From assembly GCA_019456225.1 (NCBI GenBank), contig VRUI01000023.1:1-60107 (forward strand): a stretch of DNA of 60,107 nucleotides. The letters run 5' to 3'. The translations under genes were made by a program, and so were the position numbers. The first letter of the stretch is position 1; every line of letters starts with the position of its first letter. Positions 1 to 60,107 of the stretch are shown here, piece by piece. The stretch comes from Planctomycetota bacterium. GTDB taxonomy: Bacteria; Planctomycetota; Phycisphaerae; Sedimentisphaerales; Anaerohalosphaeraceae. A model generated the notes under the pieces. That model was not told the origin of the DNA, made no database searches, and saw only the letters and a list, made by a program, of their open reading frames with translations.

Positions 1-1
1 A

Positions 2-76
2 GGCACTCATGGTCGAAGCGCTTTTGTTCTCCATGCAAAGGAGATTCAGAAGATAAAGCAGGAGATGGCGAAGTAG
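2..76 (+). pseudogene. C-terminal tail of a gene cut by the window edge
   Basis: An open frame enters from the left edge and stops at TAG 74-76. Its 24 residues end in a lysine-rich helix-like tail (AKEIQKIKQEMAK). Nothing identifies the family. It may be the end of an intact upstream gene or part of the same broken gene as the LamG fragment that follows, because the same frame stays open for a further 90 bases after the stop. Confidence 0.35.
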
Positions 77-408
77 TTGGGCTGGGGTCAGGAGGCAGGT
101 GTCAATCTCGCGACGGGCAACGGCGTGGGCAGCCCCGTCCGAAGGTCGGCCCGTGGGTGCACGTAGCCTGTGTGTACGAAGGCTCGCGAAAGCCGTCACA
201 TATCTATGTGGATGGCAAGCTGGTCAACTCGGTCTACTGGTCGGCGTTCTTCGCCAGACCCGATTATCGGATGAAGATAGGTAAAGGTTTTGGCGGCGGT
301 ATTGCCCGGATGCAGATGTGGCGTGGTGTAAAGAGCGCTGAAGAAATCGCAGCCCTGGCCAAAGCCGCGCATGAGCGGGTGGTGGTTGAAGATAAAGTGA
401 AGAAATAG
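77..408 (+). pseudogene. LamG/concanavalin-like domain end, frame-disrupted
   Basis: From about base 150 one frame reads GPWVHVACVYEG, then a YVDGKLV segment and an IARMQMWRG segment. This is the typical last half of a LamG/Con A-like lectin sandwich (WxHVA..., DGK, regularly spaced strands), ending at TAG 406-408. No normal ATG precedes it: the only start is an internal GTG at 157. The upstream sequence (GVNLATGNG...) lies in another frame, so the simplest reading is a frameshifted or deleted gene end. The preserved part is about 80 residues, against about 150-200 for a full LamG domain. It lies 19 bases upstream of the next gene, which also carries a LamG domain. Confidence 0.5.
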
Positions 409-427
409 CATTTCAGAAAGGATAAAC

Positions 428-3400
428 ATGAATCGACGGCTGATATTGATGGTGTCTCTTGTGGGCTTGGTTGCCTTTGGCGCAATCGCGGACGAATCGA
501 AGATCGACAAGAAGCTGGCCAAAGAGGCACCGCTCTTTGAGCGGATCAAAATGCGAGGCACGCTGCGGGACGATGTCTCGCGTGATGTGATCGAACAGGA
601 GCACGGCGAAGGCTATCAGCTACGCGTCGTGAAGTGGTGGCCCAAGAAGGGCGTCGACTACATCGAGGAACCCAAAACCGAGCCCCGCACCTGGACGATT
701 CGCCCCGAGAGCATGACGGCCAAGGATGAAAAGGCGGCCAAGTGGTGGCCTCTCTCCCTGCGCGGCAAGACGCAATTCAAAGCGCACCTGATCGGCTTCC
801 GCGGACTTGGCGCTATCAACGACCCGTGGGGTGATGATCTCGAAAAGCCCTTCGCGCCGGCCGTCGTGTTGCGCTTGCCCGATGGTCGCAAACGCTGCTT
901 CACACGCGGCAGTTTCAGCGACGCGGATGAACTGTATGTCACCAAGCTCTACGAGAAGCAGATGAAGGTCCTTCGCGACAACACCTTTGAGGAAGGAATA
1001 GAATGGATTCCCTCTTCCTCTAATATGGATGCACCCCTTTCTGACAACCCGCTCTACACTCCTGGGACCACGCACATCAGCAGCAAGCATTTTACCGCTA
1101 CGCTGGGCAGTGAACCGCCTGACGATGGTGGACGCTCACTCTGGCTGGACTGGCACGACAAGGAGGGCGCCGCCCGCCGACGGAAGCTTATCATGCGCGG
1201 CTGGGAAGACTGGTGGGCCTACGTCGAGCACGGCGGACAATCCATGAACTACTGGGATCACTCGCCAGAGAAGCCGAAGTATAAATATCGCGTGAAGATC
1301 AAAGGGACGAAGAGAGATGGGGTGCAAATGGGTCGCGGCAGCCTGGGCGGCTTCGGTGGCAGCAGCTGTAACGACGGATCCTGGCTCGCGTTGTACCACG
1401 AATGGGGACACGGGATTCCCTCCGGCGCAACGGGAAGCCTCGGTGGCGGCGAGACGTTGAGCGACGCCGGGCAGCTGATTGGTGAGCCGGGGCGGGTGTC
1501 TAAGAGCATGTTCCAGATGGTCAAGCCGTGGAAGAACCTCTTCTATGGACAATATCCCGGTGCCTACGCATGGACGGTTATCGGTGATGATCCCAACTGG
1601 GGCTATGTCTTTCCCTACGCCTTGGCGACCATGATGTCGATGGAAGAACCCACGCCGATGCACGCCATCGCTCGCGTTGGTGAGAAACGCGGCCTATTCA
1701 CCGATGGCATCCGCGAAACGGGCGACTTGCTCGCGCAGGTCGGTGCGCGGTTCGCCGAATTAGATAACGAGATACAAATGGGCTTGCGCGCACATTTCTG
1801 CATGCCGAATCGCGTCCCACTGATCGAACTCGACCGCGAAAAGCGTCACTACCGGAGCGATCAGAAGTGCGCCCCCGAAGCGTTCGGCGTGGACATCGTC
1901 CGGCTTGTCGCCGACAAGGGAGCCGCGGAGTTGACGGTTGATTTTGCCGGCCATTACGATCCTAAGACGTTCAGCGATTGGCGGGCATGCATTGTCGCCG
2001 TCGACAAAGAAGGCCGATGTCGCTACTCACCACTGTGGAATAAGGGCAAGATGAGCATCAAGGTCCAGCCGGGTGATCTGCGGTACTGGCTGACCGTCAC
2101 CGCGACGCCGACGGCATTGAGCCCTGCCAAGGGCCTACCAACACGCAACCACTATACCCACGTGGTATATCAGGGCGGATTTGGGTATCGCTATCCGTAT
2201 GACGTCACGCTTTCGGGCTGTCGTGCGGGTACGCCGCACACCACGCTGTTTGAAGATGATGTTGCTGGCCAGGCGGGCATGCTCGCCGGGCGTCGCGTTA
2301 AACGGTATGACGGGGCAGGAATGCTGTCGGCATCGATTCCTGTGACCGACCCCGAGCAGCGCAAACGTTTGGAAGAAGCGCTGGCGGGCCTGGATGACAA
2401 TGAGGCCGCCCAATGGCATCTCAGAAACTCCAGGGGCAAGCGTCATCCCAATGGTGGCGGATGGGTCGCAGACACTGCCGAAGTTGCACTGGCCGCCTAT
2501 GTAGCCCCCCACGCGATGGTGCTGGACACCGCCAAGGTGTTGGACAACGCAGTGATTGACGATTACGTGATTGCCTACGGTGATGTGGTGTTCAAGGACA
2601 ACGCCCGTGCGTTCGGCAAGCTTGCCATCGAAAAGGGTGTCCACAGCGGCACGGCCCGCTTGTATATCCGTAACGAGGAGAGATCGTCCGCCCAGGGGGT
2701 CACCCCGGCCGACGATACCGACGCACCGCAAAGAAGGCTAGGACCGCTCACCGGTACTGCCTCCTTCCAAGCGAACTATGAGTGTTTCCAACCCGAAGCC
2801 GTGCTCCTGGAAGACCACTACAACGAGCGGACGGGGCGCCCGGAAGGGGGCGTCTACGGAGTCCACCAGGACGACCGCATCTTCTTTGACGGCGTGCTCA
2901 TCGGCAACCCCGGTTTTACGGATGACGGCGCGGAAGAGGGCGCCTTCACATTCAACGGTAAGAACCAATGGGCGGAGCTGCCCGGCGAGATGGCCGACCT
3001 GGAAGTTATCACACTCGACATGCGGCTGAAGGTCGATTCCGACAAACCGCAAACGGTGTGGATGTTCGGTAATGACAAGCAGAACAGTCTGTCACTGGCA
3101 GCATCCGGTGGGCAATGGGTATTGGCAGGTAACGCAGGCGATGTGCAAGCGACGTGTCGGGGCGGCAAGGTCACACCGGGTGCGTGGACCGTCGTTCGGG
3201 CCGAACTGGACGGAAAGACGATGACGCTGTTCCAGGACGGTAAGAAAATCGACCAAATCAAGACCGACTTCCGGGCGTCCGATGCATTCGTGCCGGGCAA
3301 GATTCGGCTGGCTACGATGGCCGCCGGTTTAGGTGGAAACGCACCGATGACCGGTGCGGTGGATTATTTCCGGGCCCTAACCGAGGTGTATGAGGACTTC

Positions 3401-4546
3401 AGCAAGGTCGAGGTACCGCTTCTCTGTCCGCGTCGTATTTGTCCGAAAGTGTACGACCGGTTCATAGCGAAGTACATCGACACCGGCTATGCGGAGAAGA
3501 GGAAACAGTTTGTGGATAACCAGGTCAAGACGCATCCGCTGACGGTGTACTACGACAAGTACTATGCTGCGGTCAACAAGCGAAAAGAGGACCTGGCCGC
3601 GTCCGCCGCCGAACGCATCAAGGAAATCAATGCCGAAGTCGCAGCGATGAGAACCCGGCTGACCGAAATCCAGAAGGAAATCAACGAAGCCCGGAAGAAC
3701 GACGAGGCCTATCAGAAGATCGCCGCAGAGATTAGGCCGATGCGGGATGAAATCAGTAAGAAGATGAATGAGACACTGGAGAGCTATCCCGGCTACAAGG
3801 AAGCGGTGGCCTCGGAGCGTGAATTGAATCGCCAGTACAATGAGCTGCGAAGAACCGCACAAAAGGAACTGAATAAGGATCCCGAGTACATCGCGCTGCA
3901 AGCACGAATCAAAGACCAGCAGAAGAAGATTCATGCTGCCGCCAAGGGAAGCAGTGAACGCAGGAAACTTGAGTCAGATCTGACCCACAAGATACGCAGG
4001 GCGGCGAATGAAATGCTCAACCAGCGTCACAATCAGCTTCCCGGAGCACGTGAACTGGGACGCCAGCGGAAAAAGGCACAGAAGCTCTCGCAACGACTGC
4101 GACAAGCCTCCCGCCAAACAGCAGCGTATCAGAAGTTGGAAAAGGAACGGCGTCAACTGGAAGTGCAGATGCGCTACAAGCCGGATCCGAAACTCATCGC
4201 AGAGCGGAATAAGGTCGATAAGATGATCGGGAAGACCTCCGGTGGGATCCGCAAAGTCAAGGAAATCGCCGCCGCCGAGACCAACCCGTTGGAAGCATAT
4301 CTATTGCGTAAGAGCGGCTGGTCAAGAGACCTTACGTATCTCACAAAGAAGATGCTGAGTGGGCATACGCCCCATGTTCCCGATGATGTCAAGCAACTCA
4401 ATTACGCGAAGAAGCTGCAAAGTCTGCCCTGGCCGACCACCGTCGATTGGGACGGACGCGCAACCTACGAAAGCGACAAAAAAGCGATGGCCCAGCCGGT
4501 CATGCAACACTACCTAAAACGAATGAAACCGTGGATGTACAAGTAA
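428..4546 (+). CDS. Secreted SHD1-like / HEWGH metallopeptidase-like / LamG multidomain protein
   Basis: 1372 aa, start ATG with an AAAGGA ribosome site 8 bases upstream. Residues 1-22 look like a Sec signal. About 85-180 resembles an SHD1 domain (RxW..., AHLIGFRG, VVLRLPDGRKR). H324-E-W-G-H328 followed by E after 13 residues (GGGE) fits the HExGHx(8-28)E gluzincin signature of M60-like peptidases; a DUF6055-type peptidase is an alternative. About 690-738 has hexapeptide-like left-handed helix repeats (AYVAPHAMVLDTAKVL). About 835-990 is a LamG-like sandwich. About 1055-1290 is a long charged coiled coil. It is followed 11 bases later by a SUMF1-like gene. The same two-gene order recurs on the minus strand at 51.7-56.1 kb. 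Inference: an extracellular glycan- or glycoprotein-binding protease; catalytic activity is not proven. Confidence 0.85.
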   Translation: MNRRLILMVSLVGLVAFGAIADESKIDKKLAKEAPLFERIKMRGTLRDDVSRDVIEQEHGEGYQLRVVKWWPKKGVDYIEEPKTEPRTWTIRPESMTAKDEKAAKWWPLSLRGKTQFKAHLIGFRGLGAINDPWGDDLEKPFAPAVVLRLPDGRKRCFTRGSFSDADELYVTKLYEKQMKVLRDNTFEEGIEWIPSSSNMDAPLSDNPLYTPGTTHISSKHFTATLGSEPPDDGGRSLWLDWHDKEGAARRRKLIMRGWEDWWAYVEHGGQSMNYWDHSPEKPKYKYRVKIKGTKRDGVQMGRGSLGGFGGSSCNDGSWLALYHEWGHGIPSGATGSLGGGETLSDAGQLIGEPGRVSKSMFQMVKPWKNLFYGQYPGAYAWTVIGDDPNWGYVFPYALATMMSMEEPTPMHAIARVGEKRGLFTDGIRETGDLLAQVGARFAELDNEIQMGLRAHFCMPNRVPLIELDREKRHYRSDQKCAPEAFGVDIVRLVADKGAAELTVDFAGHYDPKTFSDWRACIVAVDKEGRCRYSPLWNKGKMSIKVQPGDLRYWLTVTATPTALSPAKGLPTRNHYTHVVYQGGFGYRYPYDVTLSGCRAGTPHTTLFEDDVAGQAGMLAGRRVKRYDGAGMLSASIPVTDPEQRKRLEEALAGLDDNEAAQWHLRNSRGKRHPNGGGWVADTAEVALAAYVAPHAMVLDTAKVLDNAVIDDYVIAYGDVVFKDNARAFGKLAIEKGVHSGTARLYIRNEERSSAQGVTPADDTDAPQRRLGPLTGTASFQANYECFQPEAVLLEDHYNERTGRPEGGVYGVHQDDRIFFDGVLIGNPGFTDDGAEEGAFTFNGKNQWAELPGEMADLEVITLDMRLKVDSDKPQTVWMFGNDKQNSLSLAASGGQWVLAGNAGDVQATCRGGKVTPGAWTVVRAELDGKTMTLFQDGKKIDQIKTDFRASDAFVPGKIRLATMAAGLGGNAPMTGAVDYFRALTEVYEDFSKVEVPLLCPRRICPKVYDRFIAKYIDTGYAEKRKQFVDNQVKTHPLTVYYDKYYAAVNKRKEDLAASAAERIKEINAEVAAMRTRLTEIQKEINEARKNDEAYQKIAAEIRPMRDEISKKMNETLESYPGYKEAVASERELNRQYNELRRTAQKELNKDPEYIALQARIKDQQKKIHAAAKGSSERRKLESDLTHKIRRAANEMLNQRHNQLPGARELGRQRKKAQKLSQRLRQASRQTAAYQKLEKERRQLEVQMRYKPDPKLIAERNKVDKMIGKTSGGIRKVKEIAAAETNPLEAYLLRKSGWSRDLTYLTKKMLSGHTPHVPDDVKQLNYAKKLQSLPWPTTVDWDGRATYESDKKAMAQPVMQHYLKRMKPWMYK

Positions 4547-4557
4547 AGGAACCTACC

Positions 4558-5658
4558 ATGAAATACAAATACTGGACAATTAGTTCGATCGCCGTTGTCG
4601 CCATGAGCATCACGCTTGTCGCCACAGTGCACGCTGCTGCGCCTGATGCCAAGCCAATCGTTTCGATGCAGGCGAAGGAATTCGCGCTGCCTGATGGGAT
4701 TGAGATGGTGAAGATCCCGGCTGGGAAATTCGTCATGGGCAGTCCCAAGGACGAGGTCGGCCGTCGCGAGGACGAGGCCCAGCGCACCATCACGATTTCC
4801 AAGCCGTTCTACATGGCCAAACAGGAAATCAAGAAGAACCAGTACGTTCCGATGATGCGCCCGAACTACGATCCCCTCTTCTTTCGCAAGGGCAGCTGGG
4901 GTTTCTCGCTTCCCGAGATACACCAAAATGGCCCGTATACTCCCGGGGAACTCGGGGCTGACTCGCGCAGCCTGACAGACAAGCCTATGGAAGGTGTCTC
5001 CTGGAAGTACGCTGTGGAGTTCTGTGAGAAACTCACCGCCCGTGAAAAGGCCGCCGGCCGATTGCCAAGTGGCTATGCGTACCGCTTGCCCACAGAGGCT
5101 GAGTGGGAATACGCATGCCGAGCGGGCACGACCGGTGCGTTCAATGATGCGCAGGTCGAGAAGACGGTCGATGCCATCGGCACCTGGCGAGTTGCCTACA
5201 TCGCGGGAACAGTCAAAGAAGAGAGCATGATCCTCAACAAAGGCGGCGTTGCCAACAAGTTTGGATTGGAAGATATGCACATGTCCATGCTGGAATGGGT
5301 GCTCGACGATTACGCCCCGTACACCGGCGGCGATGCTTCTGACCCGGTGGCGTTTACCGACGGAAAGTCCAAAGTCATCCGCGGCGGATTTGACAACTTC
5401 TACGAAGACCCCAGCCCGAAGGGCCGAGTCTATAGCACGCCAAACGAGTGGCGGCGCTATGTGCGGTCGGCCTCGCGGGGTTACCTCATGCCGGGAATGC
5501 CCTATCCCTTTGTGGGGCTGCGGCCAGTGCTCGCGCCGATCATCAAGGTTCCCGAACCGACCATTCCCAAAGAGTACAACATCGGTGTCCTCAAGGCTGA
5601 AGACACGGCTATTCGCGAATCCGACCTCGCCGCCTTCAAAAAGGCAATGGAGGAGTAG
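4558..5658 (+). CDS. SUMF1/formylglycine-generating-enzyme-fold protein without the active cysteines
   Basis: 366 aa. The ATG at 4558 is chosen because it lies 11 bases after the preceding stop, behind AAAGGA, and begins a clear signal peptide (to about residue 25); the frame is open further upstream but overlaps the previous gene. Hallmarks of the fold are visible: MVKIPAGKFVMGS, then YRLPTEAEWEYACRAG, then GLEDMHMSMLEWV, then VIRGG and a terminal VGLRPV. Genuine aerobic FGE carries two cysteines shortly after the RGG motif; here this stretch (RGGFDNFYEDPSPKGR...) has none. It is therefore probably not the sulfatase-maturing enzyme but one of the many secreted SUMF1-domain proteins of planctomycetes, of unknown role. 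It is coupled to the metallopeptidase-like gene and precedes a sulfatase by 55 bases. Confidence 0.88.
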   Translation: MKYKYWTISSIAVVAMSITLVATVHAAAPDAKPIVSMQAKEFALPDGIEMVKIPAGKFVMGSPKDEVGRREDEAQRTITISKPFYMAKQEIKKNQYVPMMRPNYDPLFFRKGSWGFSLPEIHQNGPYTPGELGADSRSLTDKPMEGVSWKYAVEFCEKLTAREKAAGRLPSGYAYRLPTEAEWEYACRAGTTGAFNDAQVEKTVDAIGTWRVAYIAGTVKEESMILNKGGVANKFGLEDMHMSMLEWVLDDYAPYTGGDASDPVAFTDGKSKVIRGGFDNFYEDPSPKGRVYSTPNEWRRYVRSASRGYLMPGMPYPFVGLRPVLAPIIKVPEPTIPKEYNIGVLKAEDTAIRESDLAAFKKAMEE

Positions 5659-5675
5659 TAGGCGCCAGTGATCAC

Positions 5676-5716
5676 TGATCAAGAACTGATTTAAAAACAG
5701 AAAAGAGATAACAATG
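5676..5716 (+). repeat. Leader repeat, copy 1 (intact sulfatase)
   Basis: About 40 bases (TGATCAAGAACTGATTTAAA..., then GATAACAATGA) just before and including the sulfatase start are almost identical to 7229-7269, which heads an orphan signal peptide. The ribosome site and the start codon are inside the repeat. Confidence 0.7.
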
Positions 5717-7213
5717 AGACGAATAATGACCCTAATTGTCATAGGTGCTTCTTTGCTGGCATCGGCATCGGCTATAGCCGCGAAACCAAGCAAACCTAAT
5801 ATTGTGTTCATCTTGGTAGACGATCTTGGCTGGGCGGATATCGCGTGCTTCGGGAGTAAATTCTACGAGACGCCGAATATTGATGTTCTGGCGAAATCTG
5901 GTGTGAAGATGACCAGCGCGTATGCGGCTTGTCCGGTGTGCTCGCCGACACGTGGGAGCATCATGACGGGCAAGTATCCGGCACGGACGCAGACCACCGA
6001 CTGGTTCGGCGGCAACCGGCGGGCGAAGTTGCTGCCGGCTCCATACAAGCATTATCTGCCGTTGGAGGAAGTGACGATCGCCGAGGCGCTGAAGGAACAT
6101 GGTTATCGAACATTCTTCGCGGGCAAGTGGCACTTGGGCGGGGAGGGGTATTTTCCCGAGAAGCAGGGCTTCGACATTAATAAGGGCGGCGGGTGGAGCG
6201 GGGCTCCATATAAATCATACGGTAATCCCGGGCTGGAAAAAGACCCGAACTTGCCGGGCGGGTATTTTTCATTGTACGCCAATCCACATCTCGAAGACGG
6301 GCCCAAGGGCGAGTATCTTACAGACCGCCTGACCGACGAGGCCGTCACGTTCATCGAGGCAAACAAGGACGATCCGTTCTTAGTCTATCTGTCGTTCTAC
6401 TCGGTACATAATCCATTGCAGGCCAAGCCGGAGTACATCAAGAAGTTCAAGGAAAAGCTCGCCAAGATGCCCAAACCCAAGGGCCCCGAGTTCATCCCCG
6501 AGCACAAGAACAAGGCGCGGCAGATTCAGCAGAACCCGGTATATGCGGCCATGATTTACAGCGTCGACGAGAACGTCGGCAAGCTGATGAAGAAGCTCGA
6601 TGAGTTGGGGCTGACTGACGACACGATGGTGGTGTTCACTTCGGACAACGGCGGGCTGTCGACGTCGGAGGGTCCCAATCCGCTGGATTGGACGTCGCAG
6701 GGTCACAACACGGCGAATCTTCCGCTTCGAGGCGGGAAGGGTTGGCTTTACGAGGGCGGCGTTCGCGTGCCTACGATCGTCCGGTTCCCCGGCGTGACAA
6801 AGGCCGGAAGCGTCTGCGACGTGCCCGTGACGTCTACGGACTACTATCCGACGTTCTTGGAAATCGCGGGCCTGCCTGCCAAGCCGAAGCAGCACGCCGA
6901 CGGGGTGAGCATTGTTGCCGCTCTCAAGGGCGGGAAACTGGCTCGAAAGGCGATCTATTGGCATTATCCGCACTACGGCAACCAGGGCGGGCGGCCCGGC
7001 TCGTCGGTCCGTGCTGGCGATTACAAACTGATCGAATTCTTCGACGATGACAGCGTGGAGTTGTACAACTTGAGGGACGATATAGGGGAGAAGAAGGATC
7101 TCTCAGCATCCATGCCCGACAAGGCAGCCGAACTGAGAAAGAGGCTGCACGCCTGGCGCGCAAAAGTCGACGCCAAGATGATGAAGCCTAACCCCGCGTA
7201 CAAACAGAAATGA
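5714..7213 (+). CDS. Secreted Cys-type sulfatase (family S1)
   Basis: 499 aa with an N-terminal signal peptide (to about residue 23) and then the start of the alkaline-phosphatase-like fold (NIVFILVDDLGWAD; the DD binds metal). C76-S-P-T-R80 is the CxPxR signature whose Cys is converted to formylglycine. GKWHLGG and TSDNGG are the other conserved metal/substrate motifs. The length is normal. It hydrolyses sulfate esters outside the cytoplasm, presumably on a polysaccharide. It lies 55 bases after the SUMF1-like gene and may belong to the same transcript. The substrate subfamily cannot be assigned by eye. A Cys-type enzyme needs FGE or anSME, and neither is recognisable in this window. Confidence 0.95.
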   Translation: MRRIMTLIVIGASLLASASAIAAKPSKPNIVFILVDDLGWADIACFGSKFYETPNIDVLAKSGVKMTSAYAACPVCSPTRGSIMTGKYPARTQTTDWFGGNRRAKLLPAPYKHYLPLEEVTIAEALKEHGYRTFFAGKWHLGGEGYFPEKQGFDINKGGGWSGAPYKSYGNPGLEKDPNLPGGYFSLYANPHLEDGPKGEYLTDRLTDEAVTFIEANKDDPFLVYLSFYSVHNPLQAKPEYIKKFKEKLAKMPKPKGPEFIPEHKNKARQIQQNPVYAAMIYSVDENVGKLMKKLDELGLTDDTMVVFTSDNGGLSTSEGPNPLDWTSQGHNTANLPLRGGKGWLYEGGVRVPTIVRFPGVTKAGSVCDVPVTSTDYYPTFLEIAGLPAKPKQHADGVSIVAALKGGKLARKAIYWHYPHYGNQGGRPGSSVRAGDYKLIEFFDDDSVELYNLRDDIGEKKDLSASMPDKAAELRKRLHAWRAKVDAKMMKPNPAYKQK

Positions 7214-7228
7214 TAATGACAGCAGCCG

Positions 7229-7269
7229 TGATCAAGAACTGATTTAAAAACGAAAAAGTGATAACAATG
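7229..7269 (+). repeat. Leader repeat, copy 2 (orphan signal peptide)
   Basis: Near-identical copy of 5676-5716, including the GATAACAATGA start context. It heads the 37-aa stub described next. Confidence 0.7.
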
Positions 7270-7380
7270 AATCGAACAATGAAACGAATGATAATGCCAC
7301 TGATGGCGATTGCCGTGTTTTTCTGTGGTGTCGCCACTGGCGTTGCGGCTGGAAAGCTTGAGTTTTTGAGATCAATTTGA
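7267..7380 (+). pseudogene. Orphan signal peptide, probably a decapitated sulfatase or other exported gene
   Basis: The frame encodes 37 residues: a basic start (MNRTMKRM), a hydrophobic core (MPLMAIAVFFCGVATG) and an Ala-rich cleavage region, then six residues and TGA. The body of the gene is missing. From 7348 the sequence becomes the shared promoter-leader element that drives the next gene. The upstream leader is the same as that of the sulfatase at 5714, so this is probably a remnant of a second gene of that type whose body was replaced. Confidence 0.6.
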
Positions 7381-7450
7381 TATTCTATTGAAAAAGAGGC
7401 TCAGCAGGGTAGCTGAGCTAAGGTATACAATGTTATATGGGAAATCCCAG
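7348..7450 (+). promoter_or_regulatory. Shared promoter-hairpin leader, copy A
   Basis: TTGAGT (7358-7363), 17 bases, TATTCT (7381-7386): a sigma70-like promoter. Twelve bases after the -10 begins a perfect 7-bp hairpin, GCTCAGC / GCTGAGC (7399-7405 and 7412-7418), followed by an AT-rich motif ending TTATATGGGAAATC. The element ends 16 bases before the GTG start of the next gene. Related copies are at 23170-23270 (-), 24219-24266 (+), 28763-28853 (+) and 56242-56342 (-), each upstream of and co-oriented with a gene. Confidence 0.6.
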
Positions 7451-7465
7451 TTAAGGATAATCATA

Positions 7466-10400
7466 GTGAATCCAGTATTTAAACTGTCAGCGGCAATCAT
7501 TTTTCTTGTATTTGGGGTATTCGGTTGCCAGGAACAAATAAAAACCAGTGGGTCTTCTCTTGAGGTTGTCTTTGAGGAAGACTTTGAATCGCCGGAGGAC
7601 TATCAGAAAAGATGGCAAGCAACGTCCGGCTGGTCGCTGATGGAGGGCCAGATCGACGGCCGCAAGACCAAAGTCCTTGATATAAAAGGTGGTAACGAAG
7701 GCCTGAGTGTCCAAGGGGGTTTGGCGGATTTCGACTACGAAGCTGATTTGCGTGTAGTCAAGCAAGGGGGCGGGTTTCTGTTTCGAGCCCGGGACTCCGA
7801 TAACCTCTATATGCTGCGCCTTGTCTCCGACAACGCACCCTGGGACCGGAGTAAGTCGCCTGTTTTGACCGATTCGTTTTATCCCCACACCAAAAAAAAC
7901 GGCAAATACTCCGCCGATGTCAAACAGCCCCTGACACGCCGTCTCCCGATGAGAGAATGGTTCCATATCAAGTTTGAGGTGAGGGGGAACAGATTCAAGA
8001 TTTTTCTTGGTGAGACTCGGAGTCCTGACCGTATGGAACTGGTCGGTCAGTGGGAAGAAAAAAAGCCATTTAAGGATGGACGCTTCGGGTTTCGATGCTC
8101 TGGCTCCGAACATCTTCAGGTCGACAACATCCGTATCTCCACCCCCGGGAACCTGCAGCCTAGACTTGTGATTAAGCCTTTAGCCCCACCGCGGATGATC
8201 ACTACGGGCCAGTCCTTCGACGTCAAAGTCCACGTCCAAAATACCGGCTGGAAGTCGGCAGCGAATATGCAGGCCACGCTGTCCTTACCGCCAGGCCTGG
8301 AACTTGTGCAGGGCAGCCCCACGCTGTCCAGCTCGACCTTGAAGATCGGCGCCGACCGCTGGTTTTCCTGGAAGGTCAAGACGACTAAAGCCGTTGCGGC
8401 CCGGATGCAGATCGCTGTCACTTATGACGGTCTACCGGTTGCCAGGAAGATACCCGTCGACTATGTGGTCAACCCGGCCTCGCCGGTCATATCGGCCCAG
8501 CCGGCCCAGGAAGCTGCAGCGCGGATCGATGCCCAGGACAATGTCATACTCGAAAACCAGAATCTGCGCATGGTCTTCGTGAAGAACCTTCACGGCTACA
8601 CGGCCGCCGTCGTCTCCGCTTACGATGGTAAGCAATGGCGTCAGATGGCCGTCAGTCAGCCAATCGGAAAAATTTCCTACCGCGCGAATGCGGGATTCGC
8701 AGTGGAGACCGTTATTATACCAACTCAATACGAGATTCTAAATCCCAGCGGAGCTGTGGCGCGGGTACGTTTCACCTCTCAATTGGTGGATGATGATAAT
8801 GTAACTTGGAGTTTTGCCTATACATTCGAACTTGAAGCAGATAAGAGTAACATCAAGACCAACTACCAGGCCTTCGCCAACAACAACAGACAACTGCTTT
8901 ATTTTCAGGGACCCGATTTATATGCTGGTGAGGGAAGTTTCGGTTCCAGCAAGGACTTGGCGATCTTTCCCGGCCTGGAATACCTTCAAGCCGAAGAACA
9001 ATCCTCCTCCACCCGTGACATGGCAAATTTCATTACCTTTCATAAAAATGCAGTGGGCAATCGTTATGTACCCCATCCCCATAAAATAACTATGCCGCTC
9101 ATGGGCCTTGAGCAGAACAATGGACTCATCGGACTGATGTGGGACCCCCTGCAAAAATGGGGCGGTGATTATACCAGACCTGCTGCGAGATTTGCTTCTC
9201 CCAATTACATCGAAAAACAGGAAAACCATTTGATGGGATTGTTCTTACCCTCCGTTCCGGACTTTGTCCCGGAAAACGATGATGCAGCTTCAAGTCCCTA
9301 TCCGCTAACGGCAAATAGCCAAGTCACGCTTGAGGCCTATATAGTAGCACAAGCTCCTGGAGAAGTACTCGATATGTTGGACCAGTATTACGCAATCTTC
9401 GGCATGCCGGAAAAGATCGATGATCTGTCTATTACCTATGAGGAGGCCTTGGAATGGGGGCGTGTAGGTTACATGGAAACTATCTATGATCCTGCCACCA
9501 ATGGAATCAGACTTTGGGAACAGTCTCCTTCTTATCCGGCACCTGGAGCCATCGCGACTTTGTTCAGGTTATCGCTGGACATCACCGACCCGGCCAAAAA
9601 GAAAGTGATAAGGGACCGCGTCGATGTGATGGTAAACAGAGCCCTGAGCAATGAAGGCGTAAGGGGGCTTACGGATTGGCTAGACGGCCGGCATTTTCCC
9701 TTTGACACAAAATTTCCCGCGGGCTGCCTGCTGCGAACTCACATGTTGCCTTTTTACATCGGTTATTTGGAGGAAGGAATCGCAGCTTGGAAAACCCGGG
9801 TCTATGAAGAACTTATCAATACCCAACGCCTGGACGGAACCTGGGAATACGCCGGCGACATGAGGAAAGATATCAGGCAGGGCGATGATATTGTCAGCGG
9901 AACCATAGCCGAACTGGTGGGCGGCCTACTGAAGTATGCGCGAATCACAGGCGACAAAAAGGCCTTTGATGCCGGCATGAAGGGCTTGGAAGTGATGAAC
10001 AGTTTTATCGTACCTCGCGGCCAGAATACCTGGGAAGTCTCCAAGTACACTCCTGACATACAAGCCGCAGGTTTATCCGTTTGGGGTAATTTGGAAGCCT
10101 ACGAGATCACCGGTGATCAAAAATATATCGAAAAAGCCAAGTACTGGGCCAAAACAGGTGTGCCCTTTATCTATCATTGGGAACAGCCCGGCCTTAACGT
10201 GATGAAGTACTCCACCATCCCCGTTTTCGGCGCCACCTGGTATGATTTCATCGACTGGCTTGCCCGGCCCGTGCAGTGGTGCGGCTTGCCTCTGGGATAC
10301 AATATGATAAAACTGGCTGAATACGACCAGAGCTTCCCCTGGAAAATTCTCGGCGAGGGAATTATGGACGGCGCCATTCAGCAGATGTTGTTCGTTGTGA

Positions 10401-10837
10401 ACGAAAAACCCGGATTATATGCGGATTGGATACAGTTTGTAGGCCCCTACATCAGCGGAGGCTCTGCCTGGGAACCGGAAGGCTACATGAAGGCCATCTT
10501 TCTCTCCCAGGGACAAGGCGTCGAGGTGGACACCAAAGTCCTGCACGCGGGCGACCGGCGCGTGCATGTGAGCACGGGCGGCGTGCTGAAATCCGCAGAG
10601 TTGGTCAAGACCGACCGCGGCGTTTCCTTCGAACTCGAATACCCCGCTGGCGAAACCAGCTATGCGGTCGTTGCCGGCTTGGGGTCGGATGTCAAGGTCA
10701 AGAAGAACGGTCGCGTCCTCGCCCGGACCGACGACCTCGAGGCCGCCGACGAGGGATGGAAAGTCAGCGCCGACGGCCTGCTCCTGCTGAAGATCAAACA
10801 CGACAAGCTGGCTGTAAGAATAGATGTTGCTAGGTGA
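7466..10837 (+). CDS. Large lipoprotein, putative glycoside hydrolase or lyase with an alpha/alpha-toroid core
   Basis: 1123 aa. The GTG at 7466 is preferred because AAGGA lies 8 bases upstream and the protein then begins with a lipoprotein signal (hydrophobic core, VFGC lipobox). The frame is open to 7388, but that part is the shared leader. Residues about 30-230 form a LamG/DUF1080-like sandwich (FEEDFESP..., VDNIRIS). About 235-345 resembles an Ig-like NEW3/CARDB module (VHVQNTGWKSAANMQ). About 365-660 is beta-rich. About 670-1010 is helical with repeated Trp/Tyr-rich segments typical of (alpha/alpha) barrels (LDGTWEYAGD, GNLEAYEITGD). The tail is beta. I do not recognise the exact family. 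It is the first gene of a unit with the GH99-like gene 81 bases downstream. Confidence 0.8.
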   Translation: MNPVFKLSAAIIFLVFGVFGCQEQIKTSGSSLEVVFEEDFESPEDYQKRWQATSGWSLMEGQIDGRKTKVLDIKGGNEGLSVQGGLADFDYEADLRVVKQGGGFLFRARDSDNLYMLRLVSDNAPWDRSKSPVLTDSFYPHTKKNGKYSADVKQPLTRRLPMREWFHIKFEVRGNRFKIFLGETRSPDRMELVGQWEEKKPFKDGRFGFRCSGSEHLQVDNIRISTPGNLQPRLVIKPLAPPRMITTGQSFDVKVHVQNTGWKSAANMQATLSLPPGLELVQGSPTLSSSTLKIGADRWFSWKVKTTKAVAARMQIAVTYDGLPVARKIPVDYVVNPASPVISAQPAQEAAARIDAQDNVILENQNLRMVFVKNLHGYTAAVVSAYDGKQWRQMAVSQPIGKISYRANAGFAVETVIIPTQYEILNPSGAVARVRFTSQLVDDDNVTWSFAYTFELEADKSNIKTNYQAFANNNRQLLYFQGPDLYAGEGSFGSSKDLAIFPGLEYLQAEEQSSSTRDMANFITFHKNAVGNRYVPHPHKITMPLMGLEQNNGLIGLMWDPLQKWGGDYTRPAARFASPNYIEKQENHLMGLFLPSVPDFVPENDDAASSPYPLTANSQVTLEAYIVAQAPGEVLDMLDQYYAIFGMPEKIDDLSITYEEALEWGRVGYMETIYDPATNGIRLWEQSPSYPAPGAIATLFRLSLDITDPAKKKVIRDRVDVMVNRALSNEGVRGLTDWLDGRHFPFDTKFPAGCLLRTHMLPFYIGYLEEGIAAWKTRVYEELINTQRLDGTWEYAGDMRKDIRQGDDIVSGTIAELVGGLLKYARITGDKKAFDAGMKGLEVMNSFIVPRGQNTWEVSKYTPDIQAAGLSVWGNLEAYEITGDQKYIEKAKYWAKTGVPFIYHWEQPGLNVMKYSTIPVFGATWYDFIDWLARPVQWCGLPLGYNMIKLAEYDQSFPWKILGEGIMDGAIQQMLFVVNEKPGLYADWIQFVGPYISGGSAWEPEGYMKAIFLSQGQGVEVDTKVLHAGDRRVHVSTGGVLKSAELVKTDRGVSFELEYPAGETSYAVVAGLGSDVKVKKNGRVLARTDDLEAADEGWKVSADGLLLLKIKHDKLAVRIDVAR

Positions 10838-10918
10838 ACTTGGACTCGCATCGAGCGGGCCAGAGGCGGCTGCCGAACTTTCTACTCAACAGAACCCGCA
10901 CACTGCAAAGGAAAAACT

Positions 10919-13282
10919 ATGAAACATTCGATCACCATACTCACCGCACTTCTACTACTAGCTGTCACTACTGCCGTACACGCCGATGCGCTCAAGACGA
11001 ACCTCTCGGGTTCGGCAGGGCAGACCGGAGCGTTGAGTACTGTAACGCCTCTGGTGCGTGATTGTGATACTGGGTACCTTCTGAACTGCAATTTCAGAGC
11101 GATACGACCTTATATGTGGAATAAAAAAGTGTTGCTGACCGGATGGGAGACAGATGATCGAGGCGGTTCGTGGGAATCGTTCCCCAATGGATTGATGCCG
11201 AAGGGTTTTTCATTTGATGTTGATTGGTTCAAGCTGATTGATACATCCAGCGATTATGCCGTGACTATCAAGAAAAAGATTGCGCGGCAGAGCAGCGGCG
11301 AGATTACTCTGGAGTTTCGCTTTAAGTTGTCGGCCAGAATGGAGGGGGCAACCTGGCAGCTTCGTGACCTGGAACAGCCGGGACTTAGTATCGTGACAAG
11401 CGGTGAGAATCTCTGTTACCAGACCAAGAACGGAAAGTTAAAGGTTCTCATCGCTTATGAGCTAAATCGTGAATACGGCGTTAAAGCCGTGGCTGATCTT
11501 AAGAAGCGTTGGGTAAATATTTATATAGATGGGCAACTTCGTGCCTCAAACGTTCCATTTTTTAATCGGATTAAGACCATCGACTATGTTCTGGTTAAGA
11601 CCGGCGATAAGTCTATTGGCGAGTTGTATATTAATCCCATTAACATTTACAAAGGCTATAATCTGTACGAGACCTTTGTGGCTAATGGAGCCGGTTCATT
11701 GCCAGAGAACTGGACAGTAAGCATTCAGGGTAATTCTATCGTTGAAGCCGTTCCATTTACCGCCAAGCCGGATATCTACAGTTTGAAACTTGACGGTGGC
11801 GCTGCCGGCAGTAAGTTCCCAGCCCTCAAACAAAAAGCTGTTTTTGAATTTCGCTTTATGATACCGGTCAGAGCAGATGCGTCTGTAGAGTTGAAAAATG
11901 GCAATTCACCTGTTGTCAGGGTTGCTGCCCTTGGTAAAAATCTGTGTATTATAGACAGCCATAACAATGCAGTCCCATTTGTTCGAAACTATGTGCCCAA
12001 CCTCTGGTACGATATCAAATTAATTCTGGATTCCGCCAAAGGCAAAGCTGATGTGTATGTCAATGGCAAAAAGGTTACAAAAGACGCTTACTGCTGCAAA
12101 CGAGCCAAAAAGCTGGACGGTATTCGCTTTGCGGTCGAGGATAGAAAGAGTGTTATGTGGGTGGATGATATAAAGATATACCCCTGGCGTGACTATCCGG
12201 CCGATTACGTGCCGGAACCAGAGTTGCCCAAACCGGCAGATAACTACCTTGTCGGGGTGCAGAGTTGCTCTCTTTGGAAAGAAGGCGATTCGTACTCGGG
12301 CTGGGACTACATATTGCCCTATGCCGACAAGCGTAAACCATACCTTGGCTGGTACGATGAGGGGAATCCCGAGGTGTCGGACTGGGAGATCAAGTGGCAG
12401 TTGGAGCACGGGATCGACTTCGAGCAATACTGTTGGTATCGCTCCGATAGCGGTATCAACCATCCGATCAAGGACGGCCTTTTGGAACATGGTATTCGAG
12501 AGGGGTTGTTCAATGCACGGTACAGCCAACTCAAAAAATTCACAATCATGTATACGAATGAAGGCGCCGGCAGAACCAATGCCAATGATTGGAGCCGTAA
12601 CATTATTCCTTACTGGATCGAGTATTTCTTTAAGGACCCTCGCTACCTGAAAATCAACGGCAAGCCGGTATTGTCTGTCTATTGGCTACCTCACTTTCTG
12701 ATCGATTTCGGCGGAGTAGAGGGCGCCGCTAAGGCCATTGCGGTGTTGCGCAAGGCATGTCGCGATGCGGGATTCCCGGGAATTATCGTTCTTATGGAGG
12801 ATCGCTCAGCTCGAAAATCAAAATTGCAGCAGATGAAATCTATGGGAATAGACTATTGCTACTCTTACACATGGGGCACCTGCAATACAGATACACAGAA
12901 GAAGAAGATGGCCAAGCAGCGTCAGGTCGGCAATGAACTGGGCCTTGGTGTGATACCAAGCTTTTGTGTTGGCTGGCAGACAGCACCCTGGGGAGGCGGA
13001 GGCGATGGAATGATGTCTCCGGTGGACTACAAGGCAATGGCAAAATGGACCAGGGGAAATTATATGCCGCTGATGGCTGAAAACAGTCTTGGCCGTAGAA
13101 TGGTTTTGCTGCCCAACTGGAACGAGTACGGCGAAGGGCATTTTATCATACCGTCGGCATCAGCGGGGTTCGGCTATCTTGATGTCCTTCGAGAAGTATT
13201 CACCGTTGGAGGGCCTCATAAAAACGTTGTGCCGACAGATAAGCAGAAACAGCGCTTTACCCTTTTTTATCCTAAAGACTGA
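10919..13282 (+). CDS. Secreted GH99-like / WbsX-type protein with N-terminal beta-sandwich domains
   Basis: 787 aa, ATG behind AAAGGA, signal peptide to about residue 22. The first about 430 residues form two laminin-G-like sandwiches (LYETFVANGAGSLPENW; DVYVNGKKV; WVDDIKIYPW). The rest resembles the Glyco_hydro_99-like/WbsX TIM barrel: LGWYDEGNPEVSDWEIKWQ at its start, the KINGKPVLSVYW strand, and a terminal NWNEYGEGHFI segment matching the NxWNEWxEG signature of this family. The family includes endo-acting mannan/xylan enzymes and O-antigen biosynthesis proteins; the export signal points to degradation. A shorter relative lies at 37431 in this window. Confidence 0.85.
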   Translation: MKHSITILTALLLLAVTTAVHADALKTNLSGSAGQTGALSTVTPLVRDCDTGYLLNCNFRAIRPYMWNKKVLLTGWETDDRGGSWESFPNGLMPKGFSFDVDWFKLIDTSSDYAVTIKKKIARQSSGEITLEFRFKLSARMEGATWQLRDLEQPGLSIVTSGENLCYQTKNGKLKVLIAYELNREYGVKAVADLKKRWVNIYIDGQLRASNVPFFNRIKTIDYVLVKTGDKSIGELYINPINIYKGYNLYETFVANGAGSLPENWTVSIQGNSIVEAVPFTAKPDIYSLKLDGGAAGSKFPALKQKAVFEFRFMIPVRADASVELKNGNSPVVRVAALGKNLCIIDSHNNAVPFVRNYVPNLWYDIKLILDSAKGKADVYVNGKKVTKDAYCCKRAKKLDGIRFAVEDRKSVMWVDDIKIYPWRDYPADYVPEPELPKPADNYLVGVQSCSLWKEGDSYSGWDYILPYADKRKPYLGWYDEGNPEVSDWEIKWQLEHGIDFEQYCWYRSDSGINHPIKDGLLEHGIREGLFNARYSQLKKFTIMYTNEGAGRTNANDWSRNIIPYWIEYFFKDPRYLKINGKPVLSVYWLPHFLIDFGGVEGAAKAIAVLRKACRDAGFPGIIVLMEDRSARKSKLQQMKSMGIDYCYSYTWGTCNTDTQKKKMAKQRQVGNELGLGVIPSFCVGWQTAPWGGGGDGMMSPVDYKAMAKWTRGNYMPLMAENSLGRRMVLLPNWNEYGEGHFIIPSASAGFGYLDVLREVFTVGGPHKNVVPTDKQKQRFTLFYPKD

Positions 13283-13307
13283 ATAGAGCAATTAGAGCAT
13301 TTTAGCC

Positions 13308-13565
13308 GTGTGTAAAAAAATTGCAATATTTATCAATTCCAAAGGAGACTCTGAAAAAGACTTAAATACTGCTGCCGCAGTATTTAACGAGAATATTTGG
13401 GGCCATGACTATGGGCCTCCATTGAATAGAATATCTAGGAGATTTGAAGAATTAGGTATCAAGAGAACTCTATGGGTTTTAATAGATGGAATTCAAAACC
13501 CATCTGAATTAGCTGACATCGCCTCCTTCAACACTTTGCAAAAAAACAAATTACAGATAAACTAG
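13308..13565 (+). CDS. Small hypothetical protein (85 aa)
   Basis: GTG start at 13308 with a stop just upstream (13293); no convincing ribosome site. The sequence (KKIAIFINSKGDSEKD..., RRFEELGIKRTLWVLIDG) is protein-like, with alternating strands and helices, but matches no family I recognise. It could be the surviving piece of a larger gene. It converges on the GH2 gene, with 5 bases between the two stops. Confidence 0.4.
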   Translation: MCKKIAIFINSKGDSEKDLNTAAAVFNENIWGHDYGPPLNRISRRFEELGIKRTLWVLIDGIQNPSELADIASFNTLQKNKLQIN

Positions 13566-13570
13566 ATTCT

Positions 13571-16435
13571 CTATTTTGCAATTATTGTGGCAGTTGCAGC
13601 TTTTAGGTCATTGCTTTTTGCTGTCAACTTAATCGTGCCTGGCGTTTGTGTTGATCTGAGAATGATCATGCCGGTGCCGCGATAGGCTTTACGTTTTGGT
13701 TGCTGGAAGCTTTCGAGGCTTGTCGGATCACCGTTTCCGACGGCAGCTAATGTTGCTGGGCCATCGATGCTGATCTCAACGAGATTGTCAGCGTTGGGGT
13801 TTACTACACCGTTTTCGTCTGTGATCTCGAAGGGCACATAAACGAGCGACTGACCATTTGCTTTAATCGTTGAAACCTCAGGCAGCAAGCGAACAGCGGC
13901 AGGTGCTGAGGCGGTTTTTAATGTCCACTCAGCTACTGCTTTGCCATCTTTATAACCAACTGCCTTTAGCGTACCAGGCTCATATTTGAGGCCAAAGCCT
14001 GCTTTGAATCTTTGCTTGCGGGTAGTTGGATGCTTGCCGATAGATTTGTTGTTTAAGAACAATTCGACCTCATCGCATGATGAGTAGACGACAACATTAA
14101 GGTGCTTGTCAACATGCTCAGGCCAGGTCCAGCTTTTCTTGACATCGTCGAATCCCCAATCAAAACGGCGAGTATGTTCAAATGTTGGTTTCGGACATCT
14201 GACGTATGCGGCAACGAGGGGTTTGCCTCCGAACAGGGCCTGGCGATAGTAGGAGGCAGCTAGGCGGCGGCCTGTGATGCTGATGTCACCGCAGTAGGCA
14301 ACGGGCCAGTAAACGGGATAGCCAACACCTATCCAGCCGAGGGAAGAATTGCCCAGATAGTCAAAGCCGGTCCATACAAAATCTCCGATGACATATGGGT
14401 AGTCAATAGCTGTCATCCAGTAGTCAAATGCGTGGTCCGGGAAGGATTCGGCACCGACGATAATACGCTCCGGATAACGCTGGTGATCCTCTTCGTATGC
14501 GTTTGTTTTGTATCTGTGGCCCTCGTTCCATTTCAGGGCATAGTTATAGCCCGCAATATCGAGAGCGGCGAAGAATGGGTCCTTTTTGGGGTTTACGCCC
14601 TGGACACCCGAGGTGGTCGGGCGGGTTGGGTCAAGTTTTTTTGTGAAATCGGCCAGCATGCGGGCAGTTTCAAAGACGGGCTCCTTGTCGTTTTGTTCTA
14701 TCTCATTGCCTATCGACCACATGATGATCGAGGGATGATTGCGGTCACGCAGGACCATTGCCTCGGTGTCGGATTTCCAGTTTTCATCAAAGATTTCAGC
14801 GTAAAAATTTGAGCCAGGTTTGCCATGCTTCCAGATGTCAAAACTTTCGTCAATAACCATTACACCAAGTTCATCACAAGCATCGAGGAACGCAACCGAT
14901 GGTGGATTATGCGAACAGCGTATGGCGTTAAAGCCCGCTTCTTTGGTGATCTTTACCCTGCGGTATTCGGCATCGTCAAAAGCGGCAGCACCTAATGGAC
15001 CATTGTCGTGATGCATGCACGAGCCCTTTAAGAGCATCGATTTGCCGTTTAGCTTAAAACCATCTGTCGCCGAGAACGATATTGTGCGAATGCCGAATCG
15101 TTCGGTGGTAGTGTCGACAACTTTGCCGTTTACTAAAACTTCCTGGATTGCCGAATAGAGATTTGGTGACTCAAGCGACCAGCGGGCAGGACTTTCGACA
15201 TTAAGCTTCTGATTAAATTTATGCCTTGCATTTGGCGTAATGCCTGAAGTTGCCTCTGCGCTTGCAACCGTATTACCAGCAGGATCGACGATCTTTGTAC
15301 GCAGAGTAACCTTTGCATTGGCGGCGGATTTATTAATAACTTTTGTCCTGATGTTGACGGCTGCCTTGTCATCTGTAACTTCAGGAGTAGTAATATATGT
15401 TCCCCAGTTTGCGATATGTACAGGGTCGGTCGTGATTAGCCATACATGCCGGTAAATACCAGAACCTGAATACCAGCGGGAGTTGACGCCGACATTCTTT
15501 GCGTTTACAGCGATCACATTCTTTTCGCCGAATTTGATATGCGGCGTAAGGTCATGACCGAAACTCGTATAGCCGTAAGGATGATTGCCGATCTTTTTGC
15601 CGTTAACAAAGATATCCGCATCCTGATACACGCCACCAAACTGAATGCGAATCCTTTTACCCTTATCGCTTTGCGGGATGGTAAATGTATTGCGATACCA
15701 ACCGATGCCGCCTACGGTGTAGCCAACGTATGGAGCATTGGTCGCCTCGGTATCAAATGGCCCTGATCGCTCATGTGCCCTTTGCAAGCGGAATATCCCG
15801 CCGCCCCATCCGCCATGTTTGTAAACGCGAACAGCAACAACATCTGTGCCGTCGCCTTTTAACATCGAAGGTGTTACAGGGTAGTTTCTGTCCGTTGTCG
15901 ATGCCCCTTTAAAATCAGGCGGAAAAGAACCTGTCTCACCTATTTTTTTTCCATTAAGAAAAGTCTGATCAGCCTCGTGTACCCAACCGACTGCCAAGTC
16001 GAAATTCTTGCCTTTCAAATGATCGGGGATTTTAATCGTTCTTCGAAGCCAGCCATAAACCTTATAATCTTTATAGTCGGCGTACATTTCCCATGCGCCA
16101 GGCAATTGCACTTCTTGCCATTTCGAATCGTCATAATCGGCGGCCTTGTATGCCATGTCATCGCCTTTGACAAATCGCCATTTCCCCTCAGTGATCGATA
16201 AAGATGGCTTAGCTGGGGGCAAGGGCTCAAGGTCCTCGATCGTCCAGTCATGAGGCAAATTTACGGTTCGCCACGAAGAATCATTGAAGTTAAGTTTGTG
16301 AGCATTTTCGGGCTGACCTTTCATAAACTTCCAGCCGTCATCAAAAAGCTGTGTATTGCGCTGAGCGATTGCTGACGAAGCGGTAAAAACCAACAGCATC
16401 AGGACCAGTTGTGACATTTTGAACGATCTTAACAT
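13571..16435 (-). CDS. GH2-family beta-galactosidase-like enzyme, secreted
   Basis: 954 aa, ATG at 16435 with GGAAGG upstream, signal peptide to about residue 24. The order is: a sugar-binding sandwich that appears twice (a FDDGWKF opening, then an inserted jelly roll near residues 75-235), an Ig-like domain, then the TIM barrel. NEIEQ places the acid/base at E578; GAES gives the nucleophile at E663; NAIRCSHNPP is the GH2 signature strand. The C-terminus has DUF4982-like and invasin-like Ig modules. It is longer than E. coli-independent short GH2 enzymes because of the inserted sandwich. It releases beta-linked galactose or a related residue from oligosaccharides outside the cytoplasm; the exact glycone is not determinable here. 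Confidence 0.93.
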   Translation of the reverse strand: MLRSFKMSQLVLMLLVFTASSAIAQRNTQLFDDGWKFMKGQPENAHKLNFNDSSWRTVNLPHDWTIEDLEPLPPAKPSLSITEGKWRFVKGDDMAYKAADYDDSKWQEVQLPGAWEMYADYKDYKVYGWLRRTIKIPDHLKGKNFDLAVGWVHEADQTFLNGKKIGETGSFPPDFKGASTTDRNYPVTPSMLKGDGTDVVAVRVYKHGGWGGGIFRLQRAHERSGPFDTEATNAPYVGYTVGGIGWYRNTFTIPQSDKGKRIRIQFGGVYQDADIFVNGKKIGNHPYGYTSFGHDLTPHIKFGEKNVIAVNAKNVGVNSRWYSGSGIYRHVWLITTDPVHIANWGTYITTPEVTDDKAAVNIRTKVINKSAANAKVTLRTKIVDPAGNTVASAEATSGITPNARHKFNQKLNVESPARWSLESPNLYSAIQEVLVNGKVVDTTTERFGIRTISFSATDGFKLNGKSMLLKGSCMHHDNGPLGAAAFDDAEYRRVKITKEAGFNAIRCSHNPPSVAFLDACDELGVMVIDESFDIWKHGKPGSNFYAEIFDENWKSDTEAMVLRDRNHPSIIMWSIGNEIEQNDKEPVFETARMLADFTKKLDPTRPTTSGVQGVNPKKDPFFAALDIAGYNYALKWNEGHRYKTNAYEEDHQRYPERIIVGAESFPDHAFDYWMTAIDYPYVIGDFVWTGFDYLGNSSLGWIGVGYPVYWPVAYCGDISITGRRLAASYYRQALFGGKPLVAAYVRCPKPTFEHTRRFDWGFDDVKKSWTWPEHVDKHLNVVVYSSCDEVELFLNNKSIGKHPTTRKQRFKAGFGLKYEPGTLKAVGYKDGKAVAEWTLKTASAPAAVRLLPEVSTIKANGQSLVYVPFEITDENGVVNPNADNLVEISIDGPATLAAVGNGDPTSLESFQQPKRKAYRGTGMIILRSTQTPGTIKLTAKSNDLKAATATIIAK

Positions 16436-16511
16436 TTCAAACCTTCCAGTTATTGCAATTTATGTTGAAAAACATAATTGTCTCCTATAACATCTGTAAT
16501 CTTACCAAAAC

Positions 16512-16612
16512 GCGTGGGGTACAAATATATATAGCTACCCCAAATTATGCTTACAGTATAGCAGTTAATTCTTGATGAATCAAGAAGTTATGATAAAATA
16601 AGCTCATGGGAA
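16512..16612 (+). mobile_element. Left end of an integrase-type insertion element (relic)
   Basis: About 100 bases before the transposase stub, containing an inverted pair TGGGGTA ... TACCCCA (16515-16542 region). It matches 28613-28720 in layout and much of the sequence (CGTGGGGT..AAATATATAG, then TTGATTCTTGAT-like, TTATGATAAAAT..., CTCATGG). Two copies of the same end indicate a mobile element. Confidence 0.5.
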
Positions 16613-16938
16613 ATGCAGCGAACCAACAATCTGCCAACAAATGGTTAAGTATACCGATCATTGCTACGATTACTCGGTTATTGTGCCGTGAATTGACACT
16701 CCAGAACGAATATCTCCGACAGGAAAACAAACTTCTCAAGTCCAAGATCAAAAAACGTATTATCTTTACCGATGATGAAAGGCGAACATTGGTTGAAGCA
16801 GCTATGGCGATGGGAAAAGATTTGATGAAGCAAGTCGTTACTATTGTTCAGACAGGTACGCTCGAAAACCTGATCGATAATCCAAGGCTTGAAATTGTTA
16901 AAAAAATATTAAGGACAACCGACGTGGAAGGCCTATAA
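16606..16938 (+). pseudogene. N-terminal stub of an integrase-core transposase
   Basis: 110 residues. The pattern (LSIPIIATITRLLCRELTLQ, then NEYLRQENKLLKSKI, then a DDERRTL...A..MGK... segment and VVTIV) matches, as I recall it, the start of the rve/integrase-core transposases common in planctomycetes, where a TIVKPETILAWHRKL-like segment normally follows. Here the sequence diverges at that point (TGTLENLI...) and stops 30 residues later. The whole DDE catalytic domain is missing. The gene is therefore a truncated, inactive remnant. Confidence 0.6.
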
Positions 16939-16949
16939 CAGTTAGCGAT

Positions 16950-16988
16950 TAGCAATAAGCAATAAGCAATTAGCAATAAGCAATAAGC
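16950..16988 (+). repeat. AGCAATA heptamer tandem repeat
   Basis: Five to six consecutive heptamers of AGCAATA/AGCAATT directly after the transposase stub. No function is visible. Confidence 0.8.
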
Positions 16989-16992
16989 TTTT

Positions 16993-17025
16993 TGAGCCGC
17001 CTTTGGCGGGCTATTATTATTTTTG
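16993..17025 (+). terminator. Rho-independent-like terminator
   Basis: CCGCC TTT GGCGG stem extended by AG/CT pairs, followed by a T-rich tract (TATTATTATTTTT). It lies 55 bases after the stop of the transposase stub on the plus strand. Confidence 0.55.
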
Positions 17026-17944
17026 GGCCCCGTTGGGGTTTACCGTTTTTTACCGTTTTTGACCGTTTTTAAAATAGAGCAGAAAACAATACCCTTAATG
17101 CCTGGTACCTGTCTGGTATTAATTGCCCTTACATATTTAGCACGAACCTGCACGTTTGGTGCGAAAATGGGGTATTTTTTTTGTGGTCAAAATCGCTAAG
17201 TGCTTTGCTGGTAGGGGATTAAATTTTTTTATTTTTTTGGGATATAGCAAGATAGTGCATACGCAATTGGTTCGAAGTGGACATTGTAGATATTTCCTAC
17301 CTGTGGTTTGGCCCTAAAATTAGGGGCGGAAACGGGCGGATATTTGCATTTTTTGTGATTTTTTGAAATTAATTGACTTTTTTTGAAATTTTTGCACGTT
17401 TTAGGGTGTTTTATTGGGTGTAAAATCAGAGGATATATAAATTCAACAAAGGTGGAATATCTTGTGTAAACCGTATTTTTGATATATGAGGCGTGGTGAG
17501 ATTTTGGGAGTGACTAAAGTGAGTTTCGACCTGCTTTACCGCTACAGTGTATGTTTATCTGGAAAGTAGTTAGGGGCTAGGGGTTAGGGGAAAAAAGCGA
17601 ATATCCAATAACCAACACGGAATAACCAATAACCAAGTAAAAAAACAGTGGTTTTTGTTTTGTGGGATGTTGCTTACAACTTTTTGCCGCTGGGCTTGTT
17701 TTTCTTTTTTGACAGCGTTCGGCGGGCAACGGGCAGCGAAAACGTTTGAAAGAAAACGTGTGAAAATACTCGTGCGAAAGTGAACGTGTGAAAATGAGGG
17801 TGCGAATTCCGACGTAAAGCCGGGACGCAAGCGAAGTGCGAAGGTTCGAAGCCAGGATAACTAAATGAGCATCAAATCCAATAGTTATTTCTTAAAAGAG
17901 CTAAATAATCAGCGTTTAAGGTAGCGCAAACAGCGATTTAATAA

Positions 17945-17991
17945 ACAAAAGTACTGGACCCCTTTAATTTCTTCGGAAAAGGTACTTTTTT
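17945..17991 (-). terminator. Terminator hairpin of the pseudopilin gene
   Basis: The arms AAAAGTAC and GTACTTTTT with an inner CCTTT/AAAGG pair form a long stem-loop that overlaps the pseudopilin stop codon. In the minus direction it runs into TTTTGTTT, fitting intrinsic termination. Confidence 0.5.
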
Positions 17992-18787
17992 ACAATCTAC
18001 CGGGTATGTATGCTGCCCTGATCAGTTCATAGTCACCAGATTCGGTGTCTGCCAGTCGTATTTTGATAGGATTTATTCCCTGGGACATTTCTATCATCCC
18101 CTCGTCTGTCCATTTGAACTTGCCTGAGTGGCCGTCGGCATAGCTGAATGTGGACGAACGGTTATGAACTACGGCAAAGGGATCATACCATTTGCGTGAA
18201 TTGAGAAACATGTTCCAGTAATTATCGTTGAAAATTCCTGCGTTATCGTTTTCCTCAAGAAATATGAACTTGTCGCTGGGGCGGGAGAACTGGCCGTACT
18301 TACTGATGGCATACTTGGGTTCATCTGTACCGTGATTGGTGGTTACTCTTGACAAAGTCTGCCCCATCGAGTAGCTGCGGTATCCGCCAACGTTATTACC
18401 TCCACGGGATTTTCTCCATCTCCTGTCAAAGGGACAATTAAAAACCTTATGAGTTTCCAGGTAGGGCCAGAGCCCGCCTTTTTTTAATCCTTCAATCTTG
18501 CCGTCAAGTGTACCGTTTACAGGGGATGCGACAAAGGTTGGGTATCTTTTGCCGTTACTTGTTATGTATCCACTACCGGTCGGCTTTGCGTCTAAAATAT
18601 CGCCATTCATGTCTTCCGATGCAAGGACGAAGGCCAAGCCAAGTTGTCTCTGGTTTGAAAGGCATACCACCGTTGCGGCGATCTGTTTTGCGGTGTTGAG
18701 GGCGGGCATCAAAATTGCCAGTAAAAGGGCGATTATCGCGATGACTACGAGAAGCTCAATTAACGTAAAACCTTTTTTTTGATTCAT
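17990..18787 (-). CDS. Type II secretion/pseudopilin-like protein, H-X9-DG family
   Basis: 265 aa. The ATG at 18787 is chosen because GGAG lies 6-9 bases upstream and the prepilin signature follows at once ([19 protein letters not shown]; cleavage after G, Glu at +5). Near the C-terminus [12 protein letters not shown] is an exact H-X9-DG motif, the hallmark of the processing-associated domain that is greatly expanded in planctomycetes. One N-terminal membrane helix, globular exported body. It is expected to assemble in, or pass through, a type II secretion/pilus-like system; no other component of such a system is in the window. Confidence 0.92.
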
Positions 18788-19137
18788 AATGTTCTCCAAA
18801 ATTTACTTGATTTGAAAAATGTATTTATTCTAGACCCCTATTCGCCTGACCATTAAATCTATAAAGCTATTATATCCTAAATCCGTGAAATTTCTCTCAA
18901 AATTTTAAAAACACACCATTAGAGCCTGTTGCACAATGATTTTTGAACCCAACCGTTGGATCCGATGGCTGTCAGGAACAGATGGCTCAATTCTCTCGTT
19001 CTCATGCAGCCTTTGTTAACTCTTATTTATAATTTAGCACCTTTTTACTGGTATGTCAAGCAAAATTTCGCATCAAATCGATAAAAAACGGCCTTTCTAT
19101 CAATTCCAGCAGGGGTATGTTTTTGAATATGCGCAAC
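18788..19137. other. Gene-free spacer
   Basis: No coding frame. The segment around 18920-19010 (GAGCCTGTTGCACAATG...) resembles the tips of some IS5-type elements, but no second end or transposase is visible, so I do not call an element. Confidence 0.5.
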
Positions 19138-19288
19138 ATGGCTTTGCTTGAGACAAATAATGACATACCACCTTGAATATGCTATAATTCATCAAAAGCA
19201 TAGGGATTTGTATTTGATCGAGTCGAAAATGGGCATTTTGACATTGAATGCGTTGCTCAATACGCTCAAAATTCCCGTGAACGGTTAC
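19138..19288 (+). repeat. Dispersed repeat, partial copy
   Basis: Near-identical to 56515-56660 (TTTGCTTGAGACAAATA.TGACATACC..., CGCTCAAAATTCCCGT.AACGGTTA). It is the same distal part of the approximately 430-base repeat that is complete at 56242-56668. The repeat joins directly to a truncated gene end at 19289. Confidence 0.8.
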
Positions 19289-19408
19289 TCGGATAAGAAG
19301 GTAAAATGGCAGAATGGGATTTCGATGGATGAGCTTGAAAGTAAGTCGGTCAAGATCCAGCTTGAATTCAAGAATGCAACAATCTATTCATTCAGCTTCA
19401 AGAAGTAA
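19289..19408 (+). pseudogene. C-terminal remnant of a paralogue of the downstream propeller protein
   Basis: The last 39 codons (SDKKVKWQNG..., LESKSVKIQLEFKNATIYSF) are closely related to the last 39 codons of the gene at 19468-20934, and the DNA matches over most positions. Everything upstream has been replaced by a dispersed repeat. This is what remains of a tandem duplicate after deletion. Confidence 0.75.
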
Positions 19409-19467
19409 TTGCACATGAACTCGCAGTAAGTAATGTTGTGAAGTGACAACAATTAGGAGATGTTTCG

Positions 19468-20934
19468 ATGAAACAGACAAGTAGATTTACCAATAGAAGA
19501 GTATTGACAGTAACAATATTTGCCCTTGTGATAAGCCTCTTAAGCTTACAGGCGAGCAAGGCTGATGTATACGAACGCGATAGGTATCTGTTGCTTGACG
19601 ACCGGATTATTGAAAGCTCAGAAAACGCCAAACTGACTATCGGCAAAGTAGAAAAACACAAAGGTAATCCTCTTTTCGAGGAGGATAAACCTTGGGAACA
19701 GCGTTTCGATAACCTCTATGCCAACGTGATATACGACAAAGAGGAGAAGATCTACAAATGCTGGTACAGCCCATTCATTTATGATGACTCAGCAAAGGAA
19801 ATGACAATTGCCCAGAGAAGAGACAATGGTTATGATCCTCCGGATAAAAGGGAAATGGCTATCTGCTATGCCACATCTAAAGATGGCATAAAATGGGCAA
19901 AACCAGAACTGGATCTTGTTGAATATGAAGGAATTAAGAAGACTAACATTCTGTGGCGTGGAAAAGGAGAAGCGGGAGAACACTGGGGCGGACCTCATGG
20001 TTCAGGCGTCTTTAAGGATCTCCGCGATCCGGACCCTAAACGCAGGTACAAGGCTTTCCTGAAGTCGGATATTCTCTCTGTAGCATTTTCCCCTGATGGC
20101 ATCCACTGGGACAAGGCAATCGCCTGTCCTGAGGCTGATAGTGCTGGAGACACTCACAATAACGCATTCTGGGCACCGACACTGGGCAAATATGTAGGCA
20201 TTACCCGCCAGTGGGGTCACCCTAATGGCCGACAGGTTGCACGGACTGTAAGTGAAGATTTTATCGACTGGAAAAAATGTGAGATCGTGCTCGAGGGTTT
20301 GAACCCGCGTTACCAGACTTATGCCATGCCTGTCTTTTTTCATGGTGGCATATATCTAGGCTTGGTTGCCATCCACGATCAGAAAGATGACCGAGTTTGG
20401 ACAGAATTGACCTGGAGTCCTGATACGATTAAGTGGCATCGCGTATTGCCGGGAACACCGCTAATTCCGAACACCGGTGAGGAAGGTGACTATGACTGGG
20501 GCTGCGTATATGCAGCTGCCTGTCCTGTATTCCTGGAAGATGAGATTAGGTTGTATTACGGCGGTAGCGACGGTTATCACTTCGGTTGGCGTAATGGCTT
20601 TTTCTGCCTGGCTACATTGAGGCCTGACGGCTTCGCTGGGTACGCACAAGAAAAATCCAGCAAACCAGCCACAATAACAACAATTCCTGTAGCCAATCGC
20701 AAGGGTGCGTTGCGACTTTCCGCGGACGTCGAATCTGGCGGATTTGTTAAAGTTAAATTAGTTGACGGAGACAGTAATGTACTTGCTGAAAGCAAAGTGC
20801 TGAAGCGTAGCTCTTCGGATAAGAAAATAAAATGGCGAGATGGATTTTCGCTTGAAAAACTCGAAAGTAAATCAGCTCAAATCAAATTTGAGTTCAAAAA
20901 TGCAACAATCTACTCATTCAGCTTCGCTGAGTAA
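19468..20934 (+). CDS. Secreted five-bladed beta-propeller glycosidase-like protein (GH43/GH32-like)
   Basis: 488 aa, ATG behind AGGAGA, signal peptide to about residue 32. The body has the repeating blades of a GH43/32/68-type propeller: KCWYSPF, ICYATSKDGIKWAKP, SVAFSPDGIHWD and DEIRLYYGGSDGYH. The C-terminal about 90 residues form a small sandwich (RLSADVESGGFVKVKLV). Proteins of this kind in planctomycetes are usually annotated only as hypothetical, so hydrolysis of a furanosidic or pyranosidic residue is plausible but not shown. It is followed 18 bases later by an aldolase-family gene, and preceded by a remnant of its own duplicate. Confidence 0.8.
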   Translation: MKQTSRFTNRRVLTVTIFALVISLLSLQASKADVYERDRYLLLDDRIIESSENAKLTIGKVEKHKGNPLFEEDKPWEQRFDNLYANVIYDKEEKIYKCWYSPFIYDDSAKEMTIAQRRDNGYDPPDKREMAICYATSKDGIKWAKPELDLVEYEGIKKTNILWRGKGEAGEHWGGPHGSGVFKDLRDPDPKRRYKAFLKSDILSVAFSPDGIHWDKAIACPEADSAGDTHNNAFWAPTLGKYVGITRQWGHPNGRQVARTVSEDFIDWKKCEIVLEGLNPRYQTYAMPVFFHGGIYLGLVAIHDQKDDRVWTELTWSPDTIKWHRVLPGTPLIPNTGEEGDYDWGCVYAAACPVFLEDEIRLYYGGSDGYHFGWRNGFFCLATLRPDGFAGYAQEKSSKPATITTIPVANRKGALRLSADVESGGFVKVKLVDGDSNVLAESKVLKRSSSDKKIKWRDGFSLEKLESKSAQIKFEFKNATIYSFSFAE

Positions 20935-20952
20935 TTGAAAGGTATTTAAGTG

Positions 20953-21858
20953 ATGTCAGAATCGAAAAATGTTCTTGAGGGTGTTATTGTTCCATTATTG
21001 ACACCTATAGACAGCAAAGAATGCGTTGACGAATCCGCTTTGCGTGACCTCATTCGCCATTGTCTCAAGGGTGGCGTCGATGGGATTTTTGTTGGCGGCA
21101 CCTCTGGTTTCGGTCCTTTGTTGACCGATGATCAATGGGAGCGGTTGATGGAGATTGCACGGGATGAAGTGGGGGATTCCGTGCCCCTCTTGGGTGGCAT
21201 TATTGCAACTTCCACAGTTCGCGCCATTAACCGCATAAAGATCCTCGATCGAATCGGATTCAAGCACATGGTCGTCACTCCTACGTTTTACGTTACTCCG
21301 ACAAAGGAAGAGGAGTTTTTGTCCCATTTCGACGCCTGCCGTCAGGCGACCGATATGAACATGATCACCTATAATATTCCTTCATGCACAGGATGTTCTA
21401 TCCCATTGAGCGCTATAAGTAAGATGGTTAGTCAGGGATGGACCAGTATTATCAAGGAGAGTTCGGGCGACAAGGATTATTTCCTGGAATTAACCAAAGT
21501 GCTTTCCGGAAGCGGTGCAACGATTCTTCAAGGAAACGAACCCGATATTGCATGGGGATTATCAATCGGTGCAAAAGGTATGGTTCCGGTATGTGCCAAT
21601 TATGCCCCGAGCCTTTTTTCCGCTGCATGGCGTGCCAGCCAGGATGGGAGTGAAGCCCTACTGGCAGAACTGCAGGAACGCATTATGGCAGTCAGGGAAA
21701 CACTTCTCATGGGTGACAAGTGTTGGTTAGCTGGCGCTATGTATGGGGTGCATTCCCTGGGCATAGGTAGCGGAAAGACTCTACGGCCAATACAGGAACT
21801 GAAGGATGATGAAAAAAGAGAAATCGATGATTTGACCAAATCTGAATCTATTTCTTAA
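20953..21858 (+). CDS. DHDPS/N-acetylneuraminate-lyase-family aldolase
   Basis: About 301 aa, cytoplasmic (no signal). ATG 20953 is used; the GTG immediately before it (20950) is equally possible, and both follow a GAAAGG site. Family motifs: GGTSGFGPLL near the N-terminus, YNIPS with the catalytic Tyr at 140, and IIKESSGD with the Schiff-base lysine at 168. The enzymes cleave or form 2-keto acids using pyruvate. In a sugar-catabolic setting the likely role is cleavage of a 2-keto-3-deoxy sugar acid or sialic-acid-type substrate rather than lysine synthesis, but the substrate is not visible. It is probably cotranscribed with the propeller gene. Confidence 0.9.
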   Translation: MSESKNVLEGVIVPLLTPIDSKECVDESALRDLIRHCLKGGVDGIFVGGTSGFGPLLTDDQWERLMEIARDEVGDSVPLLGGIIATSTVRAINRIKILDRIGFKHMVVTPTFYVTPTKEEEFLSHFDACRQATDMNMITYNIPSCTGCSIPLSAISKMVSQGWTSIIKESSGDKDYFLELTKVLSGSGATILQGNEPDIAWGLSIGAKGMVPVCANYAPSLFSAAWRASQDGSEALLAELQERIMAVRETLLMGDKCWLAGAMYGVHSLGIGSGKTLRPIQELKDDEKREIDDLTKSESIS

Positions 21859-21999
21859 GTGATAATCTAAATTCAGGAAATGTCCAATTCCGACTGAAGC
21901 AATACAGTTTAGTATTTAGAATTTAGTGCTTAGATATTTGGGCAACACGCCCTTACGCTCCCGCGTTTTTAAGGTGTCGACAAGATGCCGACATTACGT

Positions 22000-23115
22000 T
22001 TATTTTGTTGAGAACTTGTATGATGTTGTATAGCCGTATTTTTCTCCTGGCCTTAGCACTGTTGATGGAAATTGGGGCTGATTCGGTGAATCTGGGAAGT
22101 GCTGGGTTTCCAGGCAGAGGCCGTTGTGCTTGTTATATGTTGCGCCTTTGCCCTTGTTGCTTCCGTCGAGAAAGTTGCCTGAATAGAACTGCAGGCCCGG
22201 TTCGGATGTAAATATCTCCATCAGTCTTCCAGACTTCGGTTCGTAGAGGGAGGCGACTTTTGCATACGAACCGTCTGAATTATTGAGCACCCAGTTGTGG
22301 TCGTATCCGCCGGGGTCGCCGGTTAACTGTGCGATCCTTGCGCCGATGGCTGTGGGGGTTCTAAAGTCCATCGGGGTACCCTCGACTGGTGCAAGGACAC
22401 CTGTCGGGATGAGGCCTTCGTCAACGGGAGTGTATTTGTCGGCGTCGAGCATAAGCTGCTGATCTAGAATTGTGCCAGAGTCATGGCCGGCGAGATTAAA
22501 GTAGCTGTGGTGGGTGAGGTTTACTACTGTCGGCGCATCGGTTGTCGCTTCGTATTTGATCTTCAATTCGTTGTCGTTGGTGAGCGTGTAGATCACTTTG
22601 CATGTTAGGTTGCCTGGATAGCCCTCTTCGCTGTCTTTGCTGATGTATTTAAGTTCCAGACTTGGACCGTTAGGAGTTCTTTTGGCAGTTGCAGCCCAGA
22701 CGACCTTGTCGAAACCGGCATCGCCGCCGTGGAGGTGGTTTTCGTCATTGTTTGTGGCGAGTGTGTATTCTTTACCGCCAAGCGTGAACTTGCCTTTTGC
22801 GATGCGGTTGCCGTACCTGCCAATGAGGGCTCCGAAATAAGGAGTTGCTTCGACGTATTTGTCGAGGTTTTCATACCCCAGAACAACATCGGTCATTTTG
22901 CCATCGCGGTCGGGGACGTGGAGTTCGGTTACAATACCGCCATAGTTTGTGATCTTAGCGACCATGCCATTATCATTTGTTAAAGTGCAGAGGTAAACTG
23001 ATGTGCCGTCAGAGAGAGTTCCGTAATCTTCAATTGCAAATGGAATCTTTTTCTTGCATCCGGTCAGTGCGACCATGGCGATGACTGCTGCGATCAATAG
23101 GCTTTTTAACTTCAT
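22000..23115 (-). CDS. galM: Aldose 1-epimerase (mutarotase), lipoprotein
   Basis: 371 aa. ATG 23115 is chosen: GGAG lies just upstream and a lipoprotein signal follows (ALTGC lipobox at about residue 20). Motifs of the GalM fold are clear: GRYGNRIAKGKF, NHLHGG, THHSYFNL with the catalytic His about 203, GYDHNW and LETQHFPDSPN with the catalytic Glu336. It interconverts alpha and beta anomers of hexoses such as galactose; lipid anchoring puts it in the periplasm or outer membrane, close to sugar release. Upstream, at 23170-23270, is the shared promoter-hairpin leader in the same orientation. Confidence 0.95.
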   Translation of the reverse strand: MKLKSLLIAAVIAMVALTGCKKKIPFAIEDYGTLSDGTSVYLCTLTNDNGMVAKITNYGGIVTELHVPDRDGKMTDVVLGYENLDKYVEATPYFGALIGRYGNRIAKGKFTLGGKEYTLATNNDENHLHGGDAGFDKVVWAATAKRTPNGPSLELKYISKDSEEGYPGNLTCKVIYTLTNDNELKIKYEATTDAPTVVNLTHHSYFNLAGHDSGTILDQQLMLDADKYTPVDEGLIPTGVLAPVEGTPMDFRTPTAIGARIAQLTGDPGGYDHNWVLNNSDGSYAKVASLYEPKSGRLMEIFTSEPGLQFYSGNFLDGSNKGKGATYNKHNGLCLETQHFPDSPNQPQFPSTVLRPGEKYGYTTSYKFSTK

Positions 23116-23169
23116 TTTGTCTCCTTGTACTTGAAAAATTGCTAAATGTAGAACCAGACTGGCTAATTC

Positions 23170-23270
23170 GAGATTTCCCATATAACCTTATATATCTTAG
23201 CTCAGCTACGCCGCTGAGCCTCTTTTCCAATAGAATACCAGATTGATCTCAAAAACTCAAGCTTTCCAGC
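23170..23270 (-). promoter_or_regulatory. Shared promoter-hairpin leader, copy B (galM)
   Basis: Minus strand: TTGAGT (complement of 23255-23260), 17 bases, TATTCT (complement of 23232-23237), then the perfect GCTCAGC-GGCGTA-GCTGAGC hairpin and the AT-rich TTATATGGGAAATC motif. It ends 55 bases before the galM start. Confidence 0.6.
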
Positions 23271-23390
23271 TTCATTTTGAGGCTATTTCTGCCAAAATAA
23301 TAGTCAAAACACGAATTTGGCCACGGACTATCGTTTCTTTGACGTACCCCAACCAGTGCCCCTTTTTGAAACTCAAGTTTTTCAGCAATT
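23271..23390 (-). repeat. Dispersed repeat, promoter-distal extension
   Basis: Continues the homology with 56343-56455 with few differences (TTCATTTTGAGGCTATTTC..., GCCACGGACTATCGTTTC). The truncated IS630-type gene begins beyond it. Confidence 0.75.
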
Positions 23391-23502
23391 CTTATCATTA
23401 GTAAACAAAACATTGCTTGAGGATATTCTAAACGGCCAAATGGTTCCATCTGCAGTAAATGAATATGTCATTACTACTTGGGAGAATGGTTGCGGAGAAG
23501 GT

Positions 23503-23844
23503 TTACTGCTTCTGAATATAAGCAATGACCGATTTGGCATCAGGAAAAATATTTTCTTCAAGATGTGCCTGCAGTTCGCTCACCTGATTTTCATCAAGCT
23601 TGGGTTCAGCACCTCTATAGTGATTATCAAGTAATGCCGGCAGGCCGCCTTGCTGGTAACGCTCGAAGTAACTGCGAGAGGTTTTTTCATCAAAGAGAAG
23701 GATCTCCGCAATCTGAGCAGCCGGCCATCCTTTAGACAGGGCGATTACCGCCTTGACACGATCTGTCTGGCGTTTATCACGCAAGGAACGATGAAGTTTT
23801 TCTAATTCAGCTATTTTTTCTTTTGACAATGTGTAATCCGTCAT
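23503..23844 (-). pseudogene. IS630-type transposase, N-terminal fragment
   Basis: 113 aa beginning MTDYTLSKEKI. Two helix-turn-helix-like segments (RVKAVIALSKGWPAAQIAEIL; SYFERYQQGGLPALL) followed by a DENQVSELQAHLEEN stretch are typical of the start of IS630-family transposases. The DDE domain is missing: the frame stops after YIQKQ and the sequence soon becomes the dispersed repeat. It is inactive. Confidence 0.8.
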
Positions 23845-23876
23845 ATATATTAATTATCGGACATAAAGTGCTTTCT

Positions 23877-23903
23877 GATTGAAAAATACGGGATTTTTCA
23901 ATC
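23877..23903. other. 11-bp perfect inverted repeat
   Basis: GATTGAAAAAT / ATTTTTCAATC around a 5-base loop (ACGGG), 33 bases upstream of the IS630-type start. It could be part of the IS end or a transcription-stop hairpin; no T-run decides it. Confidence 0.5.
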
Positions 23904-23922
23904 GGGAGCAGTATAATAAGAA

Positions 23923-24072
23923 ATGAGAAACGTAAAAATTAAAGACGATCCATCAAAGTTTAGGAACGAAAAAATTGAATCCTTTGAGGTGACCAAAGGG
24001 GAAAAAAGCGGAGATCTGCTCTTTAGTAAACGTGCTGACCAGGACCTAAAAATGCATTTTTACTGGAATTAA
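23923..24072 (+). CDS. Small hypothetical protein (49 aa), possibly a fragment
   Basis: ATG with a GGGAGCAG stretch about 13 bases upstream. It encodes a lysine-rich peptide (MRNVKIKDDPSKF..., GEKSGDLLFSK). The family is unknown. The position between an IS630 relic and a new promoter suggests it may also be the start of a truncated mobile gene. Confidence 0.35.
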   Translation: MRNVKIKDDPSKFRNEKIESFEVTKGEKSGDLLFSKRADQDLKMHFYWN

Positions 24073-24128
24073 GGGCCCTTCCGGTCACCTTAAAACGTCT
24101 CAATTTGGCTTAAATCATCAATAAACAT

Positions 24129-24157
24129 TTGACATTTGGTTTTCTTTTCAGTACATT
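24129..24157 (+). promoter_or_regulatory. Candidate sigma70 promoter of the UroD-like operon
   Basis: TTGACA (24129-24134), 17 bases, TACATT (24152-24157). A consensus -35 with correct spacing, 126 bases upstream of the operon start and upstream of the shared hairpin leader. Confidence 0.5.
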
Positions 24158-24218
24158 CATGTAGTTATTTAACGCTAGAGACCGATTTTGTGGTCAAACG
24201 CCTGCGCCTCAGACGCAA

Positions 24219-24266
24219 CAGCGGCGTAGCTGAGCTAAGATATATAAGGTTATATGGGAAATCTCG
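24219..24266 (+). promoter_or_regulatory. Shared hairpin leader, copy C (UroD-like operon)
   Basis: CAGCGGCGTAGCTGAG, then TTATATGGGAAATCTC, identical to copy B from this point on. The 5' part of the stem is altered (CTCAG lies 11 bases further upstream), and the usual promoter is replaced by unrelated sequence. It ends 17 bases before the start codon. Confidence 0.55.
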
Positions 24267-24282
24267 AATAAAGGAGTCTTTG

Positions 24283-25434
24283 ATGGATACACTAACGTCA
24301 CGTGAAAGAGCATTGAGAACAGTCAATGGCGAAGAGGTAGATCGGCTTGCGGTGTATGATATTATACATAGCGTCGATCTGATAGAGTATCTCACCGACG
24401 ATAAGATTACGCCCGGCAATGCCGAAGACCTGACTTGTAAAGCGGTGAGCAAGGTCCTCGATGTGGTAAGACATTTCTGTATTCCGTCGGATTTGGAGGA
24501 AAAGACATACGAAGACGAGGATGGTTTTGTGTATCGACAGAAATGGTGGACGCGTGAAATTGTCGAGCGTCCCAATAAGACGGTCCTGCAAACCCGTGAC
24601 TTAATGAAGAAGGATGCGGTAAGAATACGCCGGGCGACTGAAAAAGGCCAGGTGTGCTGGCAGGCATTGGAACATTTGGAACTCCTGGGAGAGCACTGCA
24701 AGACCTTTGAAGAGATCAAGGAACTTTATCTGAGAATCGCCAACAAGCTGGAAGACACGATTATGCTTCCTCCGGAAAGCCTGCCTGGCATGTACACGTT
24801 GAACAATAGATATGGTTTTGAGATGTCTATTTATGCCTATCAGGATTACCCGGATGAATTTTTGGAGTTGTATCGCGCTCTTGGCGATTACGAGGTGGCC
24901 AGAATACATGCTCTGTCGGATTTGGTCGAGTGGTGCCCGATAGCCATGCTTTCGGCGGAAACCGCTCACAATACCGGGCTGATGTTCAGTCCCGAACTCA
25001 TCAGAGAGGTCCAGTACCCCAATATCAAGAAGATTATAGATACGTTGAAATCCTGCGGCTATAAGGTAATGTTCCACTCGGACGGTAATAAGTGGGCCAT
25101 CCTGGATGACATAATATCTTTCGGTGCGGATATCATCGAGCCTTGCGAAACCATGGCTACGATGGATGTTAAGACACTCAGGGAAACTTATCCGGATACG
25201 GCATTTGCCAGCCCGATTGATTGCCAGGTTTTGCTGGCTCACGGTACGAAGGAAGATATCGAGGCTGCCTGTTGGCAGGTGCTGGAGGATTGTGAGGGTA
25301 AAATGCTCTTGACGGGCTCTACTTCCGAGATTCATCCTGAGATATCCGTTGAGAATGCTATGACAATGTATAATATTTTCAGGAATTACCACGATCCCGG
25401 ATTCGCAGGCGCCGGCAAGAAGAGCTTGAAGTAA
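24283..25434 (+). CDS. Uroporphyrinogen-decarboxylase-like (UroD superfamily) methyltransferase
   Basis: 383 aa. ATG 24283 is chosen for its AAGGAG site; the longer open frame upstream is the leader. The UroD-superfamily opening (TSRERALRTVNGEEVDR) and the barrel motifs FHSDGN and a C-terminal LLTGSTSEIHPE are present. It lacks the full substrate-site set of haem-pathway HemE and is typical of the MtaA/CmuA-like methylcobamide methyltransferase group, expanded in anaerobes. The neighbours (symporter, isomerase) suggest a role in sugar catabolism, perhaps removal of O-methyl groups, but no corrinoid protein is encoded nearby, so this remains a guess. Confidence 0.85.
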   Translation: MDTLTSRERALRTVNGEEVDRLAVYDIIHSVDLIEYLTDDKITPGNAEDLTCKAVSKVLDVVRHFCIPSDLEEKTYEDEDGFVYRQKWWTREIVERPNKTVLQTRDLMKKDAVRIRRATEKGQVCWQALEHLELLGEHCKTFEEIKELYLRIANKLEDTIMLPPESLPGMYTLNNRYGFEMSIYAYQDYPDEFLELYRALGDYEVARIHALSDLVEWCPIAMLSAETAHNTGLMFSPELIREVQYPNIKKIIDTLKSCGYKVMFHSDGNKWAILDDIISFGADIIEPCETMATMDVKTLRETYPDTAFASPIDCQVLLAHGTKEDIEAACWQVLEDCEGKMLLTGSTSEIHPEISVENAMTMYNIFRNYHDPGFAGAGKKSLK

Positions 25435-25464
25435 CAATCATGATTCATGGATTAAACGGGAGGT

Positions 25465-27081
25465 TTGAAAATTCAGCTTAGTTTAGCGGACATATTGGTT
25501 TTTCTGTGTTACTTTGCAGGTGTTATTACGATTGGCCTGTGGGTGGCTAAAAGAGAGAAGAAAACCGCTGAGGGTTATTTTTTGGCGGGCAGGTCTCTGC
25601 CCTGGTATGTCATAGGCTTTTCCATGATTGCCGCAAGTATCTCAGTCGAACAGTTCCTCGGTGAGGTAGGTTACGCCTATCGTTATGGAATGGCTGTGGG
25701 TAACTGGGAGTGGGGTGTGATGCCTGCGCTTACTATTATGGTATGTATTTTTGTACCTTACTACCTTCGAAATCAGATTCGAACCATTCCCGAGATGCTT
25801 GAAAAGCGTTTCGGCGGAGAATCCCGGACACTGTTTGCAGGACTGTCCATTGCTGTTTTTTCATTAGTAAATCTTCCCGGTGTGCTTTACGGCAGCGGAT
25901 TGGCGTTGAACGCGATTTTCGGCATTAACATTTACACTGGAATCATTATCCTGGCGAGCGTGGCGGCTATTTATGTTATAGCCGGCGGTTTGGCAGCGGT
26001 TGCGTGGACGGATGTGCTGCAGTCGATACTGCTTTTGAGCAGCGGTCTTTTGGTATTTATCCTCGGGGTTAAGGAAGTCGGCAGCTGGAGCGCTATAGTA
26101 AGTTCCGGAGATCGCTCGCATCTGATGTTGCCGGCATCTCATCCGCACCTTCCCTGGACGGGGATGATGGTAGTGATTCTCTCCACCAATGTCTGGTATT
26201 ACGCGACCAATCAGTATATTAATCAGCGGGTGCTCGGAGCCAAAAGCGAATGGGACGCCAAGATGGGGATGATCTTTACGGCATTTCTCGGGATACCTCT
26301 GACGCTGGCGGTTTGTTTCCCGGGACTTATAGCTTATGCGCTTTTCCCGAACCTTGAAAATCCCGACACGGCTTACACAACAGTAGTCAACCATCTGATA
26401 GGCCCTCTTGGATATGGAATCCGGGGGCTGGTTTTTGCGGGTTTGTGCGGGGCGATTATGTCCACCGTTGAGTCGCTTGTAAATTCAACGTCTACAATTA
26501 TATCCTTAGACTTTTATAAACGCCTTATTAACAAATCAGCTACAGACAGGCAGGTGGTTCGATTTGGGAGATATGCAGCCGCTATTGTTATGGTTGTAGG
26601 AGTTTTATGGACACCGATAGTAGCTTCATGGGGTTCCATATTTACTTATTGTCAGGAATTCTACACTTTCATGGCGGTGCCGACTGTGACGGTTTTCGTG
26701 TCGGCTTTATTTTGGAAAAGAGCAAATAATTTTGCGGCTTTTATGACACTGCTGTTATGTATTCCGTTATTCCTGTTCCCGTATGTTCTTCACCAGGTGA
26801 TTGAGCCATACGTCGAAGCTCACCAATTGAATATCAACCTTAACACATATAACATCGCGGGACTGCTTTTTATCCCGGTCGTTATTTTCCATGTAGCGAT
26901 GGCGTATCTCAAGCCCGCCCAATCCAAAGAGCATGTCGAACGATATACCTGGAACGTCAAAATGCTCAGGCTGCCGAAAGCTGAAACCGAAGGCATACAT
27001 CGCCCTTGGTATCAAAGCCTGATTTTATGGTGGGCTGTTGTCACAGCCATGTTTGTTATTATTTACATAGTTTTCTGGTAA
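25465..27081 (+). CDS. Sodium:solute symporter (SSS family)
   Basis: 538 aa with about 13-14 hydrophobic membrane segments. The conserved opening of the family is present (FAGVITIGLWVAKREKKTAEGYFLAGRSLPW split by a loop, then SMIAASISVEQFLG). The family includes sugar, nucleoside and sialic-acid importers (SglT, NanT type). The start is uncertain: the TTG at 25465 has its GGGAGG site only 1 base away, so an ATT at 25471 may be the real start. It is located 30 bases after the UroD-like gene and 15 before the isomerase-like gene, evidently one operon that imports and processes a sugar. Confidence 0.92.
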   Translation: MKIQLSLADILVFLCYFAGVITIGLWVAKREKKTAEGYFLAGRSLPWYVIGFSMIAASISVEQFLGEVGYAYRYGMAVGNWEWGVMPALTIMVCIFVPYYLRNQIRTIPEMLEKRFGGESRTLFAGLSIAVFSLVNLPGVLYGSGLALNAIFGINIYTGIIILASVAAIYVIAGGLAAVAWTDVLQSILLLSSGLLVFILGVKEVGSWSAIVSSGDRSHLMLPASHPHLPWTGMMVVILSTNVWYYATNQYINQRVLGAKSEWDAKMGMIFTAFLGIPLTLAVCFPGLIAYALFPNLENPDTAYTTVVNHLIGPLGYGIRGLVFAGLCGAIMSTVESLVNSTSTIISLDFYKRLINKSATDRQVVRFGRYAAAIVMVVGVLWTPIVASWGSIFTYCQEFYTFMAVPTVTVFVSALFWKRANNFAAFMTLLLCIPLFLFPYVLHQVIEPYVEAHQLNINLNTYNIAGLLFIPVVIFHVAMAYLKPAQSKEHVERYTWNVKMLRLPKAETEGIHRPWYQSLILWWAVVTAMFVIIYIVFW

Positions 27082-27096
27082 TAAGGAGTTAGCTTA

Positions 27097-28509
27097 ATGG
27101 TCGATCTTACGAAGCATATGGCACGTCCTCGAATTGGGCTTTTGCCGACTGGACACTTGATTTACTGGGGCCAGTTTCCCGGATTAAAAGAAATGGGTCT
27201 GAATATGTATGAGAAAATTCGCCAGCGACTGGAGCAAATTGGCGATGTGATTTCACCTGGTCTGGTGGATACCACGGAAAAGGCCTGGGAGGCGGGAAAG
27301 TTTTTTAAGGCGGAGAATATTGACATTTTGCTTGTATGCCCCCTGGGCTATACTACCGGCATTGTCGTGCTTCCATGCGTGAAACAACTGGATGTACCGA
27401 TCCGTATTTTGAATACGCATTTGGATAATTCTTATGACTATAAGACTGCGGATACGGCTAATTATCTGTATCATGAAGGTCCCTGTTGTGTTCCGGAATA
27501 TGCGGCCGGTCTGGTCAATATGGGCCGGAAATTCCGGGTTCGGACCGGCCCTTTTAGTTCGCAGCGATTTTGGCAGGAGGTGGCCGGCGACTGTACCGGG
27601 GTGGCGGCGGCACATGCGTTTCAGTCTATGAACGTAGGTATCATCGGCGAAACCTATACGGGCATGGTCGATATGCCGACTGATGAGCATCGCTGGCTTC
27701 GGGCATCGGGGAGACTTTTTGCCAGGCCGGAAGTCGAAGAGATAGAAGAAGCGTATCATCGAGTCAGCAAAAAACAACTCGAGTGCATGTATCAACAGTT
27801 CCGTGAAATGTATGATGTCGATGAGACGGTGACCGATGAACATATGAAGTTTTCGGCTCAAGTGGCGGTTGCTTACGAAGAGATAATTTTAAAGCATGAT
27901 ATTTACGCCTTTGGATATTACTGGTGGGGTGAGAAGGAGTTGATTACGCAGATTCGGGCTCAGTCGAATCTGGCGGTTTCCCGTCTGGCGTCGATGGGTC
28001 GGCCGGGCGTGACCGAAGGTGATATTAAAACGTCCATGGCTATGAAAATTCTGGATCTGTTGGGAAGCGGGGGCATGTTTGTCGAGTTTTTCGCGATCGA
28101 TTATGATGAAGATTTTATCCTGATGGGTCACGATGGTCCCAGCAATATCAATATGAGTGATGGCAAACCCAAGTTACAGCACCTGGATGTCCAGCACGGC
28201 AAAACCGGCCACGGTCTGGGAATAGATTTTGAGGTGGTGAAGGGCCCGGCCACCTTGCTGAACTTGACCCAATTTGATGCAGGGGATACGTTTAAGTTGA
28301 TATATTTTGTGGGCGAGATTGTCCCCGGAGAGATACTGAATATAGGCAATCCCAACTGCAGGGTTAAGATTGACCAGCCTATCCATGAGTTTTTCGATAA
28401 GTGGTGTCAGCAGGGACCTTCACACCATATTGCGCTGGGAACAGGGGATCACTCAAAAGAAATTGAAGCTTTCGCGGAAGCGATGAATTTTAAAACGGTA
28501 AGAGTTTGA
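27097..28509 (+). CDS. L-fucose/L-arabinose isomerase-like protein
   Basis: 470 aa, ATG behind AAGGAG, cytoplasmic. The first domain has a Rossmann-like start (RIGLLPTGHLIYWGQFPG) and the VCPLGYTTGIV loop. The C-terminal domain carries the fucose/arabinose isomerase pattern of acidic and His ligands (EKELI, DYDEDFILMGHDGPSN, HGKTGHGLGIDFE). Family members interconvert aldoses and ketoses with Mn2+. This one is distant from AraA and FucI proper, so the sugar is open. Operon partner of the symporter. Confidence 0.85.
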   Translation: MVDLTKHMARPRIGLLPTGHLIYWGQFPGLKEMGLNMYEKIRQRLEQIGDVISPGLVDTTEKAWEAGKFFKAENIDILLVCPLGYTTGIVVLPCVKQLDVPIRILNTHLDNSYDYKTADTANYLYHEGPCCVPEYAAGLVNMGRKFRVRTGPFSSQRFWQEVAGDCTGVAAAHAFQSMNVGIIGETYTGMVDMPTDEHRWLRASGRLFARPEVEEIEEAYHRVSKKQLECMYQQFREMYDVDETVTDEHMKFSAQVAVAYEEIILKHDIYAFGYYWWGEKELITQIRAQSNLAVSRLASMGRPGVTEGDIKTSMAMKILDLLGSGGMFVEFFAIDYDEDFILMGHDGPSNINMSDGKPKLQHLDVQHGKTGHGLGIDFEVVKGPATLLNLTQFDAGDTFKLIYFVGEIVPGEILNIGNPNCRVKIDQPIHEFFDKWCQQGPSHHIALGTGDHSKEIEAFAEAMNFKTVRV

Positions 28510-28612
28510 TCGTATCGTATTGACATATATCGTTTCTAATGTAAATTTCGTACCGCAGTTACTTGACTGATCAGGTTCAATTGAGAATTATTGGAGGAAA
28601 TAGATTATGCAC

Positions 28613-28720
28613 GTGGGGTTCAAAAATATATAGTTCCCTTGAATCGTACTATGAGTATACCATTTGATTCTTGATTATGCAATGATTTATGATAAAATCG
28701 TCTCATGGATAATGTTTTTG
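28613..28720 (+). mobile_element. Second left-end relic of the integrase-type element
   Basis: Resembles 16512-16612 in the same direction: CGTGGGGT..AAAATATATAG at one end, TTTATGATAAAATCGTCTCATGG at the other. The transposase frame dies after eight codons (MDNVFGVI, stop). Within the 403-base gene-free stretch 28510-28912 it occupies the middle; the first 100 bases hold nothing recognisable. Confidence 0.5.
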
Positions 28721-28762
28721 GTGTTATTTAAGCTGTAATAGTTTCGAAAAGAAGAAAAAAAC

Positions 28763-28853
28763 TTGACTGTCTTAGATAGATTTAATATTATATTGGAATA
28801 AAGCTCAGTGGCGTAACGGAGCTAACATATCAATGAAATATGGGACATTCCAG
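28763..28853 (+). promoter_or_regulatory. Shared promoter-hairpin leader, copy D (GH31 gene)
   Basis: TTGACT (28763-28768), 17 bases, TATTAT (28786-28791), then 11 bases to the hairpin GCTCAGT-GGCGTA-ACGGAGC (28803-28822). Compared with the other copies the innermost pair changed from C-G to T-A (a compensatory change) with one internal mismatch; the downstream AT-rich motif is diverged (ATATCAATGAAATATGGGA). It ends 59 bases before the GH31 start. Confidence 0.55.
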
Positions 28854-28912
28854 ATTGGCAACGCTGGGGTGTATTCCAAACTCTCATTAACAACGCAAAT
28901 TAGGGTGATAAC

Positions 28913-31900
28913 ATGAATATCTTCAAACGAAGCACGGCGGTCTCATCTTCTCTTCTATTCCTTTTCTTGGCAGTTGTCAATACTGCTTTAGGAGCCGATT
29001 ACGCGAAGACGGGTGTCAATCTCGCGCCGGTCGCGGAACCGTCGACCTCCCACATATCGCGAGATACTTCGCTGGCGGCGCTCCACGACGGGTACGCACC
29101 CGAGCGTTCCCACAATCGCGGCAAGGGAGCGTACGGCAACTGGCCGTCCAAAGGTACCCAATGGGTCCAGTACGACTGGGCGGCCCCTGTCCGCACACGG
29201 AAGATCGATATCTTCTGGTGGCATGATAATGGCGGAATCGGCGTGCCCAAGGCCTACCGCGTGCTCTATTGGGACGGCAAGCGTTTTGTCCCGGTCCGCA
29301 ATTCCTCGGGGCTGGGGGTGGTTAAGGACAAGTTCAACACGACCACGTTCGACGAGGTCCGTACGTCCAAGCTCCGCCTGGAGATGGACGGCGACAGCAA
29401 AGGGCATTCCACGGGCATTCTCGAGTGGAAAGTGTACAACCAGGGCAAGCTTCCCAACTTTCCGCCCTCTGTCACGGCTGGCGTTGACCGCATCGTGATG
29501 CGCGGCCGAAAAATGCCGTTCGCCGGACAGTTGTTGCGGGCGATTTCTACAGACACGACGAAGGTCACCTGGAGTAAGAGCTCGGGCCCGGGCAAGGTCG
29601 CCTTCGCCGACGCCGCGGCATTGGCTACGACGGCCACGTTCTCAACCGTGGGCGACTATGTGCTCATGCTGACCGCCCGCAAGGGAAAGATGAGCGATTC
29701 ATCCACGCTGGCTGTCCGCGTTGTCAACAGACCGCAACTCGATATCCGTGCCGCAGGCAAAACCGGGGTTCGTATCACCATCCAGCCGCAGGATTCCAAA
29801 GACAAGTTTCCCTATACCCCTGCTCTGGTCGAGCGAGACTACCCCAAGGCGGCCATCAGCCTGCGCAAACTCAACTCGGCCTTCAAACCCATCAAGGCAC
29901 GAGTGGGCCAATTGAATGTGACCGTACAGAGCAACCCGTTGTCGGTGCAGGTAACCTCGTTGGACAACCGACTTCTCCAGAAGATCACGTTTGCTCCGGA
30001 TGGCAAGATGTCCTTTGTTTTGGATGACCAGCCGGTTCTGGGAATGGGCCAAGGCGGGCCTAAGCAGACCGGGAATTCCTGGCGCACCGACAAGATCGAG
30101 CTGGACCGTCGCGGGCGTTTGCATCCCATGACCCCGTGGTACGGGACGGGGACCTATGGCTCCAACAATCCGGTGCCCCTGATGATTGGCACGGCTGGCT
30201 GGGGGCTGTTCATTCCAACGCCGTCGGGCGCTATCGATCTGAGCGACTCGGAGACGGGCAAGTTCATCCCGGCGGATCCCATTGCCCCTGGCACGGTGGT
30301 CAGCCGAAGACAGCAGCGGAAAGGTCGGATCGGCTTGCCACCACCCGAGTACTTCATCCCGGGCACCTACGATGTGTTCGTCTTTGACGCACAGAATCCG
30401 GCCGCTTTCATGAAAGATATTTCGACCATCTCCGGACAAGCGGTGCTGCCGCCGAAGTGGGTGATGGGCTATCAGCAGTCGCACCGCACGGTGGAAGACG
30501 AAGACCGTATGCTTGAGGTAATCGATACCTTCCGCGACAAGAATATCCCGCTGGACAGCGTCTGCTACCTGGGCACAGGCTTCTGCCCGAGTGGCTGGAA
30601 CAAAAACCAGCCCTCATTCGAGTTCAATCCCAAGGTGTTCAAGCGCGACCCCAAAGAGGTGCTCGGAGATATGCACGACCGCAACGTGAGGGTCATGGTG
30701 CACATGATCCCTTGGGATCGGGATCGTCTGGCAACGATCCAGGGAACGATTCCGCCCAAGCCCGGTGAGAAACTCGATAGCACCCACATTCAAAACTACT
30801 GGAATGAGCACAATGCCCTGGTCGATGCCGGGGTCGATGCATGGTGGCCGGATGAAGGGGACTGGTTCGATTTTCATGAGCGAATGAAACGGCACGAACT
30901 CTACTATACAGGGCCGCTCTCGAAGCAGCCGAACGTGCGACCATGGAGCCTGCATCGCAACGGCTATCTCGGCGTCGCGCGTTGGGGCGGCTGGATGTGG
31001 CCGGGCGATCCGCTCTCGACGTGGCGGACACTGGAAACCCATATCGTCATTGGCATCAACCACTCCCTGAGTGTGTCGCCATTCTGGAACTCCGACATCG
31101 GTGCGTTTTATACGACGCCTGAATACTCGGCCGAACTGTATGTGCGTTGGGTGCAGTTTGCCGCGTTCAATTCGCTGATGCGATGTCATGGTCGAGGGTG
31201 GGAGAATCGTCTTCCCTGGGCGTGGGGTCTGGGCAAGCCGGGCACAGGCGAAGGCAGCTACACCCCGCCTGCGTCGGAAATGAACAACCCCGCGATTGAA
31301 CCTATCGCCAAGAAATACATCGAACTGCGGTATCAGCTGTTGCCCTATAACTACACGTTGACCTGGGAAGCCCGCGAAACCGGTATGCCCATGATGCGTT
31401 CGATGTGGCTGCACTACCCCAAGGACAAGAAAGCCAGTGCGACCGGCGATCAATACCTATGGGGCCGCGACATGCTGATCGCCCCGGTCCATCAAAAGGG
31501 TGCGACATCCAGAGAAGTCTATCTTCCGGAAGGCACCTGGTACGACTGGTGGACTGGCAAGGCCGTTGAGGGTGGAAAGACAGTCACCCGCCAGGTGGAC
31601 CTCTCCTGCATGCCTATCTATGTCCGCGCGGGGGCGATCATTCCAGTCGACCCGGTCCGTCAATACACCGGACAAAAGGTCGACGAACCGACGACGCTCA
31701 AGATATACCGAGGCGCCGACGGCAAATACACGTTGTACGACGACGATGGCATCAGCCTGGGTTATCTCAAGGGCGATTCGGTTCAAACGCTGATCAAGTG
31801 GGACGACTCGGCCAAGCGATTGACCCTTGAGCCCAAAGCAAAGGAAAACCCTAAGCGGACATTCAAAATTGAACTCATTCCGGACGGCACAACCAAAACG

Positions 31901-31939
31901 ATACGATATACCGGCCAGCGATTAGAGGTTAGTCTGTAG
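28913..31939 (+). CDS. GH31 alpha-glycosidase with N-terminal discoidin-like domain
   Basis: 1008 aa, signal peptide to about residue 28. Residues about 30-190 form a discoidin/F5-8C-like domain (GVNLAPVAEPSTS, YGNWPSKGTQWVQYDW, YWDGKRFVPV) that recurs in the GH78 and the 56.7 kb genes. About 190-270 is an Ig-like module. The GH31 part has the N-terminal sandwich, then the barrel with nucleophile D647 (WWPDEGDW), acid/base D699 (WMWPGD) and the SPFWNSDIG segment, ending with the domain-5 DDDG motif. Likely exo-acting alpha-glucosidase or alpha-xylosidase outside the cytoplasm. It leads a plus-strand run of degradative genes. Confidence 0.94.
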   Translation: MNIFKRSTAVSSSLLFLFLAVVNTALGADYAKTGVNLAPVAEPSTSHISRDTSLAALHDGYAPERSHNRGKGAYGNWPSKGTQWVQYDWAAPVRTRKIDIFWWHDNGGIGVPKAYRVLYWDGKRFVPVRNSSGLGVVKDKFNTTTFDEVRTSKLRLEMDGDSKGHSTGILEWKVYNQGKLPNFPPSVTAGVDRIVMRGRKMPFAGQLLRAISTDTTKVTWSKSSGPGKVAFADAAALATTATFSTVGDYVLMLTARKGKMSDSSTLAVRVVNRPQLDIRAAGKTGVRITIQPQDSKDKFPYTPALVERDYPKAAISLRKLNSAFKPIKARVGQLNVTVQSNPLSVQVTSLDNRLLQKITFAPDGKMSFVLDDQPVLGMGQGGPKQTGNSWRTDKIELDRRGRLHPMTPWYGTGTYGSNNPVPLMIGTAGWGLFIPTPSGAIDLSDSETGKFIPADPIAPGTVVSRRQQRKGRIGLPPPEYFIPGTYDVFVFDAQNPAAFMKDISTISGQAVLPPKWVMGYQQSHRTVEDEDRMLEVIDTFRDKNIPLDSVCYLGTGFCPSGWNKNQPSFEFNPKVFKRDPKEVLGDMHDRNVRVMVHMIPWDRDRLATIQGTIPPKPGEKLDSTHIQNYWNEHNALVDAGVDAWWPDEGDWFDFHERMKRHELYYTGPLSKQPNVRPWSLHRNGYLGVARWGGWMWPGDPLSTWRTLETHIVIGINHSLSVSPFWNSDIGAFYTTPEYSAELYVRWVQFAAFNSLMRCHGRGWENRLPWAWGLGKPGTGEGSYTPPASEMNNPAIEPIAKKYIELRYQLLPYNYTLTWEARETGMPMMRSMWLHYPKDKKASATGDQYLWGRDMLIAPVHQKGATSREVYLPEGTWYDWWTGKAVEGGKTVTRQVDLSCMPIYVRAGAIIPVDPVRQYTGQKVDEPTTLKIYRGADGKYTLYDDDGISLGYLKGDSVQTLIKWDDSAKRLTLEPKAKENPKRTFKIELIPDGTTKTIRYTGQRLEVSL

Positions 31940-31940
31940 G

Positions 31941-32000
31941 AAAACCCCTCACCCCCGGGCCTTCGACGCACGCCCGCGCGAAATCAAATTACCTATCAGT
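31941..32000 (+). repeat. About 60-bp GC-rich repeat, copy 1
   Basis: CCCTCACCCCCGGGCCT then CGACGCACGCCCGCGCG then AATCAAA, and CCTATCAGT; nearly identical to 38710-38768. CGGGC/GCCCG can form a hairpin. Both copies lie in spacers between degradative genes. Confidence 0.75.
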
Positions 32001-32019
32001 TAGGTTTCAGGAGAGTGTA

Positions 32020-33411
32020 ATGAGAAAATTGGACCGTAGAAGTTTCATCAAGACACTGGGTGCTGGGGCGGCCACGCTCTGCTGGCCGTTACTGAGCTTC
32101 GCTGATGATAAGTCACCTGGAAAATCAAGACCCAACGTACTCTTCATCGCCATTGACGACCTGCGGCCGGAGCTTGGTTGTTACGGAAGCAAACACATTA
32201 AATCACCCCACATTGACGCTTTTGCCAGGCGAGGGATTGCATTTGACAGAGCGTACTGCCAGACCCCTGTCTGCGGACCGTCGCGATCATCGCTGCTGAC
32301 CGGAATCCGTCCCGACAAGCGAACCTGCAACATATGGGATGCCGATAAATTCGCTCCCAATGCCGTGACTCTTCCGCAAGCTTTTCGCCAAGCGGGATAC
32401 CATACGATTTCCAATAGCAAGATATTTCACGACTGGGAACAGGCGGCCAAGCGGAGCTGGTCGGAAACTCCGACAGGTCACGACAACCATGCGGATTTCT
32501 TTGACCCGGCGAGCAAGAATTTTGTCAAGGGTCCCATGCACGGCCCCTTTTTTGAAGGCCCTGACGTACCGGACGAGACGTATGTTGACGGTCAAACCTG
32601 CGCAAAGAGCCTGAAAGATCTGCGGCGTTTGGCAAAGATGGACAAACCGTTCTTCCTGGGTGTTGGTTTCATCCGGCCTCACCTGCCATTCTATGCCCCC
32701 AAGAAATACTGGGATATGTATAGTAGGGAGGATATCGCGATTGCAGAAAACCGATTTAAGCCGAAGAACGCACCGGATTCTCTGAAAGTGCACCCAGAAA
32801 TACAATGGTATCACGACCGTGGCATCAAGTACAACTCGCTGGAATTCCACACGACAGCTCGGCACGGGTACTATGCCTGTGTCAGCTACGTCGATGCGCT
32901 CGTTGGCAGGCTCCTGGCAACCCTCGACGAACTGAAGCTTCGTGACAACACCATCGTCGTGATTTGGGGCGATCACGGATGGCATCTTGGTGAGCACAAC
33001 TTCTGGGGCAAGGCCAATCTGCTTCATAATGCCACGCATGCACCGCTGATCATCAGTGCGCCGGGTTTCCAGGGGAACATCCGGACTGACCGCATTGTCG
33101 AACTTGTGGATATCTATCCGACTTTGTGTGAATTGGCAGGCATGAAGCTGCCTGGACATCTAGAGGGAACAAGCATGGCGCCGCTCATGGAGAACCCGAA
33201 ACGGCAATGGAAGAAAGCGGCGTTCACCCGCCACGGTAATGGGTTTACGGTGACGACCCGTGATTACACCTACACAGAATACGGCAAGGACGCACAGCGT
33301 ATGCTTTATGACCGTAAGAAGGATCCATCCGAAAACGAGAATGTCGCCGAAGCCGAGGAGTATAAAGAAACAGTCGACCAACTGAGCAAACTACTTGATG
33401 GACAAATATAA
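32020..33411 (+). CDS. Sulfatase, iduronate-2-sulfatase-like, Tat-exported
   Basis: 463 aa, ATG behind AGGAG. A twin-arginine signal (DRRSFIKTLG) begins the protein. The fold opens with NVLFIAIDDLRPELGCYG, characteristic of the iduronate-2-sulfatase-like subgroup. C85-G-P-S-R89 is the formylglycine motif; WGDHGWHLGEH carries metal and catalytic residues. Length normal. It removes sulfate esters from uronate-, galactose- or fucose-type residues; the exact position cannot be read from the sequence. It follows the GH31 gene at 80 bases. Unlike the sulfatase at 5714 it uses the Tat route, as does the sulfatase at 47716. Confidence 0.93.
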   Translation: MRKLDRRSFIKTLGAGAATLCWPLLSFADDKSPGKSRPNVLFIAIDDLRPELGCYGSKHIKSPHIDAFARRGIAFDRAYCQTPVCGPSRSSLLTGIRPDKRTCNIWDADKFAPNAVTLPQAFRQAGYHTISNSKIFHDWEQAAKRSWSETPTGHDNHADFFDPASKNFVKGPMHGPFFEGPDVPDETYVDGQTCAKSLKDLRRLAKMDKPFFLGVGFIRPHLPFYAPKKYWDMYSREDIAIAENRFKPKNAPDSLKVHPEIQWYHDRGIKYNSLEFHTTARHGYYACVSYVDALVGRLLATLDELKLRDNTIVVIWGDHGWHLGEHNFWGKANLLHNATHAPLIISAPGFQGNIRTDRIVELVDIYPTLCELAGMKLPGHLEGTSMAPLMENPKRQWKKAAFTRHGNGFTVTTRDYTYTEYGKDAQRMLYDRKKDPSENENVAEAEEYKETVDQLSKLLDGQI

Positions 33412-33413
33412 TC

Positions 33414-33766
33414 GAGGACCACCATGAAACCGATCTGGCGAGCTACCCTCGCCATCGTAAAACACTCGAAGCGATGCGCCGCTGTGTGGAAGTGCTTCAG
33501 GCGAAGGCCGGGGCGTTGATCACAAGCTCGCATAGCACCCTGCGGATTATCCAAATGGTCACACAACAGGGAATACACACCAAACCCAGACAAGGAAACC
33601 AGAGTATGTTCGTTCGACAACACGTGCCAACCACGGCGAGCAGATCATGACCGAGGCTTTCGAGAACGACTTGAACATCGAATCGGTTAAAGGCTTCTGC
33701 GACGGCGGCGATGCAAAACTGCTATCGCTCGAAGTCTGCCAACTCAACGCCAAGTGGGATAACTAG
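33414..33766 (+). pseudogene. Gene relics in two frames
   Basis: 33414-33650 reads as a protein-like segment without a start (EDHHETDLASYPRHRKTLEAM, then VEVLQAKAGALITSS), and 33647-33766 as a second one (MTEAFENDLNIESVKG, then LSLEVCQLNAKWDN). The composition is coding-like but neither is a complete gene and I recognise neither family. Probably fragments of one or two genes broken by deletions. Confidence 0.4.
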
Positions 33767-33823
33767 CCACATTGGCAGGTACCCGGTGTACCGCTATTAG
33801 AGATTGGGCCTGCGTTTGAAGGC

Positions 33824-33890
33824 CGTTGGCTGCCAATAGTAGAATACCGGGCGAATTAGAATATTGTCTTTGATGTGAATTGGCCTTTGG
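33824..33890 (-). repeat. 65-bp repeat, copy 1
   Basis: CCGTTGGCTGCCAATAG.AGAAT.CCGGGC, then GAATTAGAATATT, then GATGTGAATTGGCCT; shared with 51366-51434. On the minus strand both copies read GQFTS...IF and a stop, as if they were the tail of a mobile gene. Confidence 0.7.
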
Positions 33891-33927
33891 GCATACTCCA
33901 CATCCCGAATACTTACGAGGTAATAAC

Positions 33928-36900
33928 ATGAACATGCTGAAACGAAACGTAGCTGGTCCGATTTTTTTCTTGTCCCTTCTGGTCTTGAGTAGCTGTTTGT
34001 CAGCAGCGCAGGGGGGCAGCGATATTACTGCATTGGGGCTGACATGTGAGTATGCAGTCAATCCGCTGGGTGTCGACTCGGTCCAACCGAGATTCGGCTG
34101 GGTATTGAAGTCGGATGCCCGCGGGCAGGCGCAGTCGGCCTATCAGATTCTGGTCGCTGGCAGTGAGAAGAAGCTCAAAGACGATGTCGGCGACAAGTGG
34201 GACAGCGGCAAAGTGGCCTCCGACCAGTCGGTGAACGTCGACTATCGCGGCAAGGCGCTAGCCAGCGGCGAAAAGTGCTATTGGAAAGTCCGGGTCTGGG
34301 ATAAAGAGGGCAAGGCATCGAAGTGGAGCCAGTCGGGCAACTTCGAGATGGGGCTTCTAGATCAAAGCGACTGGAAGGGGCAATGGATCGGCGTCAAGCC
34401 TCCCAGTCCGCCTGCCGAGCATCTGGATGATGAAAAGCCGGGCCGCATCAATCTCGCATTGGTTGCAAAGCCGTCGACGTCATTTGTGTCGAAGCATGAG
34501 ACGCTCGACGCAGTCAATGACGGATTCAAGCCGGCCAATTCCAACGACAAACGCTACGGTGCCTACGGCAATTGGCCTAAGAAAGGGGCCCATTGGGTTC
34601 AATACGAATGGCCCAAGCCGGTCCATGTCGATAGTATCGATGTGTACTGGTCGGACGATCGTGGCGGCGTGCGGTTGCCCAAGACAGCGCGACTTCTGTA
34701 CTGGGACGGCAAGGCTTTCGCACCAGTCAAGAATCCGGTCGGGCTGGGCGTTGAAGGCAATAAGTATAACACGACGACTTTTGAAGAGATCACCACATCA
34801 AAACTCAAGCTAGAATTCGACTCACTTGAAACGGCTTCAACCGGCATCCTCGAATTCAGGGTCTACGACGCCGGGAAATCGCCGAAGTTCGCTGCGACGA
34901 ACAAAGTCAACCGCTTCTTCGCGTCGGCCGCCACCGCCGCTGCCCCCTCGCCGCTGTTGCGGAAGGAGTTCGCCGTGACTAAGGGCGTCCGGCGAGCGCG
35001 GGTCCGCTTCTCCGGGCTCGGCTGGAGCGAACTGTACATCAACGGCAAGAAGGTCTCGGACGATGTGCTTTCTCCCAACTTTACCGACTATTCCAAGGAA
35101 GTCTCGTATCGCACCTACGACGTCACGAGTTTCCTCAAGCCGGGCGCGAACGCGATCGGCATCATGCTGGGCAACGGCTGGTATAGCGCTTCGACCATCT
35201 TGGAATGGGAAAAAGGTGGGCCCTGGGGATATGGGCCTCGAGCCATCTTGCAGATGACCGTTACCCATGATGATGGAACCGAGACGCAATTGCTGACGGA
35301 CAAAACGTGGAAGACCGCTCGCGGCGCAATCGGAGCCAATCAACTCATCGCCGGTGAAGAGTATGACGCCAGACTCGAGAAGCCGAATTGGAACAAGGTC
35401 GGCTATGACGACAGCACGTGGAGCGACGTCGCGATTCTTCCGGCGCCCGAGGGTCGGCTGCTAAGTCAAACCGTCCCGCCCATGAAGGTTCAGGATACTT
35501 CCAAGCCGATCAAGATGACAAAACACGCCGATGGCGGCTGGTTGTTTGAATTTGACCGTTACTTTAGCGGCTGGGTGCTTCTGAAAACCAAGGGCAAAGC
35601 CGGCGCTAAGATCACGATCCACTATGAGTCGATACCCGCGGGCTGGAGGACGGAGGGCGAGAAGGACACCTATATCCTCAAAGGCGATCCCGAAGGTGAA
35701 ACGTATGAACCGCGTTTTACGATTCACCCTGTCCGCTACGTGCGAGTCGAGGGGCTCGAAGGAAAACCGACACTCGATACGCTACAGGGTCGGGAGGTCT
35801 ACAGCGATGTCGACATGCACGGCAGCTTCACCTGTTCCAACGATCTTTTCAACCGGATTCACGGCAACATTCAACGTTCACTGAAGGTCGCCCTGAAGGG
35901 CATCATTATCGACTGCGTGCACAGGGAGCCCATCGCCTACAATGAGCCGTGCGGCATTTTCACAACCCTTGCAATACGCAAATGCATGCCTAATCTATGG
36001 ACCCGGTTTGCCCGTGATATTCAGCTCACAAGTTCAGACAGCGGCGATCTTTCAGATATGGTACCCGTTCTGCCGGGTATGAAGCGGCCGAGCGATGTTT
36101 CCCAGAACGCCTCTTATCCAATGCTAATCTGGAATTTATACAAATGCTATGGCGACCAGCGACTGTTGGAGCAGCATCACCGGACGGTCAAGGCCTGGGT
36201 TGATTTCATAGGACGGGAATTAGCCGATTCCACTCATATCGTAAAAAAAGGCTGGCTTGGTGAACACATGCTGCCTAAGACCGGAAGCGTCCCTGGCTGG
36301 AGTTTCTACACCAAAGAAACGCCAAGGGAGTATATCTGGACCTGCTTTTATTATCAGAATGCCAGGGTGCTCGCTGACATGAGTAGGGTGTTGGGCAAGA
36401 AGGAGCAAGAGGAACGTTACGCGAAGCTGGCCCGGAATATCCACGCCATCGTCAACAAGACCTGGCTCGATCCCAAGACGGGTCACTATGCGACAAAATC
36501 GCAAACTTCCGAAATCTTGGCGCTTGCTCTCGATATTGTTCCTCAAAAGAACGAGCAGCAGCTCATCGAGAACATTGCCAAAACTATCAACGACAATGGC
36601 GGCAGAATGCGTGTGGGGCACGTTGGTCTGCCAGGTTTCATGGAGTCGCTCGTTGACCACGGTCTTGGCGAGGTGGTCTACAAAGCGGTAAACACCACTG
36701 AATTTCCCGGATGGGGCTACATGATTTCCAAGGGCGCGACCACGGTGTGGGAAGGCTGGAGTCTAAGCACGAAAGTGGAAGAATGGAATAATCACGTCTA
36801 TCACGCCGAAGAGAGCATGATCTTTCTGGCCGGTGTCAGCAGGTTCTTCTATGACAGTATCGCCGGCATACAGGAGCCCAGTTTCTATGGCACACGGAAG

Positions 36901-37248
36901 TTCAAGCCGGGTTACGGTCATATTCGCATCAAGCCCCATGTGCTCGGAGACCTGACGTATGCCAACGCTTCGATAAAGACTGTCAGAGGCGTCATATCAT
37001 CGAGCTGGAAGCGAATGAACGAATTCTTCGTGCTGGAAATCGTAATCCCCGTCAACTCGACGGCCAAAGTGAGCGTGCCTTCGATAGGCCTGAAGAATGC
37101 TGTTGTCACCGAAGGCGGCAAGACTATTTGGAAAAACGATCTCTATATCAATGGTGTCATGGGAATCGCAGGCGCCAGCCGCGACAACGACTGGATCACC
37201 TTCGACGTCGGCTCTGGAAGCTACCGCTTTGAACTCAAAGGAAAATAA
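33928..37248 (+). CDS. GH78 alpha-L-rhamnosidase with inserted discoidin-like domain
   Basis: 1106 aa. ATG 33928 is chosen for the GAGG site and because a signal sequence follows (possible lipobox SSC at about residue 23); the frame is open to 33880. Order: an Ig-like N-terminal domain (CEYAVNPLG, DKWDSGKVAS), an inserted discoidin-like domain about 169-316, the rhamnosidase N-terminal sandwich (LLRKEF, SGLGWSELYINGKKV, MLGNGWY), the Bac_rhamnosid domain, an (alpha/alpha)6 barrel with HREPIAYNEP and GATTVWEGW, and a C-terminal sandwich. It releases alpha-L-rhamnose outside the cytoplasm. The flanks of the insertion match the GH78 part of the fusion at 41895 closely, but that copy lacks the discoidin domain. 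Confidence 0.94.
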   Translation: MNMLKRNVAGPIFFLSLLVLSSCLSAAQGGSDITALGLTCEYAVNPLGVDSVQPRFGWVLKSDARGQAQSAYQILVAGSEKKLKDDVGDKWDSGKVASDQSVNVDYRGKALASGEKCYWKVRVWDKEGKASKWSQSGNFEMGLLDQSDWKGQWIGVKPPSPPAEHLDDEKPGRINLALVAKPSTSFVSKHETLDAVNDGFKPANSNDKRYGAYGNWPKKGAHWVQYEWPKPVHVDSIDVYWSDDRGGVRLPKTARLLYWDGKAFAPVKNPVGLGVEGNKYNTTTFEEITTSKLKLEFDSLETASTGILEFRVYDAGKSPKFAATNKVNRFFASAATAAAPSPLLRKEFAVTKGVRRARVRFSGLGWSELYINGKKVSDDVLSPNFTDYSKEVSYRTYDVTSFLKPGANAIGIMLGNGWYSASTILEWEKGGPWGYGPRAILQMTVTHDDGTETQLLTDKTWKTARGAIGANQLIAGEEYDARLEKPNWNKVGYDDSTWSDVAILPAPEGRLLSQTVPPMKVQDTSKPIKMTKHADGGWLFEFDRYFSGWVLLKTKGKAGAKITIHYESIPAGWRTEGEKDTYILKGDPEGETYEPRFTIHPVRYVRVEGLEGKPTLDTLQGREVYSDVDMHGSFTCSNDLFNRIHGNIQRSLKVALKGIIIDCVHREPIAYNEPCGIFTTLAIRKCMPNLWTRFARDIQLTSSDSGDLSDMVPVLPGMKRPSDVSQNASYPMLIWNLYKCYGDQRLLEQHHRTVKAWVDFIGRELADSTHIVKKGWLGEHMLPKTGSVPGWSFYTKETPREYIWTCFYYQNARVLADMSRVLGKKEQEERYAKLARNIHAIVNKTWLDPKTGHYATKSQTSEILALALDIVPQKNEQQLIENIAKTINDNGGRMRVGHVGLPGFMESLVDHGLGEVVYKAVNTTEFPGWGYMISKGATTVWEGWSLSTKVEEWNNHVYHAEESMIFLAGVSRFFYDSIAGIQEPSFYGTRKFKPGYGHIRIKPHVLGDLTYANASIKTVRGVISSSWKRMNEFFVLEIVIPVNSTAKVSVPSIGLKNAVVTEGGKTIWKNDLYINGVMGIAGASRDNDWITFDVGSGSYRFELKGK

Positions 37249-37308
37249 TGAGACCCAACTAGATTCATCGTCCTCAATCAGTAAAAGAGAAACAAGCTGA
37301 GAATTGCC

Positions 37309-37336
37309 TTGACAAATCGGGATTCCACGGTAACAA
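37309..37336 (+). promoter_or_regulatory. Candidate sigma70 promoter
   Basis: TTGACA (37309-37314), 16 bases, TAACAA (37331-37336), 95 bases upstream of the GH99-like start, in a 182-base spacer. Confidence 0.4.
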
Positions 37337-37380
37337 TGCTGGCTGTAGACAAGCCCGATTCGTTGTGGGGCGACGGGCTA

Positions 37381-37403
37381 ATTCGACCTTGAGCCGGTCG
37401 AAT
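37381..37403 (+). promoter_or_regulatory. 8-bp perfect inverted repeat before the GH99-like gene
   Basis: ATTCGACC / GGTCGAAT around 7 bases, 28 bases before the start codon and downstream of the candidate promoter. It could be a repressor site or 5' UTR hairpin. Confidence 0.4.
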
Positions 37404-37430
37404 CTAACATGAGACAAAGGAACTTTCGCT

Positions 37431-38663
37431 ATGTATAAGTTAATCGTAGTTTGTATGGTCACAGTTTGTGCATTCATGGGTTGTTCGCAAGACTGCACAC
37501 AAGCAGATGAAACGCTTGCTCCATCGCTCGGAGAATACCATGTCGCGGCATACTACTGGCCGGCATACCACGATGAACCGCGTTGGCGGCCGTTCTTTAG
37601 AGGCACAGGCCCCGGCGGTAATGAGGGCGAATGGGAAATCATTCGCAAGGCCAAGCCTAAATTTGATGGTCATCATCAGCCGCATGTTCCGTTATGGGGA
37701 TATGAAGATGCAACCGATCCTAAAGTAATGGAAAAGAAAATTGACGCGGCTGTGGATCATGGCGTTGATATTATGATTTTCGACTGGTACTGGTACAACA
37801 ACAAGCCGTTTCTCGAAGACAGTATCAACAAAGGCTTTCTCAAGGCAAAAAACAACGATAAGATCAGCTTCTATCTGATGTGGGCCAATCATGATGCTCC
37901 GACCAGTTGGGATTTTGATCTGTCACATGATTACAAGGTGATTTGGCCAGGCGCGGTCGATCGCTCTACTTTTGATACTGTTGTGGACCGGGTTATCGAA
38001 CGCTATATGAAACACCCGTCTTACTACAAAATCGACGGAAAACCGGTATTTTCGATCTATGAAATGGGTACGTTAATCAAGGGTTTGGGAGGAGTGGAAA
38101 ACACGAAAAAGGCGTTGGACTCCTTCCGTCAAAAAGTAAAGCAGGCTGGTTTCCCCGGCCTTCATCTTCAGGCGATACTTTGGCAAGTTCCGTCGATCCC
38201 ATCCGGCGTTCCGGGTGATCGGACCAAGACCCGAAATAATACTGTTGTCTATCTTGGTTTCGACAGTTTGACGCACTACCAATGGATTCACTATACCCGT
38301 ATCCCACCAAATGGTGACTATTCAGTCTGGGCCGACACGGCAATGAAGGAATGGGAATCGGTGAGCAAAGATTTCTCAATACCGTATTTCCCGCACGTTT
38401 CTAACGGATGGGACACCAATTCACGCTTTAAGGCACTTCAGAACACCATCAAAAATCAATCACCTAAGGCGTTCGGTCATGCTTTGGGCAAGGCAAAGGA
38501 ATTTATGGACAAAAGTCCGGTCCGGCCAAAACTGATGACGATCAACTCCTGGAACGAATGGTCCGAGGGAAGTTACCTTGAACCTGATGAAAAATTCGGC
38601 ATGGGCAATCTCGAAGCGGTAAGAAAGGTCTTTGGAGAAAAAGCTTCCGACAATTTGAAATGA
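37431..38663 (+). CDS. GH99-like / WbsX-type lipoprotein
   Basis: 410 aa. A lipoprotein signal with FMGC lipobox at about residue 18. The domain opens with AAYYWPAYHDEPRW, has MIFDWYWYNNKPFLED on an early strand and YKIDGKPVFSIYE in the middle, and ends with NSWNEWSEGSYLEPD, the family signature carrying the likely catalytic acid. Such proteins occur in endo-mannanase/xylanase-related and O-antigen loci; lipid anchoring and the neighbouring rhamnosidases favour polysaccharide degradation. It is a single-domain version of the 10919 gene. A hairpin and promoter candidate lie upstream, so it may have its own transcript. Confidence 0.88.
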   Translation: MYKLIVVCMVTVCAFMGCSQDCTQADETLAPSLGEYHVAAYYWPAYHDEPRWRPFFRGTGPGGNEGEWEIIRKAKPKFDGHHQPHVPLWGYEDATDPKVMEKKIDAAVDHGVDIMIFDWYWYNNKPFLEDSINKGFLKAKNNDKISFYLMWANHDAPTSWDFDLSHDYKVIWPGAVDRSTFDTVVDRVIERYMKHPSYYKIDGKPVFSIYEMGTLIKGLGGVENTKKALDSFRQKVKQAGFPGLHLQAILWQVPSIPSGVPGDRTKTRNNTVVYLGFDSLTHYQWIHYTRIPPNGDYSVWADTAMKEWESVSKDFSIPYFPHVSNGWDTNSRFKALQNTIKNQSPKAFGHALGKAKEFMDKSPVRPKLMTINSWNEWSEGSYLEPDEKFGMGNLEAVRKVFGEKASDNLK

Positions 38664-38709
38664 CAGGAATAAAATTATATCCGTCGTCGGGGTGAGCCCT
38701 TAGAATAGA

Positions 38710-38768
38710 AAAACCCTCACCCCCGGGCCTGCGACGCACGCCCGCGCGGAATCAAAGTTCCTATCAGT
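38710..38768 (+). repeat. About 60-bp GC-rich repeat, copy 2
   Basis: Second copy of 31941-32000, with the same orientation relative to the flanking genes. Confidence 0.75.
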
Positions 38769-38812
38769 GAGATGTTTGCCGAACAACTGACCCCAACGGG
38801 ACAACAGAGAAA

Positions 38813-38866
38813 GTGAGGCACAGTATGATGACAACTAAAGTGAGGCACAGTATGATGACAATACGA
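38813..38866 (+). repeat. 27-bp tandem duplication over the start codon
   Basis: GTGAGGCACAGTATGATGAC is present twice, 27 bases apart (38813 and 38840). It supplies two sets of GTG/ATG starts in the same frame, so it lengthens the N-terminus by 9 residues without disrupting the gene. Confidence 0.85.
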
Positions 38867-41833
38867 ACCGCAACTCTAGTGGCCATGGCCATGGCCATTA
38901 TATGCACGACATCATGGGCTCAAACGCCCGTCGAGCGAGTCGAAACAGAACAGCAGCTTGTGGCGATCACTTTCGACGATGGGCCGCACGCCGTGAACAC
39001 TCCCAAGCTGCTTGAGTTGTTCAAGAAGAATGATGCCAAGGCCACGTTCTTTGTAGTTGGCAGGGGTGTCGGCAAGCACCCCGAACTTGCCAAGAGAATG
39101 CTGGCAGAAGGACACGAACTTGGCAACCACACCACAACCCATGCCGATCTGGCCAAGCTCGGTGATCTGGAAAAGGTCAGAAAGGAGATCGAGGATACTC
39201 AGAGGATTCTGAAGGAGACGATCGGCAAGCCTGCTCTACTCTTCCGCGCACCATTCCTTAGCCATGACGAAAATGTGTGGACCGTCCTAAAGGACATGCC
39301 CTCCATCAACGCCAGTCGCCTCACGACTGACTGGAGTGGGGACAGCACCCCCCAGTCGATCTTCGACCAAGCTACCAAGGATACAAAGGCCGGCGACATC
39401 GTCCTCATGCATAGCTGGCAAAACAAGACGATCGAAGCCATGCCGAGGATCATCAAGGCGCTTCAGGCGAAGGGACTGAAATTAGTTACCGTATCGGAGC
39501 TACTCGCTGCTGCCCAGAAAATCCGGCCTTTAGACTGGAGCATGCTCGGGGACGGACCCGGTAACGACGAATTGGCTGCTGTCTGCACTTCTGTTATGGC
39601 TCATTCACAAGATGGGATGGGCAAAGCATGGCTTGACCGAATCGCCAAGACAAAGCGGGTGGATGGACTGTTGGATTTTGGTTATTCCGAGAGACACATC
39701 CGGCCCACTGCCACTTCGTCTCGCACCCTGGCCTTACGCCTCGGCCAGTACCGGGCAGACAAGGCCGGTGCCAAAGCTTCTGAAATCGAAAAGCTTCTCC
39801 CCCTGGTCGTCCGCTCCCTGGCCAAAGATCACAAAGTCAACGGCGGACTTGGAGACAAGGCTTGGGGCGACCAATGGCAGTCGTCAATGTGGGCAGCGCA
39901 AACGGCACAACTCGCCTGGATCATCTGGGACCGACTCAATACCGACGACCACAAGCTCGTCGTGGCTATGCTTGCCCATGAGGCGGACCGGTTTCTTAAA
40001 AAAGCACCCCCCACCTCGAATGCCAACAGTGTCAACGATACCAAGGGCGAGGAAAATGCCTGGAATGCCAACTGCATTATGACTGCATCGACAATGCTGA
40101 TCAACCATCCCCACGAGAAGGCCTGGCGTGAACGCGCCATCGTTTACTATCTCAACGCCGTTGCCACACCTCAAGATGTGAACAGCAAGCGGGTCGTCGA
40201 CGGCAAGCCCTTGTCCGAGAGACTTGTCGGGTACTGCATCACCGCTGACTATGCTGTCGGCAACCATGGTGCCTACCCCCATCCTGGCTACACAGCTTCG
40301 AGCTATCTTGATATACGCACGCTTTTCTTCTCTGCCCTAGCCGGTGTGCAGCCGCCAGAAGCGATCCTCTATAACGCTACGCCGATCTATCGCATGTTCG
40401 TCGATCATCAGTGGACGGCCCCACCCTACATGAAACCGGGCGGCAGTATTTACAAAGACGATGGTGGGATCTACTGGCCAACCAAGAAAGAAAAACAACG
40501 CGCTGGGCGTTACTACAAATGGTTCAAGCAGGATGTCCTTGCAGCCACCTACGGTTTCGATGCAGCGTGTTCAACCAAGGCCACACATTGGGCAAAACTG
40601 CACGGGCAAGTCATGATCGACGCATTCAACGGCAAGCCAACACCAATAAAACTAGAGGCCTACAGCAAAAATGCTTTCTTTAAGAACGCTCTCTCCTGCT
40701 ATCTCATTCGCACCTTGCATGTAAACAAGCACCTGGCCCCGGTTCGCGCTCTGGCCACGGAAAACCCGGTCGCGCCTGCGACCACGAAGTCAAAGGGCAA
40801 GAGAATCTTCTTTACCGGGCACAGCTTCTTCATCCTGGGCGGCTATATGGCAAAGAAGGTTGACCTGATTGCCAAGGCGGCAGGGAAAAAAGAGCACGAG
40901 CTTGTCGGTTGGCGCTACAGCGGCGGCCGAAGCGGTGCCGTAGATAAATGGTGGGCCAAAGGGGCGGATGAGGAGCCACGGAAATCCGTGGCCGCGGGGA
41001 AAGTTGATGTTTTGACAGTGTGCACCTACTGGATGAAGAAGGGATCCGAACAGGAGCGATGCGTCCGGAATTTTGTGAAACTGATGCAGGAGAGCAACCC
41101 GGACGGGTTGGTCTACCTCATTACGACCAAGACCCCGTCCGACGGCAAGTACAAGGGAGGCTGGGATGCTCGCACAAAGGCTGAACTCGCCAGGCTCTCC
41201 GGCTGGATTGACGAGACCCACCGGTATGCGAACCACCACGGCGCCCTGGTGGACGAGATCAATAAGGCCTACGGCAAGACGGTGATCAAGGCAGTGCCTC
41301 TCTACTATGGGCAGGCACTGATGCGGGCGCAGATCATTGATGGCAAGGTGCCGGGCGTTAAGAAGCAGTCGGAGCTCTACAGTGACGCTATGGGCCACGT
41401 GTCGGAGTTGGGACAGAGACTAAATGCCTACACGGTATTCGCAGCCATCTACGGAGAGTCGCCGGTTGGCCTGCATGTTCGGCAATGGGAAGAGTCCGGC
41501 GACACTGTGCAGCGTGCCCAGGCTCTGTCCTTGCAGAAAGTCGCATGGGCGGCCGTGCAGGCCGAGGCCGTGAACAGAAAGCTGGAAGGGCGGATCGGCG
41601 TCTTTCTGGGCAAGCCCCGTATGGACGTCCAGCCGCTCTTCAAGGCAATACGCCACCCCAATATTGTCGTCACTGTCAAGGGGACGGTTCTGGCCACCCT
41701 GGGAGACAAAAAACTTCTCGCGCGCCGTAGTGAGGATGGAGGCAAAACCTGGGGAAAGGACTTGTCGAAGATGCGCCAGGCCCTCGGCGACGACGCCCGC
41801 GATCTCGATGCGGACGGGTCAGTCACCGTCTAG
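38813..41833 (+). CDS. Fusion: NodB deacetylase + alpha/alpha-toroid + SGNH hydrolase + truncated sialidase end
   Basis: 1006 aa from GTG 38813 (ATG 38825, 38852 or 38855 are alternatives because of the tandem duplication). After the signal, about 40-230 is a NodB/CE4 deacetylase (AITFDDGPH, NHTTTH, LFRAPF). About 250-640 is a helical toroid-like region of unknown family. About 660-880 resembles an SGNH hydrolase (IFFTGHSFF). From about 905 the sequence becomes the first blade of a BNR sialidase (VKGTVLATLGDKKLLARRSEDGGKTW; SxDxGxTW Asp box), which is cut off after about 40 further residues. It may remove acyl groups from the glycan with two unrelated esterase folds. The C-terminus suggests an original, longer protein or a recombination with a sialidase gene. 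Confidence 0.85.
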   Translation: MRHSMMTTKVRHSMMTIRTATLVAMAMAIICTTSWAQTPVERVETEQQLVAITFDDGPHAVNTPKLLELFKKNDAKATFFVVGRGVGKHPELAKRMLAEGHELGNHTTTHADLAKLGDLEKVRKEIEDTQRILKETIGKPALLFRAPFLSHDENVWTVLKDMPSINASRLTTDWSGDSTPQSIFDQATKDTKAGDIVLMHSWQNKTIEAMPRIIKALQAKGLKLVTVSELLAAAQKIRPLDWSMLGDGPGNDELAAVCTSVMAHSQDGMGKAWLDRIAKTKRVDGLLDFGYSERHIRPTATSSRTLALRLGQYRADKAGAKASEIEKLLPLVVRSLAKDHKVNGGLGDKAWGDQWQSSMWAAQTAQLAWIIWDRLNTDDHKLVVAMLAHEADRFLKKAPPTSNANSVNDTKGEENAWNANCIMTASTMLINHPHEKAWRERAIVYYLNAVATPQDVNSKRVVDGKPLSERLVGYCITADYAVGNHGAYPHPGYTASSYLDIRTLFFSALAGVQPPEAILYNATPIYRMFVDHQWTAPPYMKPGGSIYKDDGGIYWPTKKEKQRAGRYYKWFKQDVLAATYGFDAACSTKATHWAKLHGQVMIDAFNGKPTPIKLEAYSKNAFFKNALSCYLIRTLHVNKHLAPVRALATENPVAPATTKSKGKRIFFTGHSFFILGGYMAKKVDLIAKAAGKKEHELVGWRYSGGRSGAVDKWWAKGADEEPRKSVAAGKVDVLTVCTYWMKKGSEQERCVRNFVKLMQESNPDGLVYLITTKTPSDGKYKGGWDARTKAELARLSGWIDETHRYANHHGALVDEINKAYGKTVIKAVPLYYGQALMRAQIIDGKVPGVKKQSELYSDAMGHVSELGQRLNAYTVFAAIYGESPVGLHVRQWEESGDTVQRAQALSLQKVAWAAVQAEAVNRKLEGRIGVFLGKPRMDVQPLFKAIRHPNIVVTVKGTVLATLGDKKLLARRSEDGGKTWGKDLSKMRQALGDDARDLDADGSVTV

Positions 41834-41875
41834 GATACAATCGAAAAACGAGCAGAAAGTAACCCATCGCAATCT

Positions 41876-41970
41876 GCTGAAAAAGGAAATAACAATGAAA
41901 AAGGAAATTAAGATGACGAAACTTATGACGGTATTTTTAGCAACTTTGATAATCGGATTGCCCTGGCCGG
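41876..41970 (+). repeat. Signal-peptide cassette, copy 1
   Basis: About 95 bases (GCTGAAAAAGGAAATAACAATG to the CCCTGGCC end of the signal) almost identical to 47333-47430 and 49312-49412. It includes the ribosome site, the start and the whole signal peptide core (MTKLMTVFLATLIIGLPW). Confidence 0.85.
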
Positions 41971-44900
41971 CTGCCGCGGACAAATTCGAAGGTGCGCCCA
42001 TACCCGACAAGCTTGTCGTGCTGACATTCGACGATGGAAACAAGTCGGACATTACCTATGCGGCTCCGCTGCTGAAACGCTACGGCTTCGGGGCGACGTT
42101 CTTCATTACCGAGGGCCTTAACTCTCGCAAGGACAAGAAGGCCTTCCTGACGTGGGATGAAGTTCGCAAGCTGAACGAATCCGGTTTTGAAATTGGCAAC
42201 CACACCCGCAGCCACCCGAACCTCGCGCGACTCTCGAAAGAAGCGATACTGGGCGAAGTTCGGCAGATGGAGGTCCGCTTCAAGGAACACGGAATCCCCT
42301 TGCCCAAAACGTTTTGTTATCCCGGCTGGCGACACGGTCCGGCGGCGGTGGAAGTGCTCGCGAAAAGTGGTTACCTTTTCGCGCGGCGCGGTTCTTCGCC
42401 TGAATATCCCGAGGAGCAAGACGTCGGGTTGGCTTACGATCCGTCGGAGGACCATCACCTGCTCGTGCCCACTACCGGGGCTTCAGGCCCGAACTGGGGA
42501 TGGGAGGAGTTCCTCCGGTCGGTCAAGAAGGCCCGTGACGGAAAGATTTGCGTGTTGGCGTTTCACGGTGTCCCCTCGTCGCTCCATCCCTGGGTCAGCA
42601 CCAAGCCGGCCGATTTTGCTCGGTATATGAAATACCTCCATGACGAGAAATACACGGTAATCGCCCTGCGCGACCTGGCCAGGTATGTGGATCCGGGCAA
42701 ACGCTCGAGCGATCCCTATGCCTCGATCAAACGGCGGCTTGGTCTGACCGCGACGGATCTGAAATGCGAATACGCCGTCAATCCGCTGGGTATCGATACG
42801 CTCAAACCAAGATTCGGTTGGATACTCGAATCGTTGCGTCGCGGGCGGAGTCAGTCGGCTTATCAGGTGCAGGTTGCCTCAAGCCCGGAGAATCTCAAGA
42901 AGGACATCGGCGACAAGTGGGACAGCGGCAAAGTGGCCTCCGACCGCTCGGTAAACGTTGAATACCGAGGGAAAGCACTCTCAAGCGATGAGCAGTGCTG
43001 GTGGAAGGTGCGCGTGTGGGATAAGAACGGCAAGGCCAGTGCCTACAGCGAGCCGGCCACGTTCGAGATGGGCTTACTGAAACAAAGCGACTGGCAAGGC
43101 GAGTGGATTGGGGCAGAGAAGAAGATATCCTCTCCACTTCTACGCAAAGAGTTTGAGATTGCCAAGGATGTCAAACAGGCCAGGGTGTATATCTCCGGCC
43201 TCGGCTGGTATGAGCTTTATGTCAATGGAAAGAGGGTAAGCGACCATGTTCTCGATCCGGCCATGACCAACTACCACAAGCACATCTCTTATGTGACGCA
43301 CGATGTTACGGATATGCTGACCAGGGGACAAAATGCAATTGCGGTTATGCTTGGTAACGGTTGGTACAGCGAGCCAGGCCGAGAGAGATACGGAAACTCC
43401 CCCACACTGCTTGCCCAGATGAACATAACGTTTATCGATGGCTACAACATGAGCATCAAAACGGATACCAGTTGGACCGCTTCAGCGGGCCCGATTACCA
43501 GAAACGGCATCCAAGGCGGAGAAACGTATGACGCTCGTCTGGAGAAAAGCGGCTGGACAAAGGCCGGCTATGACGACTCGACATGGGATCATTCCATAAC
43601 AGCGAATGATCCGGGAGGTAAAATGGTTTCCCAGTTAATGCCCCCAATCAGAGTAAATCAGACATTCGAGCCCGTCAAACTCACCAATCCGAAGCCGGGT
43701 GTATATGTTTATGACGTGGGCCAAGTGTTGTCGGGCTGGGCGCGGCTTCGCGTGAAAGGACCGAAAGGTACCAGAGTTACCATTAAGTATTCGGAGCGGA
43801 TTCAGCGGGACAGCGGGTTGTTGGACAAAACCAACCACCCACCTCCCGCGGAAACTGATTACTACATTCTGAAAGGAAACCCCGCCGGTGAGGTGTACGA
43901 GCCGAGGTTTACGTTCCATCCTTTCCGCTATGTACAGCTCGAAAATTACCCCGGCACGCCGACAGTGAAAGATCTGCAGGCCAAGGTCGTCCATTCAGCA
44001 GTCGATACGTCGGTAGAGTTCCAATGCTCGAACCCCTTGGTAAGCAGAATTCATCATATAACCTTCTGGACCATACAGAACGCTTTGTACGGTATGCCCT
44101 TGGATGCTCCTCATCGTGAGCCTTTTCCCTATCTTGAGCCTGCGGAGACTCCAGCCAATCTTTACAGCAGAAGACATATGCCGCTGTTTTGGACCAAGTG
44201 GCTTCGAGATATACAGAATGAACAGAATCCCGACGGCTCTATTCCCGTAGTTGTGCCTAATTACCCTCGTCATTATTCATTTGACCCCGCCTGGTCCGGC
44301 AATTATCCCATCGCTGTATGGTATATATATCAGTACTATGATGATGAGCGTATCCTCGCTGCCCATTATGACAGCATGAAGCAGTGGGTTGACTACGTGA
44401 CTAGTACAGCCGACGACAATAACCTTGTATTTAAGGGGACCTGGGGCGACCACATGCTCGCAGGTGTTAACCCGGGCGAAGAGGAGTATGTTTCGAGCGA
44501 AACGCCGCCGCCCTTATGCTGGACAGGCCATTATTATCGTGACGCTTCGATAGTCTCACAGGCCGCCAAAACCCTCGGCAAACATGATGACGCTCAGCAT
44601 TACGCCGAACTTGCCGAAAACATCAAAGATGCTTTCAACAAAAAATGGCTCAACACGGATACCAATCAATATGCCTTGGGTTCACAGACCGGCAATCTCT
44701 TCGCCTTGGCACTCGACGTAGTACCAGAGGCCAATCGAAAAGCCGTAGCTGCAAACGTCGCAAAGAACATCACCGAGAAATACAACGGCCATCTTCACAC
44801 CGGCATCATCGGAACCACTTCCATGATGGAGGCATTGGTCGAGAACGGCTACGGCGATGTGATGTACAACCTTGTCAACAGAACCACCTATCCGGGCTGG

Positions 44901-47246
44901 GGATATATGGTTGACCAGGGAGCAACTACTATTTGGGAATCCTGGGGGAGGTTTATGAAAAGCAGTGGCCGCCGGGCTGAAAGCATGTCAATGTTTGCAA
45001 CAATAGATGAATTCATGTACAGCGATTTAGCCGGCATCAAAGGACCGGATTACTATGGGCGGGGATTTATGACACCCGGCTTCAAGCAGATTCGAATCAG
45101 GCCTTTCGTTCCCGATGATTTGCAGCACGCCAGTGCTTCAATCAAAACCGTCAGAGGCATCATCTCGTCAAGCTGGAAGCGAACGAAGGGTTCGTTCGTG
45201 CTGGAGGTCGAGATACCCGTGGGCTCGACGGCCAAAGTGAGTCTGCCCACGCTCGGGCTTAAGGAACTTGCAATAACCGAGGGCGGCAAAGCCATTTGGC
45301 AGAACGATTCATATGTCGATGGTGTCGCGGGGATCGCCGCCGCCCGCCGGGATACCGACTGGGTGACCTTCGACGTCGGCTCCGGCGCATACAGCTTCCA
45401 ACTGACGGGCTCCGTCTACGCTAAGGAATCTCACGTAGCGACTACCGGACTTGATGGCAGAGTTGAAGTGAAGGCGCGCCCTTTTGATTTGAACCAGGTT
45501 CGTCTTACCGACGGATACAGCAACCATGCCCAGGACGTCAACAGGCGATATCTGCTCTCGCTGGACGGTGACCGGTTACTGCACAACTTCCGCGTGACTG
45601 CGGGCCTGGGCTCGAAAGCCAAACCCTTGGCTGGTTGGGAATCGCCTACCTGTGGACTTCGCGGGCATTTTGTCGGACATTACCTCTCGGCGTGTTCCCA
45701 GATGTTTGCCTCGACCGGCGATGTCAAGCTGAAGAATCGCGCCGAGCAGATAGTCGCCGAACTGGCCAAATGCCAAACCGCCCTGGGAACCGGTTATCTC
45801 AGCGCCTTTCCCGTCAAGGCGTTCGACATCCTGGAGGAGAAATGCGACAGCGGAGTGTGGGCGCCGTACTACACGATCCACAAGATAATGGCCGGTCTTC
45901 TGGACGCGCATATCCTGTGCGGAGACAAGCAGGCGTTGGTCATGCTGGAGAAGATGGCTGGATACTTCAAGAAGCGCATGGACGCTCTTGCGGCTGAGAC
46001 AATCGAAAAGATGCTTCGATGCGACAAGTGTAACCCGGCCAACGAATACGGAGGAATGAGCGACGTCCTGCACGATCTGTATGAGGTCACGGGCAAGCCG
46101 CAGCACCTGGAGCTTGCACATCTGTTCGATCGTGACTGCTTCCTCGGCCCGCTGATGAAAGGCAAGGACAACCTTGCGAATCTGCACTGCAATACGCACA
46201 TACCGATCGTATTGGGCGCGGCGAGACATTACGAACTGACTGGTATGAAAGACTATCGCCGAGCGGTGGAGTTCTTCTGGGAAAGGGTCGCAGTGATGCG
46301 ATCCTACGCTACGGGCAACTGCAGCGGACCGGCTGCAAACCCGAACCGGGGCACCAGCGGGAAGTCCGAACACTGGGGACTTGCCGACAAACTGGCCCAA
46401 ACGCTGACCGGAGGCGAAGGCGAAAGCTGCGCCGGGCACAATATGCTCAAGGTAACCGGAAAGCTGTTCTCCTGGACCGCCGACCCGAAATACGCCGACT
46501 TCGCCGAACGCCTGTACTTCAATACCGTTCTCAATCAGCAGAACCCGACCAGCGGAATGTTCATCTATCATCAACCGCTCGGTTCGCCCCAAAAGAAACG
46601 CTTCGGCCGATCCAACGAGACATTCACGTGCTGCTACGGTACGGGCGTAGAAGCCTTCTCCGAACTGGCCAAGGACATCTACTTTCACGACAGCTCAGCG
46701 ATCTGGGTGAACCTCTACGTGGCCTCGGAGTTGAACTGGAAAGACAAGGGACTCCGGCTCGAGCAGACCGCAAAGTTCCCCGAGTCCGAAACCGCACACT
46801 TCGTTTTCCATCTGGATAAACCGACCGAGATGACCGTGAACCTGCGAATCCCCTACTGGGTCAGGACCGGAGGCTCGGTGAAGATCAACGGCAAGCAGCA
46901 GAAGCACAACGTGATGAAGGCTGGCAGCTTCTACAGCCTGAAGCGTAAATGGAACAACGGCGACAGGCTGGAGCTGTCCCTGCCGATGGGCTTGCACCTT
47001 CACCCCATGCCCGACGACAAGAACCTTTCGGCGCTGATGTTCGGCCCGCTGGTTCTAGCCGCCCAGACCAACGGCAAGCTGACCTTCAACGGCACGCCGA
47101 CCCAACTGCTGGCCTCGGTCAAACCGGTCAAGGACAAGCCGCTGACATTCATCCTGAAATCGGAAGGCGAGTCGATCACGTTCAAGCCCCTTTATAGCAT
47201 CAGGGACGAATCGTACGGCGTATACGTCAGGACCGCTAGGTTTTAG
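41895..47246 (+). CDS. Trifunctional fusion: NodB deacetylase + GH78 rhamnosidase + GH127 beta-L-arabinofuranosidase
   Basis: 1783 aa. ATG 41895 follows AAAAGGA; the open frame extends to 41664 but overlaps the previous gene. After the signal, about 35-275 is a second NodB domain (LTFDDGN, NHTRSHPN). About 285-1170 is a complete GH78: Ig-like N-terminus, sandwich (SGLGWYELYVNGKRV), barrel (APHREPFPYLEP; GATTIWESWG) and C-terminal sandwich. About 1185-1783 is a GH127/DUF1680 enzyme: PFDLNQVRL, GHFVGHYLS, GESCAGHNML and CCYGTG, matching the Zn/Cys site of HypBA1-type enzymes. No stop or shift separates the parts. All three reactions (deacylation, rhamnose release, arabinofuranose release) would act on one branched glycan outside the cytoplasm. 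Confidence 0.93.
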   Translation: MKKEIKMTKLMTVFLATLIIGLPWPAAADKFEGAPIPDKLVVLTFDDGNKSDITYAAPLLKRYGFGATFFITEGLNSRKDKKAFLTWDEVRKLNESGFEIGNHTRSHPNLARLSKEAILGEVRQMEVRFKEHGIPLPKTFCYPGWRHGPAAVEVLAKSGYLFARRGSSPEYPEEQDVGLAYDPSEDHHLLVPTTGASGPNWGWEEFLRSVKKARDGKICVLAFHGVPSSLHPWVSTKPADFARYMKYLHDEKYTVIALRDLARYVDPGKRSSDPYASIKRRLGLTATDLKCEYAVNPLGIDTLKPRFGWILESLRRGRSQSAYQVQVASSPENLKKDIGDKWDSGKVASDRSVNVEYRGKALSSDEQCWWKVRVWDKNGKASAYSEPATFEMGLLKQSDWQGEWIGAEKKISSPLLRKEFEIAKDVKQARVYISGLGWYELYVNGKRVSDHVLDPAMTNYHKHISYVTHDVTDMLTRGQNAIAVMLGNGWYSEPGRERYGNSPTLLAQMNITFIDGYNMSIKTDTSWTASAGPITRNGIQGGETYDARLEKSGWTKAGYDDSTWDHSITANDPGGKMVSQLMPPIRVNQTFEPVKLTNPKPGVYVYDVGQVLSGWARLRVKGPKGTRVTIKYSERIQRDSGLLDKTNHPPPAETDYYILKGNPAGEVYEPRFTFHPFRYVQLENYPGTPTVKDLQAKVVHSAVDTSVEFQCSNPLVSRIHHITFWTIQNALYGMPLDAPHREPFPYLEPAETPANLYSRRHMPLFWTKWLRDIQNEQNPDGSIPVVVPNYPRHYSFDPAWSGNYPIAVWYIYQYYDDERILAAHYDSMKQWVDYVTSTADDNNLVFKGTWGDHMLAGVNPGEEEYVSSETPPPLCWTGHYYRDASIVSQAAKTLGKHDDAQHYAELAENIKDAFNKKWLNTDTNQYALGSQTGNLFALALDVVPEANRKAVAANVAKNITEKYNGHLHTGIIGTTSMMEALVENGYGDVMYNLVNRTTYPGWGYMVDQGATTIWESWGRFMKSSGRRAESMSMFATIDEFMYSDLAGIKGPDYYGRGFMTPGFKQIRIRPFVPDDLQHASASIKTVRGIISSSWKRTKGSFVLEVEIPVGSTAKVSLPTLGLKELAITEGGKAIWQNDSYVDGVAGIAAARRDTDWVTFDVGSGAYSFQLTGSVYAKESHVATTGLDGRVEVKARPFDLNQVRLTDGYSNHAQDVNRRYLLSLDGDRLLHNFRVTAGLGSKAKPLAGWESPTCGLRGHFVGHYLSACSQMFASTGDVKLKNRAEQIVAELAKCQTALGTGYLSAFPVKAFDILEEKCDSGVWAPYYTIHKIMAGLLDAHILCGDKQALVMLEKMAGYFKKRMDALAAETIEKMLRCDKCNPANEYGGMSDVLHDLYEVTGKPQHLELAHLFDRDCFLGPLMKGKDNLANLHCNTHIPIVLGAARHYELTGMKDYRRAVEFFWERVAVMRSYATGNCSGPAANPNRGTSGKSEHWGLADKLAQTLTGGEGESCAGHNMLKVTGKLFSWTADPKYADFAERLYFNTVLNQQNPTSGMFIYHQPLGSPQKKRFGRSNETFTCCYGTGVEAFSELAKDIYFHDSSAIWVNLYVASELNWKDKGLRLEQTAKFPESETAHFVFHLDKPTEMTVNLRIPYWVRTGGSVKINGKQQKHNVMKAGSFYSLKRKWNNGDRLELSLPMGLHLHPMPDDKNLSALMFGPLVLAAQTNGKLTFNGTPTQLLASVKPVKDKPLTFILKSEGESITFKPLYSIRDESYGVYVRTARF

Positions 47247-47332
47247 GCAGTATTCATCTGTGCATTACCATAAAGCAAGCTTGCCTATCTTGCCAAAAAG
47301 GTTCCTGACACCTTTTCCCAGCCCTGCTGAAA

Positions 47333-47430
47333 AAGGAAATAAAGATGAAAAAGGAAATAACAATGAAAAAGGAAACAAAGATGACGAAACTCATGACGGT
47401 ATTTTTAGCCACTTTGATAATCGGATTGCC
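47333..47430 (+). repeat. Signal-peptide cassette, copy 2
   Basis: Same cassette with an extra AAAAAGGAAATAA.ATG unit. It heads the GH127 stub. Confidence 0.85.
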
Positions 47431-47695
47431 CTGGGCCGCTGCCGCGTCCAAGAGCGACGGCTATTATGGAAAGACGAAGGTGGCTCCCAAGGCGGAAGTG
47501 AAGGCTTATCCTTTCGATCTTGGCCGTGTGAAACTGCTCTCGAGCCCATTCGAGAGAGCGATGAAGATCAACCAGAAATACCTGCTGGAACTCGACGCCG
47601 ACCGGATGCTCTGGCCCTATCACGAACGCGCCGGCCTGCCGACCAAAGGCAAGCGATATGGCGGCTGGGCGACTTTGAGACTCTCGATAATCTGA
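47345..47695 (+). pseudogene. Truncated GH127 gene (N-terminal 116 aa)
   Basis: ATG 47345. After the cassette signal the sequence is the start of a GH127 enzyme (VKAYPFDLGRVKLLSSPFERA, QKYLLELDADRMLWPYHERAG, GGW) and then breaks off and stops at 47695. The catalytic part of about 500 residues is gone. The next gene begins 20 bases later. The short remnant shows that a separate GH127 gene once stood here next to the one now fused to GH78. Confidence 0.75.
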
Positions 47696-47715
47696 AAGAT
47701 AATGAAAGGACAGTT

Positions 47716-49230
47716 ATGAAGCGACGTGAATTCTTGAAAGTTGCCGGCTGCGGAGTGTTTACGTTGGCGTCGGCGAGTTCCGTATTGTCGGGAAAGGAAT
47801 CGGCGAATGATTCCAAGCCGAATCTTCTGTTCGTCTTCACCGACCAGCAGTCGTGGGACATGGTCGGTTGTTACGGTAACGATCAGATCAAGACCCCTAA
47901 CATAGATAAATTGGCCGCAGAAGGGCTCCGTTTCAAGCACTGTGTTTCCTCGAGCCCGGTATGCTCGCCGTATCGGGCAATGCTGCTCAGCGGTCAGCAT
48001 CCGCTCTACAACGGATCCGTGGTCTGCGACATCCAGATGCTTCCGCCAAAGGGCACGTCTTTCGCCGATATGCTCAACGCCGCCGGCTACCACACCGGCT
48101 ATGTGGGCAAGTGGCATTTGTACGGCGGAGTGCGAACTCGCGGGATCCCGGCCGGGCCGATGCGATACGGTTTCGACAACGAATTCTTCACCAATAATTG
48201 CGATCTGAACTACGGGGCCGACAAGGCGTTCTACTGGTCCGACGACAACAAGCGGGTCAAGTTCGGCAAGTTCGAGTCCGACGGTCAGACCGATCAGGCC
48301 GTCGAATTCCTGGACAAATACGCCGGTAAGAAACCGTTCGCACTCTTTGTCTCGTGGCATCCGCCGCACAACTGGGGACCGGGCCCAAACTGGGGATATC
48401 CCGCGCCCGCGAAGTACGAAAACCTGTACGACGCAGACAAGATCAAGTTGCGACCGGGCTGTCCGGACACGAAAAAGATACGCCGCAACTACCGCGGGCA
48501 CATGGCGCTGTGTACGAATGTTGACGACAATTTCGGGCGGCTTATCGAAAAGCTCAAAGCCATGAAAGTAGCCGACAACACAATCATCGTGTTCACGTCG
48601 GATCACGGCGATATTCTCGCCTCGCGCGAGTCCATACCGGTTTGGGAGCACAAGTCGCATCCGCAGCAGATATCGTGCCGCGTCCCGCTGATACTCGGCA
48701 TGGGTTCGAAGATCAAGCCTCGCGTAAGCGACATGCTGATCGGTTCGCTCGATCTCATGCCGACAATGCTCGGGCTGATGGGAATCAAACCGCCGAAGAC
48801 CTGCCAGGGCTCGGACTACTCCAAAGCGATAATGGCCAACCGGGACGAAGTCACCGAATCGGTGCCGATGTTCTTCTGGCGCAAGAACAGCGACTGGCGG
48901 GGCGTCTACACGCATCGCTACACCTACGCCTTCGAGCCCAGCAGCGCCAGCAAGCTGATCAACGTCCTGTTTGATCGGGAAAACGATCCGCACGAACTGA
49001 AGAACCTGTTCGGCTTACCGGAGCATAAGGATCTGCAAGCCAGGCTCCATGCGCTCACTCTGGATTGGATGAAGAAGTTCAAGGACGAGCATATCCCCTG
49101 GGAGACGCTAAAGCACCAGATATACGTTGACCCCGCAGCCGCCAAGGCGCGATGGGAGCCGTATCACGTGAAATCGGCTGCTCTGAAGGGGCGTCCGATA
49201 GACCTGATAAAGAAAGCACAAGGAAGCTGA
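47716..49230 (+). CDS. Sulfatase, Tat-like signal, CSPYR motif
   Basis: 504 aa. ATG 47716 follows AAAGGA; the frame is open far upstream but that part is the shadow of the GH127 stub. The opening KRREFLKVAGCG is a twin-arginine signal. C83-S-P-Y-R87 is the formylglycine motif; FTDQQSWDMVGCYG and TSDHGDILASR carry metal ligands. Length normal. It removes sulfate esters outside the cytoplasm. Third sulfatase of the window; with the same class of signal as the one at 32020. Confidence 0.93.
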   Translation: MKRREFLKVAGCGVFTLASASSVLSGKESANDSKPNLLFVFTDQQSWDMVGCYGNDQIKTPNIDKLAAEGLRFKHCVSSSPVCSPYRAMLLSGQHPLYNGSVVCDIQMLPPKGTSFADMLNAAGYHTGYVGKWHLYGGVRTRGIPAGPMRYGFDNEFFTNNCDLNYGADKAFYWSDDNKRVKFGKFESDGQTDQAVEFLDKYAGKKPFALFVSWHPPHNWGPGPNWGYPAPAKYENLYDADKIKLRPGCPDTKKIRRNYRGHMALCTNVDDNFGRLIEKLKAMKVADNTIIVFTSDHGDILASRESIPVWEHKSHPQQISCRVPLILGMGSKIKPRVSDMLIGSLDLMPTMLGLMGIKPPKTCQGSDYSKAIMANRDEVTESVPMFFWRKNSDWRGVYTHRYTYAFEPSSASKLINVLFDRENDPHELKNLFGLPEHKDLQARLHALTLDWMKKFKDEHIPWETLKHQIYVDPAAAKARWEPYHVKSAALKGRPIDLIKKAQGS

Positions 49231-49311
49231 TCTGGGATTAAGTAAAACAAGCTATGAATAAAGGGGCGTAGGGGTCAGCCCTGTAATGTGCATTAAATCA
49301 AACACAACGAT

Positions 49312-49412
49312 AACAATGAAAAAGGAAATAAAGATGAAAAAGGAAATTAAGATGACGAAACTCATGACGGTATTTTTAGCAACTTTGATAATTGGATTGC
49401 CCTGGGCAGAAG
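49312..49412 (+). repeat. Signal-peptide cassette, copy 3
   Basis: Third copy; two AAAAAGGAAAT...ATG units, then MTKLMTVFLATLIIGLPW. It heads the GH172 gene. Confidence 0.85.
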
Positions 49413-51097
49413 CCAAGGACATGAGTTATGAAGAATTGATAAGCCGGCTCTACGACATGAAGCATCTGACGACGCAACCGGAGAAGGGGGAGAAGAGTGG
49501 CAGTTTTGCCAGCTGGGACCGCGCCGCCAGATACGATGAGGCGGCGGGCAAGTATGTCAAGTGGTACGCCAACGGTGACGGTAACGGATTCATAAACCGG
49601 GACGGCACCACTATGATGAAGATGGACGGACCGGGTGTGATCTGGAGGATCTGGTCGGCGATGCCGAAAGAGGGTTCGGTCAAATTCTATATAGATGGCT
49701 CTAAGACGCCGGTTATAGACGGCCCGTTTATCGACATGTTTAACAACACGAAACCGCCTTATGATTTTCCCGAACTGGTCCATATAAAGGCCAGGGGCCA
49801 GAACTACTTCATCCCGATTCCATTCCAGAAGTCGATCAGGATCCAGGGTGGAAAGAACTGGGGGAAATTCTATCAGATCTCTTACACGAAATTCCCGGAA
49901 GGAACCCAAGTTCCGTCGTTCACCGGCACATTCTCCGATGCTGACAAAGCTGCCCTGCGCAAAGCCAATGACATTTGGGGCAAGCGCGGGCCAAAGTTGT
50001 TTGTATCGGACAAAGCCAAGGCCAAGACCGCGTCGGTGGCGCTTGCCACAGGCGAAGAGAAGACGGTTGCTGAGTTTGGCAAGCCGGGCGCCATCACGTC
50101 AATCGTTTTGGATCGTCTTAGCATGGACCGGGAAGAATCCATCGAGATCCTGCGTCAGCTGACCATCAGTATCACCTGGGATGGTCAATCCCAACCTGCC
50201 GTTTGGTCACCCCTTGGAGACTTTTTCGGCACCGCAGCCGGGGAAAATCTATTTCGTTCATTAGCAACGGGAATGACCAAGGAAGGCTATTACACGAACT
50301 GGTATATGCCGTTCAACAAGGCCAAGATTGTGGTTCGCAATGATGGAAAGAAAGCGCAGACGCTCAAGTTCACGATTCATACCGAGGACGGCGGCGACGT
50401 TGATAAACTGCTGCGCTACCACTGCAAATGGCATCGCGATGACTTCAGTGGCTTCGACAAAGAACAGTTGCAAACTGAACGGTGGCCCGATTGGCCGGTG
50501 TTGAAGATTGATGGCGCGGCCGGCCGGTTCTGCGGGTTCCAGGCGCACATGTGGAATCCGAACCACCTATGGAATAAGGAGTGTAGATCCAAGTATGAAA
50601 AACCCTTCCCCGCAGGCGATGCATTTAAACCCGGAGGGAAGCTGCACAACTTCTATATGCGGGATGTTGCTCAGCACTATTGGTGGGGCGAAGGCGACGA
50701 GAAGTTCTTTGTCGATGGTGAAAAGATGCCCTCTACCTTTGGCACGGGAACAGAAGACTACTTCGGCTACGCCTGGGGCACGTCGCAGGCGTTTGACAGT
50801 GCATTGCAGGCGCAGCCGAGGAACGGCGCTGCCGACGAAATTGGTAAGACGGCTGATCGCGCCGGTCCGGGCAATATCGGCCACATCACCATGGTGCGCT
50901 GGCAGATCGCCGACAACGTCCCGTTCCAGAAAAGTTTCGAGGCAACGGTTGAGAAGTACCATCCCAACCATTGGCCCTTGTTGAATGCCTATGCCGTCAG
51001 TTGGTACCAAACGGCAGGCACAGAGGACTATTACAAAGCCGTTCCGCCCTCAGAACGCAGCAACTATTTCATCCCGGCAACGATGAAAGCACCCTAG
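49334..51097 (+). CDS. GH172 (DUF2961) alpha-D-furanosidase-like protein
   Basis: 587 aa from ATG 49334 (AGGA 9 bases upstream); ATG 49316 is a weaker alternative. The cassette signal is followed by the DUF2961/GH172 double jelly roll: SFASWDR, GPGVIWRIW, FYIDGSKTPVIDG, then GGKLHNFYMR and GTGTEDYFG with the likely catalytic Glu at 474. Characterised members act on alpha-D-fructofuranosides or arabinofuranosides; secretion and the neighbouring GH127 fit attack on furanosidic side chains. It begins 103 bases after the sulfatase and is the last gene of the plus-strand run. Confidence 0.9.
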   Translation: MKKEIKMTKLMTVFLATLIIGLPWAEAKDMSYEELISRLYDMKHLTTQPEKGEKSGSFASWDRAARYDEAAGKYVKWYANGDGNGFINRDGTTMMKMDGPGVIWRIWSAMPKEGSVKFYIDGSKTPVIDGPFIDMFNNTKPPYDFPELVHIKARGQNYFIPIPFQKSIRIQGGKNWGKFYQISYTKFPEGTQVPSFTGTFSDADKAALRKANDIWGKRGPKLFVSDKAKAKTASVALATGEEKTVAEFGKPGAITSIVLDRLSMDREESIEILRQLTISITWDGQSQPAVWSPLGDFFGTAAGENLFRSLATGMTKEGYYTNWYMPFNKAKIVVRNDGKKAQTLKFTIHTEDGGDVDKLLRYHCKWHRDDFSGFDKEQLQTERWPDWPVLKIDGAAGRFCGFQAHMWNPNHLWNKECRSKYEKPFPAGDAFKPGGKLHNFYMRDVAQHYWWGEGDEKFFVDGEKMPSTFGTGTEDYFGYAWGTSQAFDSALQAQPRNGAADEIGKTADRAGPGNIGHITMVRWQIADNVPFQKSFEATVEKYHPNHWPLLNAYAVSWYQTAGTEDYYKAVPPSERSNYFIPATMKAP

Positions 51098-51125
51098 TCC
51101 TTAAACAAGCGTATATCGTAGGCCG

Positions 51126-51369
51126 TTGCGGACGTTGGAGCAACAGTTTGGCGGGCGCAAAATCAACCCCGCCGCCGCCGGAAAGAGCGTTCGCGTGCAG
51201 TGCCTAGGTTTCGACCGAATCGTCGGCTCGCTCGGACCGAAAACGAAGCTGTCGTTCAAGGCCGACAAGGGTAAGGTTGATATCTCGACGAGTAAGATCG
51301 CCGCGATTGCGTACGATGCTCTTACGCTGGATCTCGGCAAGGGCGTGACGCTGAAGCTGATGTTGATCC
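51126..51369 (+). pseudogene. Remnant of an upstream segment of a SUMF1-domain gene
   Basis: A segment (GKSVRVQCLGFDRIVGSLGPKT, then AYDALTLDLGKGVTLKLMLIP) that ends precisely where a SUMF1 domain normally begins (MLIPAGKFxMGS). The domain itself is missing; a 65-bp repeat is joined at that point. No proper start (TTG only). Confidence 0.5.
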
Positions 51370-51565
51370 CGTTGGCTGCCAATAGCAGAATGCCGGGCGA
51401 ATTAGAATATTATCGTTGATGTGAATTGGCCTCTGCTCAATTCTCCTATTCTCATTCTTACCAATCGTTCTATTTCAGCCTCTTCCTGCTCTGTAAATCG
51501 CTTCTCTTCATAGACCTGCTGATATTCGTTTTGCCACGTTTGCTCTGCACAAGGTTGTATACCTA
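51366..51565 (-). pseudogene. Repeat copy 2 and the probable tail of a mobile gene
   Basis: 51366-51434 is the second copy of the 65-bp repeat at 33824. On the minus strand the frame upstream of it reads a coding-like tail (TWQNEYQQVYEEKRF, then EAEIERLVRMRI) ending GQFTSTIIF and a stop inside the repeat. The family is not recognised; its position at repeat ends suggests the end of a transposase-like gene. The rest to 51663 holds nothing recognisable. Confidence 0.4.
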
Positions 51566-51663
51566 TTCCGGGCTGTTAACGATAGTGCAACAGCTTCTGG
51601 TTATAATGACGGTTCAATAATGAATGAGGGAAGGCATTTCGCAGCAGCGGACAATCATGTTAC

Positions 51664-51690
51664 AATGGGCAACTCTGATAGTTGCCCATT
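51664..51690 (-). terminator. Terminator-like hairpin of the SUMF1-like gene
   Basis: AATGGGCAACT / AGTTGCCCATT, a perfect 11-bp stem with a 5-base loop, 8 bases after the stop of the minus-strand SUMF1-like gene. There is no long T-run on the minus strand. Confidence 0.6.
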
Positions 51691-51697
51691 ATTATCT

Positions 51698-52720
51698 CTA
51701 CTGGTTTTGTTTTGGTAGTGGGATATCGATTTTTTTTGCGAGCACTATTCGCATTCCTACGAAGCCGTAGTAGTTGGCGTCGTATGGGATGGAGTATCTG
51801 ATGGCTGATCGCATGAATGGGAATCCTCCGGCTATGCTGCCGCCGCGGATCACTTTTTCCTGGCCAGCTTGATCGGTGCAATAGAGAGGGTCGGTTGTTT
51901 TGTTCTGTTTGCTGTATGGTGCGTAGGTGTCCAGCGTCCATTCGGCGACGTTGCCGTGCATGTCATAAAGTCCCCATGCGTTGGGTTTTCGGCCGTTTCC
52001 TACATTGTCGGTTCTTGACCATCTTGGGTTTATGCTCCATGCGAAGGCGAACGTGTTGAGGTATTTCTGCTTGGCTAAATCACCCTTGCTTTCCTTTGCC
52101 TGGGTTTTTAGTTTTTCCAGGTCCGTGTCAATGTTGAACATGCCGGTACTCCCGGCTCTGCACGCATATTCCCATTCAGCTTCGGTTGGCAGGCGGTACT
52201 CGTATCCTTTTGGAAGCCTGCCAGCCTTTTGTTCGATGGCCGTCAGGTCCTTGCAGTACTGCATTGCACGGATCCAGGAGAAACATTCCATCGGAAATTT
52301 CGGCTGAAGCTCTATGCCGTAAAAGTGCATGACCCCGGATGGCTGTTTGCGATAATGAAAGGCTCCGCCATCAGCGATCGGGCCGCGAAAATGTTTCCAT
52401 TGTTCGTGGTCGTAATCGGCAATAGTCAGCGGGTAAAATTGTCCCTGAGTAACTTCGTATACGCCCATGTAGAATGGTTTTGAAATTGTGATGTTGCGCT
52501 GCGTTTCATCGTCGCGGCGGTATTCTTCATCGGCGGCACTGCCCATTGTAAACGAACCCTTTGGTATGAGATTCATTTCCATGTCGATGCTCGGCACGGT
52601 CCACGATTTTGCTTTTAATGCTTTCATGTCGTTTACTGCGTCTTTGTCTGTCGCTGCAATCGCGCAGGCGGTTAGAAGTATGAAAAGCGACAGTGTGCTT
52701 TTGCGAATTATTACGTTCAT
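51698..52720 (-). CDS. SUMF1/formylglycine-generating-enzyme-fold protein without the active cysteines, copy 2
   Basis: 340 aa, ATG 52720 with a GGAG site (AATGGAGATAT upstream), signal peptide to about residue 23. Fold marks: MNLIPKGSFTMGS, YRLPTEAEWEYACRAG, GLYDMHGNVAEW, VIRGGS and FVGMRIV. After RGGS the sequence (IAGGFPFMRSAIRYS) has no cysteine, so as in the left-end copy the FGE chemistry is unlikely. It is the downstream partner of the HEWGH giant (69 bases away); the two pairs are paralogous. The hairpin after it marks the end of this two-gene unit. Confidence 0.9.
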   Translation of the reverse strand: MNVIIRKSTLSLFILLTACAIAATDKDAVNDMKALKAKSWTVPSIDMEMNLIPKGSFTMGSAADEEYRRDDETQRNITISKPFYMGVYEVTQGQFYPLTIADYDHEQWKHFRGPIADGGAFHYRKQPSGVMHFYGIELQPKFPMECFSWIRAMQYCKDLTAIEQKAGRLPKGYEYRLPTEAEWEYACRAGSTGMFNIDTDLEKLKTQAKESKGDLAKQKYLNTFAFAWSINPRWSRTDNVGNGRKPNAWGLYDMHGNVAEWTLDTYAPYSKQNKTTDPLYCTDQAGQEKVIRGGSIAGGFPFMRSAIRYSIPYDANYYGFVGMRIVLAKKIDIPLPKQNQ

Positions 52721-52789
52721 AAGTATATCTCCATTTTTGATTTTTCAATTATATTGTGTTCTCGCATTTACTATCGCGAGCGTTGTAAC

Positions 52790-55700
52790 TTATTTTCCTG
52801 CCGGGTTTTCAATGACGACTGGCCCTCTGTTTTTAAGGAGCCAAGCTTTTGTCAGCGGAAGATTTTCGATCTTGCCGTTCTCTTCTTCGGGCAGGCGCCA
52901 GTCCCAGTTGACTTCAGTACGCCAGTCCTTTTGATTGCCGCCAGCTTCGACCAATGCGGTAAGGCTCGTGAGATTCTCCCGTGTTTCGCCCCCGCCCAGC
53001 TCTGCCATAACGTGACGGCGAATATAATTCATGTAAGGTTGATTGTAGTATCGTCCGGTGCAGGCATATTCAAATGCATTGAGCCATTGCTCTTCGGGCA
53101 GATATTTCAACCACGCTTCATTTTCTTTTTCTGCAACGTCTTTCTTGAGTGCGCCCAGTTCCTTCGAAGAGATGTCTTTGCTGGCGTTGGCAAGATTTTC
53201 CCGGGCTATGAGAAGCGGCTTGTGCCTGGTGACCAACTTTTCGCGTCTTGCCATACTTTCTCCCTTAAACTTCAAGAGCGGCTCCATCATCTTCTTGCTC
53301 TCGACTTTGGCTTTTTTGGCGACGACCTCGGCATCGCCGAGGATCTTTTCGTGCATAGCCAGATTGGCCTTGCTTGGGCGGACAGGCGAATCTGTCGTCG
53401 GTGCCGGAACCAAGCTAAAGTCTTCGTGGACCGTATGGTAGATCACGACGCTGTCAAAGATTGCCGCCAGAGGGCTTTTGCCATCTCGTGAATTTCCGAT
53501 TAAGTTGGCCTTGACTGCTTCGGGGCCGAATACATCGCATGGGCGGAAAGTTGTCTTGGCAGAAGCTATCTTTTCGCCGCCTAGCCACAGCGATGTAGTT
53601 TTTCCGTCAATAGCAACTCTAAGCTGCGACCATTTTCCAGCAGCAACAGCTTTTGTGCCCTTGATCGAAACAGTCTTTTTGCCGTTTACAGTTGCGGTAA
53701 GAACAGGTACTCCCGCTTTGTCGATCTTAAGAACCATGCAGTTATTCTTTGAAGTTCCAAAGTCAAATACAGTGCCATCGTTTTTCTGTTTGGCCAAAAG
53801 TTCTACAACGATCGTAGCTTCACCAAGATCGATTGCTTTGGGGCTTAGAGTTGCATACTGACCGCGACCGCCAAATTCAAATCCCATCCGCTCATCTTGT
53901 GTAACGAGTTTTGGCTCGCCGTAGACACTTCCGTTTAGCACCGGAAACAAAGGAAAAGAATAGCCCTTGCTTGCGGTGATCGGATACCTGTAAAAATCTT
54001 CAAGTATATTGCTGTCGGCGCGGTCCATGGCGTAATTTGCCCAGAGGCCGTGCTTGTGGAGTTCTTTTGCGCCTGGCCTTTTATGCAGCAGCTTAGGGAC
54101 GGGAATGTCTTTTTCAGCTGGCAGCCAGCTTCTGCTATAGCCTTCCATGACTGCGTTTCCATTTACAAGTGCGCCTCCAAAGGCTTTTGCATTGTCTTTT
54201 AATGTGGCGTCATTCATGACCACGGCAAAGTCTTCAACTCTTGCATTGCCCAGGACCTTTGCGTTGTTGAGGACCATTGCGTTAGGGCCAACGTAGGCAG
54301 TGGCGTCAACAGTTGCCGAATCAGCAACCCAGCCGCCGCCGTTTGGATGCTGTTTGCCGATTTTGGCTGGCAGGAGTTTTCCTTTTTCGCGATAAGTGCT
54401 TGCGATGCCGTATTCGCCTTTGATCTTGTGCGGGCTGCCGGGGTTTGCGCCTCTTAGCCTTACGGTCCATGGATATCTGCTGGCGTGGCGACCGCTGACG
54501 AAGAGCCGATTATTACCCTTGCGGAATTTTTCAGGCATATAAAGAGCTGTCGGCGTAGCCGCAACCGATAGCCAGTGCGAAACGTCGCCAGGTTTTACCA
54601 GCAGCGTCATCTTTCCTTTGCTCCAGAGGTTCGAGTATCTGCGGGTCCCGTCTGCTTCGACAGCGATCAGGCATGCTCTCCAGTCGCTGTAGGTGTCCGG
54701 GTTGTGTATGCCCGCAAAATCAACCTCGATCACTCTTGCGCCCTTATCAGCGACGAGCCTGACAAAGTTCATGCCGAACGGCTCTGGTGCAAAATCTGCA
54801 GGGATCTGCCATTTGTTTTGCTTTTCGTCGACACATTCCAACCAGTTTCTTGCCGGGCAGTGCCATTGTTTGCGGAACTCTGTTTCCATTTCGCAGTCAA
54901 AAGTAGCGAGCCTTGCCGCGTATTCGCCTACCATGTCGCCGACGCCGACGATGCCGTTTTCGGCCATGCCTCTTTGCTCGAGAACTCTTGCGATCGTGTG
55001 CATCATGCTGTTTTCTTCTCTGCCAAGTGGCATTGCGGAAAACCAGCCGTAACCCCAGTTTGGATCGTCGCCGATCACGCAGTAGAATGAAGTATAGCCA
55101 TAGCCGTTAAAGCCGTTGAAGATATTTCTCGATGGACGTCGCAGGTGGTTGCCGCCTTTTGGTCTGGCATTGACAAAGCTGGCACAGGTATCGGCCCCGG
55201 CTTCACCGCCGCCGACATGAACGGAATTTATACGTAAACCGTGGCCCCATTCGTGGCCGAGGATGCCGTTGGACGCACCTTTGTTTATGCACCCGCCACG
55301 TCCGCCGCCAGCATAGCCAGGGATGACTTTGTAACCATCGCGTTTGGTGCCTGCGACGGTGATGGCGTATTTTATTTGAGTGTCCGCATCCCAATATGGC
55401 ATCAACAGGCCGCTGTATTCATAGAGGCTCCACATTGCCTCTGCCCATGCCACAGCCTTTGCCCGGTAGAGATCGCTCTTTTGGGGGTCCTTCGCTGAAA
55501 CCCATGGGTCGCCGTCAGATCCTGACTCTGAACCGGATACCCATACGAAATGATCGCTTACAACCTGCATCGTACCGGGCTCGCCGGGTTTTGCGTTGTT
55601 TGGGAATTCCTTGTGGTTTTTTTCGCGTATAGCGTATTCGGTCTTGTCGCTGGCGTCGCGGATGCGTTTCATCTCGCCTTTGAATAGCTTTATGATGAAA

Positions 55701-56149
55701 TCCTTGTCCTCTTGCGAGAAACTGCCTGGCTGGAAGGATCTTTTGCGGCCGTCACCTAAACGCAGCACAACTGCTGGTGCCACCTCCGTCTTAAATGGCT
55801 CTTCGTCGATCGTATAGCCAACGCCTCTAAAGCCGATCAGGTGAGCCTTTAACGAGGTGCCATCAGAGAGTTTCCATGTTCTAAGGGGCATACCCTTTTC
55901 AATTTTGACAAAATCGACGCCCTTTCGGGGCCAGAACTCAACCTCCCGCCGGGCATATTCCGCCGCCCCGCCTCCGGGAGTGACCACCTTCTGCAATTCA
56001 ACGCCAGGTCGTAACTCTTTGCCCGGATATTGACTACCCTTATAGAACTCGTAATCTGTCTCAGCCGCACAGACATTGCCAACAATAAAGCAGACCGCCA
56101 TGATGATAGCGGCAGACAGGTAATGATTTTTACGTAGTGGTGTAACCAT
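52790..56149 (-). CDS. Secreted SHD1-like / HEWGH metallopeptidase-like / LamG multidomain protein, copy 2
   Basis: 1119 aa, ATG 56149 with GGGGATG just upstream, signal or anchor helix to about residue 30. About 90-150 is SHD1-like (RTWKLSDGTSLKAHLIGFRG, DGRKRSF). H299-E-W-G-H303 plus a Glu 13 residues further (GGGE) gives the HExGHx(8-28)E pattern. GDDPNWGYG follows the site, as in copy 1. About 600-655 has hexapeptide-like helix repeats (AYVGPNAMVLNNAKVLGNA), about 757-915 a LamG sandwich and the remainder a charged helical tail. It is 250 residues shorter than copy 1, mainly because of the shorter coiled coil. The shared promoter-hairpin leader lies 93 bases upstream. Confidence 0.86.
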   Translation of the reverse strand: MVTPLRKNHYLSAAIIMAVCFIVGNVCAAETDYEFYKGSQYPGKELRPGVELQKVVTPGGGAAEYARREVEFWPRKGVDFVKIEKGMPLRTWKLSDGTSLKAHLIGFRGVGYTIDEEPFKTEVAPAVVLRLGDGRKRSFQPGSFSQEDKDFIIKLFKGEMKRIRDASDKTEYAIREKNHKEFPNNAKPGEPGTMQVVSDHFVWVSGSESGSDGDPWVSAKDPQKSDLYRAKAVAWAEAMWSLYEYSGLLMPYWDADTQIKYAITVAGTKRDGYKVIPGYAGGGRGGCINKGASNGILGHEWGHGLRINSVHVGGGEAGADTCASFVNARPKGGNHLRRPSRNIFNGFNGYGYTSFYCVIGDDPNWGYGWFSAMPLGREENSMMHTIARVLEQRGMAENGIVGVGDMVGEYAARLATFDCEMETEFRKQWHCPARNWLECVDEKQNKWQIPADFAPEPFGMNFVRLVADKGARVIEVDFAGIHNPDTYSDWRACLIAVEADGTRRYSNLWSKGKMTLLVKPGDVSHWLSVAATPTALYMPEKFRKGNNRLFVSGRHASRYPWTVRLRGANPGSPHKIKGEYGIASTYREKGKLLPAKIGKQHPNGGGWVADSATVDATAYVGPNAMVLNNAKVLGNARVEDFAVVMNDATLKDNAKAFGGALVNGNAVMEGYSRSWLPAEKDIPVPKLLHKRPGAKELHKHGLWANYAMDRADSNILEDFYRYPITASKGYSFPLFPVLNGSVYGEPKLVTQDERMGFEFGGRGQYATLSPKAIDLGEATIVVELLAKQKNDGTVFDFGTSKNNCMVLKIDKAGVPVLTATVNGKKTVSIKGTKAVAAGKWSQLRVAIDGKTTSLWLGGEKIASAKTTFRPCDVFGPEAVKANLIGNSRDGKSPLAAIFDSVVIYHTVHEDFSLVPAPTTDSPVRPSKANLAMHEKILGDAEVVAKKAKVESKKMMEPLLKFKGESMARREKLVTRHKPLLIARENLANASKDISSKELGALKKDVAEKENEAWLKYLPEEQWLNAFEYACTGRYYNQPYMNYIRRHVMAELGGGETRENLTSLTALVEAGGNQKDWRTEVNWDWRLPEEENGKIENLPLTKAWLLKNRGPVVIENPAGK

Positions 56150-56241
56150 ACTAACATCCCCATTAAAATATGTTTAAAACAAAATTCAGTTCAGATAAAT
56201 CATCAACAGCTGAATTTGCAGTTGTTAAAGCATTATAAACT

Positions 56242-56342
56242 GAGATTTCCCATATAACCTTATATATTTCAACTCAGCTACGCCGCTAAGCCTCTTTTTC
56301 AAAAAGATACCAGATTGACCTCAAAAAGTCAAGCTTTCCAGC
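56242..56342 (-). promoter_or_regulatory. Shared promoter-hairpin leader, copy E (HEWGH gene)
   Basis: Minus strand: TTGACT (complement of 56327-56332), 17 bases, TATCTT (complement of 56304-56309), then GCTTAGC-GGCGTA-GCTGAGT. Two positions changed, and both keep pairing as G-T wobbles (RNA G-U). The AT-rich TTATATGGGAAATC motif is intact. Confidence 0.6.
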
Positions 56343-56668
56343 TTCATTTTGAGGCTATTTCTGACAAAATAATAGTCAAAACACGAATTTGGCCACGGAC
56401 TATCGTTTCTTTGACGTACCTCACCCAGTGTCTCCGTCTGAAATCCAAGTTTTTCAAGTCAAGTTTCGTCCTCAAGTTTGCCAACACGATTATGATCGGA
56501 CAAATTCAGGGCCTTTGCTTGAGACAAATATTGACATACCACCTTGAATATGCTATAGTTCATCAAAAGCATAGGGATTTGTATTTGATCGAGTCGAAAA
56601 TGGGCATTTTGACATTGAGTGCGTTGCTCAATACGCTCAAAATTCCCGTCAACGGTTAGCGATATTAT
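56343..56668. repeat. Dispersed repeat, complete copy (with 56242-56342)
   Basis: The first 110 bases match 23271-23390, the part 56447-56536 matches 60019-60107, and 56515-56660 matches 19138-19288. This copy is therefore the only one in the window that holds all segments (about 430 bases with the leader). It lies head to head between the minus-strand HEWGH gene and the plus-strand gene at 56755; the remaining 86 bases before that gene contain its AAGGAAAAG site. Confidence 0.75.
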
Positions 56669-56754
56669 TAACGCGGCCGTCAAACTTGTTATTTCGACTG
56701 TCCTATGGCCACTTTACAAGTTCACCTTGCCTGTTTAACAAAAAAGGAAAAGTT

Positions 56755-59700
56755 ATGCACACGAAAACGATTTGTCTGTTAGTCCTACTTGTATCTATCT
56801 GCACGTGTAATGCTCAAGCAAATAGAATCTTAAAAAATGAACAGTTCCAAATAGAGTACTCAACTTCAGGCATAGAATCCCTGAAAAAAACTAATGATGT
56901 ATACGATACCGATTATATTCTCGAGCGAAACAATATCGGAGATTTGATAATCAGTTTCAGGAATACCGGTGACGAACAATACACCACAATTAAAGAAGCA
57001 ACCCTTGCTGAATCGGGTGAAGACCATGTATCTTACAACGTAGGGATTGAGATTTCCAGCTTTCTATCTTCCGCCAAGCCAAGTGCGTCGGTAAGAACCC
57101 GCGGCCTTTATGCATTAAATGACGGCGGTTATATTGAAGACTCAAGCAATCGCACCGGAGGTTTTTTGTCTTTTCGGGGCCGAAAAGGTACCAAAGAATG
57201 GGTGCAATATGATTTCCCAAAAGAAGTTACTGTATCAGCTGCCGAAGTTTACTGGATGGACGATTACAGTTTGGATGGACCCTATCGTGTTCCAAAATCA
57301 TGGAAACTACTTTACAAACAAGGCGACAGCTTCAAAGAAGTCAACGAACCAGGCAACTATGGCATCGAAATAGACAAATACAACAGGGTGACATTTCAGC
57401 CGGTTAAAACAAGTGCTTTGCGCCTGGAACTGCATCTTAATGAAGATATTTCCGGAGGAATTCACGAATGGAAGGTCGATACCGACGAAGATGAAAAACT
57501 CCAGGCCCAGGGACAGAAGAAACTCCAGGCTCTCTCAAAACAAATCAAAGCAACCTCAAGTTTCAAGACAAAAGGCAATGCCCTTATATGGACAATAGAT
57601 GTTAAAAACTTAAGTGATAAAGACCTTGAGATCGCAGATATCGGCCTGCCTATAAGGTTTAATACGAACTACGGCTGGGACAAGGAAACTACATATACCA
57701 AGCGGGTCATCGGGCACTTTTTGATAGCAGGCAATGGTTCTTTTGCTTTCTGGATGCGGCCTAACACCGAGCCTCCTTACCTGCTTTTTACTCCGATGCA
57801 AAATACATCTTTGGAATATTTTGACAGAGGCAGTGACACCGGCAGAATATTTACCCCGTATATTCATTCAAAATCAGCCAGCGATACAATGAAGCAAAGG
57901 GGCGGAAACTGGCGACAGGAAAACACCGCTGTTATTCTCAAACCCAGCGGACAGGAAGGTGACAGCGTTAAATACAGCTTTAAGTTTCAGTGGGCCAATG
58001 GTTACGAAGGCATTCGGCAATTGCTATGTGAAGAGGGCAACTTTGATATTCATGTAGTACCCGGAATGGTCATCCCGACCGGTCTGACCGCTCAGATCGC
58101 ACTACGAACTAACAATAAGATAGATTCTATCTCTCCGGAATTCCCGAACAAAACAAAAATCAAATATCTTGGTAAAAAGCAAACTAATATTCATATTTAT
58201 GAAATTGCATTCGCCAAGCTCGGAGAAAATATGCTCACGGTCAATTATGACGGCAATAAAAAAATGCCCCTGGAGTTTTTTGTCACCGAGCCGCTGGAAA
58301 CTCTTATAAAAAAACGTTCGGCATTCCTCGTAAACAAGCACCAGTATAGGAATAGCGGCAAGTGGTACGAAGGTGTTTACAGTGACTGGGATATGAAGAA
58401 CCGGATTTTGCGAAGCAGCGAGGACAGAGACGGACTTTCAGCATGGCTTACCGATGCCTGTGATGATGCAGGCAACGCAAGACCTGCTTACATTGCGTCT
58501 AAAAATGTATTCTTCCCCGACCAAAAAGAGATTGAAAGTGTCGATCTGTATATCGACAAATACCTCTGGGGCGGCATGCAGTGCACAGAAGTGGAAGAAC
58601 TCCCTTATGCGATTTACGGAATTCCGAACTGGAAGGTCAACAGGGATAGTTCCGATCCGGGCAGAAACGGCAAAAAACATGTATGGCGAATTTACGATTA
58701 TCCGCATATCGTGCTGCTGTATTACAGGATGTACCAGATCGCCGATCTTTATCCCGATATGAAAACCGAGCTGACAAAAGATCAGTATCTGATGCGGGCT
58801 TACAATACGGCTGTCGCTTATTTCACGGTGCCCTTAAGGGTGACTAACTGGTCGGCATATCACACCCCCACAATGAACGAGATCGTAATTAACGACCTCA
58901 TTAAAGCTCTTAGAAGAGAAGGCAAGACAGAGGAAGTTGCCGAACTATGCAAACATTGGAACAAAAAGGTTGAGTATTTTGTGAATGATGACCCGTATCT
59001 TTTTGGCTCGGAATTTGCCTTCGATTCGACTGGCTTTGAGTCAACCGGAGCATTTGCAAGGTATGCCCTGGAGGCTCTTGAGAACAATGACAGGACTCTT
59101 AATGTCACAAAGCAGGCAGTTGACAAATATATTGAAAAACAGCTCAATCTCAATATTGCTGCTCGCGGCTGGCTCGAAACCGCTTACTACTATCTCGGAA
59201 GTGATTATCGAAGCGGCGCAGGAATGGCTTACACCCTAAGCTATATGTCACAGATGGGCGGATGGTCAATAATGGATTACGCCCTTTATTATTCAAAAGA
59301 ACCATTTAAATATCTAAGGCTTGGATATGCATCCAATCTCAGCTCATGGGCATTGGTAAATTCTGGAACCAAAGAATCGAATTACGGCTACTGGTACAGC
59401 GGCAAGCAAAACGACGGAGCAGCAGGCGGGGGATTCGAGCCGGCAGCGTACGCCAGAGGCTGGCTTGGAAAATGGAATAAGAGAGGATCATGGTATTACA
59501 GCGCCGAAGAAGATGTCGGATATAATGCAGCATTAAGGACAGCAACAACAGTTGTCGCTGATGACCCGATATTCGGTCTTATCGCTTACGGCGGAGTTTT
59601 AGAAAAAACCAAAGACCAGTTTAATGTTTACCCCAAAGACGGCCTGAGACAAAGCCTGCATATAATTAAAAAGGACAAAAAAATTCACCTGATGCTGCAA

Positions 59701-59961
59701 CGCGACGGCTTTGATCCGGACAAGCCTGTTTCTATACTAAATAGCTGTGATAGTTTTGTCTTCACCGTTGAAAACAGGGCTAAATCAGATCACACAACTA
59801 ATATCGAACTTCTTGGGATTGATAACGGCTCTTATACGATAAATGTCAATGGTAAAGAAACTGGCTGTCTGCAAATCAGCAATAAGCAGCTAAGTTGGCC
59901 TTTATCCATGACTCAAAAGACATCTTCATATAGCGTCAAAATTATTAAATCCGAGCCGTAG
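56755..59961 (+). CDS. Large secreted glycan-active protein, DUF5695-like, with discoidin-like domain
   Basis: 1068 aa. ATG 56755 follows AAAAAGGAAAAG; the open frame to 56686 is spacer. Signal peptide to about residue 22. Order: a short N-terminal sandwich piece, the discoidin-like domain about 102-240 (KEWVQYDFPKEVTVSAAEVYW, IDKYNRVTFQPVKTSALRLEL), a beta-rich region to about 520, then a helical toroid with many Tyr/Trp (DYPHIVLLYYRMYQIA, YWYSGKQNDGAAGGGFEPAA) and a C-terminal sandwich. The second half resembles what I recall as DUF5695 proteins of polysaccharide-degrading bacteria; that name is tentative. Likely a glycoside hydrolase or lyase; the reaction is unknown. Confidence 0.75.
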   Translation: MHTKTICLLVLLVSICTCNAQANRILKNEQFQIEYSTSGIESLKKTNDVYDTDYILERNNIGDLIISFRNTGDEQYTTIKEATLAESGEDHVSYNVGIEISSFLSSAKPSASVRTRGLYALNDGGYIEDSSNRTGGFLSFRGRKGTKEWVQYDFPKEVTVSAAEVYWMDDYSLDGPYRVPKSWKLLYKQGDSFKEVNEPGNYGIEIDKYNRVTFQPVKTSALRLELHLNEDISGGIHEWKVDTDEDEKLQAQGQKKLQALSKQIKATSSFKTKGNALIWTIDVKNLSDKDLEIADIGLPIRFNTNYGWDKETTYTKRVIGHFLIAGNGSFAFWMRPNTEPPYLLFTPMQNTSLEYFDRGSDTGRIFTPYIHSKSASDTMKQRGGNWRQENTAVILKPSGQEGDSVKYSFKFQWANGYEGIRQLLCEEGNFDIHVVPGMVIPTGLTAQIALRTNNKIDSISPEFPNKTKIKYLGKKQTNIHIYEIAFAKLGENMLTVNYDGNKKMPLEFFVTEPLETLIKKRSAFLVNKHQYRNSGKWYEGVYSDWDMKNRILRSSEDRDGLSAWLTDACDDAGNARPAYIASKNVFFPDQKEIESVDLYIDKYLWGGMQCTEVEELPYAIYGIPNWKVNRDSSDPGRNGKKHVWRIYDYPHIVLLYYRMYQIADLYPDMKTELTKDQYLMRAYNTAVAYFTVPLRVTNWSAYHTPTMNEIVINDLIKALRREGKTEEVAELCKHWNKKVEYFVNDDPYLFGSEFAFDSTGFESTGAFARYALEALENNDRTLNVTKQAVDKYIEKQLNLNIAARGWLETAYYYLGSDYRSGAGMAYTLSYMSQMGGWSIMDYALYYSKEPFKYLRLGYASNLSSWALVNSGTKESNYGYWYSGKQNDGAAGGGFEPAAYARGWLGKWNKRGSWYYSAEEDVGYNAALRTATTVVADDPIFGLIAYGGVLEKTKDQFNVYPKDGLRQSLHIIKKDKKIHLMLQRDGFDPDKPVSILNSCDSFVFTVENRAKSDHTTNIELLGIDNGSYTINVNGKETGCLQISNKQLSWPLSMTQKTSSYSVKIIKSEP

Positions 59962-60018
59962 GCAGCAATAATAGACCGAAAAATAAGAATTACTTAGCCA
60001 ACACCCAAAATTGTTCTG

Positions 60019-60107
60019 TTTTTCAAGTCAAGTTTCGTCCTCAAGTTTGCCAACACGATTATTATCGGACAAATTTAGGGCCTTTGCTTGAGACAAATAT
60101 TGACATA
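60019..60107 (+). repeat. Dispersed repeat, partial copy running out of the window
   Basis: Same sequence and direction as 56447-56536 with two or three differences; it continues past the window edge. Confidence 0.8.

Follow-up and report, generated by a model that had tools for sequence, protein, structure and literature searches.

Right ends of an IS1380-type insertion sequence, with a candidate outward promoter and a hairpin leader, before genes of a planctomycete

Five copies of a promoter and hairpin

A short stretch of DNA that combines a candidate promoter and a hairpin precedes five genes in the window, i.e., the whole 60,107-nucleotide stretch analyzed here, which is contig C57 of a genome assembly (G000) of 4.45 Mb in 152 contigs. 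Is it an element through which these genes are regulated together, a structured 5′ leader, or a repeat of another origin? The original prediction listed five copies directed toward the gene behind them, and direct reading of the window located all five in that position and orientation. Copy A (7348-7450, plus strand), a 5′-truncated IS1380-type right end composed of promoter, leader, and terminal repeat, lies before the gene that starts with GTG at 7466. On the same strand it includes a candidate outward promoter identified by its match to the consensus (TTGAGT-17-TATTCT, 7358-7386), the hairpin H1 (GCTCAGC/GCTGAGC, 7399-7418), recognized by sequence, alignment, and fold, the position of a second hairpin, H2 (7423-7438), placed by alignment, weak there and missing from the minimum-energy fold of this copy, and the terminal inverted repeat TGGGAAATCCCAG at the right end of the insertion sequence (7438-7450). 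Copy B (23168-23401, minus strand), a longer right end before galM, includes a block that in longer copies trails the transposase stop codon. Copy C (24219-24269, plus strand) has only the leader part; it precedes the UroD-like gene and stands behind an unrelated candidate promoter (24129-24157). Copy D (28763-28853, plus strand) is a diverged right end before the GH31 gene, with a sister copy at C140:12774, and copy E (56240-56456, minus strand) is a longer right end before the DUF6055 gene at 52790-56149.

A repeat search of the window showed that copies A, B, C, and E share 84-93% identity over 45-215 nt, and the stretch common to B and E (215 nt, 91%) exceeds the leader. Since the best non-self BLAST match of copy B in its own genome has an E value of 6.2e-46, and given the resemblance of the four copies, chance can be excluded as their source. 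Copy D, which is more diverged, was not joined to the others by the repeat search of the window and was recovered by the leader covariance model (41.3 bits, E 2.9e-8). The part of copy C in common with the others is limited to approximately 24219-24269, which leaves most of its left hairpin arm with a different sequence. Two neighboring stretches have repeats of their own. The segment directly before copy A (7229-7347) repeats the start of a sulfatase gene (5676-5736, 85% over 61 nt) and, by eye, breaks off inside its signal peptide at the left edge of copy A. Copy D (28743-29002 in this comparison) and its sister, L053/L055, are 94% identical over 262 nt, a length that covers the element and some 90 nt from the beginning of the gene; past this common start the proteins diverge, leaving one signal peptide on different proteins.

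From 5′ to 3′ the element consists of TTGAnT-17-TATnnT, 12 nt, H1, H2 (A/T-rich, with the loop AATG or AAGG), TGGGAAATCYCAG, and an NTNA-like site ahead of the ribosome-binding site of the gene itself; the terminal repeat of the element is GGGAAATCYCAG. The promoter pattern that had been proposed for four copies was found in A, B, D, and E by the regular expression TTGNNN-17-TANNNT (at 7358, 23260 minus, 28763, and 56332 minus, respectively), and in A and B the −10 box is separated from H1 by 12 nt, within the 11-12 bases given for the hairpin. In the common part of copy C the same expression found no match, and the promoter at 24129 is an unrelated TTGACA-17-TACATT; copies C, L042, and L051 consist of the leader part and thus lack the element's promoter.

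The genome was then searched with two covariance models. R1, built from the 54-nt leader of 13 copies of this genome with the promoter left out, produced 27 matches at E <= 0.04, all five window copies among them, while R2, built from 104 aligned matches, produced 25 at E <= 1e-4. The genome is thus estimated to have 25-27 copies; BLAST with copy B found 24 matches at E < 1e-9, self included. From related genomes, 80 matches with E <= 6.4e-4 were added to the analysis. The promoter is absent from both models used to find the copies. Nonetheless, TTGNNT-17-TANNNT was in register in 57 of 106 leader matches, as opposed to 106 of 21400 random positions (0.5%), in agreement with the conservation that had been predicted. 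A looser promoter score was reached by 77/105 copies, compared with 24% in shuffles and 15/100 farther upstream. The terminal segment was also considered as a coding mini-ORF (ATG GGA AAT CCC AGN TAA) in the 95 of 107 copies that have a recognizable terminal segment and enough sequence. This reading was rejected: the third codon positions are no freer than the others, and in-frame stops (37/95) are located together with out-of-frame ones (23).

Relationship to the right end of IS1380 insertion sequences

All-against-all BLAST comparisons defined a sharp 3′ boundary just past the leader and ragged 5′ boundaries. Counted from the first base of the leader, homology reaches about −187 among copies of this genome, −196 across genomes, and farther in diverged pairs. 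In the long copies, the sequence upstream of the promoter is that which trails a transposase stop codon. The transposase fragment of this genome (contig C90) matches PF13701 (6.8e-56), and the transposases of two loci, L207 and L211, are identified as IS1380 by NF033539 (1.7e-111 and 3.6e-110; 373 and 369 bits, with a cutoff of 180). Complete relatives have the left end CCCGGATTTCCCA and the right end TGGGAAATNYCRG, and the hairpin copies have the same right end. The complete insertion sequence at L207 is 1674 bp long. A target duplication of about 5 bp would be expected of this family; exact flanking repeats were found at L207 (TTAA), L209 (ATAAC), and L040 (ATTAAG) and are absent or imperfect in most others.

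The connection between transposase and hairpin copies is seen in L211, where a 449-aa transposase is followed by a block of the hairpin-copy type that runs up to the contig end 142 nt on, short of the promoter. This block is 79-80% identical to hairpin copies over 113-131 nt in the best four matches (E down to 1.2e-19), versus a best E of 0.029 against nine right ends that have no hairpin. Complete IS1380 relatives mostly do not include such hairpins; eight of nine complete copies do have an outward TTGNNN-16/18-TANNNT 82-94 nt from the right end, and in L207 the match is TTGACA-17-TATAAT. A leader match at E <= 0.5 is present at 8 of 30 transposase loci, four of them strong (L206, L225, L230, and L234) and one, L217, weak (21.9 bits). 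L206, L230, and L234 each combine a remnant of the transposase with a strong leader match, and in L230 and L234 the leader is downstream of the remnant on the same strand. Remnants also lie upstream of the leader copies L041 and L123 as well as of L230 and L234, with a broken one in L114. A search upstream of the 107 leader copies found the left-end 13-mer, with at most two mismatches, in eight cases, exact in six of them, and its reverse complement in one. None of the copies recovered combines an intact transposase and a hairpin-type right end with the flanks on both sides. Because the homology enters post-transposase sequence and the ends match, the leader is identified as an IS1380-type right end with a putative outward promoter, and, as judged from these alignments, the window copies are descendants of such an end.

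An IS110-linked origin was also considered, since PF02371 was found in four places, and rejected: it is with an IS1380 gene that the element is in register. Near L050, L128, and L161 there are motifs that we take to be IS110-like N-termini. In four hairpin-less IS1380 relatives (L229, L221, L207, and L226), a ribosome-binding-like site and an ATG read out across the right end. In L229, from position 1935, the outward frame crosses a lipoprotein-like signal sequence and meets no stop over 100 codons or more; a fusion between the insertion sequence and a host protein is possible there.

A second repeat family has the same habit and occupies 56449-56658, 19142-19287, and 60018-60107 of the window, all on the plus strand. 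It was found in 23 places of the genome, most with one 3′ end point (..CCCGTGAACGGTTA) and with ragged 5′ ends. Among 12 copies examined, the nine longer ones have TTGACA-17-TATAAT or a near match, and all 12 are followed by a same-strand ORF 5-180 nt past the end, within 150 nt in ten cases. Upstream of L265, on the other strand, there is a piece of zf-IS66 at 5.4e-06, just under the cutoff, which suggests that this family is an IS66-type end. At 56240-56658, copy E and the IS66-like end are back to back, and two candidate transposon-derived promoters face two genes divergently. At L263 (C100:9520-9735), one mobile end sits inside another: by eye, the IS1380-type right end L045 is joined to the IS66-like end between its −35 and −10 positions. 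Repeats of a different kind, short tandem units around ATGAAAAAGGAAATAA.., surround three gene starts of the window (41874-41992, 47324-47460, and 49295-49431) and resemble repeated ribosome-binding and start sites.

Pairing and covariation of the leader stems

The original prediction suggested selection on the promoter and the palindrome. It had described a compensatory change from C-G to T-A in copy D, which is present, although the same stem also has an A.G mismatch, and two changes that keep pairing in copy E, which are there and are both of the G.U type. Pairing of the stem is supported beyond the window by an alignment of 94 distinct rows (A3), in which 85.1% of stem cells pair and pairing falls to 36-38% when the partner is slid by one column. 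Two-sided stem changes numbered 53 versus 31.1 (sd 3.7) in shuffled alignments, and the covariation was 0.199 versus 0.167; none of 500 shuffles was as high, with the reservation that A3 was aligned to the structure of the model and that related sequences inflate such covariation numbers. Two-sided changes occurred in all seven H1 pairs (7/7). In an alignment of 13 similar copies of this genome (A2), covariation was not above that of shuffles, and RNAalifold, run on A3, returned no consensus. For eight folded copies the z-scores ranged from −0.16 to −4.0, and the innermost pair of H2 is unpaired in 52 of 89 cells. G.U exceeds A.C by 91:45 in stems versus 142:99 at unpaired sites, a strand-specific signal above background that is weak. 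The stem may be an operator or an RNA structure, with the RNA structure favored.

A leader that senses a ligand, a protein, or temperature, captured and spread by an insertion sequence, would also produce a covarying stem. It would fit as well the extended H1 variants, in which both sides change together (L117 versus L048, for example), and the conservation of the terminal segment. However, the terminal repeat of the insertion sequence explains the conserved unpaired segment, no expression platform was seen beyond the stems, and Rfam at gathering scores had no match in the window, with copy A returning weak sRNA matches on the opposite strand only. We therefore consider such a sensor rather improbable. 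In the reading that we prefer, an IS1380 right end with an outward promoter, H1 may act in the RNA, and its role would most likely be the protection of the mRNA 5′ end.

Placement, spread, and retention before genes

Orientation toward a gene was not peculiar to the window. Downstream of 94 of 102 copies, an ORF of 100 aa or more begins on the same strand within 150 nt, and such an ORF is found on the divergent upstream side of 15 of 101 (copies among the 107 with enough flanking sequence on each side). The random placement relative to genes that would have reduced the element to a dispersed repeat was therefore not observed. A control with random positions (0.40, 0.50) was left unused, as it counts starts inside genes.

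The original prediction had also raised a regulon; in such a regulon of glycan genes, a common transcription factor on the palindrome or an RNA regulator on the leader would exert joint control. The promoter and stem are indeed conserved and gene-directed, and several products encoded downstream in this genome are glycan enzymes or sulfatases. The 26 downstream proteins of this genome, six without a family, include an aldose epimerase, sulfatases, GH130/32-like proteins, rhaM, GT9, M2 and M24 peptidases, CBS, a methyltransferase, and the UroD-like protein, among others. In relatives the commonest families account for only 4 of 72 proteins each (72 of 73 were kept, as L131 repeats L101); the product downstream of L114 is, going by its N-terminus, presumably a cold-shock-like protein. 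Many N-termini look secreted, in a raw look made without a genome background. No shared pathway is evident because these families, with GreA and HU-like proteins among them, are functionally mixed in raw family tallies. Furthermore, the conserved DNA runs on into transposase remnants, and copy number is sharply different between related genomes. A common regulon is hence improbable, and what the five leaders share is explained by IS1380-type descent.

Another possibility is that the insertion sequence takes the gene next to its right end along, and promoter and gene move as a unit. Members of IS1380 do so (PMC9330008), and in two possible cases, L143/L159 (G045) and L053/L055 of this genome, homology extends past the element. 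On the other hand, in 94 of 101 copies compared across genomes homology stops no more than about 50 nt from the leader, and the seven exceptions concern greA (3), an HU-like gene (2), and a sulfatase-like gene (2). Transposition of such a module is thus very unlikely as the general case; homologous promoter regions precede non-homologous genes, as expected of mobile promoters.

With R2, the leader was detected in 59 of the 161 genomes that represent the order (apparently Sedimentisphaerales), in 22 of 298 genomes of a class sample, two of them outside the order and both in one other family, and in 1 of 294 genomes of a phylum sample, the present genome itself; the class and phylum searches used stricter filters that lose weak matches. 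A pattern scan of a collection of 84,980 species returned 29 stretches, and 28 of them are titled Planctomycetota, Phycisphaerae, or Sedimentisphaerales. The remaining one, L175 (JAUXAG010000012.1), is titled Actinomycetes and carries a leader and an IS1380 transposase remnant; a wrong title, a mixed bin, or a transfer are all possible. Carriage by phages was rejected, as one exact pattern searched in viral contigs had no match. The nearest neighbor of a copy lies in the same genome in 36 of 107 cases, compared with 9% in label shuffles. This is the case for 20/27 copies here and 7/8 in G057, and for none in G031, G002, and G010, a pattern that points to bursts in some genomes and to older or exchanged copies elsewhere.

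Transposases were searched at E <= 1e-10 among 159 genomes of the order (the leader search covered 161), and 39 of them had a match, a few distant (37-41% identity). A match was found in 23 of the 59 leader-bearing genomes, and the other 36 had none listed. In the present genome the transposase is seen as a 208-aa fragment and as two short pieces of the C-terminus; since metagenome assemblies often break at repeats, an intact copy could be missing from the assembly.

Of 20 genomes searched, 14 had a greA match; the leader is found upstream of this gene in G045, G157, G039, and G053, and G035 has, by eye, a like promoter at this place with no leader match. The leader also precedes an HU-like gene in G035, G157 (two genes), G155 (weak, E 0.006), and G015, and was not found upstream of the HU-like gene in G026 and G013. 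A match near greA in G015 (17.7 bits, E 0.14), elsewhere in L245, was left uncounted. In these nine greA and HU loci the H1 pairs hold in 59 of 63 cells, with double changes of GC to TA and CG to AT. All nine have a promoter match under relaxed criteria, while the exact sequence GGGAAAT occurs in the 110 nt before the start in 0/9. The terminal repeat is degraded, and promoter and hairpin persist. These loci would then descend from insertion sequence ends, as indicated by homology of the promoter and H1 rather than of terminal repeats.

This retention bears on whether the position before genes is due to target preference of the insertion sequence, with the repeat having no effect on the genes. 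An NTNA-like site follows the right end, and a start codon lies 11-25 nt past the element in 32 of 99 copies (eight of 107, which had no called ORF, were dropped). Moreover, among 11 loci whose right end is readable and whose transposase frame spans 380 aa or more, eight have an ORF of at least 90-100 aa on the same strand no more than 150 nt away; one of the eight, L210, is doubtful, as a longer opposite ORF overlaps. With ORFs also behind these right ends and an NTNA-like site, placement alone cannot prove selection. Nonetheless, the greA and HU loci of several genera keep promoter and H1 after the body was lost and the terminal repeat degraded, and a dispersed repeat without effect is quite unlikely.

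We regard as very probable that the element is an IS1380 right end with an outward promoter and leader that is kept before genes as the transposase decays. Insertion sequences of this family in this planctomycete order would have a sigma70-like promoter just inside the right terminal repeat, facing outward. Transcription would start about 7 nt past the −10 box, with H1 almost immediately at the 5′ end, and the transcript would then cross the weaker H2 and the terminal repeat into the host ribosome-binding site and gene. Insertion would swap the gene's 5′ region for the promoter and leader of the insertion sequence; as the transposase decays, both would stay because the gene depends on them. 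A bolder version is unlikely, in our opinion: the right end would have evolved as a portable expression start for host genes, landing directly before Shine-Dalgarno sequences, with a leader stem that sets mRNA life or answers a common signal, and repeated spread together with retention would have given rise to a regulon made by transposons, with greA and HU-like genes among its members.

Promoter regions that recur almost identically in front of unrelated genes have reportedly been described by van Passel, Nijveen, and colleagues. The term "mobile promoters", credited to them, is used in PMC9208149, and the planctomycete copies resemble these in that homologous promoter regions stand before unrelated genes; the difference is that here the insertion sequence acting as carrier is identified together with its ends, and the repeated unit also contains a structured leader. 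The same source, a large survey, reports that IS1380 is over-represented between co-oriented genes. Outward promoters are established for ISEcp1 and ISPme1, both of the IS1380 family, in PMC9330008, where the promoter of ISPme1 is described as strong and this element as mobilizing DNA at its 3′ end. ISEcp1 has an IS1380-type transposase and a complete outward promoter at its end that drives the neighbor gene (PMC9330008). The planctomycete element resembles it, with a promoter that is predicted here, but has a covarying stem-loop leader after the promoter, most of its copies are ends without transposase, and its hosts are Planctomycetota known from metagenome assemblies. IS1247, like ISPme1 a member of the IS1380 family from Paracoccus, is listed in PMC3281130 with 1672 bp, IR 16/13, and DR 5, close in size to L207 (1674 bp); unlike in ISPme1 and IS1247, co-mobilized cargo is rarely visible in the planctomycete copies. 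Within the literature searched, a covarying leader in the right end and its long persistence before core genes look new; none of the titles and abstract openings listed describes this element, which is no proof of absence.

A motif common to the fronts of several glycan genes need not mean a regulon. These copies are countable natural cases of how mobile promoters are captured and kept, and any effect of the covarying leader is open to reporter testing. Our results suggest that, in one genome of a little-known lineage, transposon ends serve as standing promoters of about two dozen genes and, in its relatives, of core genes, well past the decay of the transposon.
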